Of a stretch of 64,000 nt of DNA, positions 1-64,000 are shown piece by piece. Source of the DNA: Halomicroarcula saliterrae (lineage in GTDB: Archaea; Halobacteriota; Halobacteria; Halobacteriales; Haloarculaceae); the NCBI RefSeq assembly GCF_031624395.1, contig NZ_JAMQON010000005.1:124001-188000 (forward strand). The letters run 5' to 3'. Numbering within the stretch: position 1 is the first letter of the stretch; every line of letters starts with the position of its first letter. The notes under the pieces were generated by a model. The model was not told where the DNA came from and did no database searches. It was given only the letters and a program-made list of their open reading frames with translations. The position numbers were made by a program, and so were the translations under genes.

Positions 1-659
1 TCGGACAGTCCGTGTCGCCCCGACTCCGACGTATCCCTCCCATGGTGAAACGACGCGCTCTCGATGAATTCGGCATCCGTCGGAGGTCGCCAGCCGCCCC
101 ACGGTTCCTCGGATTCGACGACGACGGTCTTCCCACCGGAAAGCTCCGCCGTGTACCACGGCGGCGAGTCGAACATCGCGTTGAGACCGCCGAACTGGGC
201 CAGGACGTCGTCTGAATACACGCCGAGTATCGGCGGGGACTCAACAGCATCACCGATTGGACGGTCGCGTGGAACGACAGACATAGAACGTCCCTCAGAA
301 TCGAAAACTGGCGTATACGCCGCGTCAAGCTTCGTCGCAAGTCTGCAGACAAGTTCGAACAATACACTCATCGCGCGGTGATATGCCGCAGCGTCGTTCC
401 ATACACTCGGATAAATTTTCTCTCCGAGGCCCATATGAACCGCTGGTTCGTCGGGCCCGGTAGTCCCATCCATTTTTATATCAACCAAAATGGTCCAATT
501 TTCATACGGTACCTCAAAAGTAACGTACCCTTCGGATACTGTCTCCTCCACTTCGGTGACATCGAATCCTGCTATTTCGAACGCATTGATTGTCGAATCG
601 ACGAGATGCTCGGATGGGGCCGGCTCGTATAATCCGAGAATCACCTCTCCATCGGACAT
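1..659 (-). CDS. Acidic protein, probable immunity partner of the adjacent toxin (C-terminus outside window)
   Basis: The frame is open from an ATG at 659 to the window edge (219 codons), so the C-terminus is missing. The protein begins MSDGEVILGLYEPAP and is acidic and soluble-looking, with no signal peptide or membrane segment. It starts one base after the stop of the giant secreted protein at 661-5850 on the same strand, which implies co-transcription and probably translational coupling. A small cytoplasmic acidic gene directly behind the toxin tip is the usual place for an immunity gene in polymorphic toxin systems. I do not recognise a named immunity family, so the role is inferred from position only. 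The first half of the gene is AT-richer than typical haloarchaeal coding DNA, like the toxin tip beside it. Confidence 0.75.
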   Translation of the reverse strand, partial: MSDGEVILGLYEPAPSEHLVDSTINAFEIAGFDVTEVEETVSEGYVTFEVPYENWTILVDIKMDGTTGPDEPAVHMGLGEKIYPSVWNDAAAYHRAMSVLFELVCRLATKLDAAYTPVFDSEGRSMSVVPRDRPIGDAVESPPILGVYSDDVLAQFGGLNAMFDSPPWYTAELSGGKTVVVESEEPWGGWRPPTDAEFIESASFHHGRDTSESGRHGLS

Positions 660-660
660 A

Positions 661-3600
661 CTATCCCTCTAAATCATTGTAGCTAGTAAAATCTACCGTC
701 ACTTCGCTGTCGGAACTTGACGACTTCACTTCGTCTTTTATTTCGCTTATTTTACCCATATCGCGAAGTCGGTCGCGATACTCATCAGTCGTCACAACCA
801 CGAGCGTATCTTCTCCTTCTGAGACCTGTGATTTGAGTTTCTTTTTAAGTGGGTTTACTTCTCGCCTATTGATAATGAAATCACTTTTATCTCCAACTTT
901 GAGATGTTTAGACTCAATAGCTGGTGAATCCAGATTTTTTCCATTGACCTCTAGCTCACCATCTACTTTAACGTCAATATCTGTATTACTGTTTGGTGCG
1001 TTTTCAATATCTCGGAGTGACTTTTGCATATGAATATTGTCAGCTTGGATACCGTTGTTGTCGTCAAGCACCTTCTTTGCGACATCTGTTTCACCAGCTA
1101 TCTCTTTGTATCCCTTGGTGTTCCCCTGTGCATGGCGGAGCATATCTTTGACCCCCGTTACACCGTTTTTGTTGAGTGAGTCAACTGTTTCCTGAACGCT
1201 TCCGGCGCCTTTGGTTGCCGGACCGTACGATACCTCGTCAGCTTGGTCATACGCTTTCAGGACGTCCTGCGCTTGGGAGTCACTCAATCCATCGGCCTCG
1301 TCCGTGTACTCGTAGACCGCTCGTATCGTCCCGTGGCACGGGCTGTTACATACATCGGTCGACATCAGCTCCGGCCCGTCAGTGCCGGTCTGCTCAATGA
1401 CCTCGTCGGCGAACTGCTTCCCGTCAGCATCCAACTCATCGTACCGGTTGAGTGCCGTCCCCAGTTCGTCACTGTCGACCTCGCCGCTGTCGTACGCTCT
1501 GGTAAAGCGCCACTGGGTCGCGGCGTCGTCCATCTGCAGCAGCACGTCGGCGGCCTCGCCGTCGCTGTCGGTGAGGTCGTTCAGCGCTCTCCGGCCACTG
1601 GGGCCGGTGTTCTCGAAGAGGTCGGTCGCTTCGCTGGCGGGATTATACTCTCCGTCAACCGAGTCGAAGTGGTTTTTCGTCGAGCTGTCGAGTTGGTCGA
1701 ACTGATTGGAGACGCGCTCCCGCCGCGCGCCCGGCATGTCGTCGAGTTTGTCCGCGACCCGGCCTGTCTTGACGTTAGTGTCGGGAAGTCGTCGCTCGAT
1801 TTGCCCGGCCCGGCGGACGGTACTCAGGCTCGTTCCCGAGGGCACGTCAGCCCCATCGAGCGTGCTCAGCACCCGCTTCAGTTTCGGGAATTTGCTCAAC
1901 CCTTGCTGGAGCACGCTCGATGAACCGCCCGTAACTGCCCCGGGCCCGACCGTCCCGGCGGCGTAGCCCAGCGACCAGCCCCCACCGAAGGACGTGTAGT
2001 ACTGCTCACCTCGGTCGAAGGGGTTGCGGGTCTCGTGTTGGTCCCGTATCTGACGGGACATCATCTCGGGCAGCTTCGTCAGGATGACCGGGTTGTTCGC
2101 AATCATGATGCCGAGCTCTTTCATCTCGTTGGCGTACCCCGTAGGATCGGTCGCCAGCTCGACGATACCGGTGACCGTCTCACCTGCCACTGTCCCGGCG
2201 CCCGAGGCAAAGCCCAGCCGAGAAATATATTTCTGTTTGGTGGTCCTGATGCCGATTTGCGAGTAGACGTCGGCCATCTTCCCGAACGAATCCGGGCCGC
2301 TGACTTCCTGCCGACGCTCGTTGCCGTGGGTGTCTTCGACTTCGACGTCGACTGTCGTCGGCGATATGAGGCCCGAAAAGACCTGGCCGAGTGTTCCGCC
2401 CGGTGTCCGTTCGATACTGAAGTCCCGCGTGAACGTCATCGCGCCTCTTCCCTCACCGTCGACGCTGCGCTGCGAGCTACCGTTCTTGTAGATACCGACG
2501 TCGTCGACGCCGCTCTGGTCCCAGACGCTGAGTGTCACCTTGTACTCCGTCCCACGCCCATCCGACCAGACCTCCAGCGGCTCGATAGTCGGCGCCGTGT
2601 GGTCGTGGATGGTCGGGTCGTAGTCGTTCGAGACCTCGTCGTAGTCGTCGCTCCCGTCGCGGTCGGAGTCGGCGGCGGTCGGACTAGTCCCGAGTCGGCG
2701 CTCCTCGTGGTCCTCGAGTCCGTCCCCGTCGGTGTCGGCCGACAGCGGGTCCGAACTGACGTTCAGTTTCCTGAGTACGCCGAGGGCGTTCCCACCGTTC
2801 TGACGGGCGCTGACGAACCGTTCGGCCCTTGAGGGCGACCGCGCGAGATAAGTGTTCCACCCGCGGTACTCCTCGGGGTCGGTGAGTTCGTCACCGTCGC
2901 TGTTGACCGCATCCGGGTTCGAGTTGGCGACGGCGATACTCGTCTCCAGCGAGCCGTTGACGACCTCCGTCTTGTAGACGACCTCCCGGCCATCTGGGAT
3001 GCCGTCACCGTCCGTGTCGGCGTCGTACGGGTCCGTCGAAAACGTCGTTCCGGGCCCTGTCGGCAGTGTCCAGGTCTGATTCTCGACGACGTCGCGGATA
3101 CCGTCCCCATCGCTGTCGAACGTCTCCCGCGGGATAGCCTGGGCCCGCATATTGGTGCCGTCGGCCGAGAAGCTGACGTTGGCCGGGCCGTGGGCGAGCG
3201 TCGAGACGTTGACAACCGTCTGAACGGTGCCGACAGTGCCGATGGCGAGGTCTTTCGAGACCGTCCCGCCGTCGGCGCCGGTCACGTCCACACTCGCCTG
3301 TGGGTTGACGTCGGTCTGCTCTGTCTGGTAGACGACTACGAGGTCGTCAGTGCCGGCGGCTAGGTCGTGCGTGACGTTCGCCGTACCCGAGTCACCGGTT
3401 GTCGCGTTCGTCGCGTTCTCTTCGGGATCGCCTGGAACATGGATGGTGATTTTCTCATCCATCACCAGCGACTCGTTGTTCGGGTCGGTCGCACGGCCGG
3501 AGAGAGCTTGCCAGGCATCGACGGTGCCGGGGCCGCCCGCTGGTACGTCAGAGGCGTCGTTGAACGCCGGCTCGATAGTGATACTCTCGTTCGTGAGGCC

Positions 3601-5850
3601 GCCACGGAAGGCACCACCGTCGGTGCGCTTGGGGTTCCAGTGCCAGTTGATGTAGGTGCTGTTGACGTAGTCCGGCGGGTCGTCACGGACCACCCATCGT
3701 CCTTGATCTATCGGCAGCCCATCGAACGCCATGGTGACTGCGCCAACGGAGTCAGTATCCGGATGGTCATGCAACAGGACGAGACTCAATCCCTCCGGGC
3801 CCGACCAGAAGAACAACTGACTCTTGTCCTCCTCGAAAACCGGGAGCACCGAATTCACTCTGTTATTCCCATAATTATAGAAATCCTCGATGGTCTGGCC
3901 GTTGCTCAGCGGGACGACCTCGTAGGAATCATCGCCCTGTTCGATGGTGATTTTCCGCGTGGTCGGTTCCCCGCCCAGCACGACCGTCTCGTTGGTAGTC
4001 AGGTTACAGGCGTTGCGACACCGGAACGAGTCGCTGGCGTTGAGGTCGATAGGGTCACCGATGCCGAGGCTGGTCGCGCTGACCCACTCGTCGGTGTCCA
4101 GCACGGTGAAATACGAGAAGTGCTCGACAGTGGCTGTCGCGGTGCCGTTTTCGATAGTGGTCTCGACTTTGCTCCAGGTATCCTTTGAGGAGCCGTTCCA
4201 GGTGTAGATAGAGTGATTCTGGTACTCGGACTCGGGGACCGACGCGTCGACAGGCAGTTCGACCGTTGCGTTCTCGAATGCCGTCCGGTTCTCCAGCCGT
4301 ATGGTCGGGCCGGCACTCGCTGTGGTGTTCTCGAAGAACTCGGGCTTGGCTTCCATGGTGACGTTGCCGGCCGATCCGTTCGTTCGGAGCGTCACGGTAG
4401 CCCCAGTCGTCTCGTTGTCCATCGTCGTCTCGAAGGTCTCGTTGCCGTCGAGAACGCCGTCACCGTCAGTATCGTTGTCCAGGGGGTCGGTCCCGAGTTC
4501 GAGTTCTTCGTCGTCATCCAGCCCGTCGGCGTCCGTGTCAGGCAGGGTCGGGTCCGTCCCCAGTTCGAGCTCGCGGCTGTCGGTCAGCGAATCCAGGTCG
4601 GTGTCAGGCCGGTCGGCGAGGGTGCCACGTCGGGCTTCCTCGGCGTTAGTCAGTCCGTCGCCGTCGAGGTCCCCGGCGCCGTCAGCTGTGCCATCAGCGT
4701 CGGTGTCGGCCGACAGCGGGTCGAACTGCTCGTTGCGCGCCTCGAACCCATCATCGAGTCCGTCGCCGTCCGTGTCGTTGGCCAGCGGATCTGTCCCGAG
4801 TGCATACTCCCGGTAGTTCCCGAGCGTGTCCCCGTCGAAGTCCTCCATGCCGTCGATGATGCCGTTGTCCGCGGCGATGACGTTCGTCTCGTTGGAGGCG
4901 CTGTCGTTGTCGTACGGGTCGGTCCCGGTGACGTTGCGCTCGTAGAAGTCGGGGAGCCCGTCGTTGTCGGCGTCGTTGTCGAGGTAGTCGGGCATCCCGT
5001 CGTCGTCGCTGTCGTTCGTTCCCTCGACGCCGTCGGGCGTCCCGTCGCCGTCGGCGTCGGTGTCGAGCCAGTTCGGTGTGCCGTCGAAGTCGACGTCGTG
5101 GGAGTAGTTCTGGCCGTCTAGAGCCTCTGTCTGGGTGGGGATGGTGTCGCCGTCGTCGTCCGAATCACGGTAGTCCGGCGTGCCGTCGCCGTCCGTGTCG
5201 ATGTCGCCTTCGCGGATATCTGGGATGCGGTCGCCGTCACTGTCGGCATCCCGGGCGTCGATAACGCCATCGCCGTCAGTGTCGATGGGCTGGCCGCCAT
5301 TGGTCTCGTTCCAGTCGCCGATCCCGTCGCTGTCGGTGTCGTTGTCGAAGGCATTGGTTCCCAGCGCAATTTCACGGGTGTTATTCAGCCCGTCACCGTC
5401 GCTGTCGTCGCCGGACGGTTCGACGGCGTTAACGTAGAGCCACTGGACGTCGCTGATATCGAGTCGGCCGTCACCGGTGAAATCGTAGAGAGAGGAGTAG
5501 TTAGTGACCGTGGAATCGTTGAAATGCGAGAGCAACGCCTGGCTGTCGACGACATCGAAGCGACCGTCGCCGTTGACGTCCTCGAAGCGACCGTCACCGT
5601 TTGGGTCCGTCGGTGTCGCCGATCCCACAACAGGTTCAGGCGTCACAGCCTTGTTCCCGGCGGCCATCTCGGTGCCTGAGTTCCCAGCGCCGGTGCCAGT
5701 GTTCCCGGCCTGTGCGAACGCGCCAACCGGGATCGCCGCGGCGACCGGACTCGTCACGAGCAGCACGGTCAGAATCACGGCCAAGAGTGGTCTGGCCTGG
5801 TCGCCAACGAGTTCGATACCGTCAAGCTGCCGCGTAGAATCCTTAGGCAT
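661..5850 (-). CDS. Giant secreted polymorphic-toxin candidate: dockerin, TSP3-type calcium repeats, nuclease-like tip
   Basis: 1729 residues. A hydrophobic signal segment lies at about 20-48. A type I dockerin pair follows at about 82-142, with two calcium loops ([14 protein letters not shown] and [12 protein letters not shown]). Long arrays of thrombospondin type 3-like Asp-rich repeats (DTDGDGLDD and variants) occupy about 148-475 and 890-1075. An unrecognised domain sits between them at about 580-800. After about 1120 the repeats stop and a helical pre-toxin region leads to a tip of about 110 residues. The tip contains NTDIDVKV (1622-1629) and AIESKHL (1644-1650), a D...ExK arrangement like the PD-(D/E)xK nuclease fold. 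This architecture (export signal, long surface stalk, variable C-terminal enzyme, gene for a small protein behind it) fits polymorphic toxins. The last 500 bases are visibly AT-richer than the rest. Nuclease activity is inferred from the motif. A plain surface adhesin is the alternative. Confidence 0.85.
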
Positions 5851-5915
5851 TAGCTAGTATTATATTTTACGATTATTTCATGATATTTAATACTGTCCAA
5901 AATGGACGTGATGAC
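5851..5915. promoter_or_regulatory. Short divergent promoter between toxin and cohesin-like gene
   Basis: Only 65 AT-rich bases separate the two divergent starts. TATA-like stretches (tattatatttta, about 5858-5869, and atatttaa at 5883-5890) could serve either strand. Such a compact shared control region would let the stalk protein and the toxin be expressed together. Confidence 0.5.
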
Positions 5916-6788
5916 ATGTCAGGGTCAGTTACAGATTTGATGGGTGCCGTGATGGTGTGTACAGTGGTGATGGTGAGCGCCGGTGTCGTCTCGGCCGCCG
6001 GGCCGACGGCAGTCGACCTCGGGCCGACCGACGAAAGAGTCTCGGCGGGGACGACAGTGGACTACGAAGTCGTCGTGGCCAACGCTAGTCGTGGCGTGGG
6101 GTCGGTCGATGCGACGGTAGCTGTCAACGATAGCAGCGTGGCGACTATCGAGAATATCACGTACCGCGGTAACCCGAGCTACGCGAACCAGCCTGCGGGC
6201 GGTAAGTCGGCCGACCTCTCGGCCACGGGAATGGATACGCTGGACAGCGGACGGGTCCAAGTCGCCACCGTGACGGTACGGTCGGAAACTGCCGGGACTG
6301 TGGCCGTGTCGATCACCGTTTCGGCGCTGGGCGACGAGAACGGCAGTTCATACTCGGTCACGGAGACCCAAGGGCGGACGCTGACGGTCGAATCCGACTC
6401 CACGGATGAAGGTAATGGTGGCGGCGGTGGCGATGGCGGCGACGGTGGCGATGGCGGCGGCGGTGACGATGGCGGCGACGGGGACGATAGCGATGGTGGC
6501 GATGGCGGCGACGATGGGACAACCTCGACGCCGACATCCACAGCCACGCCGACTGCCACCCCCGTCGACACTCAGACCCCCATCGACACTCAGACCGAAC
6601 AGCAGTCGACTGAATCCGTCGAGGGCACCGACACGGTCACCGGTGCCCCGTCGACTGCGACTGGGCAGTCCTCACCGACCACGACCGCGAGTGAGTCGAC
6701 CGAAGGTGGGTCCCTGCCGCTTCTCCCGATAGCTATCGTTGGAGTCTGCCTCGCCGGCGTCGGTGCCGTACTCTACTACCGCGACTGA
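5916..6788 (+). CDS. Cohesin-like surface protein with Gly/Asp and Thr/Pro stalk and C-terminal membrane anchor
   Basis: 290 residues from the ATG at 5916. An upstream in-frame ATG at 5880 would only add a non-signal-like extension. A signal peptide (about 1-28, ending VVSAAG) is followed by a beta-rich domain of about 130 residues resembling cohesin/CBM-like Ig folds. Next come a Gly/Asp-rich stretch, a Thr/Ser/Pro-rich stalk likely to be O-glycosylated at the cell surface, and a final hydrophobic segment ending YYRD that would anchor the protein with the domain outside. Cohesins bind dockerins, and the divergently transcribed neighbour carries a dockerin, so this protein may display that toxin on the surface. 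The cohesin call rests on fold pattern and context. Confidence 0.75.
   Translation: MSGSVTDLMGAVMVCTVVMVSAGVVSAAGPTAVDLGPTDERVSAGTTVDYEVVVANASRGVGSVDATVAVNDSSVATIENITYRGNPSYANQPAGGKSADLSATGMDTLDSGRVQVATVTVRSETAGTVAVSITVSALGDENGSSYSVTETQGRTLTVESDSTDEGNGGGGGDGGDGGDGGGGDDGGDGDDSDGGDGGDDGTTSTPTSTATPTATPVDTQTPIDTQTEQQSTESVEGTDTVTGAPSTATGQSSPTTTASESTEGGSLPLLPIAIVGVCLAGVGAVLYYRD
6411..6517 (+). repeat. In-gene Gly/Asp microsatellite
   Basis: About 107 bases built from ggcgat/ggcgac-type units encode a run of Gly and Asp in the stalk of the cohesin-like protein. Such tracts can change length by slippage, which would alter stalk length. Confidence 0.7.
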
Positions 6789-7325
6789 CGCCCGTGTGGT
6801 AGTTCTTTCAGTGACCTATTCCGCCGTAGGTGTCCCGTGTGATATCGGCAGTCGGAGAGCTGTGAGAGCCAGTACAACAGACCAGAGTAGTAGTTACACT
6901 TCGATGATGGGGTGTGCGACGACGATGTTAGTATTGGCCCACTATATCCTGAACGCCCCACGGCGCTGGCAGCCGCTCAGTGACATCTCCTCGCTGCGTT
7001 CGGAGCGGGGTCGCTGCAGGGACCACAGCGTGCGCCAGCGCCGGACCCCTTTCAGTCCCGCCACGGACAGCACCGCAGAACCCTCGCGACTGGGGCTGTT
7101 GCAAGTTCTGCTTCCGACCATTCCGAGTCAATATGGACGCCGAGGTCAATATCTCGCGAACCGATGTATGGACGGCCATGTGCCTCCTGGAATCCGTCGG
7201 TGACGTGTAGATGGACGGCCAATCCACCGAGTAGACACGTTGGAGGTTCAGCTACTGCAATAACATCCTGAAGCTCTGTCTCCGAGAGTGTCGCGACGGC
7301 TTCGGCGTATTGGCTCTAATCCGCG
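6789..7325. other. Intergenic stretch with one copy of a dispersed repeat
   Basis: No convincing gene was found. Short frames here have no family features. The stretch holds the 42-base repeat core at 7032-7073 and looks like decayed accessory DNA. Confidence 0.6.
7032..7073 (+). repeat. Dispersed repeat, copy 1
   Basis: The core begins gcgccagcgc and continues through ttcagtccc-n-ccacggacagcac. It matches 36 of 42 bases at 21681-21722, and similarity extends weakly upstream of both copies. Both lie in gene-free DNA just behind secreted-protein genes. Confidence 0.65.
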
Positions 7326-7690
7326 TTACTCATGGTTCACACCATGATGAGTCTCTATGAGCCGGTTCGCGGCTTCAACTGCAGGACCATCCTCGTCGAG
7401 GAGATCGACGATCAGCTGTGGGACTGAGACAGTCGTGACATCGTTGATTGTCTGTGCATTATAGAAGACGTGTTCGTCAGTTGCTCGAAACTCCGGTTTC
7501 CACCGCCGTTCAAGCCGTTCTCTTCGATGATGTCGAGCCACGTCGGGATATTATCTTCCCGGACGTAGAGGTCAGTCGAGGAACTGAAAAGAAATCCCTC
7601 GTGGACCTGTTCGGCCCCCTACGTCGTGAGTGCATAATCGAGGCCAGCGTCGCTCGTGCTGCTCGACCCCTGGTGAATCACTTTCAGCCT
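7326..7690 (-). pseudogene. Decayed AbiEi-like / HTH regulator remnant
   Basis: The last part of a protein ([16 protein letters not shown], then [16 protein letters not shown]) resembles the C-terminal region of AbiEi-type antitoxin-like transcription factors, where an INGV...YLDLL pattern is common. Upstream the reading continues only after a frameshift near 7510, and is then cut by an in-frame TAG near 7625. The gene is therefore dead. Family assignment is tentative because only about 100 residues can be rebuilt. Confidence 0.4.
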
Positions 7691-7723
7691 CCTGAATAGA
7701 GAACCCTCTCCTTGATAGCCTTG

Positions 7724-8230
7724 TTACGAATGCAACCGGTCAGCGATTTCTGTGACTATCTCGTACTCTTCAGCAGAATACGCAATCACGTCTATATCGG
7801 TCACCGACGTCGACTCGTACTGCCAGAGTTCCTCACAGATGAGCCGTGCCCCTGTTTCGAAATCGAACCCGGCGGCGCCAGTCCCAAGAATTGGGAGGAC
7901 CAGCGAGCGACACTCCAGTTCGTCGGCCCGTTCTAGCGTGTTCCGAGTAGCGGTCCGAATGCTCTCTGGTGTTGCTCGGCCGTCCCCGTAGTGGGGCATC
8001 GCAGCCGCGTGGATGACATAGTCGGCAGCCAGGTCGTACGCATCAGTGGCCGCGACCTCTCCCAATTCTACTGGCCCTTTCGACATCGCTTCATCGTTGA
8101 TCGGCCCATTCGTTGCGCGTCGCAGTGCGCCGGCGACACCACTGCCCATTCTGAGACTTGTCCCGGCCGCGTTGACCAACGCATCAGCCTCCTGTTGTGC
8201 GATATCACCTTGGATAACCGAGAACTCCAT
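7724..8230 (-). CDS. Macrodomain protein (ADP-ribose binding/hydrolysis)
   Basis: 168 residues, a single macrodomain. Visible motifs are GDIAQQEADALVNAA at the N-terminus (Asp and Asn contacts to ADP-ribose), GSGVAGALR (glycine loop) and GTGAAGFDF (phosphate loop). The family removes ADP-ribose or O-acetyl-ADP-ribose and can counter ADP-ribosylating toxins. The protein is cytoplasmic, with no extra domains. It lies 23 bases downstream of a degenerate paralogue (8254-8814) on the same strand, a clear tandem duplication. Exact substrate is not decidable from sequence. Confidence 0.9.
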   Translation of the reverse strand: MEFSVIQGDIAQQEADALVNAAGTSLRMGSGVAGALRRATNGPINDEAMSKGPVELGEVAATDAYDLAADYVIHAAAMPHYGDGRATPESIRTATRNTLERADELECRSLVLPILGTGAAGFDFETGARLICEELWQYESTSVTDIDVIAYSAEEYEIVTEIADRLHS

Positions 8231-8253
8231 ACGCTAGCTTCGACTATACACTT

Positions 8254-8814
8254 TCAAAAATCTGTGTCTTGACAAGTCCGGTAGAACATCGCTGCAATCC
8301 GTGTGAGGCCGCTGAATTCCTTTTCACTATTAGTGATAATGCGGACATCGTCGAGGGTAGTCGTATCGTGTTCCCTCACGACCTCACAGACAATATGTGT
8401 CCCTTCCTTGAATTCGAATCCAGCGGTTTCAGTACCGATGACTGGGATGACGAGTGACGCCCCATCGAGTTCGTCAGCAGCGGATAACGTCGATCGCGTC
8501 GCGCCTCGTATGCTTGCTGCAGAGGCTTGTTGACTACTGAGGCTCGGTGTAGCCGCTGCGTGGATAACGTACTCCGCATCGAGGTCGCAGGCATCGGTCA
8601 CCGCTACCTCGCCAAGCGGAACTGGGCTCTCCGATTGGGCCGCAGATGCGTGCGATTCACCACCCGCACTCCGAAGGGCTTCAGCGACAGCGCCCCTCAT
8701 CTGGAGGTTTGTCTCGGCTGCACTCACCAGAAAGTCGGCCTCCTGTTCCGCGATATCGTCATATACGAGAGAGAACTTTATATCAGGAAATTGAATAGTT
8801 CTGTAAGTTCTCAA
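8254..8814 (-). CDS. Degenerate macrodomain paralogue, possibly a pseudogene
   Basis: It is homologous to the next gene downstream across its length, but the ligand motifs have eroded: DDIAEQEADFLVSAA has Ser for the usual Asn, MRGAVAEAL lacks the glycine loop, and GTETAGFEF lacks one loop glycine. The residue aligning with the start Met of the paralogue is encoded by ATA (8779-8781), as if the original ATG had mutated. The only upstream start in frame is a TTG at 8814. It may be unexpressed, or translated from TTG as a binding-dead homologue. Confidence 0.6.
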   Translation of the reverse strand: MRTYRTIQFPDIKFSLVYDDIAEQEADFLVSAAETNLQMRGAVAEALRSAGGESHASAAQSESPVPLGEVAVTDACDLDAEYVIHAAATPSLSSQQASAASIRGATRSTLSAADELDGASLVIPVIGTETAGFEFKEGTHIVCEVVREHDTTTLDDVRIITNSEKEFSGLTRIAAMFYRTCQDTDF

Positions 8815-8838
8815 ATCCAGCGCTGTCCCCTGGATTGC

Positions 8839-10065
8839 TCACCGAATCTGTCCAACTTTCCAGAGTAGTAGTCCAGTCGCGGCGAGGCCAGCTATCCCGC
8901 CAGCGACGCCGAACACGCCGGCAATCCCGACCAGCGGGACGAGCGGCCCGAAAAGCAGTGGAGAGACAAACTGGCCAGTGTATCCGAAGGAGGCTATGTA
9001 CGAGCTAAACTGCCCTTGTCTGTCGGCTGGTGCGAACCGTTCGACCAGCGCAAACGTCGAGGGGAACACGAGTCCGATTCCCAGTCCGAGCAGGATGACG
9101 GGGAGCAGTGCGCCGATGGGTGTTTCCATGACGACCGCGAGACCGAATCCAAGTAGCCAGAACAAGAACGCGATAGTGATCAGTGACGTGCGGGTGGCGC
9201 GGGTGAGGAGACGGTCGTAGAGAGCGGCTGAGACACCGCCTGCTGCGCCGTTGGCGGCCAGATAGAGACTGATTGCGAACGACGATGTCACCCCGACTGT
9301 CGAGAGCAACTGTGGATAGAACACGACGACTGCGTAGAGAAAGACGTTGGCCCCGAAGTACAGCACGTACACGAGTGCGAGCGGTGGCTGACGCTGGAAC
9401 ACGGCCAGCGTCGCTCGTACGCGGTCACCCAGACCCGCTGGTGTGTTCTCCCCAGGTTTCGAATCGTCGAGCGAATCTGAACTCTCGGCCGGTTTCGGAA
9501 TCGTCAGGACTGCTACCAGCCCGAGTGGAAGCGCAACGAGATAGACACCGAACGGCAGGTTCCAGGCGATGGTGCCTGCTGCACCGCCGACCAGGGGCCA
9601 GACAGCGGCACCGGCGCTGTTGGCGCTGCTTCGATACCCCAGTGCACGTTCCATCGCCTGCCCCTCGTATAGGTTGTAGATGAGCACGGTTATCGAGGTG
9701 TAGACCGCTGCCGTCCCAATCCCGAGGACCACCCGTGACAGTAGTAACGTGGTGAATGTATCGACGAACAGGCCTGCACCGCCACCGAGACCGTAGATGA
9801 TGAGCCCGCCCACGAACGGTCGCCGTGGCCCTACCCGGTCGATTAGCGTCCCCATCAGCGGGCTTGCAAGAACAATCACACCGCCGTGGGTCGTTATGAT
9901 GAGTCCAGCTGCGGTCCCCGAGACGCCCAGCTCAGACTGAATCTGTGGGACGATTGGACCGAGAATCGCCCCCGCCATCACCGTCAGCGTGGCAGCCGCA
10001 ACGATAACCCAGAGTGACCGACGTCGGCTCGGTGTAATCCACACGTATCGCCGTTTAGTGGCCAC
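8839..10065 (-). CDS. MFS transporter
   Basis: About 408 residues from a GTG at 10065. The frame is open to 10161, but those 32 extra residues look non-coding and precede the basic RRR stretch before the first membrane segment. About twelve hydrophobic helices are visible. The MFS loop 2/3 motif appears as MGTLIDRVGPRRPFVGG, and a long acidic loop (SSDSLDDSKPGE) divides the two halves. It resembles drug/small-molecule efflux permeases. The substrate cannot be named. It is divergent from the dehydrogenase at 10209. Confidence 0.88.
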   Translation of the reverse strand: MATKRRYVWITPSRRRSLWVIVAAATLTVMAGAILGPIVPQIQSELGVSGTAAGLIITTHGGVIVLASPLMGTLIDRVGPRRPFVGGLIIYGLGGGAGLFVDTFTTLLLSRVVLGIGTAAVYTSITVLIYNLYEGQAMERALGYRSSANSAGAAVWPLVGGAAGTIAWNLPFGVYLVALPLGLVAVLTIPKPAESSDSLDDSKPGENTPAGLGDRVRATLAVFQRQPPLALVYVLYFGANVFLYAVVVFYPQLLSTVGVTSSFAISLYLAANGAAGGVSAALYDRLLTRATRTSLITIAFLFWLLGFGLAVVMETPIGALLPVILLGLGIGLVFPSTFALVERFAPADRQGQFSSYIASFGYTGQFVSPLLFGPLVPLVGIAGVFGVAGGIAGLAATGLLLWKVGQIR

Positions 10066-10208
10066 CAATTCGATGGTTTCGGTTCCAATTACGACTCGTC
10101 TAAAACAGCGCTCTCCTCGGGGAGCCGAGATACTGAGTAGCGCACGACAGAACACATCCAAGCTGCCAATCTACACCCTTTTGCGCTTCCTGCCTGAACG
10201 GGAAGTAT

Positions 10209-11183
10209 ATGGCTAGAACGTGGGATATTCTGGTTCCGGAACAGATAGATCCGTCCGGACCGGAATCGGTCGCCGACTTTGCGGAGTGTACGGGTATGGA
10301 CGAGTACGGGAGTGTCGAGGCTGCGCTCGCAGATATCGGACGGTACGATGCTGTCGTCGTCAGAGTCGCAGAACTCGATGCGGATGTGCTTGCGCGAGCG
10401 GATAGATTGCAGATTATCGCGAAACACGGCGCTGGCCTCGACAACGTCGACATCGACGCGGCCTCGGAGCGTGGAATCGTCGTCTGTAACACGCCCGGCG
10501 CGAACTCGCGGTCGGTCGCAGAACACGCCCTCTCACTGCTGTTCGCCCTCCGGCGAAATCATCGAAGTGCCGATCAGCACGTCCGCGACGGTGGCTGGGA
10601 GCGGTCGGCGTATACCGGTCGAGAACTGACCGGAGATACGATAGGCCTGTTTGGATTCGGTGCAATCGCCCGAGAAGTCTCAGATCTGGCCCACGGCATC
10701 GGTCAACAGGTTATCGTGTACGACCCATACGTTTCCGACGACGACATTCCAACCCGAATGGGCCGAGTTTCGAGCCTCCAGGACCTGTTCGCCCGATCGG
10801 ATGCAGTAAGTGTTCATGCACCGCTCACTCCGGAGACCCGGCACGCAATTTCGACTGAAGAACTGAGAGCACTCGGTGAGCGCGGCGTCCTGATCAACAC
10901 GGCCCGGGGAGCGATTGTCGACGAAGAAGCGCTAGTCGAGGCACTTCGGACAAATACGTTGGGTGGTGCCGGTCTAGACACGTTCGAGAGCGAGCCGCCA
11001 GGAGAGGACCATCCGCTGTACGCCCGAGATAACGTCCTCTTGACCCCCCACGTCGGTGGCGTGACCGAGGAAGCCTTAGCCCGGATGAGTCAACGAGCAA
11101 CAGCGAACATTCGGACTGTCTACGAGGGTGGAATACCCTCGTCGACGGTGAATCGTGATGCCATCGGGGAAAGTACGGAATAG
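10209..11183 (+). CDS. D-isomer 2-hydroxyacid dehydrogenase (SerA-like)
   Basis: 324 residues. The family oxidises D-2-hydroxyacids or 3-phosphoglycerate with NAD+. The nucleotide fold shows GLFGFGAIA (about 146-154, with Ala for the third glycine) followed by an acidic residue in VYDPY. Catalytic features are LINTARGAIVDEEAL (Arg), a Glu in the DTFESEPP segment, and His in TPHVGG. No C-terminal ACT domain is present, so it is shorter than classical SerA and may act on another hydroxyacid. It stands alone between the MFS gene and the 5S rRNA. Confidence 0.88.
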   Translation: MARTWDILVPEQIDPSGPESVADFAECTGMDEYGSVEAALADIGRYDAVVVRVAELDADVLARADRLQIIAKHGAGLDNVDIDAASERGIVVCNTPGANSRSVAEHALSLLFALRRNHRSADQHVRDGGWERSAYTGRELTGDTIGLFGFGAIAREVSDLAHGIGQQVIVYDPYVSDDDIPTRMGRVSSLQDLFARSDAVSVHAPLTPETRHAISTEELRALGERGVLINTARGAIVDEEALVEALRTNTLGGAGLDTFESEPPGEDHPLYARDNVLLTPHVGGVTEEALARMSQRATANIRTVYEGGIPSSTVNRDAIGESTE

Positions 11184-11372
11184 CTTTCGGGAACGCTGTC
11201 CGTGCGGATAAATACGGTTTCACGCTTCGACTACAACTCTACTAGAACTGGTCGTTCGAAGGCTCGTTATCACGGGCGGGAAGACAGAGAGTGATGCTGA
11301 ACACGCGCTGTATCGCGAGGTTTATCCGTGGCATCACAGTAGATGTGGGTATCACGGTACGTTCCGTGGCAA

Positions 11373-11496
11373 TTCAACGACGGCCACAGCGGTGGGGTAC
11401 CTCCCGTACCCATCCCGAACACGGACGATAAGCCCACCAGCGTTTCGGCGAGTACTGGAGTGCGCGAGCCTCTGGGAACGTCGATTCGCCGTCTCC
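11373..11496 (+). rRNA. rrf: Orphan 5S ribosomal RNA
   Basis: About 124 bases match the haloarchaeal 5S pattern closely, including gcggtggggtacctcccg, cccatcccgaacacgg, ataagcccaccagcg and ggagtgcgcgagcctctggg. The ends pair (cgacggc with gccgtct). No 16S or 23S rRNA lies within the window, so this copy is unlinked from an rRNA operon here. A TATA-like tttatc at 11321-11326 would place transcription start about 25 bases before the mature end. It converges on hisI, whose stop is at 11534. Confidence 0.93.
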
Positions 11497-11533
11497 ATTC
11501 ATCACAGATCGTCAGTTGTCGACAGCAGCGACA

Positions 11534-11911
11534 CTACTCGTAGACGTCGTCCGGATCAAAAACTTCCTCGCCTACGGTCTCACCGCCGAGTGTCCGATAG
11601 AAGCACGAATGATAGCCGGTGTGGCAGGCACCACCTTCCTGCTCGATGCGGTAGAGGAGTGCGTCGCCGTCACAGTCGACACGAATCTCTTCGACTCGTT
11701 GAACGTGTCCACTCGACCCACCTTTCTTCCAGAGTTCGTCCCGACTCCGCGAGTAGTAATGAGCCAGGCCCGTGTTCCGTGTCTTTGCCAGTGCATCGGC
11801 CGAGACATAGGCGAGCATCAACACGTTGCCAGTTTCCGCATCCTGTGCAACAGCTGGAATCAGGCCGTTTTCCCCGAATTCGAGTTCGACATCGAGTTGC
11901 TCACTGGGCAT
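11534..11911 (-). CDS. hisI: Phosphoribosyl-AMP cyclohydrolase
   Basis: 125 residues, the normal length for stand-alone HisI. It opens the adenine ring of phosphoribosyl-AMP in the third step of histidine synthesis. Characteristic segments are [25 protein letters not shown], the metal-binding [10 protein letters not shown] and the Cys-containing [17 protein letters not shown] at 11911. It follows the RNase J gene on the same strand after 51 bases. No other his gene is nearby. Confidence 0.96.
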
Positions 11912-11962
11912 GCTATCTCGGTTACCAGCGATGGTGAAACAGTTGTTGCTTCGGACGGTCCG

Positions 11963-13300
11963 TTACTCGACGAGCTGGATGACGTTCCCGTTCGTCGTGA
12001 CGTGCAGATCACGGCCGACTTTGTACCCCTGACTGGCGGCGAGATCGACGTATCCGGAGAACCCTTTCATGTCTTGGTGGGCTGGAATCACGTTCTCGGG
12101 CTGGAGAGCATCGAGCATCTCGTAGTGGCCCTCTTGGCTGAGGTGCCCCGAGACGTGGACGTCGTCGTAGATTCGGGCGCCCTGCATTCCGAGTAGGGTC
12201 TCGGACTGATATCGCTGGCCCACGTTGGTGGGCTCCGGGATGACTCGGGCGGAGAAGATGACTTTGTCACCCTGCTCAAGGTCATAAGAGGTTTCGCCAC
12301 GGCCCATTCGGGTGAGCATCGCTCGCGGCTCTCCCTGGTGGCCAGTGACCACGGGGAGGAAGTTTTCTTTCCCCTCGTTCATAATCCGCTCGAAGGCTCG
12401 GTCGACGGACTGGCGATGGCCGTACATGTCGACATCGGGCATCGAAATCGCTCCCATTCGCTCTGCTGTCCCGGAGTACTGTTCCATCGACCGACCGAGC
12501 AGCACTGGCTCACGGCCGATATCACGGGCGAACTCCACGATCGAGGAGACTCGGGCGATGTGGCTCGAAAATGTCGTCGCCACGATACCGCCGTCGAAGT
12601 CCTCGAGGCTGTGCATCACATCTTGTAGCTGCTCTCGTGCAACAGCCTCGGATGGTGTCCGGCCCTTCTTATTGGCGTTCGTGCAGTCCTCGATGTAACA
12701 GAGGACGCCGTCCCGACCGATTTCGCGGAAGCGGTCCATATCGATCGGGTCGCCGATCACCGGCGTATGGTCGATTCGCTTGTCCAAGCCGTAGACGATT
12801 GCACCCTCTGGCGTATGGAGGACGGGATTTATCGCGTCGATGATCGAGTGTGTGACGTTGACGAACTCGAGTTCGGTGTGGTCACCGATAGACATCGTTT
12901 CCCCCGCCTCCATCGTGACGAGGTCGTTATTCACGGTGAATTTGTTTTCGTCCTGGATCTGATCCTCGACCAGAGCGATGGTGAACGGTGCCCCGACAAT
13001 CGGGGCATCGTATCGGTGTGCGAGTTTCGGGATTGCGCCGATGTGGTCGAGGTGACCGTGTGTCGGGACGATAGCTTTCACCTCACCCGAAAGCTCCGAC
13101 ATAATCCGATCGTCGGGAATCGCACCCATGTCGATGAGATCGAGCGAGTGCATGCTCTCTGTCTGGAGGTTGTCGTGAATCAGTACCTTCGAGAGGTTCA
13201 GCCCCATGTCGAAGATGACGATGTCATCTCCGGCACGGACTGCTGTCATCTGGCGGCCGACTTCCTCATACCCGCCGATAGTTGCAATTTCGATTTCCAT
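11963..13300 (-). CDS. rnj: Archaeal ribonuclease J
   Basis: 445 residues. A metallo-beta-lactamase/beta-CASP exonuclease that degrades RNA 5' to 3'. The zinc motif THGHLDHIG lies at about 80-88, with further metal ligands in FVNVTHSI and GLDKRIDH. Beta-CASP motifs include [10 protein letters not shown] and [14 protein letters not shown], and the C-terminus has [15 protein letters not shown] and PAHQDMKGF. The length fits archaeal RNase J without the bacterial C-terminal extension. It is probably a housekeeping gene. Confidence 0.95.
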
Positions 13301-13580
13301 AGGTTGGGTCCGATCAGAGTGATCCCAGAACTCGTCAAAGTCCGCCTGATGAAGGAGAGCCGGTACGCAGATGGCGCCGCCAGCCGTCTAAACCGGAACA
13401 GCTGGTCAATGTGGCCAGAGTACGCAACCATCTCGGGGACAACGCGTATTTCGGTTGTGTAGAGGGTGACTGCCACAACGTAAATACTCGTGGATTCGAG
13501 ACGCCCCGCTGAGACTCGAAACTCACTCCGATATGCGAGGACCCTGTATCGTTATATCAGTCGCGAGAGTGGTTTCGCGT

Positions 13581-13715
13581 ATGCAATCCCGCATTATACG
13601 CGAAGAGACTGATAAGTCGGCCAGCGAAACCTCATCTGACGACTCCGGGGCGACAGACCGTTCCGCAGAGGCGGAGAAATCACTCGACGACATCATCGAG
13701 GCGTATACCGAGTAG
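13581..13715 (+). CDS. Small acidic protein, 44 residues
   Basis: Starts at the ATG at 13581 (MQSRIIREETDKSAS), not the upstream 13533 ATG. A TATA-like ttatat lies about 25 bases before 13581, the spacing expected for a leaderless haloarchaeal transcript. The protein is acidic, Ser/Asp-rich and ends SLDDIIEAYTE. It is followed after 10 bases by 13726-13983, so the two form a pair. Function unknown. Confidence 0.6.
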   Translation: MQSRIIREETDKSASETSSDDSGATDRSAEAEKSLDDIIEAYTE

Positions 13716-13725
13716 CGCTACACGC

Positions 13726-13983
13726 ATGAGCAGCGATTTCCAGCACCTGTCAGGAACCAGTTCACAACTACAGGAAGCGGTAGATACCATCGTTCAGTCG
13801 TTCGGACACCCCGATGCTATCTCTCTCGCTCATACACTCGAGGATGGGGTCAAACGAACCAGGCTCGAGATTACAGACGGCGATGAAAATGCCTGTTACG
13901 AATTAGTTTACGACGGACAGGACGACGATGCAGAACCGCAACTCAGACGAGTCGACGAAGCTGATGGGTCCCTAGAACTCTGA
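13726..13983 (+). CDS. Small hypothetical protein, 85 residues
   Basis: Acidic soluble protein (MSSDFQHLSGTSSQLQ... ending ADGSLEL) with alternating beta-like segments (TRLEITDGDENACYELVYDG). It follows the 44-residue gene by 10 bases in the same direction and is likely co-transcribed. No catalytic motif or membrane segment is seen. Codon use and acidity are those of a real haloarchaeal gene. Confidence 0.65.
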   Translation: MSSDFQHLSGTSSQLQEAVDTIVQSFGHPDAISLAHTLEDGVKRTRLEITDGDENACYELVYDGQDDDAEPQLRRVDEADGSLEL

Positions 13984-14006
13984 CTTCCACTCGGCACCGA
14001 ATCAAA

Positions 14007-14654
14007 TCAGTTGTGGCGTCCCTTTCTCGTCTCGTAATCGAACGAGAGGCTGTTGGCAGATAGTTGGGTAACCCAGAGGATCCCATCGAAGAGACCGGCA
14101 ATCGCTGCCATTATCTCTCTATCGTGAGCAGTGTAATCTATCCCGAAGATGCCAAGCCCTGTCTCAGAACGAAATCCAACAAGTCGCTCAACCACTGTCG
14201 CCACATGACCAGCTGGCACCGCGTCGAGAAATGGTGTGAGCGATCGAATTACCAAGTGACAAGCACCCTCTGGCGCAGTGTTCTCGGCGAGTTCTGATAG
14301 ACCCACTACCAGTCGCTCTAGACCGCCCGGTGATGGAGTGAAGACGATGGGCGGTTCGCAGTAGAGGGCTGAAATAGACTGTTGGGAGGTCGTGTCGACG
14401 AGGCCGAGAGATGGTCGCTCCGTCTCTAGACTACTATACCGCTCAATTGTCTGCTTTGCACTCTCCGTTGTCGTGACAACGAGGCCGGTATCCTTCGCAG
14501 TTCCCTAGTCACAGAGAATCCGTAAACCAATCGCGTATTCAGCTGGAGCACCGGCACTAGCTACAAGAACAGAGGTACCGCTCTTGAGACTCTTAGGGAG
14601 CGGATCATTTTCCGAGAGATCTCTATTTCCGTGCGGTTCCGAGCCTCTATCCAT
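14007..14654 (-). pseudogene. RecA-like (HTR-like/DUF7504-type) gene interrupted by an amber codon
   Basis: Starting at the ATG at 14654, one frame reads through 215 codons to the stop at 14007, except for a TAG at 14505-14507 (codon 50, in RILCD-stop-GTAKDTG). Both sides look like one protein: SGTSVLVASAGAP resembles the degenerate ATP-binding beginning of haloarchaeal HTR-like proteins. Later segments (EGACHLVIRSLTPFL; MAAIAGLFDGILWV) fit the same fold. The downstream 99 codons alone could be read as a short gene, but the upstream continuation argues for a broken one. It lies three bases after the zinc-protein gene at 14658-14867. Confidence 0.65.
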
Positions 14655-14657
14655 GAT

Positions 14658-14867
14658 TCAGCTATCTCCAGAACGGTGTGATGAGTCTGTCGAGCCAGCC
14701 AACTGGACAAGTGCCTGTGTGGGGTAGTACCTAGCTGTACATACTGGGCATTCGGCGACACGAACATGTCCCTGGCAGCTTATCGAAACTGGAAGTTTCC
14801 GTGGGTGGACCGTCTTTTTTGCGAGCTCTGTGCCACAAGCCGAACAGGGAAGATCTATTTCATTCAT
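14658..14867 (-). CDS. Small CxxC zinc-ribbon protein, 69 residues
   Basis: Two paired cysteine motifs (CSACG near the N-terminus, CPVCTARYYP about 30 residues later) form a probable four-Cys zinc site, as in the many haloarchaeal CPxCG-related small proteins. The stop lies three bases before the start of the interrupted RecA-like gene, suggesting a former operon. Function is unknown. Confidence 0.65.
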   Translation of the reverse strand: MNEIDLPCSACGTELAKKTVHPRKLPVSISCQGHVRVAECPVCTARYYPTQALVQLAGSTDSSHRSGDS

Positions 14868-14894
14868 GAGTAGATGCGTGGGCCGTATCCAGTC

Positions 14895-15296
14895 CTATGA
14901 GCGGCGCCCGAACCTACCGCAGACTGGGGCATCCGACACGGCACATCTCAGAGCAGTATCAGCGAGGGACGCCCCCTCTGCGTCGAAAAGGCTGTGACTA
15001 TCTTTGGGTTCACCGGGATACTGCCGCGCCGCCTCGGGGTCAAACTCCACGCCGAGTCCGGGCGAATCCGGCACCTCGATAGCCCCGTCCGAGACCTCGA
15101 ACTCGTAGTCGAGGATTTCGTCTTCCCACGGGACATCGCGACTCATGTGCTCCAGGACTTCGAGGTTCGCGATGCCGGCACAGAGGTGGAGCGCTGTGGC
15201 CGTACTCACACCGGCGTTGGGATTATCTCGCCGCGTGGGATGGAGAAGCAGCAGAGACTGTTCGGGACCGGATCGAATTTCGCGGACGGCAACCAA
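14895..15296 (-). pseudogene. C-terminal fragment of an enolase-superfamily sugar-acid dehydratase
   Basis: The region from NPNAGVSTATALHLCAG through VPWEDEILDYEFEV and SPGLGVEFDPEAA is the C-terminus of mandelate racemase/muconate-lactonizing-type enzymes, as in haloarchaeal gluconate, galactonate or xylonate dehydratases. The barrel with the catalytic Lys and metal-binding acids is absent, and the reading begins only at a TTG with unrelated residues before it. It sits directly downstream of the Fic gene, so it is a truncated relic. Confidence 0.6.
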
Positions 15297-15337
15297 GCTG
15301 ATAGATTCGGTCGAAGAGTCGCGCTACTGGCGCCATG

Positions 15338-16513
15338 TCAATAGGTCTCTGGTGGTCGCTCGAGAATCTCGAAGATTTCTTTGGCACGATATTCCTGGTT
15401 TCGTGCCTGACCTGTGACCTCTTCGAGCACGCCGTCGTCCTGCAATGATGCGATAGCACGGTATGCGGTGGAGTGTTCGACATCGAACTGTTCAGCGACA
15501 GTTTGTGCTGTCACGTACGGCTGCTCGAAGAGCCAGCAGGCGAGCTGGTCGGCTGTATAGGCGACGCCGCCATACTGTTGGTCGTACTTCCGACGGAGTT
15601 GTTCGAGTTCGAGTGTCCGGATTACGGACTCCTCGGCCTGGTATCGGACTCCCGTGATGAAAAATTCGAGCCATGCTTCCCACTCACCGGCTTTCCGGAC
15701 TTGCTCCATACGGTCGACGTATGTCTGCTTATTCCGATTGAAATATTCGCTCAGGTAGAGATTCGGTCGTTCGAGATAGTCCTGATCGTATAGCTGCAGG
15801 GTGATGAGGAGTCGGCCGAGCCGACCATTGCTATCGCCATATGGGTGGATTGTCTCGAATTGGTAGTGGAAGAGCGCGATATCGATGAGCGGCTGATAGG
15901 ACCCGCCAGTCCGATAGTAGGTCAGTAGCGTCTCCATCGCGCCGGCTGCGACATCCGGTACCGGTGGGAGGAACTCGCCGATGAAATTGGGTGTGGTCTT
16001 GAACGCGCCGATGGTGTCGGTGTCGACGCGGTCATCCGGAACGCCAGTCAACAGGCGGTCGTGCAGTGAATGGAGAAGATCGATAGACAGTGGCTCATCC
16101 TGGTCGAGCGACTCGATGCCGTCCGCTAGCGCCTGTTCGTAGTTGAGAACCTCTTGAATATCCTTCGTGCTGTCCAGGCGAGGAGCTGTAGACTTCGGGT
16201 CGCCGGTCGAATCTTCAGCTCTCGTCTCGAAACTGTACAGCGCATTGTAGTCAACGTCAGCGCCTTCTATCTCAGCAGATTCGATCGCCTCCTTGCGGAG
16301 CAACGACGTGTACAGCACCGCCGGGAAGTCAACCTCAAGACTCAGCCCGCTGAGTTTCCCGAGCCAGTAGGTCGCATTTGAGAGCGTTTCGTAGAACCCG
16401 TTGTCAAGCACTAGTTCTTGGGCCGGCGGCAACGGATCTGGTTTGTAGTACGGTTGGCGACCGTACGGTACGAGTTCACCCGGTGCCCCATCTTCCAATT
16501 CGTCCACCCACAT
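15338..16513 (-). CDS. Fic-domain protein (AMPylator-type) with winged helix
   Basis: 391 residues. Fic enzymes transfer AMP or similar groups to target proteins. The Fic loop HPYGDSNGRLGR (223-234) keeps the catalytic His, Asp, Asn and Arg residues but has Ser where HPFxxGNGR usually has Gly. An N-terminal inhibitory helix motif SAEIEG (79-84, S/T-xxx-E-G/N) marks it as self-inhibited (class II). A C-terminal winged helix (about 325-385, TAQTVAEQFDVEHSTAYRAI) is common in long Fic proteins. Substrate unknown. It lies beside decayed genes, as toxin-like genes often do. Confidence 0.93.
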   Translation of the reverse strand: MWVDELEDGAPGELVPYGRQPYYKPDPLPPAQELVLDNGFYETLSNATYWLGKLSGLSLEVDFPAVLYTSLLRKEAIESAEIEGADVDYNALYSFETRAEDSTGDPKSTAPRLDSTKDIQEVLNYEQALADGIESLDQDEPLSIDLLHSLHDRLLTGVPDDRVDTDTIGAFKTTPNFIGEFLPPVPDVAAGAMETLLTYYRTGGSYQPLIDIALFHYQFETIHPYGDSNGRLGRLLITLQLYDQDYLERPNLYLSEYFNRNKQTYVDRMEQVRKAGEWEAWLEFFITGVRYQAEESVIRTLELEQLRRKYDQQYGGVAYTADQLACWLFEQPYVTAQTVAEQFDVEHSTAYRAIASLQDDGVLEEVTGQARNQEYRAKEIFEILERPPETY

Positions 16514-16656
16514 GCAATGAAGGACACTATACCGGGGCAGTATTTTAATCTAACTTCTCTATATGCAACTATGGCTTGATTATCGTTGTTCAAGTTGCAA
16601 AGTCGTTTACGGACTGCAATCTCTTGTCCGTGACGTTCTCTCTTTATTGATTTTGT

Positions 16657-16681
16657 GGCGCGCTGGCCAGCTGGGCGCGCC
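16657..16681. repeat. Short near-palindromic repeat, copy 1
   Basis: A 25-base GC-rich sequence with ggcgcgc...gcgcgcc arms around ctggccag. It matches 22 of 25 bases at 40709-40733. It lies just upstream of the broken DUF6610-like gene. Confidence 0.5.
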
Positions 16682-16702
16682 GGTGGGCGTAGTCGGTGTT
16701 CC

Positions 16703-17660
16703 ATGTCTTCAGAGGCAACTCACTCTTGGTCAGCAACGGCCATCGACGACGCACAGCGGGCCGAGTGGGTAGGATTCCTCCCTCGCGAGCCGTTCGTCGT
16801 CGACGCCTATCGGCTCGGATTCACGGTCGGTGGTCGCGAGGACTACACGTACCAGTCGTCGCTGCGGAACGTTGATCTCCCAATCGAGATGCTGGACAAC
16901 GACTTTCGAAATCCCGACCTCGACCGGTATATCGAACGATTCGAGCGATATGAACTGTCGGTCGGCGTTCTGGGCGATGCGTAGGACCCCGAGGAGGCTC
17001 GGGAGTACAACCGCACAACGCGGGAACTCAGCTCGAAGTTTCCCGAGACGGAACTCATCGTCGTCCCGAAGTGCCGAGAGGCAACCGACGTGATCGCCCA
17101 GGATATGGTGCTGGGCTACCCGATGGGCTACTCGGACATCACCGCCGAGGAGCACACCAACATCGTCGACTGGCGGGGTCGGCGGGTGCATCTGTTGGGC
17201 GCGAGTCCCCCGAAGCAGTATCCGCTGATCGAGGAGCTCACACAACCCCGTGTCACCGGAGAGGAGCCGGCAAACATCGTCGGCGTGGACTGGAACGGGA
17301 TAATCCGTCTTGAGTGCAGCGCGAGGTGCCGGGCAGGTCGCCGACGGCGCCGAGTATCTCATCGCGACCGCTCGGACCACGTACACGCCCCCCGCGAACT
17401 ACGGCTTCGACGACTGGGACCCGCTGCAGTCAGGGTGGCTGTCGAACCACTGGAACAACCCGCTGTTCTCGGCCCGACTGCTTTCTCGACCTCTCTCGAC
17501 GCTGTCCAGCGGGTATCAGCACGCTTCGGAGCGATACACGCTGTACTTCGGCGGGTATGAGCCACTGCATCTGGAGAGGCCGGAAGGTGGCATCGTAATC
17601 GCTGAACGGACACCACGACTGTACGTCCGTTACAAAAGGCTTCTCACACCTGTTAGCCGA
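16703..17660 (+). pseudogene. Broken DUF6610-like gene
   Basis: From the ATG at 16703 the frame encodes EWVGFLPREPFVVDAYRLGF and IEMLDNDFRNPDL, typical of the haloarchaeal DUF6610 family. A TAG (16982-16984, after SVGVLGDA) interrupts it, and the same frame continues with DPEEAREYNRTTRELSSKFP and DIVAW-like VDWRGRRVHLLGASPP. Near 17310 coding switches frame to ADGAEYLIATARTTYTPP and WLSNHWNNPLFSARLL, meaning a frameshift or a fusion junction. At least two disabling changes make it a pseudogene. The intact family's function is unknown. Confidence 0.7.
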
Positions 17661-17719
17661 GTACATGGGATTGTTCGATACAGGCAAAGCACTTACTGGA
17701 GCCGTCGGAGAGTTCAGTC

Positions 17720-18136
17720 GTGAAGCGGCGACAGTTCCTTTGTGGTACTGCGGGTGGGGGAATCAGCCTACTAGCGGGCTGTTCCTCTACTGGCAGTAAG
17801 GAGTATGCAACGATGCAGGAACTCAGTTTCGTAAATACAGAATCTACTGCGGTCCCAGTGGAGTTACGGATAGAACGCACTGATACCGGTGGAGTAGTTC
17901 ATACGGAGACTCGTGCGCTGACGGTAGATCCTGATTGGATTATCATCGATTGTGTCTGGCCAGATGCACCATTGATAGTAATGGCTCGTCATGAAGATGG
18001 CGAATGGAATAGCTTCAGTACAGAAGATAGAGACGGATGTGTTGGTGTCATAACTACAGTAGAGGACCAGAGAACGTCTCTTTATGCGAATAGCGCTGAG
18101 TGTCCAATCGATGACCCGAGTTGCCACGCTGATTAG
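17720..18136 (+). CDS. Tat-exported lipoprotein, 138 residues
   Basis: GTG start. The N-terminus MKRRQFLCGTAGG..LLAGC combines a twin-arginine signal with a lipobox, so the protein is exported folded and lipid-anchored outside. The mature part is beta-rich (LSFVNTESTAVPVELRIERT) with four cysteines toward the C-terminus, as in many haloarchaeal lipoproteins with a single Ig-like or transthyretin-like domain. Specific role unknown. Its start overlaps the tail of the broken gene upstream by four bases in one frame. Confidence 0.8.
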   Translation: MKRRQFLCGTAGGGISLLAGCSSTGSKEYATMQELSFVNTESTAVPVELRIERTDTGGVVHTETRALTVDPDWIIIDCVWPDAPLIVMARHEDGEWNSFSTEDRDGCVGVITTVEDQRTSLYANSAECPIDDPSCHAD

Positions 18137-18154
18137 CCAAGTAGATGGATTGAC

Positions 18155-18230
18155 CTCCTCCCGCGCCTGAAGTCGCGGGAATCCCGCCATGGGATTTCAG
18201 ACCGAGTTCGGCCCTAAGGTTTCAAGACGC
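18155..18230 (-). ncRNA. Right-end hairpins of an IS200/IS605-type element (possible tnpB guide-RNA scaffold)
   Basis: Two hairpins lie just beyond the tnpB-type stop: tcccgcg/cgcggga arms at 18159-18180, and aatccc/gggatt arms at 18180-18196. In IS605-family elements the guide RNA covers the 3' end of tnpB and the structured right end, which is the part kept here. Expression is not shown. Confidence 0.4.
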
Positions 18231-18976
18231 ATACGTTCCAAGCGCCTCTTGCTGGGTGTCAGCATCGGCTTGGCTGTCTTGTGGCGCGGTCAAACGCGCC
18301 CCATCCTCAGCCGAGTCCTCGTCGTTCTCGTGTTCTCTGGAACGACTCTCTCCGCTGCGGTAGCGGTCTGCGATGTTCACTGCTCCGTTCACGTCGTCTA
18401 TCTGGTTCCACAAGTCCTCCCCAAAGGATTCTGCGATACGCTCGCTCTCGCGCTTCTGGAGCCTTAGCGGTGAAGTAGGTCTCGTGGAGCCGCCGAACGG
18501 CTTTCGCCTCGTCGGCCCACAGTTCGGGTGCGGTCGGGCAACCGCCGTCGTCGCGGTGACACACCGTGACGAGTGACGCTTCCGCAATACGACACCGATG
18601 GGCGTGCGTTCTTTCGCGGACACCTCGGAACCATCCTCTACGTCGCGGATGGCGGTGACGTGGAGAACCACGTTCCGTCCCGCTCGAATAGCCGACTCTC
18701 GCCCATCTCAGCGTCACCAGCGGTCAACGCTTCAAGCCAATCCCGTTGTTCGGGGTTTGGTTGTGCTGGCATCCAGCGATGGTAGTCCTCGTGATGCGGG
18801 ATTTTGACGTACCACTCGATAGCGTTCTCGGGCTTATGGTCGATTCGTCGCCCTTCGTTGGTGAATCGAACAGGGTGGTTGTCGTGGAGTTCGCCCGCGT
18901 TGTACGTCGTCGTCAACTGCGGGACGTACTGTTTGAGTGCGTTCTTCGCGTACGATGGTTCGTACACGGTCAGCAA
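18222..18976 (-). pseudogene. tnpB (IS1341-type OrfB) remnant
   Basis: Typical haloarchaeal TnpB text is present but scrambled. LTVYEPSYAKNALKQYV to FERDGTW occupies one frame (18976 to about 18650). YLHVTA-like VLHVTAIRDVEDGSEV follows in another, and a third frame carries LVTVCHRDDGG..PELWADEA. The C-terminus DVNGAVNIADRYRSGE is intact to the stop. The N-terminal third is missing. IDDV is joined directly to the final DVNGAVNI motif, deleting the middle catalytic Glu region and the zinc finger. It cannot make an active nuclease. Confidence 0.8.
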
Positions 18977-19153
18977 CCTCGCCCGCTAGTACCGAGTTCG
19001 AATCCACGCATGAATCAGTTCGGGAGTATAGCAGGGACAGCAAAGTCCCAAACTAGGTTCCCTGATTCGCATATCCGGCGCCTTCCCCTCGGATTCGCCC
19101 TCTTGTTCTCCCCAAGCCAAGACTGATATCAAAGCCACTGTAACAGTTGTTAA

Positions 19154-20323
19154 ATGCCCTCCTTGACACGCCGTACTGCCCTGGGAGTGGTAGCCGGCCT
19201 CGTTGGCAGCATCGCCGGCTGTGCCGGTCTTCCAGGCGATGGGTCATCTCCCATTCAGCGGTCGTGGCATACTGGGTTTCGCGATCCGTCATCCGTCGCG
19301 ATGACCCGCTCTGGCCACCTTCTTGCTGGTTCACACAGTCCGTTCCGAGACCGGCCGATTGTCGCCGGTCTGGATGTCCAGACCGGTGAGACCACGTGGA
19401 CTATGACAGTGGGCAAAGGTGAGAAGTCGCCCATCGGCGTCAGTGACGGACGGGCCTACGCTATCTCGAAGGCTGAAACGATGGTCGCCGTCGATGCGGC
19501 TTCGGGTGAGACCATCTGGCAGCGCCCGCTCGCGCCAATCGACGAGGCCGACCCTGGAGTCGTCGAGTTCGCCCCCATTCCGCTGAGTGATCGAATCGTG
19601 GTCCCGATCTCCGGCACCGAGGACGACGTGCCCGATCGGCTGGTCGGTGTCGACCGCGCGGACGGGACGACGCTGTTCACTCACGCTCTGTCCGCTTCAC
19701 TGTCGGGCGCTCCCGGCGCGACCGCCAGTGGTGTCGTAGCACCGCTGGTCAACGGTCGCGTGCTCTTTCTCGACCGGAGCGGGGCGGTCAGGTGGACGCG
19801 GGAGGTTGGCGCCCCCCTGTCCGCTGTCGGAACCACCGACGAGACCGCATACCTCGGTGCCGCTACCGAGGAACTGCTGGCGCTGGACACTACGACTGGG
19901 ACTGTCGCCTGGCGCGCCCCACTCGATAACACCGTGTTCGCACGCCCGCTGGTGACCGACGAGCGGGTATACGTCGGTGGTGCGGACTACGCCCTTCGGG
20001 CGTTCGACGCGGCCTCCGGGCAGCAACTGTGGCACGACGACCTCGCGAACGCCGTGACCCACGGGCCGTTGCAAATTGACGACCGGCTCGTCACACTTGT
20101 CGGCGGGCGACACCGGATCCGCGGCCCTAGCGGGGCCATCCCGTTTAGCCCGACCGTCCTCTACGTCCACGAGCAGGACGGCACGCGTCTCCGAGAGGTC
20201 AAGTTCACTGGCGACTTCGAGGGGGGCGGTGTCGAATGGGCACAGGCAGCTGACGAAACCGTCTATCTGGGGCAGACGTTCGGGCTGACACGGGTCGCGC
20301 CGGAGGCGATCACCGATGCGTGA
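19154..20323 (+). CDS. PQQ-like beta-propeller Tat lipoprotein A
   Basis: 389 residues. The N-terminus SLTRRTALGVVAG...SIAGC has a twin-arginine motif and lipobox, so it should be an extracytoplasmic lipid-anchored protein. The rest is repeated PQQ-like blades (LDVQTGETTW, VDAASGETIWQ, LDTTTGTVAWR, FDAASGQQLWH). These propellers usually bind partner proteins or ligands rather than PQQ itself. It overlaps the next gene, a paralogue, by 8 bases, so the two are translated together. Substrate or partner unknown. Confidence 0.9.
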   Translation: MPSLTRRTALGVVAGLVGSIAGCAGLPGDGSSPIQRSWHTGFRDPSSVAMTRSGHLLAGSHSPFRDRPIVAGLDVQTGETTWTMTVGKGEKSPIGVSDGRAYAISKAETMVAVDAASGETIWQRPLAPIDEADPGVVEFAPIPLSDRIVVPISGTEDDVPDRLVGVDRADGTTLFTHALSASLSGAPGATASGVVAPLVNGRVLFLDRSGAVRWTREVGAPLSAVGTTDETAYLGAATEELLALDTTTGTVAWRAPLDNTVFARPLVTDERVYVGGADYALRAFDAASGQQLWHDDLANAVTHGPLQIDDRLVTLVGGRHRIRGPSGAIPFSPTVLYVHEQDGTRLREVKFTGDFEGGGVEWAQAADETVYLGQTFGLTRVAPEAITDA

Positions 20324-21605
20324 ACCGGACGCTGCCGCCGACGAACGGGCGCCGTTACGGAACGTGACCGAGCAACAGAGTGGCACCGGCTGGTCGCGCC
20401 GTCGGGCGCTCGCCGCAATTGGGTCGGTGGGGACACTCGGGCTGGCCGGGTGTAGTCTACCGTCGGTGACAGCCGGCGCCGATCCCCTCTGGGTGCGTGA
20501 GTTCACCGCCGCCTCGGCGGCGGGTCCACCGGCTGCGACCGATGACCACGTCGTCGTCGGTGGCCAGGACAGACGACTCCACGGATTCACGGCCGACGGA
20601 GAGCGGGTCTTCACCGTCGAAACTGGTGGGCCCATCGAAGCACGGCCGGCTGTCCCGGCATCTGGGGGTCCGGTCCACGCCCACAGCACCGACGGTGACC
20701 TCTACACGGTCGGGCTCTCGGGCGAGGAGCTGTGGCACGTAGAGGGGCAAGCCAAGAACGGATGGCTCGGTCGCCGAGGCTCGCTGCTGGTCGGCACAGA
20801 TTCGGTCGCTGAGACGGTCGTCGGGTACGATGCACGAACCGGCACACGTCGGTTTCGACGGCCCGGCCGAGAGTACCCCTTCCCGATACTCAGTGACGAA
20901 GCCTGCATCCTCCATGTCGATCTCCCGGACGGCGACGGGAAATTAGTGACGCTCGCGCCGACAACTGGGGAAGTACTGTGGGAGTCGACACCTCGCGACA
21001 GCTATCCCTACATTGTGGCTGTCGGTGACCGGGTCGTGACGGTTCGCGATTCCACCGTGCGGATGCGCCACGCCCGTGATGGGCACGTCCTGTGGGAGGC
21101 CTCAGTCGCCGGCAAGGTGACCAGCCACGCCGGTCCGCCAATCTGGGTGGGCGAGCACGTCTACGTCCGGGCCGACCGTGACGATCGCCCGGACGAGCTG
21201 GTCGCCATCGACCGTGACGAGGGGACCGTAGCCTGGCGTCGGCGAGTGGGGGCCGAACTCGAGACGGTGACCGCTACCACGCAGGCAGTGTTCGTTGCAA
21301 GCTCGGTCAACGACCCCGACGGTGGCATCCTCATCCGCCTGGATGCTTTCGCCCTCGGTGGCACCCGGCGCTGGCAGACGACGACTGACATCGCGATCGG
21401 TGGGACGGTCGAAGCGCTTGGGCGTGTCGGTGACGTTCTCTTTGCGGCCAGCGAAAACAAGATCGCCGCCTACGATCCTGCCAGCGGAACCCGCCGGTGG
21501 CAGTACGACCCGGAATCCTACCGGATCGGCGTATCAGCGGCCGATAGCGCGCTGTACGTTTCCCTCCGTGACAGCGGTGGCATAGCACGGCTCCCGACGA
21601 GTTGA
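20316..21605 (+). CDS. PQQ-like beta-propeller Tat lipoprotein B
   Basis: 429 residues, paralogue of the preceding gene. A 25-residue acidic leader comes before the Tat motif (SRRRALAAIGS...GLAGC). The blades are recognisable as YDARTGTRRFR, TLAPTTGEVLWE, RHARDGHVLWE, IDRDEGTVAWR and YDPASGTRRWQ. It starts 8 bases inside gene A, indicating an operon of two related surface propellers. A heterodimer or a division of ligands is possible but not shown. Confidence 0.9.
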   Translation: MREPDAAADERAPLRNVTEQQSGTGWSRRRALAAIGSVGTLGLAGCSLPSVTAGADPLWVREFTAASAAGPPAATDDHVVVGGQDRRLHGFTADGERVFTVETGGPIEARPAVPASGGPVHAHSTDGDLYTVGLSGEELWHVEGQAKNGWLGRRGSLLVGTDSVAETVVGYDARTGTRRFRRPGREYPFPILSDEACILHVDLPDGDGKLVTLAPTTGEVLWESTPRDSYPYIVAVGDRVVTVRDSTVRMRHARDGHVLWEASVAGKVTSHAGPPIWVGEHVYVRADRDDRPDELVAIDRDEGTVAWRRRVGAELETVTATTQAVFVASSVNDPDGGILIRLDAFALGGTRRWQTTTDIAIGGTVEALGRVGDVLFAASENKIAAYDPASGTRRWQYDPESYRIGVSAADSALYVSLRDSGGIARLPTS

Positions 21606-21928
21606 TACGGTACTGCTGGATACCTCCTTGTCTGCATGAAAGCCTCACGACGTTGGCGGTCGCTGAGTTGACCCCAGCAAGCGCCAGCGCTGTGCCTTTT
21701 TCAGTCCCACCACGGACAGCACTGGTGAACCATCGTGACCGACACGCATCGTACCAAAGCGACAATTGGGACCGGCGACTATTGTCGGACAAACGCCCTT
21801 GGAAAACATTCCATCGACCGAAGAACTGGCCGACACGACAGGTCAGTCGACAGGGAAGCTCCTGAAAGACCGTTCGGCGGCCTCAGAGATGGCTTGCGGG
21901 TCGACTGACGAATAGTACCATCGAACTT
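21606..21928. other. Gene-free stretch with dispersed repeat copy 2
   Basis: No coding region was found between the propeller operon and the convergent gene at 21929. The only recognisable content is the repeat at 21681-21722. Confidence 0.6.
21681..21722 (+). repeat. Dispersed repeat, copy 2
   Basis: Begins gcgccagcgc and ends cccaccacggacagcac. It shares 36 of 42 bases with 7032-7073, in the same orientation relative to the preceding gene. Confidence 0.65.
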
Positions 21929-22549
21929 TCACCCCAGATGACCCAGATCTCCCCGTCGTTCGCGGTGCATTACCCCGCCGGCGAACCGGCGTAGTTTGGT
22001 CACAAGTTCGGCTTCAGTCTCGTACGTCTCGACGCGTAGATCCCACCGCACTGGTGCCGACCGAATCATCGCACTCGTTACGTCGTCCTCGTGCATGAAA
22101 ATCAACCGTTCACCGTGGGTATCGGCGATGTTTGCGAGGACGCTGCCTGCTTCTTCCCCAACGCCGAAGTTGTGGCCGAGGAACGGAACCACGAACGCGG
22201 TTGCGTTGCTACACCGTGCGTACTCGATGCTCTGAGTCACCGCATCCACGTCCTCAGTATCGATGTCGACATCGAGCGCGAGAAATGCATTGACTCCGGG
22301 GTCAGTTCGAAGGGCACCCTGAATACGTCGCAAGAGTGCCTGGGCCTCGTTGATATCGTCCTTGTTCTGGAAGAGTCGTCGGAGGGGGCCGGGGAGATCT
22401 TTAGTAGTGATGTTGCGACGTTCCTCTTCGCTGAGTACGTAGTTGAGGTTGAACGACTTGTACGGCCCCATCACGTAGAAGAGAAACCGGTCGTATGTTA
22501 CATCCCCGAGCCGGCTAGCGATTCGGTCGCGCGTGATCTCGACAGTCAT
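21929..22549 (-). CDS. DUF7509-like haloarchaeal protein, possible nucleoside-deoxyribosyltransferase fold
   Basis: 206 residues. YVMGPYKSFNLNYVL near the N-terminus resembles the AGPY-type loop of nucleoside 2-deoxyribosyltransferases. FLGHNFGVGEEAGSVLAN places a Glu where that fold has its catalytic acid. It ends with a basic tail (HRERRGDLG). A TATA-like tttttatata at about 22572-22581 lies about 25 bases before the ATG, so it is probably leaderless. It is divergent from the HTH gene at 22648, a pairing I recall from other haloarchaea. Enzyme activity is inference. Confidence 0.7.
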   Translation of the reverse strand: MTVEITRDRIASRLGDVTYDRFLFYVMGPYKSFNLNYVLSEEERRNITTKDLPGPLRRLFQNKDDINEAQALLRRIQGALRTDPGVNAFLALDVDIDTEDVDAVTQSIEYARCSNATAFVVPFLGHNFGVGEEAGSVLANIADTHGERLIFMHEDDVTSAMIRSAPVRWDLRVETYETEAELVTKLRRFAGGVMHRERRGDLGHLG

Positions 22550-22647
22550 TGGTGGGCGTATTCAGCACCACTATATAAAAAGAGGTGTTTTTGATAATTA
22601 CTGGCTTGACAACGACTAAGCGTACCCGGCTCGAAACGTGGGGTACG

Positions 22648-23058
22648 ATGGCGACGGACCAAACGGGGGCGGTCAACGGGGACGCTCCAGACGACCCAGA
22701 AGACTTGCTGCCCGAGGAGAGCGTTCTCAGTCTCGACGAGTATCTGGATATGCACGCGGCTGTCGGCCACCGCACCCGCTACGAGATTCTCTATCGGCTC
22801 GTCCACAGCGGTGCAATGAGTCCGAAGGAGCTCGAGGACGCACTCGAAATCGACGATAGTACGCTTCACTATCACCTCAACGAACTCGTTGACGTCGGCC
22901 TCGTCGAAAAACGCCAGCGAACGGAGCGGGGTCAGGACGGACTATACACGTATTATCGGGCGACCGTGTTTGGCGAGGTGACACTCACCGACGGCGTCGA
23001 TGCGTTGATCGGGGGAGAGCAGGCGTTCGGAGAGATGTACGACAGTTCGAGTAACTGA
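22648..23058 (+). CDS. ArsR-like winged-helix regulator
   Basis: 136 residues from the ATG at 22648 (MATDQTGAVNGDA). The frame opens at 22585 but the extra residues are not HTH-like. The core (YLDMHAAVGHRTRYEIL; GAMSPKELEDALEIDDSTLHYHL; LVDVGLVEKRQ) is a classic helix-turn-helix and wing. It is transcribed away from the DUF7509-like gene across a 98-base AT-rich spacer and is the obvious candidate to control it. Confidence 0.88.
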   Translation: MATDQTGAVNGDAPDDPEDLLPEESVLSLDEYLDMHAAVGHRTRYEILYRLVHSGAMSPKELEDALEIDDSTLHYHLNELVDVGLVEKRQRTERGQDGLYTYYRATVFGEVTLTDGVDALIGGEQAFGEMYDSSSN

Positions 23059-23123
23059 CCGAAATCACCGCCACTAGGATAATTGATGTATTGACACTTG
23101 TGGGAGATAGGGCAGGCACTGTC

Positions 23124-23804
23124 TCAATCGGTCCGACCATCGGGGTTTTCCGGCTCAGGTCCGCCGAGTAGGGTCTCTTCGATGAGCGTGCCCATCCCTC
23201 GTCGCAGTCGCTCGGACAGCGCCTGGTGGGATACCTCACAGTCGTCCGCGACCCCCTCCAGGTTCCTCTTTCTCGGGACGTCGAAGTAGCCCTGCTGGGC
23301 CGCCCGCACGAGCACCTCGCGCTGTCCCTCGGTCAGTCCTGACCGCCAGTCAGGTTTGCCCTCTGTCTCCCGTATCGAGGTTACGTCGAACGGGAGTCCG
23401 TGCTCCGTGGCGAACCTGTGGGTCTGGGAAAAGTGCTTGCGGGTCGGGTACAACACGGTAAGATACCACCGGTCGTCCCGGCAGTGGATGTCGAGCACCG
23501 TCGCTTTGCTGTTCGTCATCATCTCCAGCAGAGTGCGAACACGGTCGACCCACTCTATTCGGAACAGGTGGTTGGTGCCGTCGAACGCCGAGAGACACGA
23601 TACCGACTCCACTGTCGAGTCATCAGTGAGAGCGTCGTCGATTGCGCTTCGGTCGGCCCCACGCATCCACACCAGCGGCATCACTGATCTCTCGCCGCTT
23701 TGAACGAGCCGCTCACACTTCACGCTGAGACCCGGAACGGTCGAGAGGGTATGGTGCAAGGCGAACTCCTCGGCTGGGACCGTCCCGTCGACAATAGTTG
23801 GCAT
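23124..23804 (-). CDS. HTH-10 (bacterioopsin-activator-type) regulator
   Basis: 226 residues from the ATG at 23804 (MPTIVDGTVPAEEFALH), where this family normally starts. The open frame extends to 24065, but that part encodes ion-channel residues. The N-terminal half matches the sensor region before the HTH in bat-like regulators. The C-terminus (LTEGQREVLVRAAQQGYFDVPRKRNLEGVADDCEVSHQALSE, in parts) is the HTH_10 DNA-binding domain. Ligand and targets are unknown. Confidence 0.88.
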   Translation of the reverse strand: MPTIVDGTVPAEEFALHHTLSTVPGLSVKCERLVQSGERSVMPLVWMRGADRSAIDDALTDDSTVESVSCLSAFDGTNHLFRIEWVDRVRTLLEMMTNSKATVLDIHCRDDRWYLTVLYPTRKHFSQTHRFATEHGLPFDVTSIRETEGKPDWRSGLTEGQREVLVRAAQQGYFDVPRKRNLEGVADDCEVSHQALSERLRRGMGTLIEETLLGGPEPENPDGRTD

Positions 23805-23889
23805 GTCTAATTGTAGCCTGTCTGAGTGAATGTGCATAGCGCCTAAGATTTTAGACACCGTCGAGCGCTGAACACCCCACTGGAGACGT

Positions 23890-24040
23890 ACGGACGACCA
23901 CTGGAACCGACGAGTCAGGCCGACAATGAGGAGTGCCATCAGTAAGGTCCCGACGAGCGTTTCGACGCTAGCGACCGCCCGCGCCGCTGTTCCAACGGGT
24001 TGAACGTCGCCGTGCCCGAGCGAAGGTAGGTAACGATCGC
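23890..24040 (-). pseudogene. Ion-channel pore fragment
   Basis: In the frame continuous with the HTH-10 gene, about 50 residues (LPSLGHGDVQPVGTAARA, then ETLVGTLLMALLIVGL) match the selectivity filter and inner helix of a two-helix potassium channel. The usual GYGD filter reads GHGD. Everything before the filter is gone, so this is a relic that happens to be in frame with the regulator. Confidence 0.5.
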
Positions 24041-24064
24041 CGAGTGGGTGCCGACCCGTCGGCA

Positions 24065-24238
24065 CTAGCGATTTGGCGGCCAGTTACAGCGGGTACAGCG
24101 GTCCCCCTCGCCCCGGTCGATGTGATCGCGGAGTGTCGCCCACGCCCCCTCGATGGTGGCACCATCCGGGTCGGCGCCACAGCCGCGGCTCCCGATGAGA
24201 TGCCAGATGCTCGAGGACTCTGTCTGGGCTGCGTGCAT
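24065..24238 (-). CDS. Small Cys-containing protein, 57 residues
   Basis: MHAAQTESSSIWHLI..GCGADPDG... ending RCTRCNWPPNR. A CTRC pair near the C-terminus and a Cys/His pattern upstream suggest a metal site. A TATA-like atatata lies about 24 bases before the ATG, the leaderless spacing. The frame continues upstream without stops because the whole region is GC-rich, but this start fits best. Function unknown. Confidence 0.45.
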   Translation of the reverse strand: MHAAQTESSSIWHLIGSRGCGADPDGATIEGAWATLRDHIDRGEGDRCTRCNWPPNR

Positions 24239-24422
24239 GGCTACTGGGTCTCGGGTAAGCGGTATATATCTGCCGAGGCGGTACCGTGGCGTGGTACCGC
24301 TCACTCTCGCTGACGGATTGGGCGCTACTGGCTTTATTTCGGGCACGGCGTTCGACGACATCTCTCGGGGGCGTTGTGTGTCGCCCACGACCTTTACCAC
24401 CACTGGGCGTGTAGCTCGGAGT

Positions 24423-25268
24423 GTGAAGCAGTGTCCCGAGACACCGACGCTCGCTGACACGGAGGCGTTCTCCGGGCACGTCTGGGTACAGGAACTCCCG
24501 ACCGGGGCGGCGTTCCGATTCACCGTCGCTCCCTCGGGATTCGTCACGTTCGCCACGGCCGATGGGTCCTTCGATGTGGCGGCGTCGGTGCCGGTGGCGT
24601 TCCAACGGGCGGCCCGCCTGATCGACGACGAGCTGGATCGGGACGCGTTACAGGCTGCGACGGATGCCCCGAGCGAGATCACGTTCTGTGGCATCGCCAC
24701 CCGCAACGAGGGTATCGAGTACGACTGGGAGTCAGTACCGGCGTTTGTCGGTACCGACGTGTGGTCCGGGCGGTCGGAGTCGTTTCTGTCACCGGACGCG
24801 GCGACCGGAGTCTTCGAGCGGTTGGGGCTACCGACGCTCCCGGCAATCGAGAAAGAGCGGCCGGCGCCACACACTGATCTGGCTCGGTTCGAAGAGTCGG
24901 CCGGGTTCCCGCCGTCCGCGTGGCGTGACGGTCCGGCGGCCGGCGTCCTGATTCGTGACAAGGCCGGCGGTCGTGCAGCGACGTGGCGTGTCCAGCCCAG
25001 CGACGCCCCGTCGCCTTCGGAGCAACCGTCCGCTGGGGAGTTGGCGGCGGAGTATGCAACGGTCGAGCGGATCGAACAGACAGGTGCGGCGGTGGACGAC
25101 GACGGCGCCTCGGTGACGGTGGATGCGATTCGTGACCGGCTCGTTGCAGACGTCGTCCGGGAGGCGTACGCGGAGCTCTTCGCGGACGGTGAGTTCGTCG
25201 CATCACTCACTGCTTTCGAGTCGGCTGTCGCCGAACGGGTACAGCAGCACCAGTTTACGGCCGAATAG
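24423..25268 (+). CDS. RNA-ligase-family-like protein lacking the motif I lysine
   Basis: 281 residues from a GTG at 24423 (VKQCPETPTLADTEAF). The frame is open from 24153 but family similarity starts here. The order of segments (GHVWVQELPTGAAFRF, ITFCGIATRNEGIEYDW, VPAFVGTDVWSG, RDGPAAGVLIRDKAGGRA) follows Rnl2/DRB0094-type RNA ligases. Those enzymes use a Lys in motif I (K-x-x-G) to hold AMP. Here the site reads LPTG, and the Glu of motif IV is Ala. It looks like a pseudo-ligase or a decaying gene. An RNA-binding role is possible. Confidence 0.65.
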   Translation: MKQCPETPTLADTEAFSGHVWVQELPTGAAFRFTVAPSGFVTFATADGSFDVAASVPVAFQRAARLIDDELDRDALQAATDAPSEITFCGIATRNEGIEYDWESVPAFVGTDVWSGRSESFLSPDAATGVFERLGLPTLPAIEKERPAPHTDLARFEESAGFPPSAWRDGPAAGVLIRDKAGGRAATWRVQPSDAPSPSEQPSAGELAAEYATVERIEQTGAAVDDDGASVTVDAIRDRLVADVVREAYAELFADGEFVASLTAFESAVAERVQQHQFTAE

Positions 25269-25575
25269 GGGCTGGTACAGGGTTCCCATCACTCGGTCCA
25301 CTCCGTCGGGAGGTCGGTGCCGATGCAGACAGAACCCCCGACCGGCTCACAGAGACCACTGATAACGTGTGGCCCGACACGTGCGCCTCTACTGCCCGTA
25401 TGGCAATTGACGAGGGCCTCGAAGCAACTACAGTCGGCGACCAGTGGACGGTGACGTCTCCTGTTCGGTGACGGCGGGTGGCCAACGGGGCGATACCGCC
25501 GCCACATCGGTCAGTACGGCTCAGTTAGCCCCGGTTCTCTCTATCTCTAATTTCACCGCTGTACGAACTACTAAT

Positions 25576-26085
25576 ATGTATACGACTAACAACAGCCGTG
25601 TGACTGGGTTCTCAGAGCCGGCGGCCGGCGGGTCGGATGGGCAGGCGTATCGGTTTCTGGACACGCTCGCGTACGTGCGGGTCCCGAGCGCTGCAACTGA
25701 TGGCCAGCAGTCGGTCGTCGAAATGCACCTGCGTGCGGGACACGCGCCGCCGATGCACATCCACGAGCACGCCGACGAAACGATACACGTCCTCGACGGG
25801 GAGGTGACGGCACACACGTCGAGCGATGCCCACACGATCACGGCCGGTCAGTCGGTGGTCTTGCCCAGTGGTGAGCCACACAGCCTGGTCGCCGAGTCCC
25901 AGGCCGAGATTCTCACGACGACGTCGCCCGGTGGATTCGACGAGTTCGTCGTCGCGCCCAGTGAACCGGCAGACGCGGCGGTCGTTCCGACGAAGCCGCC
26001 AAGCGAGACCGCTATCGGCCGGGTAACCGAGTCCGCTCCTGCGCACGGAATCGATATCGTCGGCCCGCCGCCGGGCCGCGAATAG
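25576..26085 (+). CDS. Cupin-domain protein
   Basis: 169 residues from the ATG at 25576, chosen over an upstream start at 25444 because the cupin similarity begins here. Cupin motif 1 is PPMHIHEHADETIHVLDGEV (His and Glu metal ligands) and motif 2 is LPSGEPHSLVAES (third His). A C-terminal tail of about 60 residues has no clear domain. Single-domain cupins may be oxygenases, isomerases or sensors. No neighbour points to a substrate. Confidence 0.85.
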   Translation: MYTTNNSRVTGFSEPAAGGSDGQAYRFLDTLAYVRVPSAATDGQQSVVEMHLRAGHAPPMHIHEHADETIHVLDGEVTAHTSSDAHTITAGQSVVLPSGEPHSLVAESQAEILTTTSPGGFDEFVVAPSEPADAAVVPTKPPSETAIGRVTESAPAHGIDIVGPPPGRE

Positions 26086-26372
26086 TTCCGGCTGCTGGCA
26101 CCTCCAGAGCGCCGCTGGACCGGGATAACTGCGTTGTCTGTGCTCGGACGAGCGATGTCACGAAAGTAGCTACTCGGTCTCTGGTTCGTGTCGTCGGTGC
26201 TTCGTGGGGTGTTGGTATCCGTGGTACACCCGGGATTGTCGCTCACGATGCATCGTCCGGAGCGATTTAGAACCTGCGTTCTGCCCGGTAAGCATCGCCT
26301 TCTCACGTATTGCAGCCGTTATTCTCAGAAGGTGAATTATACTTAACCACCGTTCCCGTCTCAGTCTACCGT

Positions 26373-26438
26373 ATGACTGTTGTAACCCATCTTTCAGAAC
26401 GTAGCTGTCCCCACTGGAGGGTCGAGAATGACGGATGA
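26373..26438 (+). CDS. Leaderless 21-residue upstream ORF
   Basis: A TATA-like ttatactta (about 26338-26346) lies about 28 bases before this ATG, so the transcript should begin at or near it. The peptide MTVVTHLSERSCPHWRVENDG ends 11 bases inside the HTH gene that follows. That gene has its own ggagg at 26416-26420. The arrangement suggests translational control of the regulator. Not proven to be translated. Confidence 0.4.
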   Translation: MTVVTHLSERSCPHWRVENDG

Positions 26439-26703
26439 GTGGGACGATGTGAGTTTCGTCATCAGCTCTCGGTACCGTGTTGCCACGCTCGAACGGTTGC
26501 AAGCTGGCCCCGCCACACCGTCACTCATCGCCACAGACACCGACTTCAGTATCGCTCACGTCTCTCGCGCGCTCCAGGAACTCCAGGAGGAGGGGCTGGT
26601 CACGTTACTGGTCTCCGAGAACCGACGCAAGGGGCGTGTGTACGGGCTGACAGAGCAGGGAGAAAGCGTCATCGAGACCATCCAAGCCGAGAACATGGCA
26701 TGA
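26428..26703 (+). CDS. Winged-helix transcription regulator, 91 residues
   Basis: MTDEWDDVSFVISSRYRVATL, ATPSLIATDTDFSIAHVSRAL and GLVTLLVSENRRKGRVYGLT form a MarR/PadR-like winged helix of a size common in haloarchaea. A ggagg Shine-Dalgarno sequence sits 7 bases before the ATG, unusual beside mostly leaderless neighbours and consistent with reinitiation after the upstream ORF. No sensory domain is present. Targets unknown. Confidence 0.88.
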   Translation: MTDEWDDVSFVISSRYRVATLERLQAGPATPSLIATDTDFSIAHVSRALQELQEEGLVTLLVSENRRKGRVYGLTEQGESVIETIQAENMA

Positions 26704-27259
26704 TGTGTCGATAGTATCGGTTCCATTTGAACCGAGCAGCACGTCGGGTCCGGGTTCTGGGTACTTGCTAGTGGCAACAGTAGGATCCACTCGATTGTAG
26801 AGAGACAGTCGAGGCGACAGTTGTCGGCAGTCGGAGAGTCACACCGTCGGCCAGCCGGCCAGCGAGACCGTCGGCGTCTTGTCCCAGCGCGGGGCTGCCG
26901 ATCGACTGCGAAGCCACTGACCAGCGTGTACACAGCTTGGGACCGACGGCCGGATAAGATATTATGGCTGTGGAACCCAACTGCTGCCGCTGGACGGCGC
27001 GCTTGGTCCTCTCTGTACCGGAGTAGAAGGGAATCGCCGAACCGTTTGTGGATGATGAGCGGTTGTATCGTCTCGCTGGGATTGTATCGAGAGTGTCAGT
27101 AGAAGCCTCGGGATTACCCGTAGGGGAGTTCTCTCAGAACGACAGCGTCGATGGGTGGTGGTCTAACGCGTTCCGTCGTCACTTCGACTCTCTCCCGCCG
27201 AGTTTTGCCAGATTCACCGCACGTTGTTCACACCATCGCTCGTCGACATCGCCCGCCAA
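26704..27259. other. Gene-free stretch before the chaperone-like island
   Basis: 556 bases without a supportable gene. A few frames look weakly protein-like (about 26768-26980 minus; about 27048-27170 plus) but none has a start, length or motif that convinces. They may be decayed coding DNA. Confidence 0.5.
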
Positions 27260-28828
27260 TCACGTTGCGCCTTCTTGGTCTGGCAGCGCCTTCTGCTTCC
27301 CCTCTAGTTCTTTCTCGGAGAGATGGAAGATACTCTCGAAGGAGGCCTGAACTTCTTCCCCGGTTTCTTCGTCTCTGGCTTCCACAGCGAGAGTGCCGTC
27401 AACGTCGATCTCGAAGGTGACAGTCGCTGTGACACCGCCTCTCGGTTTCGGGTTGCGAATTTCGAGCCGAAGGTTCCCGATATAGGTGTTCTCTTCAGCG
27501 TTGGCGTTATCGTGTACTTCGCCCTGATGGATGCGCACGTTCATGGTTTCCTGCCCGTCGTGAGCGTTCGTATATTCATCGTCGGCGGTGGCCGGAATAG
27601 CCTCGTCCTGTTCGATAAGCGCGTCGAGAGAGCCGTCGGCCAGCTCCACACCGAAGGACTGTGGCACCACTTCAGTCATGAGTACGTTCGAGGCATCTCC
27701 TGGCAGGATATCGGCGATATTCTCTCCGGCAGTTTCACTGATGTCGGCGAACATCGCTGCTCCGATGGCTACTGCTTCGTCGGGATTGACCTTCTTGACC
27801 GGATCCTTCCCGAAGTACTCTCGCGTAGCGTCTTCACACTGAGTCATCCGAGTGCTCCCGCCGACCAGCAAGACGGTATCGACATCATCAGGTGAGTAAT
27901 CTACCCGGTCGAAGAGTCGGTCACAGCAGTCGAGCGTGTTTTCCAGGAGATCGCTCGTCAGCTCTTCAAACTGGTCCCGGGTAAACTCGTTCTCGTAGTT
28001 GTAGCTCTGCTCCGGGACGACGAAAGGAATCGTGATATTTGTGGATTGAGACTGCGAGAGGGAGTGTTTTGCAGTCACCGCAGCGTCACGGACGCGTCCA
28101 TATTGCTCGCGATCTTCTGCGACATCAACACCGGTGTCTTCTTCGATCTGGTCCGTAATCGAGTCGACGATTCGAGAGGTCCAGTCTTCACCGCCGAGGT
28201 CGTGGTCTCCCTCAGTTGACTTCGTTTCGAGGTTGGAATAGTCGCTAGCGATATCCACTAGTGTCGCATCGAACGTTCCCCCACCGAGGTCATAGACGAA
28301 AGCGAGCTCTTCGTCCTCTGCGTCGACTTCCTGCTGGCCCTCTTTGACACCGTAAGCCAGGCAGGCGGCACTGGGTTCTTTTTTGACACCCTCGACCGTT
28401 ACTCCTGCGATTTCGCCAGCGTTCTTGGTTGCCTGGATCTCTTTTTCGGAAAAATATGCAGGGACTGTGATGACGACGGAGTCGACATCTTCACCGAGAT
28501 AATCTTCGGCATCTGCGACTAACTTTTCGATAATGAGTGCTGATACCTGCTGTGGGTCGTAGGACTCGCCGTGCGCTTCGATTTCCCAGCCGTCGTTGTC
28601 CATTTCACGCTTGACCTGTTCGACAGTCTGCTCCGGGTCTGTTATGAGTTTGTTCACCGCCTCTTTGCCAACGACTACCGCTCCTTCGTCGGTAAAAGAA
28701 ACTACAGATCGAGTGGTCCGGTTGCCGCTGCTGTTGGGAATAATCTCCGGTTCGTTCATCGTTAGAACTGCCATCGCACTGTTCGTCGTCCCGAGGTCAA
28801 TGCCGACTGTTCGGCTTCTATCAGACAT
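27260..28828 (-). CDS. Lidless Hsp70 (DnaK-like) ATPase
   Basis: 522 residues against about 600-640 for DnaK. The nucleotide-binding domain is complete: GIDLGTTNSAMAV (phosphate 1), VYDLGGGTFDATLV (phosphate 2), VLLVGGSTRM (adenosine). A substrate-binding beta domain follows (SFGVELADGS...RLEIRNPKPRGGV...FEIDVDGTLAVEARD). The protein stops right after it, with no alpha-helical lid. The interdomain linker, normally VLLLDVTPLSLG, reads VLMTEVVPQSFG. It should bind ATP but hold clients weakly. It stands apart from any dnaK-grpE-dnaJ operon and heads a one-strand island with J-like, actin-like and zinc-array proteins. Confidence 0.92.
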   Translation of the reverse strand: MSDRSRTVGIDLGTTNSAMAVLTMNEPEIIPNSSGNRTTRSVVSFTDEGAVVVGKEAVNKLITDPEQTVEQVKREMDNDGWEIEAHGESYDPQQVSALIIEKLVADAEDYLGEDVDSVVITVPAYFSEKEIQATKNAGEIAGVTVEGVKKEPSAACLAYGVKEGQQEVDAEDEELAFVYDLGGGTFDATLVDIASDYSNLETKSTEGDHDLGGEDWTSRIVDSITDQIEEDTGVDVAEDREQYGRVRDAAVTAKHSLSQSQSTNITIPFVVPEQSYNYENEFTRDQFEELTSDLLENTLDCCDRLFDRVDYSPDDVDTVLLVGGSTRMTQCEDATREYFGKDPVKKVNPDEAVAIGAAMFADISETAGENIADILPGDASNVLMTEVVPQSFGVELADGSLDALIEQDEAIPATADDEYTNAHDGQETMNVRIHQGEVHDNANAEENTYIGNLRLEIRNPKPRGGVTATVTFEIDVDGTLAVEARDEETGEEVQASFESIFHLSEKELEGKQKALPDQEGAT

Positions 28829-29063
28829 CTCTCTAATTTATTAGGTATCCCCCTACTTGAACCCACTGAGCAACTCACTAATTACCAGATACACCGCAGT
28901 AACGCTATGAAAATCTAGCCTATCTATGCATCTATAAAAAATGTTATTTCTCCGGTCCTGCGGTACCAGACGTAAGCGAGAGGCATGGGTGCACCGAGAA
29001 CGCACTCGGCTCGGGAGGACGACATCGTGGCACTCGAAGATCGCGACGTGTTCTGATTAGGGC

Positions 29064-30578
29064 TCAATCTCGAACGTAATCGACCCCTCGCACCACCTCT
29101 GTGAGAACGAACAGCCCCGCTCCAGCTATCAGCATTATCTGTATCGTGAATTCGAGCGTGGAAGGCAAGCCTGTGTTCTGCCAGATCCTGATAAATTCCT
29201 CACCGATCTCGGTCCAATACATGTTGAATAGTAGCACGTGAGCGCTGCCGATTGCTGTAGTGGTTGCTGCTAACCAGACAGCAACTGACGTGAAGAACAA
29301 CCGGTCTAACGAAACTGTGACGACACGCGCTAAAAAGAACAAAGCGAACAGACCTCCCAGCACACTCGTCTCTAGCGTTTCTGGGGCGATTGTACGGAGG
29401 TCTCCAAAGAAATAGAGGAGAGGGACGAGTGGTACCGCAACTAGGGACCATCGGAGGGCGATATGTCTCTGGGAGCCCAACTCGTCAGTGTCGTCTCCAT
29501 CAAATACACTCAGGCCGACTTCGTAGATGAACAGCCCGATGGCGCCGGTGAGCCAGACAATTCCGACACCCAGCAGCACCAAGCTGCCGTTGTAAATGTC
29601 GCTTCCAAGCCCGCCGGTCACTGCGATAGATATCGGTGTTAGTAATTCGACGAACCAGTTCAATATTCCGTAGAAGAACGAGATGATCGCTCCAGCTATG
29701 AGCATAATAACTGCCAAAACAACCCACACTAATTGGCCGATAACGACGCCGATACCGATACCGATTCCTCCGACACCATCAGAAACGAGTGCCATCAAAT
29801 GACTCGTTACCGCTGTTTGAGCTGTTAGTTCGACGGAATCTGTCCCGTTGTCCTCGCTCTCGTCGAATCCTGATGCCGTTTTGTCTTCATTCGAACCCGC
29901 GGACTGCGTTGTCGAACTCTCCCAACCACCCGTAGAATCTCGACCGGATGTCTCCCCCTGCGAATACGCGGTCCCAGAAGTTGAGGACGTCCCACCTTGC
30001 GAGTACGAGGTACTAGAAGCTGAAGTAGAACGTTCAGAACCCGTGTCTGTCGACGCCTCCGATTCGCGTGTCGAGCCGCCACGACTTTTTCCACTGTTAG
30101 TCTCCGATGTAGAACCGGACGAGGAGTCGTTCGAAGAACTCGATTTCCCCGGTGACGATGTGTCGTATTTGTATCTGGAACTGTCCGTCGTGTCCGTTTC
30201 TGACTCTGTCTGTGAGGTCGACTCCGACGCTGAACTGTCCCCATCTTCGATTCTTAACCACGCGTTCGGCGATAGTGTCGTTTCACTCTTTTGCCAATTT
30301 TCGTAGGCATCGGCCCGGGAACTGGGAACTGCCCGGTGGAAGATATCGTACTGTTCTCTTAGCTCCGGGTCTGTGAGTACCTCTCTCGCATCTTTGACTC
30401 GCTGTATCTGTGCACTTATGTCGCTCTCATCGCCTGTTCTCGCGCGGATTTGGTACTCACGGTAGACAGCATCTGCAGCGTTTTGCAGTTCCTCTGCGCT
30501 GAAATCTGGAGCGGCTGCTATCCGGGAATAGTAATCTCCCGCGTTCGGTGTGGCATCTTCGACGTCTATCCGGTCCAT
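29064..30578 (-). CDS. Membrane protein with N-terminal J-like domain lacking HPD
   Basis: 504 residues. The N-terminus (DYYSRIAAAPDFSAEELQ, then VKDAREVLTDPELREQYD) has the helices of a J-domain, ending in the usual L-x-D-x-x-x-R-x-x-YD pattern. The HPD loop that stimulates Hsp70 ATPase is replaced by RTGDES. A Ser/Thr/Gly-rich linker of about 130 residues (108-240) follows, then about seven hydrophobic helices (about 255-500). The J-like end is probably cytoplasmic, though topology is not certain. It is the likely membrane partner of the Hsp70-like protein. A perfect dyad sits just before its start. Confidence 0.85.
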   Translation of the reverse strand: MDRIDVEDATPNAGDYYSRIAAAPDFSAEELQNAADAVYREYQIRARTGDESDISAQIQRVKDAREVLTDPELREQYDIFHRAVPSSRADAYENWQKSETTLSPNAWLRIEDGDSSASESTSQTESETDTTDSSRYKYDTSSPGKSSSSNDSSSGSTSETNSGKSRGGSTRESEASTDTGSERSTSASSTSYSQGGTSSTSGTAYSQGETSGRDSTGGWESSTTQSAGSNEDKTASGFDESEDNGTDSVELTAQTAVTSHLMALVSDGVGGIGIGIGVVIGQLVWVVLAVIMLIAGAIISFFYGILNWFVELLTPISIAVTGGLGSDIYNGSLVLLGVGIVWLTGAIGLFIYEVGLSVFDGDDTDELGSQRHIALRWSLVAVPLVPLLYFFGDLRTIAPETLETSVLGGLFALFFLARVVTVSLDRLFFTSVAVWLAATTTAIGSAHVLLFNMYWTEIGEEFIRIWQNTGLPSTLEFTIQIMLIAGAGLFVLTEVVRGVDYVRD

Positions 30579-30954
30579 AGTATCATATTTAGAACAGGCT
30601 AGATAGCCTGTGAGTAGTAGCTATATGATGATTTCTCCCTTTGCATATAAGGTCTCTTATAAATTTCAGCGTGGCAGTCGACTGACGACCCAAACTTCGA
30701 CCTGCCTGCTCGATTTTTTGCCTCAACCGGAGGCGGTCGGCGAATACATCGACTTCGGTCTCGGTTGTCATCGATAGCAGTTTTAGAACGGTTTCCGCTT
30801 GCTGGGCCCCGTTTTATCTGATTGTCCAGTCGCTGCCTGCCGTTCTCACAGTCTTCGTCGTTCCGATGAATATGCTTCTTTGGTATCTCAGTACGTAGCT
30901 ACTCGTGTCAGGACGTATCGGTAACCCAACTACCGGCAATTGAACCGATACGGG
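30579..30954. other. Intergenic region between J-like and actin-like genes
   Basis: 376 bases of AT-rich DNA holding the dyad and probable promoter of the J-like gene. A 60-codon frame (30589-30771, minus) overlaps the dyad and has no supporting features. Confidence 0.5.
30594..30611. promoter_or_regulatory. Perfect 8-base dyad before the J-like gene
   Basis: acaggcta-ga-tagcctgt, with arms of eight bases and a two-base centre, lies 16-33 bases upstream of the ATG at 30578. TATA-like stretches lie farther up (about 30645-30662). It could be an operator or a 5' UTR hairpin. Confidence 0.5.
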
Positions 30955-32157
30955 CTACTGAATTTTGATATTTGACTTCGTATGGCCCACCTCGGAATTC
31001 GCTAACGCAGATGCGCCATGAGAGGGGAGTGTTTTTCCACCGAATCCGCCGGTGATTCTGACTTTCGCATTTGAATCCACAGTTTCGTTCGGGTTACTCA
31101 TAGTGCCCCAGTCAGCTCCCTGTGTACTCCACCAGTGTAACACCGGAACCGTTCGGGCTGGAAACCCGCCAGTAATCACTATATCGATATCTTCCAACGA
31201 GTCAAGCCCGGCAGATGACAGGGCCTCCTGGATCCGATCGTTGTATCCCTCCATCCGTAACGACGCGTACCGCTGGAACGTCGATGAAGAGATGGTGAGC
31301 ACTTCACCACCTGCCCCGGTAAACACTTCTGGAATCCTGATTTGAACTGTTTCGTCCCCTTTTGTGAGCAGTTGCTCGATACTCTTCGACAGTTCTCTCT
31401 CCAGAACGACCTCTAGAGCCTGCAGTTCGTGTGAGGGAACATCGAAATCTTTCGTCTTCAATAACTGGCTGACAAACCCGCGTTCCCACGTTTGTTTGAA
31501 CGCGCTAGCTTCCAGCGATAACTGACGATACTGACTGTGGTCGACCGAGATTACTGCAGCATCGATGAATGTGGCACCCATGTCGACGGTAAGAAGTACT
31601 GCGCCCTCTCGCGGGTTCTGCGAGTAGTGTGGGTCTTTGATTCGGTGGTGTTCCCAGTATCCGATTGCGGTCGCGACTGGTGAACTGAGACGACAGACGA
31701 CATCGAAGCCAGCGTCCCGGAGGAACTCTTCCAGTAAATCCCTGTTTGTCTCGTCAATCCACGGGCGAAACGGGATCGCAATACGCCCCTCCCAGCCGTC
31801 GACATCCGTCTCGATGCGGGTATACAGGTGCTCGAAGAACTCCCGTCGGACGGCCCCTGGCTGCCCGTGATCTAGCGGTGGCAACTTTCCGTCCCGGGTT
31901 TCCTTGCTGATCATAAACGGGGTCAGTATATCGACCACGTCGGCTCCCCGGTCCAGGAGCTCTCCCGCCTGAGTGCCAGCGGCGATCTCCTCGCCAAGTA
32001 TGGCCCCCTCCGTTGGGACCAGTAACTTCCCATCGGACCCTGTGATAGTAATCATGCCAGAGTTGTCGGGTTCGAGCCCTCCAAGGTACGTTACTGAGCT
32101 TCCGATATCGACACCAATAACGGGGTCCTTATCCGCTTCGCCGAGCCCGAAAATCAT
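30955..32157 (-). CDS. Actin/Hsp70-fold ATPase
   Basis: 400 residues from the ATG at 32157. That start is preceded by a gggagg sequence, whereas the ATG at 32184 is not. The ATPase motifs are visible: VIGVDIGSSVTYLGGL (phosphate 1), LLTVDMGATFIDAAVI (phosphate 2) and IDIVITGGFPARTVP (adenosine). There is no peptide-binding domain, so this is an actin-like or Hsp70-NBD-like ATPase, not a chaperone. It could polymerise or act as a switch. It shares strand and AT-rich composition with the Hsp70-like and J-like genes downstream. Confidence 0.85.
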   Translation of the reverse strand: MIFGLGEADKDPVIGVDIGSSVTYLGGLEPDNSGMITITGSDGKLLVPTEGAILGEEIAAGTQAGELLDRGADVVDILTPFMISKETRDGKLPPLDHGQPGAVRREFFEHLYTRIETDVDGWEGRIAIPFRPWIDETNRDLLEEFLRDAGFDVVCRLSSPVATAIGYWEHHRIKDPHYSQNPREGAVLLTVDMGATFIDAAVISVDHSQYRQLSLEASAFKQTWERGFVSQLLKTKDFDVPSHELQALEVVLERELSKSIEQLLTKGDETVQIRIPEVFTGAGGEVLTISSSTFQRYASLRMEGYNDRIQEALSSAGLDSLEDIDIVITGGFPARTVPVLHWWSTQGADWGTMSNPNETVDSNAKVRITGGFGGKTLPSHGASALANSEVGHTKSNIKIQ

Positions 32158-32345
32158 ACCTGCCTCCCGGTGGCCCCGGTCCATCTCTGGACCACCCCCC
32201 TGATTGAACTCCGCAACGAAAGGAGGTGTTTGCCGGCCAAGGTGGTCTGAATTTGCGTGTTGAACGTGTCTGTGTTGATAGCTTTCATGTGGCGGTATTA
32301 GTCCGTGGTTCGTTGGTTCACGTGTGAGTCAAACGGCTGGTGACG

Positions 32346-33419
32346 CTAGAGGAGGAACTGGTAGACACCGACTCCGAGAAGGAGCAATAGCGCTCCACCT
32401 ATCACCCACGGAACCAGATTTCGGGCTCCGGATTTTGGATACGACTGGGCTCTAACTGACCCCTCTACGTCGTACAGTTCCCACTCTTCATCGCCGTAGC
32501 TGTAGTCGATACGGGTAGCATCGACGTGGCGCCGCTCTGTTTGCGTCCGAACGACGGTTTCGGTGTCCAGTTCTGCGACGTCGTTCCATGTCTCTTCTGT
32601 CTTGAATTTCGTCCCCCTTTCGCGAGTTATGTATTTTTCCGGAACACCGATGTCACTCAGTCCTTTCTCCGAGGTTTCAGTTTCAAATTCCACGCTTCCC
32701 ACATCAGCTGTAACCAGTTCACACTCCCCCTGACAGACCCCACAGACGACGATCGTCGTCCCGCCACAGGTCCCGCAGGTGACAGTCCCACCTCCGCCAC
32801 AGTTCGTGCATCGATGTTCACCGGAACCACTGCAACTGTTACACATCACGTGGCGGTCGCCGTTACAGGTCGCACAGGTTCGCTTCTCGTCCCCGTGGCC
32901 ACGCGTGCCAGAGGCGCCACAGTCCGGACAGCCGATCTGCCCTTTCGGTCCGGTACTCGTGTACCCCGAGCAGTTGCTACACGACTCCATTCCGTTGCCG
33001 TTACACGTCCCACAGCTAACTTTGCCGTTTGAACAGGTCGAACACCGCGTTTCTCCGGCACCGGAACATTCGTGGCACGTATCGACACTGTCCGGTTTAC
33101 AGACGTACTCGACCGTCGTGTCAGGAAATTCTGACCTTGCAAGGTCGTATCTGTCCTCGAACGACGTTCGATTATTTACTGCTGCGTCGTATTCGCTCGG
33201 AGGTGTTCTGATCGTTTCTCGGTTTTCGACGGCCGTGATTTCCTTGACGATATGTTTCTCACACCGCTCTGGAGTTACGTCACTAACTGTCGCCCGGTCG
33301 GTGAAATCGTTCGGGCGCTTCCAGCTATCACCGAACTCCCTGACGGCAGCCCTTGCGGATTGGGCCTGATTCGGGTCGTCGCCAGCCGTCCCACGGTCTT
33401 GTGCAGTTGATTTTGTCAT
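32346..33419 (-). CDS. Membrane-anchored zinc-array protein with ten CxxC motifs
   Basis: 357 residues. From about 114 to 232, ten CxxC motifs occur with Gly-rich spacing (CHECSGAGETRCSTC, CGTCNGNGMESCSNC, CPDCGASG, CATCNGD, CNSCSGSG, CTNCGGGG, CGTCGG, CGVCQG). This is the CxxCxGxG style of the DnaJ zinc finger, but 2.5 times its four repeats and without a J-domain. A charged domain follows, and one C-terminal hydrophobic helix (about 335-357) anchors it as a tail-anchored protein. It may supply in trans the zinc-finger function missing from the J-like protein of the same island. Confidence 0.85.
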   Translation of the reverse strand: MTKSTAQDRGTAGDDPNQAQSARAAVREFGDSWKRPNDFTDRATVSDVTPERCEKHIVKEITAVENRETIRTPPSEYDAAVNNRTSFEDRYDLARSEFPDTTVEYVCKPDSVDTCHECSGAGETRCSTCSNGKVSCGTCNGNGMESCSNCSGYTSTGPKGQIGCPDCGASGTRGHGDEKRTCATCNGDRHVMCNSCSGSGEHRCTNCGGGGTVTCGTCGGTTIVVCGVCQGECELVTADVGSVEFETETSEKGLSDIGVPEKYITRERGTKFKTEETWNDVAELDTETVVRTQTERRHVDATRIDYSYGDEEWELYDVEGSVRAQSYPKSGARNLVPWVIGGALLLLLGVGVYQFLL

Positions 33420-33900
33420 GAGTTGTCTGTGTCACCTGGTGCTCGATCCAGCGATACCTGCGAGCGGGGAGTGGTCAGATGATTCTGAACAGCGATCACC
33501 CGACGAAACCGGGCCCGACTCAGGTTGTGGTCGTTCTGCTCGGGACTGTGATTTCGTACTGCTTGCCGGTCCCGATCGTCGGTCCCCATCGATGCAGTTG
33601 GCTCCGCTCGGACGCTGGCATAGCACTTGTCAGCATCTGGGGTAACGACCGCCATTGTTGACTAGTGGCGGACCAGTCGGGTAGTCGAGACGGATGCTTC
33701 TGAGAAAGACGTGCCATCGAGTGCGATGCAGTTCCGATAGAGCATTACAAATAAGGTATGGTGGATACGAATATATATATATAATTTTTCTTACCGACAG
33801 AAATAGTAACAGTGGAGTGTAGTGGAATTACCGAAGCTAGAGTTTCTGACATATCGATGCTGACAACTCACGCGGTGTAGCTACAGATTCGAACGTTCGC
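33420..33900. other. AT-rich gene-free stretch inside the island
   Basis: 481 bases. It contains a run of alternating AT (about 33770-33785) with a probable promoter character. Short frames on both strands have no family features. Confidence 0.5.
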
Positions 33901-34629
33901 TTACAGTCCATCCAATCGTCTGTGCAGTTCCAGCCGTTCAGATTGGTCTTCCCGTTCGTACGCTCCCAAATCCGACGAGACGACGGAGTCGACTAACGGA
34001 TCGAGTAGCAACTCGATGGCGAGCACTGCCTGCTGTTCAGCAGCGGTAATCTCGATGTCGATTAGATACGGTGCCAACAGAACCTCTGTAGGATTATCCA
34101 CGTCCATTCTGTCTTCGAGCAAAAACACCTGTAGCGGATTTTCTGATTCCTCCTCAGTAAGGGGCCTGATGTATCCAACGCCCGGCTCCTCGATGAGCTG
34201 GTCGACATACTTCGAGAACTCGTTTTCGATGGCCACGTACATGGCTTCGAACCTGTCGTCCGGACCGAAAACGGGTTCATCGAATTGCCCCCAGTCAGCG
34301 GCGATATTGTCACCTTCCCGAGTGAGATTGACTGTTAGAACCTCGTACTCTGGCCCGAGACTCCGCGTTGGTTCTATATCCTCGACGTAGTCGGAATCGA
34401 GCAGTTCATCAGTGAGTTCGGCGCTCCCGTCCGATTTGACGTAATACTGAAAGAAGCCCGGTTCACCCCCTTCCGGCGGGTAGTAGATGGCGGCTACGAG
34501 ACAGTCTTCGACATTGAGTACCCACTTCTGTAGCTTCAACTCCATCTGCAGCGCAGATTCCTCTTCGACCTCTTTCCGTTTCTGATTTAATCCCTCTACT
34601 TTGTCCTTTACCCCGTCGAATAGTCCCAT
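33901..34629 (-). CDS. Unknown acidic protein, 242 residues
   Basis: MGLFDGVKDKVEGLNQKRKEVEEES starts with an amphipathic helix. A mixed alpha/beta body follows (CLVAAIYYPPEGGEPGFFQYY, VLTVNLTREGDN) and a C-terminal helical part. No signal, membrane segment or catalytic motif is seen. It is on the same strand and as AT-rich as the chaperone-derived genes, so it is likely the fifth member of that island. I do not recognise the family. Confidence 0.75.
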   Translation of the reverse strand: MGLFDGVKDKVEGLNQKRKEVEEESALQMELKLQKWVLNVEDCLVAAIYYPPEGGEPGFFQYYVKSDGSAELTDELLDSDYVEDIEPTRSLGPEYEVLTVNLTREGDNIAADWGQFDEPVFGPDDRFEAMYVAIENEFSKYVDQLIEEPGVGYIRPLTEEESENPLQVFLLEDRMDVDNPTEVLLAPYLIDIEITAAEQQAVLAIELLLDPLVDSVVSSDLGAYEREDQSERLELHRRLDGL

Positions 34630-34914
34630 GCGCCGACTTTAGTACTATATTATTTATATCTAATCGGCAAATAATCAGTTTCAATAATCGTGTCTCGATT
34701 GTCGGTAGACCCGTTTGTTTGACAGATATGTCTCCCGAGTGTCCCCATCGTCGAGAGGATAACTGGCGTATCCCACTGCCTCGGGCGAAATGGCGATACA
34801 GGAGATGCTGCAACGCTTCCTCCCGGACGTAATCGGCGAAATAGGGCTGACAGAGGGCATACGATTACGCAGTTAGCCATCTGTGGGGGTAAAGAGAGCT
34901 GGGACTGGTAGTCG

Positions 34915-35310
34915 CTACTCCGACGGTTCGACGGTGAATACGATATCGTCTCGATGAATGATGACATGAAGCGGCTCCGTGACTTGCTTCCACGCTAACT
35001 CGGCGGAGGGTTGCTCGTCAATATCTACAGAGACAGTGACCAGATGGCCGTTCTCTCGTGGGATATCGTCACTTACGACCAGTCGGTCTCCGCGAGCCAC
35101 AGTCACGACCTCTGAATCGAGGATCGGTTCGTCTCGATTGGCGTTGGTTACCGTCACCATCACCCGCACCTCGACATCGAGGGCGTTGTGGAGAACGAGT
35201 CCGGTGGAACCCGATTTTGAAAGGGAGTTACAGCCAGCAGCTGCCGTCGTAATGAGGGCTCCGCCGATGCGGAGTGCGTCGCGGCGAGTCGGAGTGGCGG
35301 GAACGTCCAT
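34915..35310 (-). CDS. Small Tat lipoprotein, 131 residues
   Basis: TRRDALRIGGALITTAAAGC is a twin-arginine signal with lipobox. The rest is a single beta-rich domain (LVLHNALDVEVRVMVTVTN, RLVVSDDIPRENGHLVTVSV), as in many short haloarchaeal surface lipoproteins. No partner gene is evident. Function unknown. Confidence 0.8.
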   Translation of the reverse strand: MDVPATPTRRDALRIGGALITTAAAGCNSLSKSGSTGLVLHNALDVEVRVMVTVTNANRDEPILDSEVVTVARGDRLVVSDDIPRENGHLVTVSVDIDEQPSAELAWKQVTEPLHVIIHRDDIVFTVEPSE

Positions 35311-35483
35311 TCAGACAGGATATTGACGTACCGGCGGTATAACGCTTCGTTCCGTCGTGACGCAGCGTATATGCGACCCGACTGTACAGCTAGTTTACCG
35401 AGACCGCTGGCGAAACCAACACGCCGAGAGAACGTCCGTGCCACACGCACTGCCCTCGTGTTCCTCGCGGCGATAGTCGCCAC

Positions 35484-35960
35484 TCACCGCTGTGTGTCGA
35501 AGCGGTCCCACGCGACTGGGTCGAACTGTTTGAGTGTCAGCCGCTTTGCGTTCAGGATACGCGTCCGGACTTCCGCGCGGGTGAGCCTCTCTATCGTGCT
35601 CGGTCCCGGCGCTCGGAAGACCGCGTGTTTCCATACTCCGTCGCGTGACCGGATACCGTATCCGGATTCCCGCCCGAGTTCGAGCACGAGATGCTCGTTG
35701 TCGACCATCCGGTCCAGCACCGCTTCGGCATCCGCTTCGCCGAAGGGAGCGAGTCCGTCGCTATCTTCGTTCTCGATGGCTTTCCGCGCCTCCAGATAAT
35801 CACGTACGTCTCGGGCACAATCGTAGCACAGCACCGTACTCGGGAGGGAGGCTCTTGGCGCCCCATCCAGATATTCGACCGTTTCAGCGCCAGTGAGCAC
35901 GGTATTGGACATCTCTTCGACCCCACAGAAATCACACGCCTGTATCTCCGAATGCGCCAT
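35484..35960 (-). CDS. Zinc-ribbon-like hypothetical protein, 158 residues
   Basis: An N-terminal CDFCG and a CYDCARDV pair about 35 residues later form a probable four-Cys zinc site. An acidic middle and a basic C-terminus (TRILNAKRLTLKQFDPVAWDRF) follow. The layout resembles haloarchaeal small zinc proteins of unknown function. ATG at 35960. No operon partner. Confidence 0.7.
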   Translation of the reverse strand: MAHSEIQACDFCGVEEMSNTVLTGAETVEYLDGAPRASLPSTVLCYDCARDVRDYLEARKAIENEDSDGLAPFGEADAEAVLDRMVDNEHLVLELGRESGYGIRSRDGVWKHAVFRAPGPSTIERLTRAEVRTRILNAKRLTLKQFDPVAWDRFDTQR

Positions 35961-36097
35961 CCAGATAGTATCTGGACACGCTCGTAAGAACCCACCGGCC
36001 GGCCCCGCTATCGAACCGACCCATCACTAGCTTACGACCGACAGGCTACGTCTCGGTACTCGGGCCTGACCCCGGCAAGATGGCCGATACAGAGCAG

Positions 36098-37855
36098 CTA
36101 CTCGGAAACGAACTCGACGCCGGTGACCTCGAATCGTGCGCCCCCGTCGGAGCCGTCTGTGATGCAGAGCTCCCAATTGTGGGCCTCGACAATCCGCTCG
36201 ACGATGCTCAGCCCGAATCCCGTCCCCCCGTCGCTCGTCGAGTACCCCACAGCGAACACGTCGTCGTGTTCGTCCTCGGGGATTCCCGGACCGTCGTCTT
36301 CGATGTAGAACCCCCCGTCAAACTCACCGACAGTCACGGTCACGTCGTCGCCGCCGTGTTCGATCGCATTGTGGACGAGGTTTTCACCCATCTGCTTCAG
36401 CCGATTCGCGTCGGCGTAGATTCTGCAGTCACTGTCGGCGACGAGCGTGGCGTCCATCGTCTCGACGTTCGCCCAACACTGCTCGGTTATCTCCGCGAGA
36501 TCGACCGGTTCGAGTTCAGTTACCGTCTCGTCCCCGCGGGCCAGCGTCAGGAGGTCTTCGATCAGGGCCTCCATTCGATCCAGAGCACGCTCGGCGCGCT
36601 CTAAGTGCTCGCTGTCCCACTCCGACCGTGCGAGATCGATGCCGCCCACGGCCACGTTGAGCGGGTTCCGGAGGTCGTGGGAGACGACGCTGGCGAACTC
36701 GTCGAGGCGTTGGTTCCGCTGTTTCAGTTCCCGTTCGCGCTCTTCTCGTTCGGTGATGTCCCGCAAAATCCCGACCGAACCCTCGAAGCAGTCCCCTCTG
36801 TAGGGCAAGATACCCATGTGGTCCTCGCAGGGAATCGGCGGCCCATCCTCGGGCTGGATCTCGATCGTGAACTGCACGGTGTCGGGCCCGTCAGAAGAGA
36901 GGAGCCGCCCGAGGTGAGTCTCTGCCCGCTCGATCGCCTGGTCCGATTTGATCAGTGCCGGCGTCTCCCCGAGAATCGTCCCGCGGTCGTAGCCAACCAT
37001 CTCGACGAGCGCGTCGTTCACGTACTCGAACCGTCCCGTCTCGTCGAGAACGTAGACGGGGTCGCTGAGCGTCTCCACGAGCGTCCCGAATCGGGTGCGC
37101 TCGATCCGCAGCGCTTGCTCCGCAGAGAGGTCCCGTACCGAGCAGATCAACTCACCCGAGTCCGTCTGTACGACACGGTGGTCTTCGGGAAAGGTGGTGC
37201 CGTCGGCTCGGCGGCCGTTTGTTTCACCGCTCCAGACCCCCTCTTGTGCGACCGTCGGCAAGATTTCGGTCCGTCCGAATTCTACCTCGTCGTCGGGGTA
37301 GATCAGTTCCCAGTGTTCGCCGAGTAGCTCTTCGGGGTCATAGCCATAGAGCTCCGCGTACGCCTGATTGACGTAGATGAAATCGCCGTCCTCGTCGAGG
37401 ATGCTGATGCCTTCCTGCGTGGTTTCGCTGGCTTTGCGCTGACGCTCGCGGGCGTGTTCGGCACGGTATCGTTCGACGGCGTTTCGCACCCGGTTTGCCA
37501 ACACGGTGTACTGGTCAGTGCCACGCTCTTTTCGCAGGTAGTCAGTGACGCCGGCGGAGATGGCATCACCGGCGACTTCTTCCGAACCTTTGCCGGTGAA
37601 CAGTATGAACGGTAGGTCGGGGGCCGTCTCACGGACGGTTTCGAGGAATTCGATACCGTTCTGGTCGGGCATGTCGTAGTCGGAGACGATGCAGTCGACG
37701 TCGTGGTCGGCAAGCTGATTCAGCCCCTGGCTGGCGCTCGTTGCGGTCTCGACGGTGAATCCATCGTCTTCGCGTTCGAGGAGGTCAGCTACTGTGTCGG
37801 CGAAATCCGGCTCGTCGTCGACGTGGATCACGCGAACGTCCGCCGTCTCACGCAT
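36098..37855 (-). CDS. Hybrid sensor histidine kinase (REC-PAS-PAS-HisKA-HATPase)
   Basis: 585 residues from the ATG at 37855 (MRETADVRVIHVDDEPDF). The longer open frame above it only runs antisense to the transporter. The receiver domain (about 6-118) has the phospho-Asp in CIVSDYDMPDQNG. Two PAS domains follow (ISILDEDGDFIYVNQAYAEL; VYVLDETGRFEYVNDALVEM). HisKA holds the phospho-His in VVSHDLRNPLNV. The ATP-binding domain shows ENLVHNAIEHGG and EDDGPGIPEDEHDD. It is cytoplasmic, with no membrane segment, typical of haloarchaeal signalling. No cognate regulator is adjacent. Confidence 0.95.
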   Translation of the reverse strand: MRETADVRVIHVDDEPDFADTVADLLEREDDGFTVETATSASQGLNQLADHDVDCIVSDYDMPDQNGIEFLETVRETAPDLPFILFTGKGSEEVAGDAISAGVTDYLRKERGTDQYTVLANRVRNAVERYRAEHARERQRKASETTQEGISILDEDGDFIYVNQAYAELYGYDPEELLGEHWELIYPDDEVEFGRTEILPTVAQEGVWSGETNGRRADGTTFPEDHRVVQTDSGELICSVRDLSAEQALRIERTRFGTLVETLSDPVYVLDETGRFEYVNDALVEMVGYDRGTILGETPALIKSDQAIERAETHLGRLLSSDGPDTVQFTIEIQPEDGPPIPCEDHMGILPYRGDCFEGSVGILRDITEREERERELKQRNQRLDEFASVVSHDLRNPLNVAVGGIDLARSEWDSEHLERAERALDRMEALIEDLLTLARGDETVTELEPVDLAEITEQCWANVETMDATLVADSDCRIYADANRLKQMGENLVHNAIEHGGDDVTVTVGEFDGGFYIEDDGPGIPEDEHDDVFAVGYSTSDGGTGFGLSIVERIVEAHNWELCITDGSDGGARFEVTGVEFVSE

Positions 37856-38216
37856 ATATGACCCACTCAGATGAAACGGTATAAGCCTGTGCCGCCAGTT
37901 CTCAGATGGGATATCTGTCCACAGCGCTGCTTCCCGGAGGCCGATCTGCCACCGGGAACGAGGTCGAGACGATAGCGATGGGACCACTCGGGAGGGACTG
38001 CTGAGCCGCGCCGTCTTCGGCGATGTCCCCGACACAATCGGGGACCGAGTCGACGGAGAAGTGGTCACATCAAGCCACCCCTTCTGGACCGTTCGTCCGC
38101 GCGTGGCTCCAGCGGTGGTTCGGTGAACGGCGGATTCCCGGGACGGCCGAGTGAAGACGTCGGATGTGCCGATAATCGAACCGTAACTTTGCCCCCGAGG
38201 ACCGAATTCGTCGACG

Positions 38217-40055
38217 ATGGGCTGGTCCCACGGACAGTTGCTGCAAGTGGGCGTCTCCACAGACATCCTGGTGGTCCTCGGGGTGGTACTGCTGGCTCTC
38301 GTCCTGTTCGTCTCCGAGGCGCTGACCGTCGACGTAACGGCCATCGTCATACTGCTCGTCTTGACGCTACTGGAGCCGTGGACGACCATCTCCCCAGCGG
38401 AAGCGATTTCCGGGTTCGCCAACGAGGCGACTATCACCGTCCTCGCGATGCTCATCCTGAGTTCGGGTGTCAGCCGGACCGGGCTGGTCCAGCGACTGGG
38501 GCGTCGGATGGCCAACTTCGCCGGGACGAACCTCCGTCGACAACTGCTCACGACCGTCGGTATCTCCAGTTCGTTCTCCGGCTTCCTCAACAACACGCCA
38601 GTGGTCGCCTTGCTCGTGCCGGTCGTTACCGACGTGGCCAATCGTGGCGACACCTCGCCGTCGAAGCTGCTCATCCCGCTATCGTATGCGTCCCAGCTCG
38701 GGGGGACGTTGACACTCATCGGCACTTCGACGAATATCCTCGCCAGCAACGTCAGCGCGAGACTGTCTAGTCGGTATCCGGAGCTACACGCCTTCTCGAT
38801 GTTCGAGTTCACTGGACTCGGCTTGCTAGTTGTCTTGGTCGGCGGGGCCTACCTGGTCTTCGTGGGGCACCGGTTACTGCCGGCGCGAGTTCCCCCACAG
38901 GCCGATTATCTCGCGGAGTACGACGTCGGGGAATACGTCACAGAGCTCGCTGTCGGCCCCGACTCGCAGTTTGTCGGGGAGTCGGTCGAATCGGTGACCG
39001 CGGCACTGGGACCCGACATCGACATCGTGGAGCTGGTCCGTGACCGGGAGGAGACCGTCGCGCCAAGACAAGAGAAACGACTCGACGAGGGCGACGTACT
39101 CGTCGTGCGAACCAATCGGGAAGTCGTCAGGCAGGGCCCAGAGCTGGCGGGATTTGACGTGGTCAGTGGGACTGGTACGGCGGCGCTCGACTCGGGCGAC
39201 ACCGGGACACTGGTCGAACTAGTCGTCTCCATGGATTCGCGACTTATCGGCGAGCCCCTCGACCCGGAACAGTTCCGAGCGGATTACGGGGCGGCCGTAC
39301 TCGGCCTTCGGAGCTGGAGTGAAGGGGTCGTCAACCGAATCGTCGGCCGTCGCCTCCGCGTCGGTGATACGCTCCTGGTCGATGTGCCGGAAGAGGGTAT
39401 CGACCGACTCAGCCGCGACCCCGACGTCATCGTCGCCCGCGAACCGAGCGAGCCGAACTACCGGACGGAGAAAGCGCCCGTCTCGGTCGCCATCATGGTC
39501 GGCGTGGTAGGCCTCGCCGCGCTCGAAGTACTGCCGCTCCTGATAACGGCGTTGGGCGGCGTCGTAGCGATGGTAGTGGGTGGCGTGCTCGAACCGAACG
39601 AGCTGTACGACGCTGTCGAGTGGGATATCATCTTCCTGCTGGCCGGCGTGATTCCGCTCGGAGTGGCGCTCGAACGCACCGGTGGTGCGACCTTCCTGGC
39701 CGATCAGGTCGTCGCCATCGGCGGGGCGCTGCCAGTCGTCGTCGTCCTCTGGCTGTTCTACATCGCCACGGGACTCGTTACGGAGGTCATCAGCAACAAC
39801 GCCAGTGTCGTCCTGCTCATCCCGGTGGCGGCAGCCTCCGCGTCCCGAATCGGAGCCAACCCCTTCGCGTTCGTGCTGGCAGTCACCTTCGCCGCGAGTA
39901 CGGCCTTTCTCGGGCCCATCGGCTACCAGACGAACCTCTTTGTCTACGGCCCAGGGGGATATCGCTTCGGCGACTACTTCCGCATCGGTGCACCACTGCA
40001 ACTGCTTCTCTCACTGGTGACAGTCGGCGGCATCGCGTTCTTCTGGGGGGTGTGA
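38217..40055 (+). CDS. SLC13/DASS-type ion transporter with two RCK_C domains
   Basis: 612 residues. Two transmembrane halves (about 15-230 and 415-610) flank two RCK_C/TrkA-C-like domains (about 238-305 and 328-400, LRVGDTLLVDVPEEG). Hallmarks of the transporter are SGFLNNTPVVALLVPVV and TEVISNNASVVLLIP (the paired NNT/NNA motifs) and LIGTSTNILAS. The family carries sulfate, dicarboxylates or similar anions with sodium. The RCK_C domains bind ligands that gate transport. Exact substrate not decidable. Confidence 0.92.
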   Translation: MGWSHGQLLQVGVSTDILVVLGVVLLALVLFVSEALTVDVTAIVILLVLTLLEPWTTISPAEAISGFANEATITVLAMLILSSGVSRTGLVQRLGRRMANFAGTNLRRQLLTTVGISSSFSGFLNNTPVVALLVPVVTDVANRGDTSPSKLLIPLSYASQLGGTLTLIGTSTNILASNVSARLSSRYPELHAFSMFEFTGLGLLVVLVGGAYLVFVGHRLLPARVPPQADYLAEYDVGEYVTELAVGPDSQFVGESVESVTAALGPDIDIVELVRDREETVAPRQEKRLDEGDVLVVRTNREVVRQGPELAGFDVVSGTGTAALDSGDTGTLVELVVSMDSRLIGEPLDPEQFRADYGAAVLGLRSWSEGVVNRIVGRRLRVGDTLLVDVPEEGIDRLSRDPDVIVAREPSEPNYRTEKAPVSVAIMVGVVGLAALEVLPLLITALGGVVAMVVGGVLEPNELYDAVEWDIIFLLAGVIPLGVALERTGGATFLADQVVAIGGALPVVVVLWLFYIATGLVTEVISNNASVVLLIPVAAASASRIGANPFAFVLAVTFAASTAFLGPIGYQTNLFVYGPGGYRFGDYFRIGAPLQLLLSLVTVGGIAFFWGV

Positions 40056-40234
40056 TACCGGTGCCGGACAGCAGCTACTGGCAGTCCACTCGACAGGGAG
40101 TCGATAGACAGTGGAAAACCGCATGGAGACTACGCCGTATGAAACAGGCGTCGCTGAATATCGGAATCGACCATCATAGCACGTGGGGCGGCCCGGGCAA
40201 ATGTCTATGTCGCGGGAGGCTCTACTACCCAATC

Positions 40235-40585
40235 GTGTCCCTGAGTCGGTCAACTCTCTTCGGCCCCGTCGTCCTCGTCCTCCTCGTCGCAGGCGGAGCG
40301 CTGGTTGTCACTCAGTTCCCGACACTGTCGGTCGGGACCCTGACCGTTCAGACGCCCTTGTTAGTCGGTCTGATCAGCGGGAGTCTCCTCGTCCCATCTA
40401 TCGTCTCTCATTACCGGTCCGGAGAGAACCGGGAGTCGATACGGTGGGCGCTATTCGCAGTCGGAATCCCGCTCTCACTCACACAGCGTTCACCGTTCGG
40501 CTTGATCGGCGTAGTAGCCGTACTATCGAGCCTCGCAGTGGCGTGGGAGATTGATCGGCGCCTCTTCCGGCCCACATCTCGATAG
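40235..40585 (+). CDS. Small membrane protein, 116 residues
   Basis: GTG start at 40235 (VSLSRSTLFGPVVLVLL). Four hydrophobic segments (about 9-27, 37-55, 72-85, 90-105) and a basic end. It lies 180 bases behind the transporter in the same direction. A gggagg occurs about 20 bases upstream, somewhat far for a ribosome site, so the start is uncertain. Function unknown. Confidence 0.6.
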   Translation: MSLSRSTLFGPVVLVLLVAGGALVVTQFPTLSVGTLTVQTPLLVGLISGSLLVPSIVSHYRSGENRESIRWALFAVGIPLSLTQRSPFGLIGVVAVLSSLAVAWEIDRRLFRPTSR

Positions 40586-41082
40586 GCCTGAAAACTGTAC
40601 TGAGTACTGGCCATCACTTCTGATCGGCTCTCCGGACCGCTGACTATGCCCGTGTATTCAGTCGGTTCTCTGGCAACTGTAGCGAAATCCGGATACAGCA
40701 GATTCTGTAGCGCACTGGCCAGCTGGGAGCGCCTCGGGCGTGTTCACGAGCAGTCGACGCTGAGCAGGTGGCCAGAATGAGCGGTGTAAACGTCCATACT
40801 CCTGTAGGGGTCGAGCCGATGAGGGAACTTACGACGACATTGACTGTACGATGCTCTCTCCGACGAGCACCTTGGAGACTGTGAGAACAGGGAAGAAGAC
40901 GCCAATCACGAACGCGCCGTCGCGATGGGCGGGGCGCTCGGTTCCCACCCAACTCCCGTGTCTCGTGGAATCCGTGACAGGTGACAGAATCGACGCGCTG
41001 TTTTAGCGGTTCAACGCAGTACAGCGACGTTATTGCTTCCGGACACCGCTCGTTGTATCAACTCCTCAAACGGTGTGGGGAT
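40586..41082. other. Gene-free stretch with short repeat copy 2
   Basis: No gene is supported over 497 bases. On the minus strand near 40840-40960 a hydrophobic run (AFVIGVFFPVLTVSKVLV) with no proper start may be a decayed membrane protein. The 25-base repeat lies at 40709-40733. Confidence 0.45.
40709..40733. repeat. Short near-palindromic repeat, copy 2
   Basis: agcgcactggccagctgggagcgcc region; 22 of 25 bases match 16657-16681. Confidence 0.5.
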
Positions 41083-41406
41083 TCACCGAAGTTGGGAGGC
41101 CAAGCCAGCGAGCCCGGCGACAACGAACACGCCCGCAAGGACAGCCCAGTTGTCGGCGAGGAACTGGAGCACTCCGATCGCGATGAACCCGACATACACG
41201 AGTGGCTGGTAGAGCGGATGGTCTCGAACACCCTGCACTGTCATAGCGAACAGCATCGGGACAACGACAATCCAGAGAATCACCGCGTACAGCGTTGCTG
41301 GTCCGTAGTATACGAACTCGATGTACGTGGCTGCGCCGACAAGTAGCGACACAATCAGTAGTGCTCCCGGGCGGATTCGGCTTCGGAACGTGTGGAGGGC
41401 GGTCAT
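41083..41406 (-). CDS. Small membrane protein, 107 residues
   Basis: From the ATG at 41406 (MTALHTFRSRIRPGALL). The longer frame to 41592 passes through repeat DNA and is not coding-like. Four hydrophobic helices are visible (LLIVSLLVGAATYIEFVYY; LYAVILWIVVVPMLFAMTV; LVYVGFIAIGVLQFL; VLAGVFVVAGLAGL). No motif identifies it. Confidence 0.7.
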   Translation of the reverse strand: MTALHTFRSRIRPGALLIVSLLVGAATYIEFVYYGPATLYAVILWIVVVPMLFAMTVQGVRDHPLYQPLVYVGFIAIGVLQFLADNWAVLAGVFVVAGLAGLASQLR

Positions 41407-41470
41407 TCGACGCCTGATTGTACCCGTGAGAACAAGTCTGTTGTCCGTATTGCGCGATTCAACGAGAGGT

Positions 41471-41499
41471 GTCTTTCCACAACTGCGCACAAGAGCGAC
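41471..41499 (+). repeat. Inverted-repeat family, copy A
   Basis: gtctttcc...aagagcgac. It matches copy C (42341-42369) at 24 of 29 bases in the same orientation, and lies opposite to copy B at 41549-41576. Confidence 0.6.
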
Positions 41500-41651
41500 G
41501 GCTCGTAACCAACTCTGCCCGTTCCGGTCTACACGTTGGTTAACTCTTGTCGCTCTTATGTAGAATTGCGGAAAACCCCGATAACGAGACAATCAACGAG
41601 TAACTCGACGGATTCACCAGCTGGATTGACTGACCGAATGAGTACGTTGTT

Positions 41652-42107
41652 TCAGGCCTGCTTGACGACGACGGTGCTGCCGACCATGTCGCCGAGCCGC
41701 TGTTTGTCGTCGCTCACAGCGATGAGGATCACCGCGAGTATCGCTGAAAACGGAAAGACCCAAACGCCGAGGAACCGCAACAGGTTCCGAGCGATTGATT
41801 GGCCCCAGCCGATCTCGGCTCCGTCCTTGCCGGCAACGACTATCCCTAACGCCAGTTTCCCCAGCGTGTAGCCGTACGTCGCCTCCATGATTGTGTGATA
41901 GAGGCAGTAGACGACCCGGAAGCTGAGGCCGAAGAAGAGGTACGCCACCGCCACCCAGGCGGTGTCAGACCCCTGTAAGACAGCTTGGACGAGAGCGTAG
42001 ATGATTGTGAACGGGGTACTGATAAGCAACCAGTCTAGAATGCGGGCGACGAATCGTTTGCCGAGTCCGGCCCTCTTTTCGAGGGTGGACTCTGGATGTT
42101 TTTCCAT
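41652..42107 (-). CDS. RDD-family membrane protein
   Basis: 151 residues with about four hydrophobic helices. The family's Arg-Asp pattern is seen in GKRFVARILDWLLIST and in IARNLLRFLGVW, plus GYTLGKLALGIVV and KQRLGDMVGSTVV. RDD proteins are small, poorly understood transport or stress-related membrane proteins. The gene lies between inverted repeats (41549-41576 and 42341-42369). Confidence 0.9.
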   Translation of the reverse strand: MEKHPESTLEKRAGLGKRFVARILDWLLISTPFTIIYALVQAVLQGSDTAWVAVAYLFFGLSFRVVYCLYHTIMEATYGYTLGKLALGIVVAGKDGAEIGWGQSIARNLLRFLGVWVFPFSAILAVILIAVSDDKQRLGDMVGSTVVVKQA

Positions 42108-42340
42108 ATTATATCCAGTTAAATATGTCAGTAATTAATGTTCCGCTCTTGCGTAGGAAATCGGTGATACTGCAGAGCTGTAGCTGCGGAGTCGAAGAGG
42201 ACAATGGCACCGCGTACATCGAGCGGCTCCGTAGTGACTTCGACGACGCCCAGCTCAATCAGCTGCCGAAACATCCCGCCGACCGCTGGCTGAGCAGAAG
42301 CCATATCGCCAAATAAACGCCGGCTCAGTGTAATTATACG

Positions 42341-42369
42341 GTCTTTCCGCAGCTTTGCATAAGAGCGAC
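42341..42369 (+). repeat. Inverted-repeat family, copy C
   Basis: Right end of the element described at 41549-42369. A weaker related sequence in opposite orientation occurs at about 42150-42173 (cgctcttgcgtaggaaa). Confidence 0.6.
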
Positions 42370-42403
42370 TCTTGTTGCCGCCGTCGGCCGGAGGCACCGA
42401 TAG

Positions 42404-42643
42404 ATGCTACCGGTCGACGACTCCGCGTCCGACATCGACCGCTCCACCGAGTCGTTTCGCGAGTACATCGAGGACAACCTCGGGGGACAAGAGAGCGACA
42501 TCGTCACGGAATCGAGAGACGTACTACTAGTAATCGCATTTGCTGATACGACAATCGCAAAACAAACCTTCGATTTTTTGTCAGTGTTCGGTGAAGTACG
42601 GGTTCACGGACAGGACTCGATACGGTTCGTGTTCGTGTCGTAA
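42404..42643 (+). CDS. Small acidic hypothetical protein, 79 residues
   Basis: MLPVDDSASDIDRSTESFREY followed by LLVIAFADTTIAKQTFDFL. It is acidic and soluble-looking. It begins 34 bases after a repeat copy and its last 40 bases overlap the 3' end of the convergent gene 42604-42918. Real coding is plausible from composition, but no family is recognised. Confidence 0.5.
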   Translation: MLPVDDSASDIDRSTESFREYIEDNLGGQESDIVTESRDVLLVIAFADTTIAKQTFDFLSVFGEVRVHGQDSIRFVFVS

Positions 42644-42918
42644 TCCACCATACCGAAATCAGCCATCTTTGGAAGGTGAACGTGGTGGAGCGTGGACGCG
42701 ACCCGCTTTAGGGTCTCTCCGGTGAATACGTCAGACTCGTTTTCCCGAGTAGCGACTGCTACCGCCAGGACCTTGAGCTCGACCGGGGCAGTCCGTTCCG
42801 CGAGAACCTCGAGCATCGTTCTCCGGCGGTCTGACGAGAGTATTTGATGGTACTCGCTGTCACTCAATGGTTCGGTAATTCCGTACGCTCTCGTCCCTTG
42901 CTGTGTAGACTGGTTCAT
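42604..42918 (-). CDS. DUF7344-like winged-helix protein
   Basis: 104 residues. LSDSEYHQILSSDRRRTMLEVL is the opening of the haloarchaeal DUF7344-type helix-turn-helix. VASTLHHVHLPKMADFGMVDYD matches its second half. It probably regulates transcription. Its 3' end overlaps 42404-42643 by 40 bases, tail to tail. Confidence 0.85.
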   Translation of the reverse strand: MNQSTQQGTRAYGITEPLSDSEYHQILSSDRRRTMLEVLAERTAPVELKVLAVAVATRENESDVFTGETLKRVASTLHHVHLPKMADFGMVDYDTNTNRIESCP

Positions 42919-43114
42919 GATGTGCGCTCTCCTATCCAGCCGGCGCCGGCCGGTGTACCTTCTACTCGGAGCCCGTCACCCGTAACGGCATACTATACGT
43001 GGTTAGGTGCGGCGCCGGGGAGTCGATTGAACCAGATATGTGCCAGTTCAGTTTGTTTCCGAATACTTAGAAACACAACACGTTGCAAGTCCGGTAACTT
43101 CTGTCGAACAATGC

Positions 43115-43134
43115 ACCCTCCAACGGCGGAGGGT
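43115..43134. promoter_or_regulatory. Inverted repeat upstream of the multi-PAS regulator
   Basis: accctcc/ggagggt arms (seven bases) around a six-base loop, 30-49 bases before the ATG at 43164. Position fits an operator overlapping the promoter, perhaps for autoregulation. Confidence 0.35.
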
Positions 43135-43163
43135 TGATAACGGTCAGCCGCCAGTACGCGGCA

Positions 43164-46100
43164 ATGGCCAGTAGCTCGTTAACCGATGCGCTTCGGGAAA
43201 CACTCGCCCTCTTCGAGGAAGCCGGAGTCCCACGGACGACGACCGAGGTAGCGGACCGCCTCGACCTTGGCCGACGAAGCACGTACGAACGATTGGAGCG
43301 TCTTGTCGACGAAGGCCGACTCGATACGAAGATAGTAGGTGGGAACGGGCGCGTGTGGTGGCGACCGCCCGAGGACCGCGACTTCGCCGGGCCCGGATGG
43401 GAGGGAGTAGCCGAGTCCCTGATCGACGACGTACTCGACAACGCCGACGTCGGGGTGTTCGTCCTCGACCCGGAGTTCGAGGTGGTCTGGATCAACGAGG
43501 CCACCGAGCGGTACTTCGGCGTCGAACGAGAGCGGATGGTGGGTCGGGACACGCGGACACTCGTCGACGAGTGCATCGCGCCAGTCGTCGAAGACTCGGC
43601 GACGTTTGTCGACGTCGTCCTGTCGGCGTACGATGACAACACGCAGACCGACCGATTCGAGTGTCATGTCACTCCTGACGACGGGAGCGCGGAGCGATGG
43701 CTCGAACACCGGAGTAAGCCCATCGAATCGGGCGCGTACGCCGGCGGGCGGATCGAACTCTACTACGACGTGACCGACCGACAGCGGGAGGAGAGCGCCC
43801 ACCGGACCGACCACAAACAGTTCGAGTCCCTCGTCGACGCGGTCGAGGAGTACGCCATCTTCCTGCTCGACCCCGACGGCCACGTTCAGACGTGGAATCC
43901 CGGCGCGGCGCATATCAAGGGCTACGACGCCGAGGCCATCGTCGGGGAGCACGTCTCGACGTTTTACACCGAAGCGGACCGCACTGCGGGCGTCCCGGCT
44001 GACAACTTGGCGAAAGCAGCCGAAGATGGGCGGACCGAAGACGAGGGATGGCGTATGTGCGCCGACGGGTCTCGGTTCTGGGCGAACGTCACTACCTCGG
44101 CGATCCGAGATGATGACGGGACCCTCGATGGATACGTGAATGTCACCCGCGACATGACTGGCCGCCGCGAACAGGAGCGACAGCTGCGACGCGAGCGAGA
44201 CCTCACCGACCGGATTGTCGATACGAGTCCCGTGGGCATCATGGTCCTCGACAGCGACGGAAATCACGTCCGGATAAACGAACGTGCGAAGGACGTCCTC
44301 GGAATCCCGGACAGTCAAACCGAGTCCTATTCACCAGGCGATCGGACGGTATACGACGCGGATGGGGCCCTCGTTTCACCCGACGAGCACCCTGCCGCTT
44401 GGACGTTAGAGACTGGTGACCCCGTCTTCGATTGGGAAGCCAAGGTCGAACGCCCCGACGGCGGGCATCGGTGGCTGTCCGTGAACGCGGCACCAGTGTT
44501 CGATACCAACGGGGATATCGAACGCGTAATCACCACTGGCGAGGACATCACACGGCTGAAATCACAGGCCCAGCGTCTCGAACGCCAGCGCGACGACCTC
44601 GAGAGCGAACTCGAAACCATCTTCGAGCGCGTCGACGACGGGTTCTTCGCGCTCAACGACGACCTCCGGTTCACGTACGCCAACGATCACGCGGTCGAGT
44701 TCCTGGAGCGGTCGCCCGCCGAACTTCAGGGGACGTACCTCTGGGACGCGCTGGAAAAGGGGCCGAAAGCGGCGAGGGCACTCGAGGAAGCGCTCGAGAC
44801 CCAGCAGTCCACCTCGTTCGAGGCGTTCTACGAACACATCGGGACGTGGTTCGAACATCACGTGTATCCCTCCGAGGAGGGTCTATCGGTCTATTTCCGC
44901 GATGTGACCGGACGCAAGGAGCGGGAACGCCGACTCGAAGAGTACAAGACGATCGTCGAGACGGTGACCGACGGCGTCTACGCGGTCGACGAGAACTACC
45001 GGTTCACGGTAGTCAACGAGGGGTACACGGAGCTGGTCGGCTACGACCGCGGGGAACTGCTCGGCAGTCACATCACTACCGTGGTCGACGAAGAGACGCT
45101 CGCAGTCGGAGAGCAGCGCCGCAAAGCACTCATCGAGGGCGATGACGACACCGGAAGCGTCGAACTCGAAATCGAGACGGCGGCCGGTGACCGGCTCACC
45201 GTTGAGAGCCGCTATGCAGTACTCCCGTCCCGTGCCGAGTTCGAGGGAACCGCCGGTGTCGTCCGAGACGTGACCGAACGGAAGAAACGTGAGCGGCAAC
45301 TCGAGGAATACAGGCGCCACTTCCAGACACTTATCGATAATTTCCCTGCTGGGGCCGTCGCCCTTGTCGACCAGCAACTCCGGTACACTACGTTCGCGGG
45401 CACGCCAGAGGGAGGGACAGACGTGACGAGAGCGGATCTGGAGGGGGCGCTCGCCCGTGACGTCCTGCCGCCCCAGATCGCAGATATCGTCATCCCACGG
45501 TATGAGGCGGCCCTTGCGGGTCAGCGTTCCGAGTTTGAGGCCACAATCGACGGCAGGAGCTACCAGTTCCACTTCGTTCCCGTACGCGACGACGACGGCG
45601 ATATCTTTGCCGCGACGGCGATGTCACAGGACATCACGGAGTTGAAAACGCGCGAACGGGAACTCGAGACCCGTGTCCGGCAACAGGAAGTCGTAACCGA
45701 CCTGGGGCAGCGCGCTCTGGAGAATCGAGACCTCGACGCGCTGATGACCGAGGCGGCCGAACTCGTCGCGGAAACACTCGATAACGACTACTGTAAGCTT
45801 CTGGAACTGGACGCTGGCTCAGAGGAACTGCTGCTCCGCCAGGGCGTTGGCTGGGACGACGGCATCGTCGGCGAGGCGACCGTCTCGGTCGTCGAGGGCG
45901 ACTCGCAGGCGGCGTACACTCTGGCGTCTGAGACACCTGTCAGGGTCGAGGACCTCGACACGGAACCGCGGTTCAGCGGCCCGGACCTGCTCACGAGCCA
46001 CGACATCCGAAGCGGGATTAGCACGCTCATTGGCCCCTACGACTACCCGTGGGGTATTCTGGGGACCCACGACACCGAGCCTGCGCGATTCTCCGATCAC

Positions 46101-47408
46101 GACGTCAACTTCGTCCAGTCAGTCGCCAACATCCTCGCGAGCGCTATCGAGAGCCACGGTCACGAACGGGAACTGGTTCAGCAGCGTGCGGAACTCGCCG
46201 CACTGAACAACGTCAACCAGGTCGTCCAGGGGATCGCCGACGCGGTCATCGACCAGTCGACCCGCGATGAGATCGAAACGACCGTCTGCGAGCGCTTCGC
46301 GGCCGCCGATTCGTACTCGTTCGCCTGGATCGGCGACATCGATGCCGCCACGGAGACCGTCGATCTCCGGACGGAGGCGGGCGTCGAGGGGTACCTCGAC
46401 GACATCACTATCACCATCGACCCGGACGATGCACGGAGCAAGAACCCGACGGGACGGGCCTTCTACACTGGCGAAGTGCAGACGTCGCAGGAACTCTCAC
46501 CCGACGAGAGCTCCGACCGCTGCCACAGCGCTGCTGCAGCGTGTGACTTCCGGTCGTCGGCCGCGATCCCGATCGTCCACGAGAGCACTACCTATGGGGT
46601 GTTGAACGTATACGCCGAGCGCCCGAACGCGTTCGAAGGACGCGAACGCGACGTGGTCGTGCAACTCGGTGAAATCGTCGGTCACGCGATCGCCGCCCTC
46701 GAACGGAAACGCGCCCTGTTGAGCGACGAAGTCGTCGAACTGCAGTTCCAGATCCAGAACGTCTTCGAGTCGCTGGGCATCGACGGTTCGGAGACGGACC
46801 CCATCTACCTCGAACAGACGGTTCCGATCGCCGACGACGACTACATTTTCTTCGGGCGGACGACGCCGGGCGGTATCGATACCGTGGAGGCGATGGTCGA
46901 GGCGATTCCGTTCTACGAAAGCGTCACCTTCCGTGACCACGGTGACGAGACCTTGTTCGAACTTCGGGTCTCCGAACCGCCAGTCCTGTCCACCATCGCC
47001 TCCCTGGGCGGTTCCGTTCCCGAGGCTGTCATCGAAGACGGTGACTATCACCTGACGGTCCATCTCTCCCCGAGCGGGGACGTTCGGGAGGTAATCGAGA
47101 AGATGCACGAGGTATATCCAGATGTGAACCTTCTGAAGCGCCGCCAGCGATCGATCCACGACCAGGACGAACCCACGGTTCCCGAACTGATGACTGAGCT
47201 CACGCCACGGCAGCGTTCTGCGCTGGAAACTGCCTTTCACACCGGATTTTTCGAGTGGCCTCGCGATACCTCGGGCGAAGGAGTCGCATCGATACTCGAC
47301 GTTGCACCGCCGACGTTCCACCAGCATCTCCGGAAGGCCGAACGGAAGGTGTTCGAATCGGTGCTCTCGTCCACGACGTCGGCCTGCACGGCTCGGGACG
47401 AGCGATGA
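43164..47408 (+). CDS. Bacterioopsin-activator-type regulator with six PAS and two GAF domains
   Basis: 1414 residues from the ATG at 43164 (MASSSLTDALRETLALF). The ATG at 43134 lies inside an inverted repeat. Domains in order: an N-terminal winged helix (TTTEVADRLDLGRRSTYERL); six PAS units (for example VGVFVLDPEFEVVWINEA, GVYAVDENYRFTVVNEG); two GAF domains (about 840-1000 and 1015-1180); a BAT-type region; and the HTH_10 domain at the end (LTPRQRSALETAFHTGFFEW). It senses several small signals and binds DNA directly. No membrane segment or kinase domain. Unusually it has a DNA-binding-like domain at both ends. Confidence 0.93.
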   Translation: MASSSLTDALRETLALFEEAGVPRTTTEVADRLDLGRRSTYERLERLVDEGRLDTKIVGGNGRVWWRPPEDRDFAGPGWEGVAESLIDDVLDNADVGVFVLDPEFEVVWINEATERYFGVERERMVGRDTRTLVDECIAPVVEDSATFVDVVLSAYDDNTQTDRFECHVTPDDGSAERWLEHRSKPIESGAYAGGRIELYYDVTDRQREESAHRTDHKQFESLVDAVEEYAIFLLDPDGHVQTWNPGAAHIKGYDAEAIVGEHVSTFYTEADRTAGVPADNLAKAAEDGRTEDEGWRMCADGSRFWANVTTSAIRDDDGTLDGYVNVTRDMTGRREQERQLRRERDLTDRIVDTSPVGIMVLDSDGNHVRINERAKDVLGIPDSQTESYSPGDRTVYDADGALVSPDEHPAAWTLETGDPVFDWEAKVERPDGGHRWLSVNAAPVFDTNGDIERVITTGEDITRLKSQAQRLERQRDDLESELETIFERVDDGFFALNDDLRFTYANDHAVEFLERSPAELQGTYLWDALEKGPKAARALEEALETQQSTSFEAFYEHIGTWFEHHVYPSEEGLSVYFRDVTGRKERERRLEEYKTIVETVTDGVYAVDENYRFTVVNEGYTELVGYDRGELLGSHITTVVDEETLAVGEQRRKALIEGDDDTGSVELEIETAAGDRLTVESRYAVLPSRAEFEGTAGVVRDVTERKKRERQLEEYRRHFQTLIDNFPAGAVALVDQQLRYTTFAGTPEGGTDVTRADLEGALARDVLPPQIADIVIPRYEAALAGQRSEFEATIDGRSYQFHFVPVRDDDGDIFAATAMSQDITELKTRERELETRVRQQEVVTDLGQRALENRDLDALMTEAAELVAETLDNDYCKLLELDAGSEELLLRQGVGWDDGIVGEATVSVVEGDSQAAYTLASETPVRVEDLDTEPRFSGPDLLTSHDIRSGISTLIGPYDYPWGILGTHDTEPARFSDHDVNFVQSVANILASAIESHGHERELVQQRAELAALNNVNQVVQGIADAVIDQSTRDEIETTVCERFAAADSYSFAWIGDIDAATETVDLRTEAGVEGYLDDITITIDPDDARSKNPTGRAFYTGEVQTSQELSPDESSDRCHSAAAACDFRSSAAIPIVHESTTYGVLNVYAERPNAFEGRERDVVVQLGEIVGHAIAALERKRALLSDEVVELQFQIQNVFESLGIDGSETDPIYLEQTVPIADDDYIFFGRTTPGGIDTVEAMVEAIPFYESVTFRDHGDETLFELRVSEPPVLSTIASLGGSVPEAVIEDGDYHLTVHLSPSGDVREVIEKMHEVYPDVNLLKRRQRSIHDQDEPTVPELMTELTPRQRSALETAFHTGFFEWPRDTSGEGVASILDVAPPTFHQHLRKAERKVFESVLSSTTSACTARDER

Positions 47409-47522
47409 ACACGCCACCGTTCCCCGACGACTACGAGATCCTCCGCAACAAGACCGAGGCGACCTGTTCGTCAGTGGCGGATGACGACAGACGGCTCTCG
47501 GTCGGTACCCACGGCCTCTGCG

Positions 47523-48221
47523 TTAGCCCGGCAGTTGCCAGTCGATATGGAGCCTCCGGTCGCGAAAGGCCGGTTTCGAGACGACCTCGAAGGTCCGGTC
47601 GGCAGCAGCGTCGGTGACTGGGGCGGCGATCAGGAGGCGGGCGACATCGGCCCGTGAGACAGCTCCCCATAGTTTCGCCCCGGGTTCGGCGACGGTCACG
47701 TCGTCGGTCCGAGGGCCGTTCGTGAGTATCCCTGGCCTGAGAATCGTGTGTCGCAGCGGAGCCTCTCTGAGCGCTGCTTCGGTGGCTGCTTTGGCTCGCT
47801 GGATCGGACCGATAACCATGTCGAAGACCGTCGCAAGCACGCTCGCGTCCTCGGGACCGACGCCGATGGCCGATTCCATAGCGAAGGCGTCGACGTCAGC
47901 CGTGAGTGCGGCATCGAGGAGGTTCTGCGCGCCGACCCCGTCGACGTACGGACCGCCGGAGAGGACGTCCGTCGGTGCCGACCCGACAGTGCTGATAACC
48001 ACGTCAGCGCCGTCGACGGCGCTGTCCAGGTCGTCGGGGTCGAGCAAGTCGTCGACCACGACCTCGTCCGCCCCAACTCGCTGCAGTCGGGCTCGCTTCG
48101 CCGGCGAGCGAGTCAGCGCGCGGACGCGCACGTCCCGGGGGGCGAGCAATCGTAGCACGTTCTGTCCCGTGTCACCACTTGCTCCCGCGAGAAACACTGT
48201 GTCTACGTCACCGGAATCCAT
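47523..48221 (-). CDS. NAD(P)-binding Rossmann protein, atypical SDR/NmrA-like
   Basis: 232 residues from the ATG at 48221 (MDSGDVDTVFLAGASGDTGQNVL). GASGDTGQNV is the glycine motif GxxGxxG for NAD(P). VVVDDLLDPDDLDSAVDGADVVISTVG and HTILRPGILTNGP are typical of NmrA-like/atypical short-chain reductases used as redox sensors or epimerase-like enzymes. The catalytic YxxxK is not evident. Convergent with the multi-PAS regulator. Confidence 0.9.
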   Translation of the reverse strand: MDSGDVDTVFLAGASGDTGQNVLRLLAPRDVRVRALTRSPAKRARLQRVGADEVVVDDLLDPDDLDSAVDGADVVISTVGSAPTDVLSGGPYVDGVGAQNLLDAALTADVDAFAMESAIGVGPEDASVLATVFDMVIGPIQRAKAATEAALREAPLRHTILRPGILTNGPRTDDVTVAEPGAKLWGAVSRADVARLLIAAPVTDAAADRTFEVVSKPAFRDRRLHIDWQLPG

Positions 48222-48478
48222 ACCGGTACGTTCGAGTTTCAACGATTTGATTGGTCGGGTTCAGGTGGGCGCTAGAAGGGCGATGCGGTCAATCCGTTCG
48301 GCACCGATACATCGGCTACCGGGCACGAGACATCGCGGACGCCAGCCGGCTGTATCCGGCCGCTCGCCTCCGATCGTCTCGAACCCGAACCGCTCGAAGA
48401 ATCGGTCCGTCGGAGACGATTTCCTGCGGACAGCTATACGCTGTCTATTAGTGCTCTCTCCGGAAGTATCTAGCAAGT

Positions 48479-48961
48479 ATGTCGAGACAGGGACCCGGCT
48501 ACATTACTACTGAAACGGAGATGCTTGCCGACGTGGACCGGAAGCGAGACGCGGGCGAGATAACTGACGAAGCGGCCAGACAGTTCATCGAGCTTCACGA
48601 ATTCGCGAAAGAAATCGGTGACACAGTCGACGTGACCGGCGTGAAAAACGCCAGAATCAAACTCGTCGTCGAGGCTCATCAGGGAACCAGTGGCCGTAAC
48701 CCCGGTGTCTTCACAGCCAACGTAAACGGCGAGCTGAAGATATGGCCCGCGAAGATGCCCATCGACTACGGATATCTCGACCTCGTTCCGTGGGAGGAGG
48801 ACGCGTATCGCTCGTATGAACGGGCGTTTCAGTCGTTGTATGGACTACCGAGGGACACCGATCAAATACGGTTCGACGAATTCGCGGCGAAAGATCTGAC
48901 TGCTGCGTTTACCGATATCGTCGCGGACTTCGTCACTGCGTGCCGAACAGCCGAACACTGA
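48479..48961 (+). CDS. Hypothetical protein, 160 residues
   Basis: MSRQGPGYITTETEMLADVDRK followed by a helical N-terminal part, then a beta-rich centre (ARIKLVVEAHQGTSG, TANVNGELKIWPAKMP) and a helical end. Soluble, with no Cys motif. Codon use and acidity fit a native gene. A perfect 16-base palindrome directly follows the stop. Family unknown. Confidence 0.7.
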   Translation: MSRQGPGYITTETEMLADVDRKRDAGEITDEAARQFIELHEFAKEIGDTVDVTGVKNARIKLVVEAHQGTSGRNPGVFTANVNGELKIWPAKMPIDYGYLDLVPWEEDAYRSYERAFQSLYGLPRDTDQIRFDEFAAKDLTAAFTDIVADFVTACRTAEH

Positions 48962-48962
48962 A

Positions 48963-48978
48963 AGCCCCACGTGGGGCT
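48963..48978 (+). terminator. Hairpin after 48479-48961
   Basis: agccccac/gtggggct is a perfect 16-base palindrome beginning one base after the stop codon, followed by a T-containing stretch. Placement suggests a terminator or 3'-end-protecting hairpin. Confidence 0.45.
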
Positions 48979-49237
48979 GCTCGTTATTTCGGTGATGAAT
49001 TGATTGAGGGGCCACCAGTGCGAAAGTACAGCAGCCCACTAACGAGAACCAGCAAAGACCACCGACAGCTCCTTCCAGCCACCGAGAAGGAACGTCGGGC
49101 CACACACCGATGTCAGTCAGCGGCTTCGAGTTCGCTCTCGCCGAGCGAGTGGAGCGACATCAGTCACGGCCGAGTAGCGCGTTCGGTTAGATAGAGGGAC
49201 AGAATCCACACCGAGGGCAGTAGCTGGCCACGTCACC

Positions 49238-49690
49238 TCAGTTGCGATTGTTGGCATCCCAGCAGTCCCGACAGACATACGGAAGGTCGGCAGACTCGAG
49301 TGGAGTCAGTATCGACCTCACGGGCGTCTCTTCGCGGCACTGGCCGCATTCGATGGGTGCCGGGGGCTCGTAGTCATCTGGCGCCCACCACGGTACTTCC
49401 GCAGTCGCTGAATCGAGAACCCAGGCCGGGATCGGTGATTCGTCGGCGAGTATCGTCTTCCCGAAGGCTTTCATTCCGTCTTCCGTGGTCCGGAGATGGC
49501 CGGATAGAAAGCCGAAGTATTCGATTCGATATCTGTTGGCAGACGTCTTCGAGACGGTGATTGAATCGACGCCCTCGTCAAGCATACGTGGTATCGGCTG
49601 CAGTGAGGATAGCGAAACTGCGTCCGCTGTCTCGGAAAATGTCACGTCGTCTCCTGTCGAGAGTATCTCTCGGTCAGGAATACCGAACAT
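49238..49690 (-). CDS. Zinc-ribbon-like protein, 150 residues
   Basis: Start at the ATG at 49690 (MFGIPDREILSTGDD): a TATA-like tttata lies about 25 bases before it, giving a leaderless transcript. Longer starts at 49759 or 49801 would cross that promoter. The C-terminus has CGQC and CRDC pairs about 25 residues apart, a four-Cys zinc site (ECGQCREET...YVCRDCWDA). The N-terminal part is a mixed fold. Function unknown. Confidence 0.7.
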   Translation of the reverse strand: MFGIPDREILSTGDDVTFSETADAVSLSSLQPIPRMLDEGVDSITVSKTSANRYRIEYFGFLSGHLRTTEDGMKAFGKTILADESPIPAWVLDSATAEVPWWAPDDYEPPAPIECGQCREETPVRSILTPLESADLPYVCRDCWDANNRN

Positions 49691-50122
49691 CACATCGCGA
49701 TTGGACCGGTGTCTGTATAAATTGATAGGCTGGTCGTCCCAGGATAATCTGTGCAGCATCGTTGATGCGGTTCTCCGCGGTGGGCCGTGCCTATACGCCA
49801 CAGGGGCCCCTCTCTCCTTTGGCGCCAGACTCCAGCCGCTGGCGCTGTGATTCGGGGCGCGCTCTGGTCACGCTACGGCGGCTCGCAGCCGCGTCGGGCG
49901 CCATCTGGATTGTTCTCGGGTTCTGGTCCGGGGCTTTACCAGTGCTCACCCGTGCCATGGCTCCTCGACGTCGACTGGCGTTCGCTGGTTTCGACGGGGT
50001 AAACCTGTTCCTCGCGAATCGGGACGTGCTGCCATGTTGCCACTCCGCTACTTCGAGTAGTCTGCTTCGCAGTGGACTCGCTCCAACCCATTATATAACC
50101 CTACGGCCGCTGAATCGATGGC
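49691..50122. other. Gene-free stretch with promoter for the HEPN-like gene
   Basis: A plus-strand frame with a hydrophobic run (about 49890-49940) has no start or family features and was not accepted. A TATA-like ttatataa at 50091-50098 belongs to the gene at 50123. Confidence 0.5.
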
Positions 50123-50647
50123 ATGCCGACGTACTCTACATCGGACGAATTTAGCGACACCTCGAACGGGGAAGCGATTCGTCGGGAATGGATAACGGCC
50201 AACAGTCCCGATGTGCGAGCCGCTACGATGTCGACGATGGAGATGATTCCGGAAGCCCAAGAGACGTTCGTCGACGGCTATTTTATCGGCTCTTTCGCCG
50301 TTGCAACTGCCGCCATCGAACAGATACTCCACGAAAACATCCCGGAAAATACCAGCGACCGCCCCTGGTCGTTGTACAACATCGCTACCCAAGCCCACGG
50401 AGAGGGTGTCATCACGGACGAATTGCTAACAGATCTGTTGGAGATTAACGAACTGCGGCGGTCCAAGTTGCATTACCGCGGCGAAAACGGTCCGAACAGG
50501 ATGGAGGGTCATATAGTGGAACGGATGACCGAACAGGACAGGTCGCCACAAGATATCCGAGGAGAACACGCGAAGTCGGCCCTTCGGGCGCTCTGGGACG
50601 TCTGGGAAGTCGCTGCGGTCGATATCGACCCCGAGAAACTGCCGTAG
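50123..50647 (+). CDS. HEPN-like helical protein, 174 residues
   Basis: Mostly helical. In the C-terminal half NELRRSKLHYRGE contains the R-x4-H spacing of HEPN ribonuclease/toxin domains, preceded by a conserved-looking Glu/Asn helix (LLTDLLEINEL). HEPN proteins act as RNases or binding partners in defence and toxin-antitoxin systems. No nucleotidyltransferase partner lies beside it. A TATA box about 25 bases before the ATG indicates a leaderless transcript. The HEPN call rests on one motif and should be checked by structure. Confidence 0.65.
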   Translation: MPTYSTSDEFSDTSNGEAIRREWITANSPDVRAATMSTMEMIPEAQETFVDGYFIGSFAVATAAIEQILHENIPENTSDRPWSLYNIATQAHGEGVITDELLTDLLEINELRRSKLHYRGENGPNRMEGHIVERMTEQDRSPQDIRGEHAKSALRALWDVWEVAAVDIDPEKLP

Positions 50648-51315
50648 TTACTTCGCGATTCCCGGGCCTAGAGGCAGCGACGCGAGTTCAGTCCCTGAGC
50701 GGTCTGGTGCCTTCCGCCGGCTGTTCGCCGACGAGAGCGAGTAACACACGCGTGGGTCGAGGTAGCAGGCTTCTTTGTTGCGATGGCGCCGGTGACGGTC
50801 GGCTCGGCCGTGACAGGTGACCTCGTGGGTTCGTCTGGACCACTTCCGGGACACGCCTCGTAACCGCTACAAGGTCCGGGCGTGGGCAGCGCCCGGACGG
50901 GATAGCGCTGGGCGCGGCCCCAGCAACTGGAAGGGGGCGGAACGAAACTCGCGGGGACCGCTGCCCAGCCGTATCGAGTGGTCACTGTCGGCATACGCTT
51001 TGTGGTGGTCGCCACTGGCAGCTGTGCGACTGCGGACTCTCTCTGACTCGTCGAGGCCGCTCTCGGAGCGTCGTGCGGTCCGACTCCGGCGTCGCGTCGC
51101 CGCTGTCGCCCCGTCACGCTAGTGAGGAGAGACAGTGTAGTAAAGAGCGGCGGTGGCGCGCTGGTTCAGATGTCTAACGCGCTGGAAGGTCTCCTCGGCC
51201 TGAGTCCCGGGCCGGGAAAATATCCGCACGTAGCCGTCTCGACGGTGTCGTAGAACCCGCATACCTGTCCGTCAGTGTCGTTCGGAACGCTCGATACAGC
51301 GGTCGCAGTGGGCGG
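50648..51315. other. Gene-free GC-rich stretch
   Basis: 668 bases in which no gene could be supported on either strand. Long frames exist only because of high GC and are Arg/Pro-rich, not acidic. Possibly decayed accessory DNA. Confidence 0.5.
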
Positions 51316-51663
51316 TTAGACAGCCGGCAGCAGGACGAATCGGACGACCCACAGGGTCGTCATTCCGGCCCCGATCGTCGTGAGAACGTTCTCCGTCCGC
51401 CAGGCAACGCCTGCAGCGACGATACCAGCAGCGAGTTTATCCACAGCGACGCCGCCAGTCCCCGGCTCGAGCGTGACAAACGAGGGAACCACGAGCGCGG
51501 CTAGAACAGCGGCCGGAACGAATCGGAGTCCGCGTTGTATCTGTGGCGGAATCTCGTCGAGATACCCGAAGAGACCGATGAACGACATCCTGATGAGGAA
51601 CGTCAGAACGCCGATTACAAAGATGAGGCCCCAGATAACGGGTCCGGAGTAACTAGTCGCCAT
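51316..51663 (-). CDS. azlD: AzlD-type branched-chain amino acid export subunit
   Basis: 115 residues from the ATG at 51663, where AzlD similarity begins (MATSYSGPVIWGLIFVIGV). Four hydrophobic helices and the family segment RFVPAAVLAALVVPS. AzlD is the small partner of AzlC in branched-chain amino acid and azaleucine export. The gene overlaps azlC by 11 bases, so the pair is translated together. Confidence 0.9.
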   Translation of the reverse strand: MATSYSGPVIWGLIFVIGVLTFLIRMSFIGLFGYLDEIPPQIQRGLRFVPAAVLAALVVPSFVTLEPGTGGVAVDKLAAGIVAAGVAWRTENVLTTIGAGMTTLWVVRFVLLPAV

Positions 51664-52348
51664 TCGAGGAACCCTCCGTGGCGGTCTCTGTGAGAAGACC
51701 GGCCAAAACACCGACTGACGCACCGACGAGCAGGCCCAGATTTAGCGGTAGTCCAGCAGTCACCACCGCGACTGTTCCACCGAGTATGCCAGCGATGGTT
51801 GTTGGGCCGTCCTCCATCGCTGGAACCAGCAGAGCCAGAAAGACCAGCGGTACGGCGAACTCGAGACCCAGTGATTCGGGAACGCTCGTCCCGAGCACGA
51901 CGCCAGCGATAGTCGTCAGCTGCCAGACGACCCACAGTGTCGCTGCAACACCGAAATAATAGGCTACGGAACGGGCCGAATCATCAGTCCGGTAGCGGGC
52001 GATAGCGAGCGCGTACGCCTGGTCCGTCAGGAGGTACGCGACTGCGGCCTTCGTTCGGCTCGACAGCCTCTGGAAATGGGGGGCGATCGACGCCGAGTAC
52101 ATCAGCATGCGGAGGTTGATGACGAGGGCGGTCACGACGATGATCGCAAGTGGCGCATCCCGACCGATGAGATCCAGTGCAGCGAGCTGGGCAGCCCCGG
52201 CGAACACGATAGTAGACAGTCCCACTGCCTCCGGGAGCCCGAGGCCCGCGTTCACGGTGGCGATGCCGGCGATGAAACCAAAGGGGATGATTCCAAGCAG
52301 AAGTGGGACGACATCTCTGACACCCTGCCGGAACTCAGAACGGTCCAT
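51653..52348 (-). CDS. azlC: AzlC-type branched-chain amino acid export permease
   Basis: 231 residues with about six to seven helices. PFGFIAGIATVNAGLGLPEA and VFAGAAQLAALDLIG are family signatures, followed by NLRMLMYSASIAPHF and LTDQAYALAIARY. It works with the overlapping azlD product. Export of branched-chain amino acids is the known role of the family. The substrate here is inferred. Confidence 0.93.
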   Translation of the reverse strand: MDRSEFRQGVRDVVPLLLGIIPFGFIAGIATVNAGLGLPEAVGLSTIVFAGAAQLAALDLIGRDAPLAIIVVTALVINLRMLMYSASIAPHFQRLSSRTKAAVAYLLTDQAYALAIARYRTDDSARSVAYYFGVAATLWVVWQLTTIAGVVLGTSVPESLGLEFAVPLVFLALLVPAMEDGPTTIAGILGGTVAVVTAGLPLNLGLLVGASVGVLAGLLTETATEGSSNGD

Positions 52349-52702
52349 ACAGGGTCGTTGCTAGCCGTGTGTTTACAAGTAGTCATCGAGAGCGCCACAG
52401 AACTCACAGCTATCATCCGGAACGCGCTGAAAGCCACACGTGTCAATCTATAAGAACTTTAGGTTTGTACATGGTATGCACACGTCACCGGACAGAGTGT
52501 TGCCGTGGGACGGTATTTGCACGCCCAGCGGAGGAATCCACGTCTTGAGCCCGGAATTGCCTGTCTCCTGGCGATGGACACCGCCACAGTTCGAGGCGGC
52601 AACGAACAACCCATCATCGGTGTCGAGTACACACTCACCCGGGCTACTCGCCGTCTTCGCGTTCGACATCATCACCGTCGACGCGGCCGAGACGACAGAC
52701 CG
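52349..52702. other. Gene-free stretch between azlC and the PhoU-like gene
   Basis: A TATA-like ctataag at 52448-52454 precedes small frames (ATGs at 52471 and 52476) without recognisable features. No gene is supported. Confidence 0.45.
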
Positions 52703-53749
52703 TCACGTCTCTTCTGTCGAAGCGGTCATGTCGGACCGGTAGGCGAAGCGAGTGGCGACATCGAGGCTGTCGGCGACGTGAACGCCACTCTTCTCGAAGT
52801 TCGTGAGCACCCGCTGCAGAGAGAGGAGCGGAGCCGGCCGAGTCGTCTCTATCCGCTCTTGAGTGTCGGCGATGGCGGCGTCGAGCGTGTCGACCAGTCG
52901 ATCGCCGTCGGCGGCTACGTCGATAGTGGGAGCCGTCACCGCCTGTTGTGTGGCACGCGCGAATCGGTCCAGAGCCTCCGTGACCTCGTCTAGATGAGCG
53001 CGCATCTCCCCATCGAGGTCGAACCCGTCCGATTCGAGCACCAGTGACGCGACCGTTCGATTCGCTCTGGCCATCAGCTTGACGTCCTGGGCGACCGACC
53101 GATACCCGATCAGCGGGAATCCGGTCTCGAAGCCCACAGTACGATTGAGACGCGGGTCTCGGTACGTCGCGAAGACGATTCTGAGCAGGAGATAGAACAG
53201 CTTCGTCACCTGGTCCTGCCGTCGCAACGCCCGCCGAGCGGCATCCAGCTCGTCGGTCAGCAGCGCCTCGACGGTTTCGGTCCGCATCACCGATTCGGTT
53301 TGCCAGAGCTGCTTCATCAGGGTCGGAAGCTCGAAGTCAGCGGGGTCCACCGAGCACCTCACGATGGCCGAATCAGTGCTCTCGTTCACGATACCGAATC
53401 CCAGGAGTTGCCGTTCTATTTCGGTGATAGTCTCGTGGACCGCTGGCTCTAACGGCCCATCGCTCTCTATGTGGACGAACTGTCGGCCGAGCACGTACTG
53501 TCCGAGTACCGCTCGACGTATCGACGCCGGAGAGTGCGAGCTAGCGTCTATCGTCATCTCGGTCCCGGCCTTGTGCATGTCATCGGGGGTAACCAGTAAC
53601 GACCCATCGCTTTCGTCGTGTTGCACGACGAGTTGACGCCCCTTCGCGAGATTCTGCTCCCGAACCCACTGCGCGGGAAGCGTCATTGCGAGCGTCGACG
53701 AACCCAGCTGCTGGATTTTCCGTTTCGTCCGAAAGTCGTCCCCGTTCAC
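52703..53749 (-). CDS. AbrB-PhoU fusion regulator
   Basis: 348 residues. The N-terminus (TKRKIQQLGSSTLAMTLPAQWVREQ) is a SpoVT/AbrB swapped-hairpin DNA-binding domain. The rest is two PhoU-like helical bundles (MKQLWQTESVMRTETVEALL; VAQDVKLMARANRTVASL). Haloarchaeal AbrB-PhoU proteins are linked to phosphate or related transport control. No pst genes are nearby, so the target is not evident. Confidence 0.9.
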   Translation of the reverse strand: MNGDDFRTKRKIQQLGSSTLAMTLPAQWVREQNLAKGRQLVVQHDESDGSLLVTPDDMHKAGTEMTIDASSHSPASIRRAVLGQYVLGRQFVHIESDGPLEPAVHETITEIERQLLGFGIVNESTDSAIVRCSVDPADFELPTLMKQLWQTESVMRTETVEALLTDELDAARRALRRQDQVTKLFYLLLRIVFATYRDPRLNRTVGFETGFPLIGYRSVAQDVKLMARANRTVASLVLESDGFDLDGEMRAHLDEVTEALDRFARATQQAVTAPTIDVAADGDRLVDTLDAAIADTQERIETTRPAPLLSLQRVLTNFEKSGVHVADSLDVATRFAYRSDMTASTEET

Positions 53750-54320
53750 GAGACACCACCTGGCTGACTACGGAGCGTGTTCGATACCCTCCTCGGACGG
53801 ACGCGACCGTGTGGGCTCCGGCGATAGACCGGGTATCCCACTCGGGACGGGGTCTCAGTTATCTGTGGTACCGCAGTAGCCGGTACGGCCGTCGTCCCGG
53901 AGGTCGGCTGTGGAAGGCGTCCCCGATACTGGCCACGCCACTGACCGAACGCCGATGAAAGATTCGGCTGGTCGACCGACGGCTTCTCTCCGGGGCGAAA
54001 TCCCTCGACTGTTGGCCCGAAACGTTGCAAATCCTGACGCACGTGCAAAAATTGAATATCACCGAATATATCGTCTTTGGAACGTACAATACTCATACAA
54101 AACCTCTAGAAGTTGAACGAATAAATGGAAATAAAGATAATAACTCAACATTGTAACTTCAACCGTGCCCGAGAGGCTCAAGCACGACCGGAGAAGCCCT
54201 ATCTCTAAGAGGACGATTATATCCCTAAAAACGCCAAGAGATATACCTCGGTGTCGTATTTCAACCCATTAAAATAAACAAAGAGCTAATTAACGGGCAA
54301 TTGCTGGATGCTTCTGGTGC
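53750..54320. promoter_or_regulatory. Long gene-free region ending in the promoter of the ABC importer operon
   Basis: The first 330 bases are GC-rich and the last 240 very AT-rich. TATA-like ttaaaataaa (about 54267-54276) and taattaa (54287-54293) precede the ATG at 54321. No gene is seen. The size and composition suggest a regulated promoter region. Confidence 0.5.
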
Positions 54321-55451
54321 ATGAATCGCGATAACGATACGAACGTTGTGGGGAGTGCAGGACGCAGAAATTTCCTGAAGATGGCATCAGTGGGCGCCAC
54401 GGCGGGGCTGGCTGGCTGTGGCTCAGTGTTCGGCTCGAACGACGGCCCAAGCTCACCGACCGAGAGCAATCCGCTCTCGGTGGAGTTCTTCGGCGGCGTT
54501 TTCAAGGAGGTTCTGGACAAGCAACTTGTCGCCCCGTTCGAGGAAGAGACCGGTATCCCGGTAGAGACCAGTGGCGGGACGAGCGCGAGCGAACCGGTAC
54601 AGCTCCAGTCTGCAGTGAAGGCCGGCGAGGCACCCATCGACCTCGTCGTGGCGACGCCTATCAACCGGATTCGAGGCCAGCGGCTGGGTATCTGGCACAC
54701 GTATGACCCCGGCGAACTCGAGAACAGTGACGTCGTCCTCGACGACTTGCTCCCGACGACGGACCAGGGGGAAGTCGTCGGGACCGGAGCGTTCGGCTGG
54801 TTCGCGACGCTGGTGTCCCAGACGGATCTCCTCGACGAACCACTGGACAGCTGGAGCGCCTTCTGGGACAGCCAGTACGAGGGGTCGCTCGCGCTGAGTG
54901 ACAGCCAACGCTCCGGCATCATCGATATCACGGCCGAGATGTTCTTCGACGGCCGCGAGACGCTCCAGTCCCAGGACGGGCTCGTGCAGGTTCTCGAGAA
55001 GGTTCAGGAGCTCAAATCACAGGTGTCACTCTGGTACAACGGCGAGGCCGAGGCACAGCAGGCCCTCCTCGAAGAGAACGTCAGCGCGTCGTGGCTGTTC
55101 CACGACGTGACGCTGGTGATGGAGGACAACGGCGAGCCCGTCAAGTCGGTGTTCCCCTCGGAAGGCGCGGTCCAGAACGACGGCGCGTGGGTCATCCTCG
55201 ACTCGACGAACTACCCCGAAGAGGCGATTCAGTTTATCGACTATTCGTTGCGACCCGACGTCCAGCAGAAGATCAGCGAGAACCTGTTCACCGCACCGGT
55301 CATCGAGGAATCGGCGCTGGACATGGGTGAAGACCTCTATTCGCGAGTGTACGGTCCCGGCCCCGAAGCGGCGATTCGACCGGACTACGAGATGTACCTC
55401 GACCGCGAGGAATGGCTTTCCCAGCGCTGGCGGGAGATGATTCTCTCATGA
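54321..55451 (+). CDS. ABC importer substrate-binding lipoprotein (PotD-like)
   Basis: 376 residues. A Tat motif GRRNFLKMASVG and lipobox GLAGC show export and anchoring outside. The mature part has the PotD/extracellular solute-binding fold (LSVEFFGGVFKEVLDKQLV, APIDLVVATPINRI, YNGEAEAQQALLEENV). It begins a four-gene operon (overlaps of 4, 4 and 8 bases) and should deliver its ligand to the two permeases. Spermidine/putrescine is the family guess. Iron or other cations cannot be excluded. Confidence 0.92.
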   Translation: MNRDNDTNVVGSAGRRNFLKMASVGATAGLAGCGSVFGSNDGPSSPTESNPLSVEFFGGVFKEVLDKQLVAPFEEETGIPVETSGGTSASEPVQLQSAVKAGEAPIDLVVATPINRIRGQRLGIWHTYDPGELENSDVVLDDLLPTTDQGEVVGTGAFGWFATLVSQTDLLDEPLDSWSAFWDSQYEGSLALSDSQRSGIIDITAEMFFDGRETLQSQDGLVQVLEKVQELKSQVSLWYNGEAEAQQALLEENVSASWLFHDVTLVMEDNGEPVKSVFPSEGAVQNDGAWVILDSTNYPEEAIQFIDYSLRPDVQQKISENLFTAPVIEESALDMGEDLYSRVYGPGPEAAIRPDYEMYLDREEWLSQRWREMILS

Positions 55452-56587
55452 CCAACCCGAAACATCTCGAACTCCACGGGCTTACCAAGGTGTACGACGG
55501 CTCCGTTCGCGCGGTCGACGACGTCGACCTCTCGGTCAGAGAAGGTGAGTTCGTGACGCTCGTCGGTCCCTCCGGGTGTGGGAAGTCGACGACGCTTCGG
55601 ATGCTCGCCGGATTCGTCGAACCCACCGAGGGGACGGTCGAGATGAACTTCACCGACATCACGCAAGCGCCCCCGGACAAGCGCGACGTCGGGATGGTCT
55701 TCCAGTCGATCGCGCTGTTCCCGCACATGAGCGTAAAGGAGAACATCGCCTACGGGATGCGTGTCGCCGACAAGTCGTTCACCGAGTCGGAAGTCGACGA
55801 GCGCGTCACCGAGATGCTGGAACTCATCGAAATGCCCGGGTACGAGGACCGAATGCCCGAGCAGCTCTCGGGTGGGCAGTCCCAGCGAGTCGGCCTCGCG
55901 CGGGCACTGGCGCTCGAACCCGAGATGCTGTTGCTCGACGAGCCGCTGTCTGCTCTGGACGAGAAGCTGCGTGAACACATGCAGACCGAACTAACCCGGA
56001 TACAGCGAGAGCTCGGCGTCACGACGGTGTTCGTGACGCACAACCAGGAAGAAGCCATGACGATGTCGGATCGGATCGTCGTCATGAACGACGGGAACTT
56101 CGAGCAGATCGGCACGCCCGAAGCCGTATACAACCAGCCGGAATCGGTGTTCGTCGGCGACTTCATGGGCAAGTCGAACGTCTTCAGCGGGCGGATGGTT
56201 CGGCAAGCCGACGACTTCGGCGTCTTCGACACGGACTTCGGCGAAATCGCCGCCGCGGCGGACGGGTTCACGGCCGACACGAGCGCGCAACTGCTCGTTC
56301 GGCCCGAGAACCTCTCGATCACGCGCCGGGACGAGGCCGAACCGGGCGCCGAAAACAGTCTGCACGGCGAAGTCGGGCTCGTCCAGCTGATCGGGTCGGT
56401 CGTCGAATACGAAGTCGAGACCGAGTACGGTCCGGTGACCGTGGAAGTCCAGTCCAGCGGGACGATCGACTTCGAGCGCGGCGACGAAGTGACGGTGACG
56501 TTCGACCCGGTCGACGTTCGGACCTTCGCCGAAAGCGACGATTCCGAGGCGCCGGACGCGGACGAAACTGTCGGGGTGGCATCGTGA
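55448..56587 (+). CDS. ABC importer ATPase (PotA-like)
   Basis: 379 residues from the ATG at 55448, which overlaps the stop of the binding-protein gene (ATGA). The frame is open to 55412. Walker A GPSGCGKST, signature LSGGQSQR, Walker B LLLDEPLSALD and the switch His in VFVTHNQEEAM are all intact. A C-terminal TOBE-like domain (about 255-360) is usual for CUT1/polyamine importers. It powers the adjacent permeases. Confidence 0.95.
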   Translation: MTNPKHLELHGLTKVYDGSVRAVDDVDLSVREGEFVTLVGPSGCGKSTTLRMLAGFVEPTEGTVEMNFTDITQAPPDKRDVGMVFQSIALFPHMSVKENIAYGMRVADKSFTESEVDERVTEMLELIEMPGYEDRMPEQLSGGQSQRVGLARALALEPEMLLLDEPLSALDEKLREHMQTELTRIQRELGVTTVFVTHNQEEAMTMSDRIVVMNDGNFEQIGTPEAVYNQPESVFVGDFMGKSNVFSGRMVRQADDFGVFDTDFGEIAAAADGFTADTSAQLLVRPENLSITRRDEAEPGAENSLHGEVGLVQLIGSVVEYEVETEYGPVTVEVQSSGTIDFERGDEVTVTFDPVDVRTFAESDDSEAPDADETVGVAS

Positions 56588-57534
56588 GCTTGAGCGACAC
56601 GATCGAGCGTGACTCCTTTCCGGGGCGTTCGGTCTCAGGCGCCAAAGAGTGGCTGAAATCGCACACGCGGGATATCGTCCTGGGCTACCCGCTCGTCATG
56701 CTTCTCGTCTTCTTTGTCGTGCCAGCGCTGTATCTCCTGGCCGTCAGCTTCTTCCCCCAACCGACCGGGGAGTACTACTCCATCGGGTTCACACTCGAAC
56801 ACTACCTCCGGTTCTTCTCCTCGTCTCTGTACCTGGGTTACCTGGGACAGACGCTGGAGTTCGCCGGACTGACGGCGGTCATCGCAACCGCGCTCGGCTA
56901 CCCGATCGCGTACTGGATCGCGCGGACCGATTCGGCCGTACTCCGTAACCTCTACCTGTTGACCATCATCGGCTCGATGTGGTTAACCGTCATCATCCGC
57001 GCCTACGCGGTCCAGATCGTCTTCTCCGGGAACGGGCTGTTCAACCAGTTCCTGATGGGGCTCAACGTGATCGGGGAACCCGTGACGAGCGGGACCGGAT
57101 ACTTCACGGTCATGCTCGGCATGGTCTACGGGTTCCTCCCGTTCGCCGTCCTCACGATGTACACCAGCGTCCAGAACATAAACCCCGAACTGGAGGAGGC
57201 GTCCCGGAACCTCGGTGCGACGAAGCTACAGACGGTTCGGCGCGTGACGCTGCCGCTCTCTCGTAACGGGATAGCGGCGTCCGCGGCGCTCGTGTTCATC
57301 CTCTCTATCGGGTCCTACACTGTCCCGCTGCTGCTTGGCAACCCCAGCGAGTGGACGCTACCCGTTATCATCACCGACGTTATCCAGACGCAGCTGAATA
57401 TCCCGTTCGGCTCCGCACTCGCGACTCTCATGACGGGACTGGTGATCGTCCTGTTCGCGATCATGGTGAAGTACCTCGGTCTGGGCTCCGAGCAACTCGT
57501 GGGCGACACCTACGAGGAGGAAGCAGATGGCTAA
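56584..57534 (+). CDS. ABC importer permease 1 (PotB-like)
   Basis: 316 residues, GTG start overlapping the ATPase stop by four bases. About six helices. The EAA loop EEASRNLGATKLQTVRRVTLP contacts the ATPase. Sequence and order match the PotB-type subunit of polyamine importers. It overlaps permease 2 by eight bases. Confidence 0.92.
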   Translation: MSLSDTIERDSFPGRSVSGAKEWLKSHTRDIVLGYPLVMLLVFFVVPALYLLAVSFFPQPTGEYYSIGFTLEHYLRFFSSSLYLGYLGQTLEFAGLTAVIATALGYPIAYWIARTDSAVLRNLYLLTIIGSMWLTVIIRAYAVQIVFSGNGLFNQFLMGLNVIGEPVTSGTGYFTVMLGMVYGFLPFAVLTMYTSVQNINPELEEASRNLGATKLQTVRRVTLPLSRNGIAASAALVFILSIGSYTVPLLLGNPSEWTLPVIITDVIQTQLNIPFGSALATLMTGLVIVLFAIMVKYLGLGSEQLVGDTYEEEADG

Positions 57535-58357
57535 CACTGACACCCCTCGACGGTCGGTCCCGAGCACAGACATCCTGAGCGGCCTGGGGTCGATAGTGGG
57601 ACGCGGCTACGTCTCGTTCATGTATCTGGTGCTGGTGCTCCCGATGGTCATCATCCTCGGTGTCTCACTGACCGCGGGCGAGTACTTCTCGTTCCCGCCC
57701 GAGGGGCTCTCGCTCCAGTATTACACGCAGATACTCGGTTCGGCGAAGTGGTTGGACGCACTGCAGCTCTCGCTGACCGTCGCGACCGGCGCGTCGCTGG
57801 TGGCGACGTCCATCGGCGCCTGCCTCGCGTTCGCACTCAACCGCTACGATATCACGTACGGCAAGTTCGTCTGGGGACTGGGCGTTGTCCCGCTGCTCGT
57901 CCCGCCGGTCATCGTGGCGGTTGCCCTGATGAGTTTCTTCCTGCTGGTGGGGATCTGGGGGACGGTGTGGGCGATTATCCTCGCTCACGGGGTGGTCTTC
58001 TCGCCGTTCTCGTTCGTGCTCATCAGCTCCGGCCTCGACGAGATCGACAGCGCCGTAGAGGAGGTCTCGCGCAACCTCGGCGCGACGAAGTTCCAGACCC
58101 TTCGACGCATCACGTTCCCGCTCATCGCGTCGAACGTGTTCGTCGCCGTGCTGTTCACGTTCATCCTCTCGCTGAACGAGTACCTGATCGCGCTGCTCGT
58201 CGGTGGGCCCGCCCTGGACACGATTCCAGTCGTGATCTTCGCGAGCCTCCGGTACAACTACACGCCCGCGATCGCGTCGGTGAGCGTGCTCTACATGGCG
58301 CTGACGATAGGATTCGTCCTCGTCATCAACTATCGCCTCGACGGCCAGCTCTGGTGA
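57527..58357 (+). CDS. ABC importer permease 2 (PotC-like)
   Basis: 276 residues with about six helices and the EAA loop EEVSRNLGATKFQTLRRITFP, nearly identical to permease 1's. It closes the operon. A convergent agmatinase gene follows 264 bases later, which supports a polyamine-related substrate. Confidence 0.92.
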   Translation: MANTDTPRRSVPSTDILSGLGSIVGRGYVSFMYLVLVLPMVIILGVSLTAGEYFSFPPEGLSLQYYTQILGSAKWLDALQLSLTVATGASLVATSIGACLAFALNRYDITYGKFVWGLGVVPLLVPPVIVAVALMSFFLLVGIWGTVWAIILAHGVVFSPFSFVLISSGLDEIDSAVEEVSRNLGATKFQTLRRITFPLIASNVFVAVLFTFILSLNEYLIALLVGGPALDTIPVVIFASLRYNYTPAIASVSVLYMALTIGFVLVINYRLDGQLW

Positions 58358-58620
58358 GCAGCTGACCGTCGCCGGTTTTCGACTGCCGGAAACTGCGCAC
58401 CCGTCACTCGCCGCACACGGCCTGTACACACGGCCGCTGTGCTATCGTGTCGTAGTGACTGCAGCGCTGTGTCGTCGCGTACGAGACCGCTCGCTCAGTC
58501 GAGCGCTGTCCGGCCTCGGTCGTCGACAGGCTCTTCTCGACCTCGCTCAGGAGTCACAGCCGGTCGCTCTCCTCGCACGCTCGAAAAAGTCGGATACCCC
58601 CAGTTTGCGCGTAGCGGTGC

Positions 58621-59613
58621 TCAGTCCCGGTAGAAGTACGACTGCATGAATCGCGAGAGCGCGTTCGCGCCCAGCATCGCCGTCGTGTCAGTCGGGTCGA
58701 GGGTCGGTGCGACCTCCATCAGGTCCATCGCACCGATGGCGTCGCACTCTCCGAGCACGTCCATGGCCTTGAGCAGCTGGTGGCTCGTCAACCCACCGGG
58801 CGACGGCGTCCCAGTCCCCGGCGCGTAGGACGGGTCGGTGACGTCGATGTCGACGGTCAGATAGACGTGGTCGACGTCCTCGGTGACGTGGTCGATCGCC
58901 CCCCGAACGCTCTCCTCGATCCCGTTCTCCTGGACTTCGTGGCCGTAGTCGACGTACAGCCCCTCGTCCTCGAGGATGTCGAGGAACTCCGTGTCCGTGT
59001 GGCCGCGGATGCCGACCATCGCGTGGTTCGCGTAGCTGCCGTACTCGGATTCGGCGATACGTGCCATGGGGGACCCGTGGTAGTGTCGGCCATAGAGGTC
59101 GTGATCGCCCCACGTGTCGGTGTGTGCATCCAGGTGCAAGAGCCCGACGTCCTCGCCGACTGCGTCGGCGTAGCCGACGAACGCCGGGTAGGTGATGTAG
59201 TGGTCCCCACCGAGCAACACGGGCATCGTCGACCGACTGACTACCTCAGTGAAAGCCCTGACGAGGTCGAACGTCGCCGTGATATCGTTCGGGACCACTG
59301 GCGCGTCGCCACAGTCACGGAACGTCACCGAGTCGTACGACGCGACCCGACCGGTCGCGACTGTGTGGCGCTCGTCCTCGGACTGGAAGGTCCAGCTGTG
59401 ACGGTCAGTCGCCTCCCGTAACGCAGCCGGGCCATACCGGGTCCCGGGCTTGTTCGAGACGCCACCGTCGAAGGGGACACCGAAGGCCGCAGCGTCGACG
59501 TCCGCGGTGAGGTCGTCAGGCTCCGACGGCTCCGCGCCGAAGAAGGTCTTGATACCAGCGTATCCGGGCGATCCCGCGCTCCGATACCGTGGCTCCGTCT
59601 CTGACTTTGCCAT
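58621..59613 (-). CDS. speB: Agmatinase/ureohydrolase family protein A
   Basis: 330 residues. Agmatinases split agmatine into putrescine and urea. All manganese-ligand motifs are intact: GGDHYITYP, LHLDAHTDTWGDHD, and TVDIDVTDPSYAPGTG. A 14-base perfect palindrome containing the TATA sequence precedes the ATG. It lies opposite the PotABCD-like operon and has a close paralogue at 62588-63601. Arginase, guanidinobutyrase or related ureohydrolase activity remains possible. Confidence 0.88.
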   Translation of the reverse strand: MAKSETEPRYRSAGSPGYAGIKTFFGAEPSEPDDLTADVDAAAFGVPFDGGVSNKPGTRYGPAALREATDRHSWTFQSEDERHTVATGRVASYDSVTFRDCGDAPVVPNDITATFDLVRAFTEVVSRSTMPVLLGGDHYITYPAFVGYADAVGEDVGLLHLDAHTDTWGDHDLYGRHYHGSPMARIAESEYGSYANHAMVGIRGHTDTEFLDILEDEGLYVDYGHEVQENGIEESVRGAIDHVTEDVDHVYLTVDIDVTDPSYAPGTGTPSPGGLTSHQLLKAMDVLGECDAIGAMDLMEVAPTLDPTDTTAMLGANALSRFMQSYFYRD

Positions 59614-59635
59614 ACGGTTTCCACTCCGAAGCGGG

Positions 59636-59649
59636 ACATAAATTTATGT
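59636..59649. promoter_or_regulatory. Palindromic TATA region of agmatinase A
   Basis: acataaatttatgt is a perfect 14-base palindrome 23-36 bases before the ATG at 59613. It contains the expected TATA box, so a dimeric regulator bound here would block transcription. Confidence 0.5.
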
Positions 59650-59862
59650 ACGGCCAATCTGAACCCCGATTATATGATAAACAGTCCTAATACGCCCCTA
59701 TAATTCAACAAGCTCGGGAAAATTCATGGATACAACGGCAAATACTGGGTTTCGGCTGGAGGAATTAAAAGACGATACGAGACATTCGGGGGAAAGCTCT
59801 TAGGCGAATTCTGGTAGGTCCCTGTATGGATCGTACCCAGCACGGAGGCTGTACACCGTAAT

Positions 59863-61068
59863 ATGACCGCACTGGAATATCGCGAGATGGGGTCGGAAGA
59901 AGACGAACTGTTCGACTCGTACATGAAATACGGCTTTCGTCCGGAACGCGGCCCGACCGAATACGACCCGGACGACGTTCGTCGACCGGTCGGGGCTCGA
60001 CGCGGTCTCTTTCGGCCCGGCGAGGAGGCGCCGGTCAGCGTCTGTCGACACTACTGGCTCGATATGAGGGTCCGCGGAGAGGCGCTCCCTGGCTCGGGAC
60101 TGACATCGGTCATAACGCCACCGGAGCACCGTCGGGGTGGCTACGTGACTCGCCTGCTCGACGAAGCGCTCGCGGAGTACCGCGAGCGCGGCCGGCTCCT
60201 CTCCGTGCTCTGGCCGTTCGACTACGGCTTCTACCGGTCGTTCGGCTGGGACACCGCGAACGACAAGCGCACCTACGAGTTCACGCCGTCGGCCCTCGCC
60301 GCTGTGGCCGACCGAGTCGACGGGGGGACGTATCGCCGACTATCGTTCGACGAACTGTCCGCACTCGAACCGGTGTACGAGAGTCACGCGAGCAGATACT
60401 CGCTGACTATCGACCGCGACCAGGCGTGGTGGCGCCACCGCGTCTGCCGGGCACATCCGGAGGAGCCGTTCGTCTACCTCTGGAGCCGCGACGGCGAGCC
60501 CCGTTCGTATATCATCTACGAGTTCGAGGGCGATCACCACGAGCGCACGATGGTCGTCAGGGAGTTCGGCTACACCGACATGGGAGGCCTCGACGCGGTT
60601 CTCGGGTTCTGTCACAACCACGACTCGCAGGCCGATCGGATACGGATCGACGCTCCCGACACCCCGATATTACGGGATCGCCTCCCCACTCCGGACGACG
60701 TGGACTGCGAGCTACACACCGGAGCGATGGTCCGAATCGTCGACGTCGAAGCGACACTCAGTTCGCTGCCGTACCCCGATACCGACGCACAGATCACCAT
60801 CGCTGTCAGCGACGACACGGCCGACTGGAACGACGATACGTTCGTCCTCGACGTTTCCCCGGATAGCGTGACCTGCCGCGCTGTCGGGGACAGCCGCGAC
60901 CCTGACGTCGGGCTCGATATCGCTGCGCTGACACAACTGGCTATCGGGTACCGGTCGGTCACCGAACTCTCCCGGTGCGGTCGCCTGCAGACCGCCTCAC
61001 CCACAGTGACGGACACACTCGGCGAGCTGTTTCCGAAGACGACGGTGTACCTCCCGGACGGCTTCTGA
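59863..61068 (+). CDS. Eis-like GNAT acetyltransferase
   Basis: 401 residues. The order is an N-terminal GNAT domain (TSVITPPEHRRGGYVTRLLDE; the R/Q-x-x-G-x-G/A CoA loop appears as HRRGGY), a second GNAT-like domain (WWRHRVCRAHPEEPFVY), and an SCP2-like C-terminus (about 290-400). That is the Eis layout. Eis enzymes acetylate amines on antibiotics, proteins or small polyamines. A ggagg lies about 15 bases before the ATG. In this neighbourhood polyamine acetylation is plausible but not shown. Confidence 0.88.
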   Translation: MTALEYREMGSEEDELFDSYMKYGFRPERGPTEYDPDDVRRPVGARRGLFRPGEEAPVSVCRHYWLDMRVRGEALPGSGLTSVITPPEHRRGGYVTRLLDEALAEYRERGRLLSVLWPFDYGFYRSFGWDTANDKRTYEFTPSALAAVADRVDGGTYRRLSFDELSALEPVYESHASRYSLTIDRDQAWWRHRVCRAHPEEPFVYLWSRDGEPRSYIIYEFEGDHHERTMVVREFGYTDMGGLDAVLGFCHNHDSQADRIRIDAPDTPILRDRLPTPDDVDCELHTGAMVRIVDVEATLSSLPYPDTDAQITIAVSDDTADWNDDTFVLDVSPDSVTCRAVGDSRDPDVGLDIAALTQLAIGYRSVTELSRCGRLQTASPTVTDTLGELFPKTTVYLPDGF

Positions 61069-61192
61069 AGCGGCCGGCCGCGTTCGCTGCCTCCTCGCGA
61101 CACGGCGCCGAGTCGCCCGTGTGGCGTAGAGGTCGGGGGCCGACTGGTAGACCGATCTGTGCGGCGCAAATAACGGGTGCGCCCGGTCGGAC

Positions 61193-62497
61193 TCAGTCCT
61201 CGACGTCCGCCGGAGTCACTGTCTTCGGTCCGCTGCCGTCGACCGACGCCGTTTCAGGGAGCACGCGACCCGTGTATCGGTACATCCCGACGACCAGCAC
61301 GACGATCGCCAGCAGCGGCATCACGGCCGCAGTGACGTACACCGGCGCGAAGCCGACGCGGTCGATCAGCGGGAGTGCGACGACCGGGCCGAGTCCGCCA
61401 CCGATGTCGCTGAAAAGGTTCGTCGTCCCGCTCGCACGGCCCATCCGGTCAGCCGGCGTCAGATCTGCCAGCAGTGCCATCATCGGTCCGAGCGTCCCGC
61501 CCATCCCCGTCCCCATCAACAGACACGCGGGAACGACCGTCCAGACCGACGTCGCGCGTGACAGTACCACGAAGCCACTCGCCAGCAGACACAGGAACAG
61601 TATCACGGCGGGTACACGGGAGTCTGCGGCGTCACTCAGGGAACCGCCGAGGAACATGAACACCGCCGCAGAGAGCACTGTCATCGCCATGAACACGCCC
61701 GACGAGCCCTGCGCATCGAACCCCAGGACACCGATAGATTCCGCCTCGAGGAAGAGCACGAGCGACGCGAACAGGACGCCCATGTAGGCGAACCACGTCG
61801 CCGCGTTCAGCAGGCCGACGGTGACCGTCGGGAGGCTGACGTCGACGTCCCACGGATCGACGGCGCGCGTGCTCTCCGCGGAGACGTGCGTCTCGGGGAC
61901 GGTAGCGTACGCTAGCACGGTCGCGACCACCGCGAATCCGAAGGCGAGGCCGAAGGCCGTCCTGTTGCCGGCGAGCTCGCTGATGACGCCACCGAGCAAC
62001 AGCCCGAGCGGGAACCCGAGGATGCTCCCGCCCCGTATCAGTCCCATACTGCGACCGCGCGAATCGGACGCGGTCACGTCCGCGGCGATGGTGTGGGAGG
62101 TGGCGAACGTGAGCGCGCTGGCGGCACCGAGGAGGACGCGGGCGCCGAAGAACCACGCCTCGGGCATCGGTGCGCCGAGGCTGACCACGTATCCCAGCGT
62201 CGCGACCGCCTGCAGTCCGAGGCCGGCGACAAACGGCGTGCGCGCCCCGAACTTGTCGACCAGCGCCCCCGCGGGTGCGTTGGCGACGAGCCGCGCGAAG
62301 CGGTTTGCGCTCAGGATGAGGCCGACCAGAAACGGCGAGATGCCGAGGACGGACCCCAGAGCCGGGAATATCGGGAAGACGACGCCACCACCGAAACCGA
62401 CGAAGAGTGTGCTGACAACGACGGAAGCGATGACGACCCGGGGCGATGGCTCCCCGTCGTCGCTCTCGCCGGGGTCGGCAGGTGCTGTGGCGGTCAT
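61193..62497 (-). CDS. MFS transporter
   Basis: 434 residues from the ATG at 62497 (MTATAPADPGESDDGE). About twelve helices, and the loop motif GALVDKFGARTPFVAG. The highly Asp/Glu-rich cytoplasmic N-terminus is typical of haloarchaea. It lies between the Eis-like and second agmatinase genes, so polyamine or acetyl-polyamine efflux is possible. The family itself does not fix the substrate. Confidence 0.9.
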   Translation of the reverse strand: MTATAPADPGESDDGEPSPRVVIASVVVSTLFVGFGGGVVFPIFPALGSVLGISPFLVGLILSANRFARLVANAPAGALVDKFGARTPFVAGLGLQAVATLGYVVSLGAPMPEAWFFGARVLLGAASALTFATSHTIAADVTASDSRGRSMGLIRGGSILGFPLGLLLGGVISELAGNRTAFGLAFGFAVVATVLAYATVPETHVSAESTRAVDPWDVDVSLPTVTVGLLNAATWFAYMGVLFASLVLFLEAESIGVLGFDAQGSSGVFMAMTVLSAAVFMFLGGSLSDAADSRVPAVILFLCLLASGFVVLSRATSVWTVVPACLLMGTGMGGTLGPMMALLADLTPADRMGRASGTTNLFSDIGGGLGPVVALPLIDRVGFAPVYVTAAVMPLLAIVVLVVGMYRYTGRVLPETASVDGSGPKTVTPADVED

Positions 62498-62587
62498 TCG
62501 GTCACCCACCAGCAAATATCGGTCGCCCGATTCCGGCCGGGCGCACCCGCTCGCCGAAACCAGCTGTCGGAGGCTCGCATCGTATCG

Positions 62588-63601
62588 CTACTGCGCCTTG
62601 TCGTGAAATCGGGCTTCGAGGAACCGTGAAAGTGCGTTCGACCCGAGGAGCGACGTCGTGTTAGTCGGATCGATGCGTGGCGCGACCTCCATGAGGTCCG
62701 CAGCGCCGATCGCGTCACACTCCCCGAGCAGGTCGACGGCGCGAAGGAACTGGTCGCTGGTCAGCCCACCGTGTTCGGGCGTCCCCGTCCCGGGTGCGAA
62801 CCCGGGGTCGACGACGTCGATGTCCATGGTGAGGTAGACGTGGTCGGCCTTCGTGGTGACGTGGTCGATGGCTCCCTGGATACTCGATTCGATCCCTTTC
62901 TCGTGGACGTCGCGGGCGTAGTCCACGTAGATATCTCGTTCCGCCTGAATCTCGAGGAACGATGGCCGCGAGTGGCCTCGAATGCCGACCATCGCGTGGC
63001 GGTCGTAGCTCCCATGTTCGGACTCGTCGATACGGGCCATCGGCGACCCGTGGTAATGTTTCCCGTAGAGGTCGCTGTCGTCGGAGGTGTCGGAGTGGGC
63101 GTCCAGATGGATCAGACCGATATCTTCACCGACCGCGTTGGCATACCCCACGAACGCTGGATAGGTGATGTAGTGGTCCCCCCCAAGCACGACCGGCATC
63201 GTCTCCGTGGCGACCTGCTCGACGTAGTCGACGACGAGCCGTCCCGTCTTCTCGATGTCGTTGGGCACGGTCGGGGCATCACCGCAGTCCCGGAGGGTGA
63301 CGGAGCTGTAGTCGGCCGTCCGTTCGGTCGGAAGCGTCACCGACTCGCCCTCGGAGTGGAAGCGGCGACCCTGCCACGCACTCGCTTCACGGAGTCCCGA
63401 TGGCCCGTGGCGGGTGCCCGGTTCCCTCGTGACCCCGCCGTCGAAGGGGACGCCGACGAACCCCGCGTCGACGTCGCCCGACAGGTCGGCCGGCTCACAC
63501 TGGGGTGCTCGGAGGAACGTCTCGATCCCGCCGTAGCTCGTTCCGTAACTATCACCGCTCGCTACTGTCTCGTCACGTTCCGCTGAGTCGTTTTCACTCA
63601 T
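62588..63601 (-). CDS. Agmatinase/ureohydrolase family protein B
   Basis: 337 residues from the ATG at 63601 (MSENDSAERDETVAS). A close paralogue of 58621-59613 over its whole length, with all metal motifs kept: GGDHYITYP, LDAHSDTSDDSD, TMDIDVVDPGFAPGTG. A TATA-like tttaata about 28 bases upstream gives a leaderless transcript. Two nearly parallel ureohydrolases may differ in substrate (agmatine against guanidinobutyrate or similar) or in regulation, since the promoters differ. Confidence 0.88.
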   Translation of the reverse strand: MSENDSAERDETVASGDSYGTSYGGIETFLRAPQCEPADLSGDVDAGFVGVPFDGGVTREPGTRHGPSGLREASAWQGRRFHSEGESVTLPTERTADYSSVTLRDCGDAPTVPNDIEKTGRLVVDYVEQVATETMPVVLGGDHYITYPAFVGYANAVGEDIGLIHLDAHSDTSDDSDLYGKHYHGSPMARIDESEHGSYDRHAMVGIRGHSRPSFLEIQAERDIYVDYARDVHEKGIESSIQGAIDHVTTKADHVYLTMDIDVVDPGFAPGTGTPEHGGLTSDQFLRAVDLLGECDAIGAADLMEVAPRIDPTNTTSLLGSNALSRFLEARFHDKAQ

Positions 63602-63792
63602 CCACCACAACGAATTGCCGTTATTGTATTAAAGCACCCGTACAAGGAATATATATTGTGGATTGAACCAATTAGTTCCAAGATTATCCAGATATCTGGG
63701 CTATTATCACTTAAACATTTAATTCTGTAGTGTGACTACTCCTCCGGACTGTCTGTCGCTGAGAAAACGTGGCGGTTCGACCGTTCCTGACG

Positions 63793-64000
63793 TCAGTCCG
63801 GGTCGTCCCAATCGCCCTTGTTGGGGAAGTCGACGAAGTCGTCGAGTTTCCCGCGAGCGTCCTCGAAGACCGACGAGCCGTGGAAGACGAGCCCCACGTC
63901 GAACGCGTACTGCTGCAACCGTTCGAGATTCCGTTCGGCGGCGACGAGGTCGTCCGAGTAGATTCCCTCGACGAGGACGAAGTAGCCGGCCGGGAGGCCG
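63793..64000 (-). CDS. C-terminus of a metallo-beta-lactamase-fold hydrolase (N-terminus outside window)
   Basis: The last 68 codons of a gene that enters from the right: GLPAGYFVLVEGIYSDDLV, FDVGLVFHGSSV and FEDARGKLDDFV, ending in WDDPD. FHGSSV resembles the last metal-ligand region of MBL-fold proteins. The metal-binding HxHxDH lies beyond the edge, so the family is a fair guess only. Confidence 0.6.
   Translation of the reverse strand, partial: GLPAGYFVLVEGIYSDDLVAAERNLERLQQYAFDVGLVFHGSSVFEDARGKLDDFVDFPNKGDWDDPD

What the first reader, a model, noticed from the sequence alone, without database searches (positions are those of the whole stretch)
32346..33419. Tail-anchored zinc array with ten CxxC motifs
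DnaJ zinc fingers have four CxxCxGxG motifs. This protein has ten, no J-domain, and a C-terminal membrane helix. It may be a stand-alone client- or thiol-binding partner of the island.
Basis: seen in the sequence. Interest (0 to 1): 0.5.

Follow-up and report, generated by a model that had tools for sequence, protein, structure and literature searches.

The report
Membrane-anchored zinc ladder beside Hsp70 genes
This salt-loving archaeon carries a membrane-anchored protein whose ten cysteine pairs probably fold into a long zinc-stapled hairpin, an extended version of the zinc part of the chaperone helper DnaJ, encoded next to a spare Hsp70 chaperone set with which it probably works.

Summary
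The 357-aa ORF at 32346-33419 (-) has ten CxxC motifs, no J-domain and one C-terminal hydrophobic helix. It is single-copy and rare: 5 of 146 genomes of its family, 22 of 392 of its order. It is not simply stand-alone: one relative fuses it to a degenerate J-domain, loci in two genera carry it with a membrane J-protein and a short DnaK, and four other loci pair it with the window's orphan Hsp70-ATPase-like gene.

New here: across 23 relatives the motif number varies from 4 to 20 but is even (20 of 23 by strict CxxC; 23 of 23 if one in-register CxC is allowed in three), and loop lengths read nearly the same from either end (0 of 20,000 permutations as symmetric). Three arrays found later, one bacterial, obey it too (P 0.00075). 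This predicts nested pairing, motif i with motif n+1-i: a hairpin ladder of which DnaJ's zinc domain is the two-rung case. The window protein would have five zinc rungs.

AlphaFold was uninformative (pLDDT 37-40); zinc, client and thiol binding are untested. Best reading: the client-binding half of a split, membrane-bound J-protein system; moderately likely. A new variant of a known kind.

The parts
32346..33419 (-). zinc-ladder protein, 357 aa: N-flank (1-114), ten-CxxC array (115-229), C-flank (230-331), C-terminal TM helix
   Evidence: homologues
32733..33077 (-). array of ten CxxC (residues 115-229); predicted rungs 115/226, 126/215, 136/204, 147/193, 164/182 (first residue of each paired motif)
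   Evidence: motifs; pairing inferred from even number and mirror-symmetric loops
32352..32420 (-). C-terminal hydrophobic helix (tail anchor), residues about 334-356
   Evidence: hydropathy; a last C-terminal segment also in several relatives
30955..32184 (-). orphan Hsp70-ATPase-like protein (no substrate-binding domain), 409 aa
   Evidence: profile A2 hits Hsp70 ATPase domains in PDB (best E 3e-4) and DnaK genes (E about 1e-8)
29064..30578 (-). membrane protein with N-terminal J-like domain lacking HPD and about six hydrophobic segments, 504 aa
   Evidence: Pfam DnaJ E 0.0022, below cut-off; no HPD, hydrophobic segments
27260..28828 (-). short DnaK-type Hsp70, 522 aa, lacking the C-terminal lid
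   Evidence: Pfam HSP70 E 7.6e-129, profile 2-509 of 599; second Hsp70 of the genome
33901..34629 (-). 242-aa protein of unknown function upstream on the same strand; membership of the module uncertain
   Evidence: no family above a cut-off; no relative in the other ladder loci searched

Best explanation
The protein is a membrane-anchored, J-domain-less relative of the DnaJ zinc (CR) domain in which the two-zinc hairpin of DnaJ has been lengthened to a ladder. Motif i and motif n+1-i share one zinc, so ten motifs make five rungs; the two flanks meet at the base of the hairpin and the C-terminal helix anchors it in the membrane, with the array most likely on the cytoplasmic side. It works as the client-binding (holdase-like) half of a split J-protein: a separate membrane protein supplies the J or J-like domain, and a short DnaK and/or an Hsp70-ATPase-like partner supply the ATP-driven step, concentrating chaperone action at the membrane. 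Shown: motifs, helix, homology, even number, mirror symmetry, gene fusion and neighbourhoods. Inferred: zinc, pairing, topology, client binding, contact with Hsp70.
For: Ladder: 23 arrays with 4 to 20 motifs, even in 20 of 23 by strict non-overlapping CxxC and in 23 of 23 if one in-register C-x-C is allowed in L041, L042, L048. Summed loop asymmetry over 17 distinct patterns is 27 against 150 expected, reached by 0 of 20,000 permutations, and 101 expected with the central loop held fixed, also 0 of 20,000. Equal motif numbers outside the first and last wide loop in 16 of 17 discovery patterns, the exception being the window (4/5; its widest loop is still central). L046 (8-4-8) and L044 (7-4-7) differ by one motif in each arm. 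Three arrays found later and not from discovery lineages (L085, L086 from another class; L133 from a bacterium): asymmetry 1 against 47 expected, P 0.00075. DnaJ itself pairs this way: the dZn1 mutant of motifs 1 and 4 (C147, C150, C200, C203) holds one zinc instead of two (passages of PMC8262869). Profile A1 finds BSD2 and the DnaJ zinc domain in the PDB (E 1.8e-6, 6.5e-6). Hsp70 link: J-like domain fused in L009 (TIGR02349 E 3.1e-10); J hits within 5 kb in 6 of 23 genomes, 0.33 expected; 4 of 17 genera, P 2.3e-4; whole module ladder + p157 + p222 + HPD J-membrane protein + short DnaK in L043 and again in L130, a locus found by DNA pattern alone; Hsp70-ATPase-like gene in 3 of 392 genomes, each time beside the ladder gene, plus L059 (frame broken) and L129.
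Against: 13 of 23 discovery loci have no J or Hsp70-type gene within about 5 kb, so the partnership is not obligatory in cis. The window's own J-like protein lacks HPD and its Pfam score is below cut-off. The plastid J-less zinc protein ZnJ2 did not synergise with DnaK/DnaJ/GrpE (abstract of PMC5818400). Both AlphaFold models are uninformative (pLDDT 37.5 and 40.0), so no structural confirmation of pairing. The window's own array is less symmetric than most (asymmetry 7, P 0.22 alone). PF00684 lands on the four central motifs in L086 but on non-central motifs in L049 and L046. Outside the array no similarity to DnaJ's C-terminal domains was found.
Confidence: 0.5

Rival explanations
1. An Hsp70-independent membrane thiol-redox holdase, like the plastid zinc proteins ZnJ6 and LQY1: it holds or oxidises membrane or exported clients by itself, and the Hsp70 neighbours are only another part of a stress island.
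For: ZnJ6 is membrane-bound, zinc-binding, holds clients and has oxidising activity (abstract); 13 of 23 loci lack Hsp70-type neighbours.
Against: Fusion to a J-like domain and J enrichment near the gene; the DnaK/J module recurs in two genera; a ladder with many structural zincs is not obviously a redox design.
Confidence: 0.25
2. A zinc or redox sensor or store: the array loads and unloads zinc and reports to membrane or transcription domains.
For: Some long-array relatives end in a PadR-like winged helix (L046, Pfam E 6.6e-8, above cut-off) and one has an N-terminal TBP-like match (L054, 23.7 bits against cut-off 22.9).
Against: The window protein and its close relatives have no such domain; the arm symmetry fits a structural rod better than a store; the recurrent neighbours are chaperones, not metal transporters.
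Confidence: 0.12
3. A string of independent zinc ribbons with neighbouring motifs paired (1+2, 3+4), acting as a binding array for many partners.
For: Neighbouring motifs are evenly spaced (7-residue loops), and even numbers also follow from sequential pairing.
Against: Sequential pairing does not predict mirror symmetry or equal arms; wide loops fall at odd and even positions alike (19 and 17); mirror symmetry beats tandem symmetry in 10 of 11 arrays with more than one wide loop, a tie in the window's.
Confidence: 0.1

Closest known systems
DnaJ / type A J-domain proteins, zinc (CR) domain, Pfam PF00684
   Same: CxxCxGxG motifs, four Cys per zinc, motif 1 paired with 4 (dZn1 mutant, PMC8262869); profile match to 1exk and Ydj1; hhalign to haloarchaeal DnaJ over the zinc region, E 2.4e-9.
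   Different: No J-domain, no recognisable C-terminal domains, 4 to 20 motifs in the family instead of four, membrane anchor.
Plastid J-less DnaJ-like zinc chaperones (BSD2, ZnJ2, ZnJ6, LQY1, ORANGE, FIP)
   Same: Zinc domain without the rest of DnaJ; ZnJ6 and FIP are thylakoid-membrane proteins (abstracts).
   Different: Four motifs in ZnJ2 and ZnJ6 (abstracts); plastid; ZnJ2 not synergistic with DnaK.
Anti-TRAP (RtpA)
   Same: Weak profile match over a motif pair (E 0.049; L086 E 6.8e-10).
   Different: Small soluble regulator with one zinc site per chain (recalled); not a membrane protein.

Membership tests
DnaJ / type A J-domain protein | N-terminal J-domain with HPD | tested here: not met
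   none in the window protein; a degenerate J-like domain is fused in relative L009 only
DnaJ / type A J-domain protein | cysteine-rich zinc domain of CxxCxGxG motifs | tested here: met
   profile hits to 1exk 6.5e-6 and Ydj1 2.7e-4; hhalign E 2.4e-9; but PF00684 itself does not hit the window protein at E<=1
DnaJ / type A J-domain protein | C-terminal peptide-binding domains CTD I and II | tested here: not met
   hhalign aligns only 65 zinc-region columns; a remote structural likeness is not excluded
plastid J-less zinc chaperones (DnaJE type) | zinc domain without J-domain | tested here: met
   (BSD2 E 1.8e-6)
plastid J-less zinc chaperones (DnaJE type) | four motifs, two zincs | tested here: not met
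   ten motifs
plastid J-less zinc chaperones (DnaJE type) | holdase or oxidising activity | not testable with these tools
   needs purified protein
Hsp70 partner system (island) | genetic linkage to J-domain and Hsp70 genes beyond chance | tested here: met
   6 of 23 genomes against 0.33 expected; 4 of 17 genera, P 2.3e-4
known anti-phage defence system | match to a PADLOC model | tested here: not met
   0 families for the ladder protein and for three neighbours, one pAgo match at E 0.028 for the Hsp70

The most novel reading that the evidence does not exclude
A split, membrane-assembled J-protein machine: the J-domain and the client-binding part sit on two membrane proteins, and the client-binding part is a zinc ladder whose length evolves by adding one motif to each arm at a time (two to ten rungs), so that zinc rungs act as a modular ruler that sets how far the chaperone reaches from the membrane.
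Probability: 0.35. Interest if true: 0.75.

Novelty: new variant of a known kind. Interest (0 to 1): 0.6.

Why it matters
It would turn the DnaJ zinc domain from a fixed two-zinc module into the smallest member of a length-variable ladder, with a simple rule (even number, mirror-symmetric loops) that predicts metal stoichiometry and pairing from sequence. It would also show a J-protein whose J-domain and client-binding part are separate membrane proteins, which makes the question of what the zinc domain does without the J-domain testable in tractable haloarchaea.

Tried and rejected
AlphaFold2 of the whole protein with a three-row alignment (pLDDT 37.5) and of the array of relative L059 with two other rows (pLDDT 40.0): too poor to use, so no fold search was run. 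Viral contigs: no relative; phage records: one match covering 19% of the query on one unannotated record. Known defence system: rejected. PgfA-like C-terminus: NF053601 hit one relative (L130, E 1.8e-4) but 0 of 9 members of A5, and PMC9678360 mentions neither zinc nor DnaJ: treated as chance. Other short-DnaK islands (L070-L074) carry no ladder gene. The Halobacterium salinarum PHS2 array (L083, 12 motifs, asymmetry 9, P 0.27) lies beside an ISH6 transposase and lacks the N-flank; it was judged truncated and left out of the symmetry counts. Streptomyces arrays L131 and L132 have variant ligands and do not fit the strict motif count (7 CxxC); they were also left out, and count against the rule if taken at face value. 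L126 and L127 (18 motifs each) repeat the L044 lineage and were not counted again. Eleven weak genome hits at E of about 1e-7 to 1e-6 were dropped from the family count as DnaJ; eight of these loci were read and all are DnaJ with HPD and four motifs, the other three were not read. The gene caller missed most island genes and was replaced. In one search the central loop of L085 was typed as 29; one search computed 27; being central it does not change the result.

Full report
OBSERVATION. The ORF at 32346-33419 (-) codes for 357 aa with ten CxxC motifs at residues 115 to 229 and a single hydrophobic segment at the very C-terminus. Shuffles of the protein gave a mean of 1.4 and at most 8 such motifs in 10,000. 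There is no J-domain and no family above a cut-off in Pfam, NCBIfam or PADLOC. The protein is single-copy in its genome.

FAMILY. With the window protein alone, 5 of 146 genomes of the family have a match. With a five-row profile (A1), 33 of 392 genomes of the order match at E<=1e-6; eleven of these match only at E of about 1e-7 to 1e-6 and were taken as DnaJ (eight read and confirmed), leaving 22 of 392. A sample of 392 genomes of the phylum gave 10 with a match at E<=1e-8, two of them outside the order. Plasmid records with a match are Halobacterium salinarum and Halobaculum; a tblastn with relative L054 reached Streptomyces and Methylorubrum plasmids. The ten-motif and the sixteen-motif subfamilies align over their whole length, flanks included (hhalign E 2.9e-26), so they are one family despite different motif numbers. 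Against haloarchaeal DnaJ only the zinc region aligns (E 2.4e-9). In the PDB the profile finds BSD2 (1.8e-6), the E. coli DnaJ zinc domain (6.5e-6) and Ydj1 (2.7e-4). PF00684 passes its cut-off in two of ten relatives scanned, L049 and L086.

THE EVEN, MIRROR-SYMMETRIC RULE. In 23 arrays (the window, G092 and 21 other order hits; one per genome) the number of motifs ranges from 4 to 20. Strict non-overlapping CxxC gives an even number in 20 of 23; the three odd ones (L041, L042, L048) each have one C-x-C in register, which makes 23 of 23 even. The loops between motifs are mostly seven residues, with a few wide ones, and the order of loop lengths is close to a palindrome: for example 7,7,11,13,14,13,11,7,7 (L049) and 7,7,7,7,13,7,6,7,13,7,7,7,7 (L047). 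Collapsed to 17 distinct patterns, total asymmetry is 27; permuting loops within each array gives 150 on average and never as little as 27 in 20,000 trials; holding the central loop fixed gives 101 on average and again none. The number of motifs before the first wide loop equals that after the last in 16 of 17 of these patterns; the exception is the window itself (4 and 5), where a six-residue insertion widens a second loop, though its widest loop is central (five motifs on each side). L046 (8-4-8) and its relative L044 (7-4-7) differ by one motif in each arm. The pattern is palindromic rather than tandem in 10 of 11 arrays with more than one wide loop, with a tie for the window. The collapsed patterns are still related by descent, so the permutation figures overstate independence.

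TEST ON LATER ARRAYS. Seven more arrays were scored after the rule was formed: L085, L086, L133, L125, L128, L129, L130. All are even and have equal arms. Four belong to lineages already seen. The three that do not (L085 and L086 from another class of the phylum, L133 from Methylorubrum extorquens AM1) have a summed asymmetry of 1 against 47 expected, P 0.00075. L086 is a small protein with a putative lipoprotein signal (by eye) and loops 7,7,15,24,15,7,7. Not scored: the truncated L083, the ligand-variant Streptomyces L131 and L132, and the near-duplicates L126 and L127.

WHAT THE RULE MEANS. Even numbers say that motifs are used in pairs, as expected if two CxxC hold one zinc. Mirror symmetry and equal arms say that the pair is motif i with motif n+1-i, that is, a hairpin. 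DnaJ already does this with four motifs: in Salmonella DnaJ the quadruple mutant of C147, C150, C200 and C203 (motifs 1 and 4) is the Zn1 knock-out and holds one zinc instead of two (passages of PMC8262869). The window protein would therefore be a five-rung ladder. This is an inference; both structure predictions failed, and the place of the PF00684 match is central in L086 but not in L049 or L046.

THE ISLAND. Downstream on the same strand lie an Hsp70-ATPase-like gene (30955-32184), a membrane protein with a J-like domain without HPD (29064-30578) and a short DnaK (27260-28828). The stretch 27-35 kb has GC 0.51-0.57 against about 0.59-0.67 in most of the flanking kilobases, in keeping with horizontal acquisition. 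The Hsp70-ATPase-like family has true members in 3 of 392 genomes of the order (E<1e-148), all three next to a ladder gene, and its next hits are DnaK genes; two further loci, L059 (frame broken) and L129, repeat the pair, with a 4-bp gene overlap in L006, L040, L059 and L129.

LINK TO J-DOMAINS. In L009 the array is fused behind a J-like domain without HPD and several membrane segments. In L043 a ladder gene lies with p157, p222, an HPD J-domain membrane protein and a short DnaK; the same five genes recur in L130, which was found by a DNA pattern for the motifs and not by its neighbours. In L050, L052 and L055 a double-J protein with a C-terminal membrane helix is convergent with the ladder gene, whose product has no helix; in L056 and L057 a small J-like protein is adjacent. 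Of 23 genomes, 6 have a J hit (E<=1e-3) within 5 kb, 0.33 expected from 123 hits; by genus 4 of 17, P 2.3e-4. Counting sub-threshold J-like and Hsp70-ATPase-like genes, 10 of 23 discovery loci have such a neighbour and 13 do not.

MECHANISM. The best-supported reading is a split J-protein at the membrane: the ladder supplies client binding, as the DnaJ zinc domain does together with DnaK (introduction passage of PMC8262869), and the J or J-like membrane protein and the Hsp70s supply the cycle. The J-like protein of the window lacks HPD, so in this genome it may recruit rather than stimulate. A plastid precedent warns against overreach: ZnJ2, J-less, does not synergise with DnaK (abstract of PMC5818400; one results section also read), while ZnJ6 is a membrane holdase with oxidising activity (abstract of PMC7865324). 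Some long-array relatives carry a PadR-like winged helix or a TBP-like stretch, so parts of the family may do regulation.

NOVELTY. Nine literature searches of the open-access library listed no paper that by title or abstract start concerns DnaJ-type arrays of more than four motifs or a haloarchaeal membrane-bound J-less zinc protein; I read abstracts, passages and one section only, and subscription journals are mostly not held. The zinc domain is a known kind; the ladder and the split arrangement are a new variant.

Noticed in passing
window 30955-32184: Orphan Hsp70-ATPase-like family found in only 3 of 392 genomes of the order, each time beside a ladder gene; by eye the first phosphate loop looks degenerate in L006 and L040 but not in the window.
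   Followed up: partly
L046 8015-10468; L125 6125-8542: Long ladder proteins with several membrane helices that end in a PadR-like winged helix (Pfam above cut-off in L046, below in L125): possible membrane-tethered regulators.
   Followed up: partly
L054 8136-9911: Sixteen-motif ladder protein with an N-terminal TBP-like Pfam match just above cut-off.
   Followed up: no
L086 8885-9343: 152-aa protein, little more than an eight-motif palindromic array with a putative lipoprotein signal, in another class of the phylum.
   Followed up: partly
L070, L071, L072, L073, L074: Other short-DnaK islands in haloarchaea without a ladder gene; L070 has a J-domain gene nearby.
   Followed up: partly
L083 5866-6888 (Halobacterium salinarum R1 plasmid PHS2): Unannotated array of twelve motifs without the N-flank, beside an ISH6 transposase.
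   Followed up: no
window 15338-16513: Fic-domain protein with a winged-helix-like C-terminus (Pfam Fic_N, Fic).
   Followed up: no
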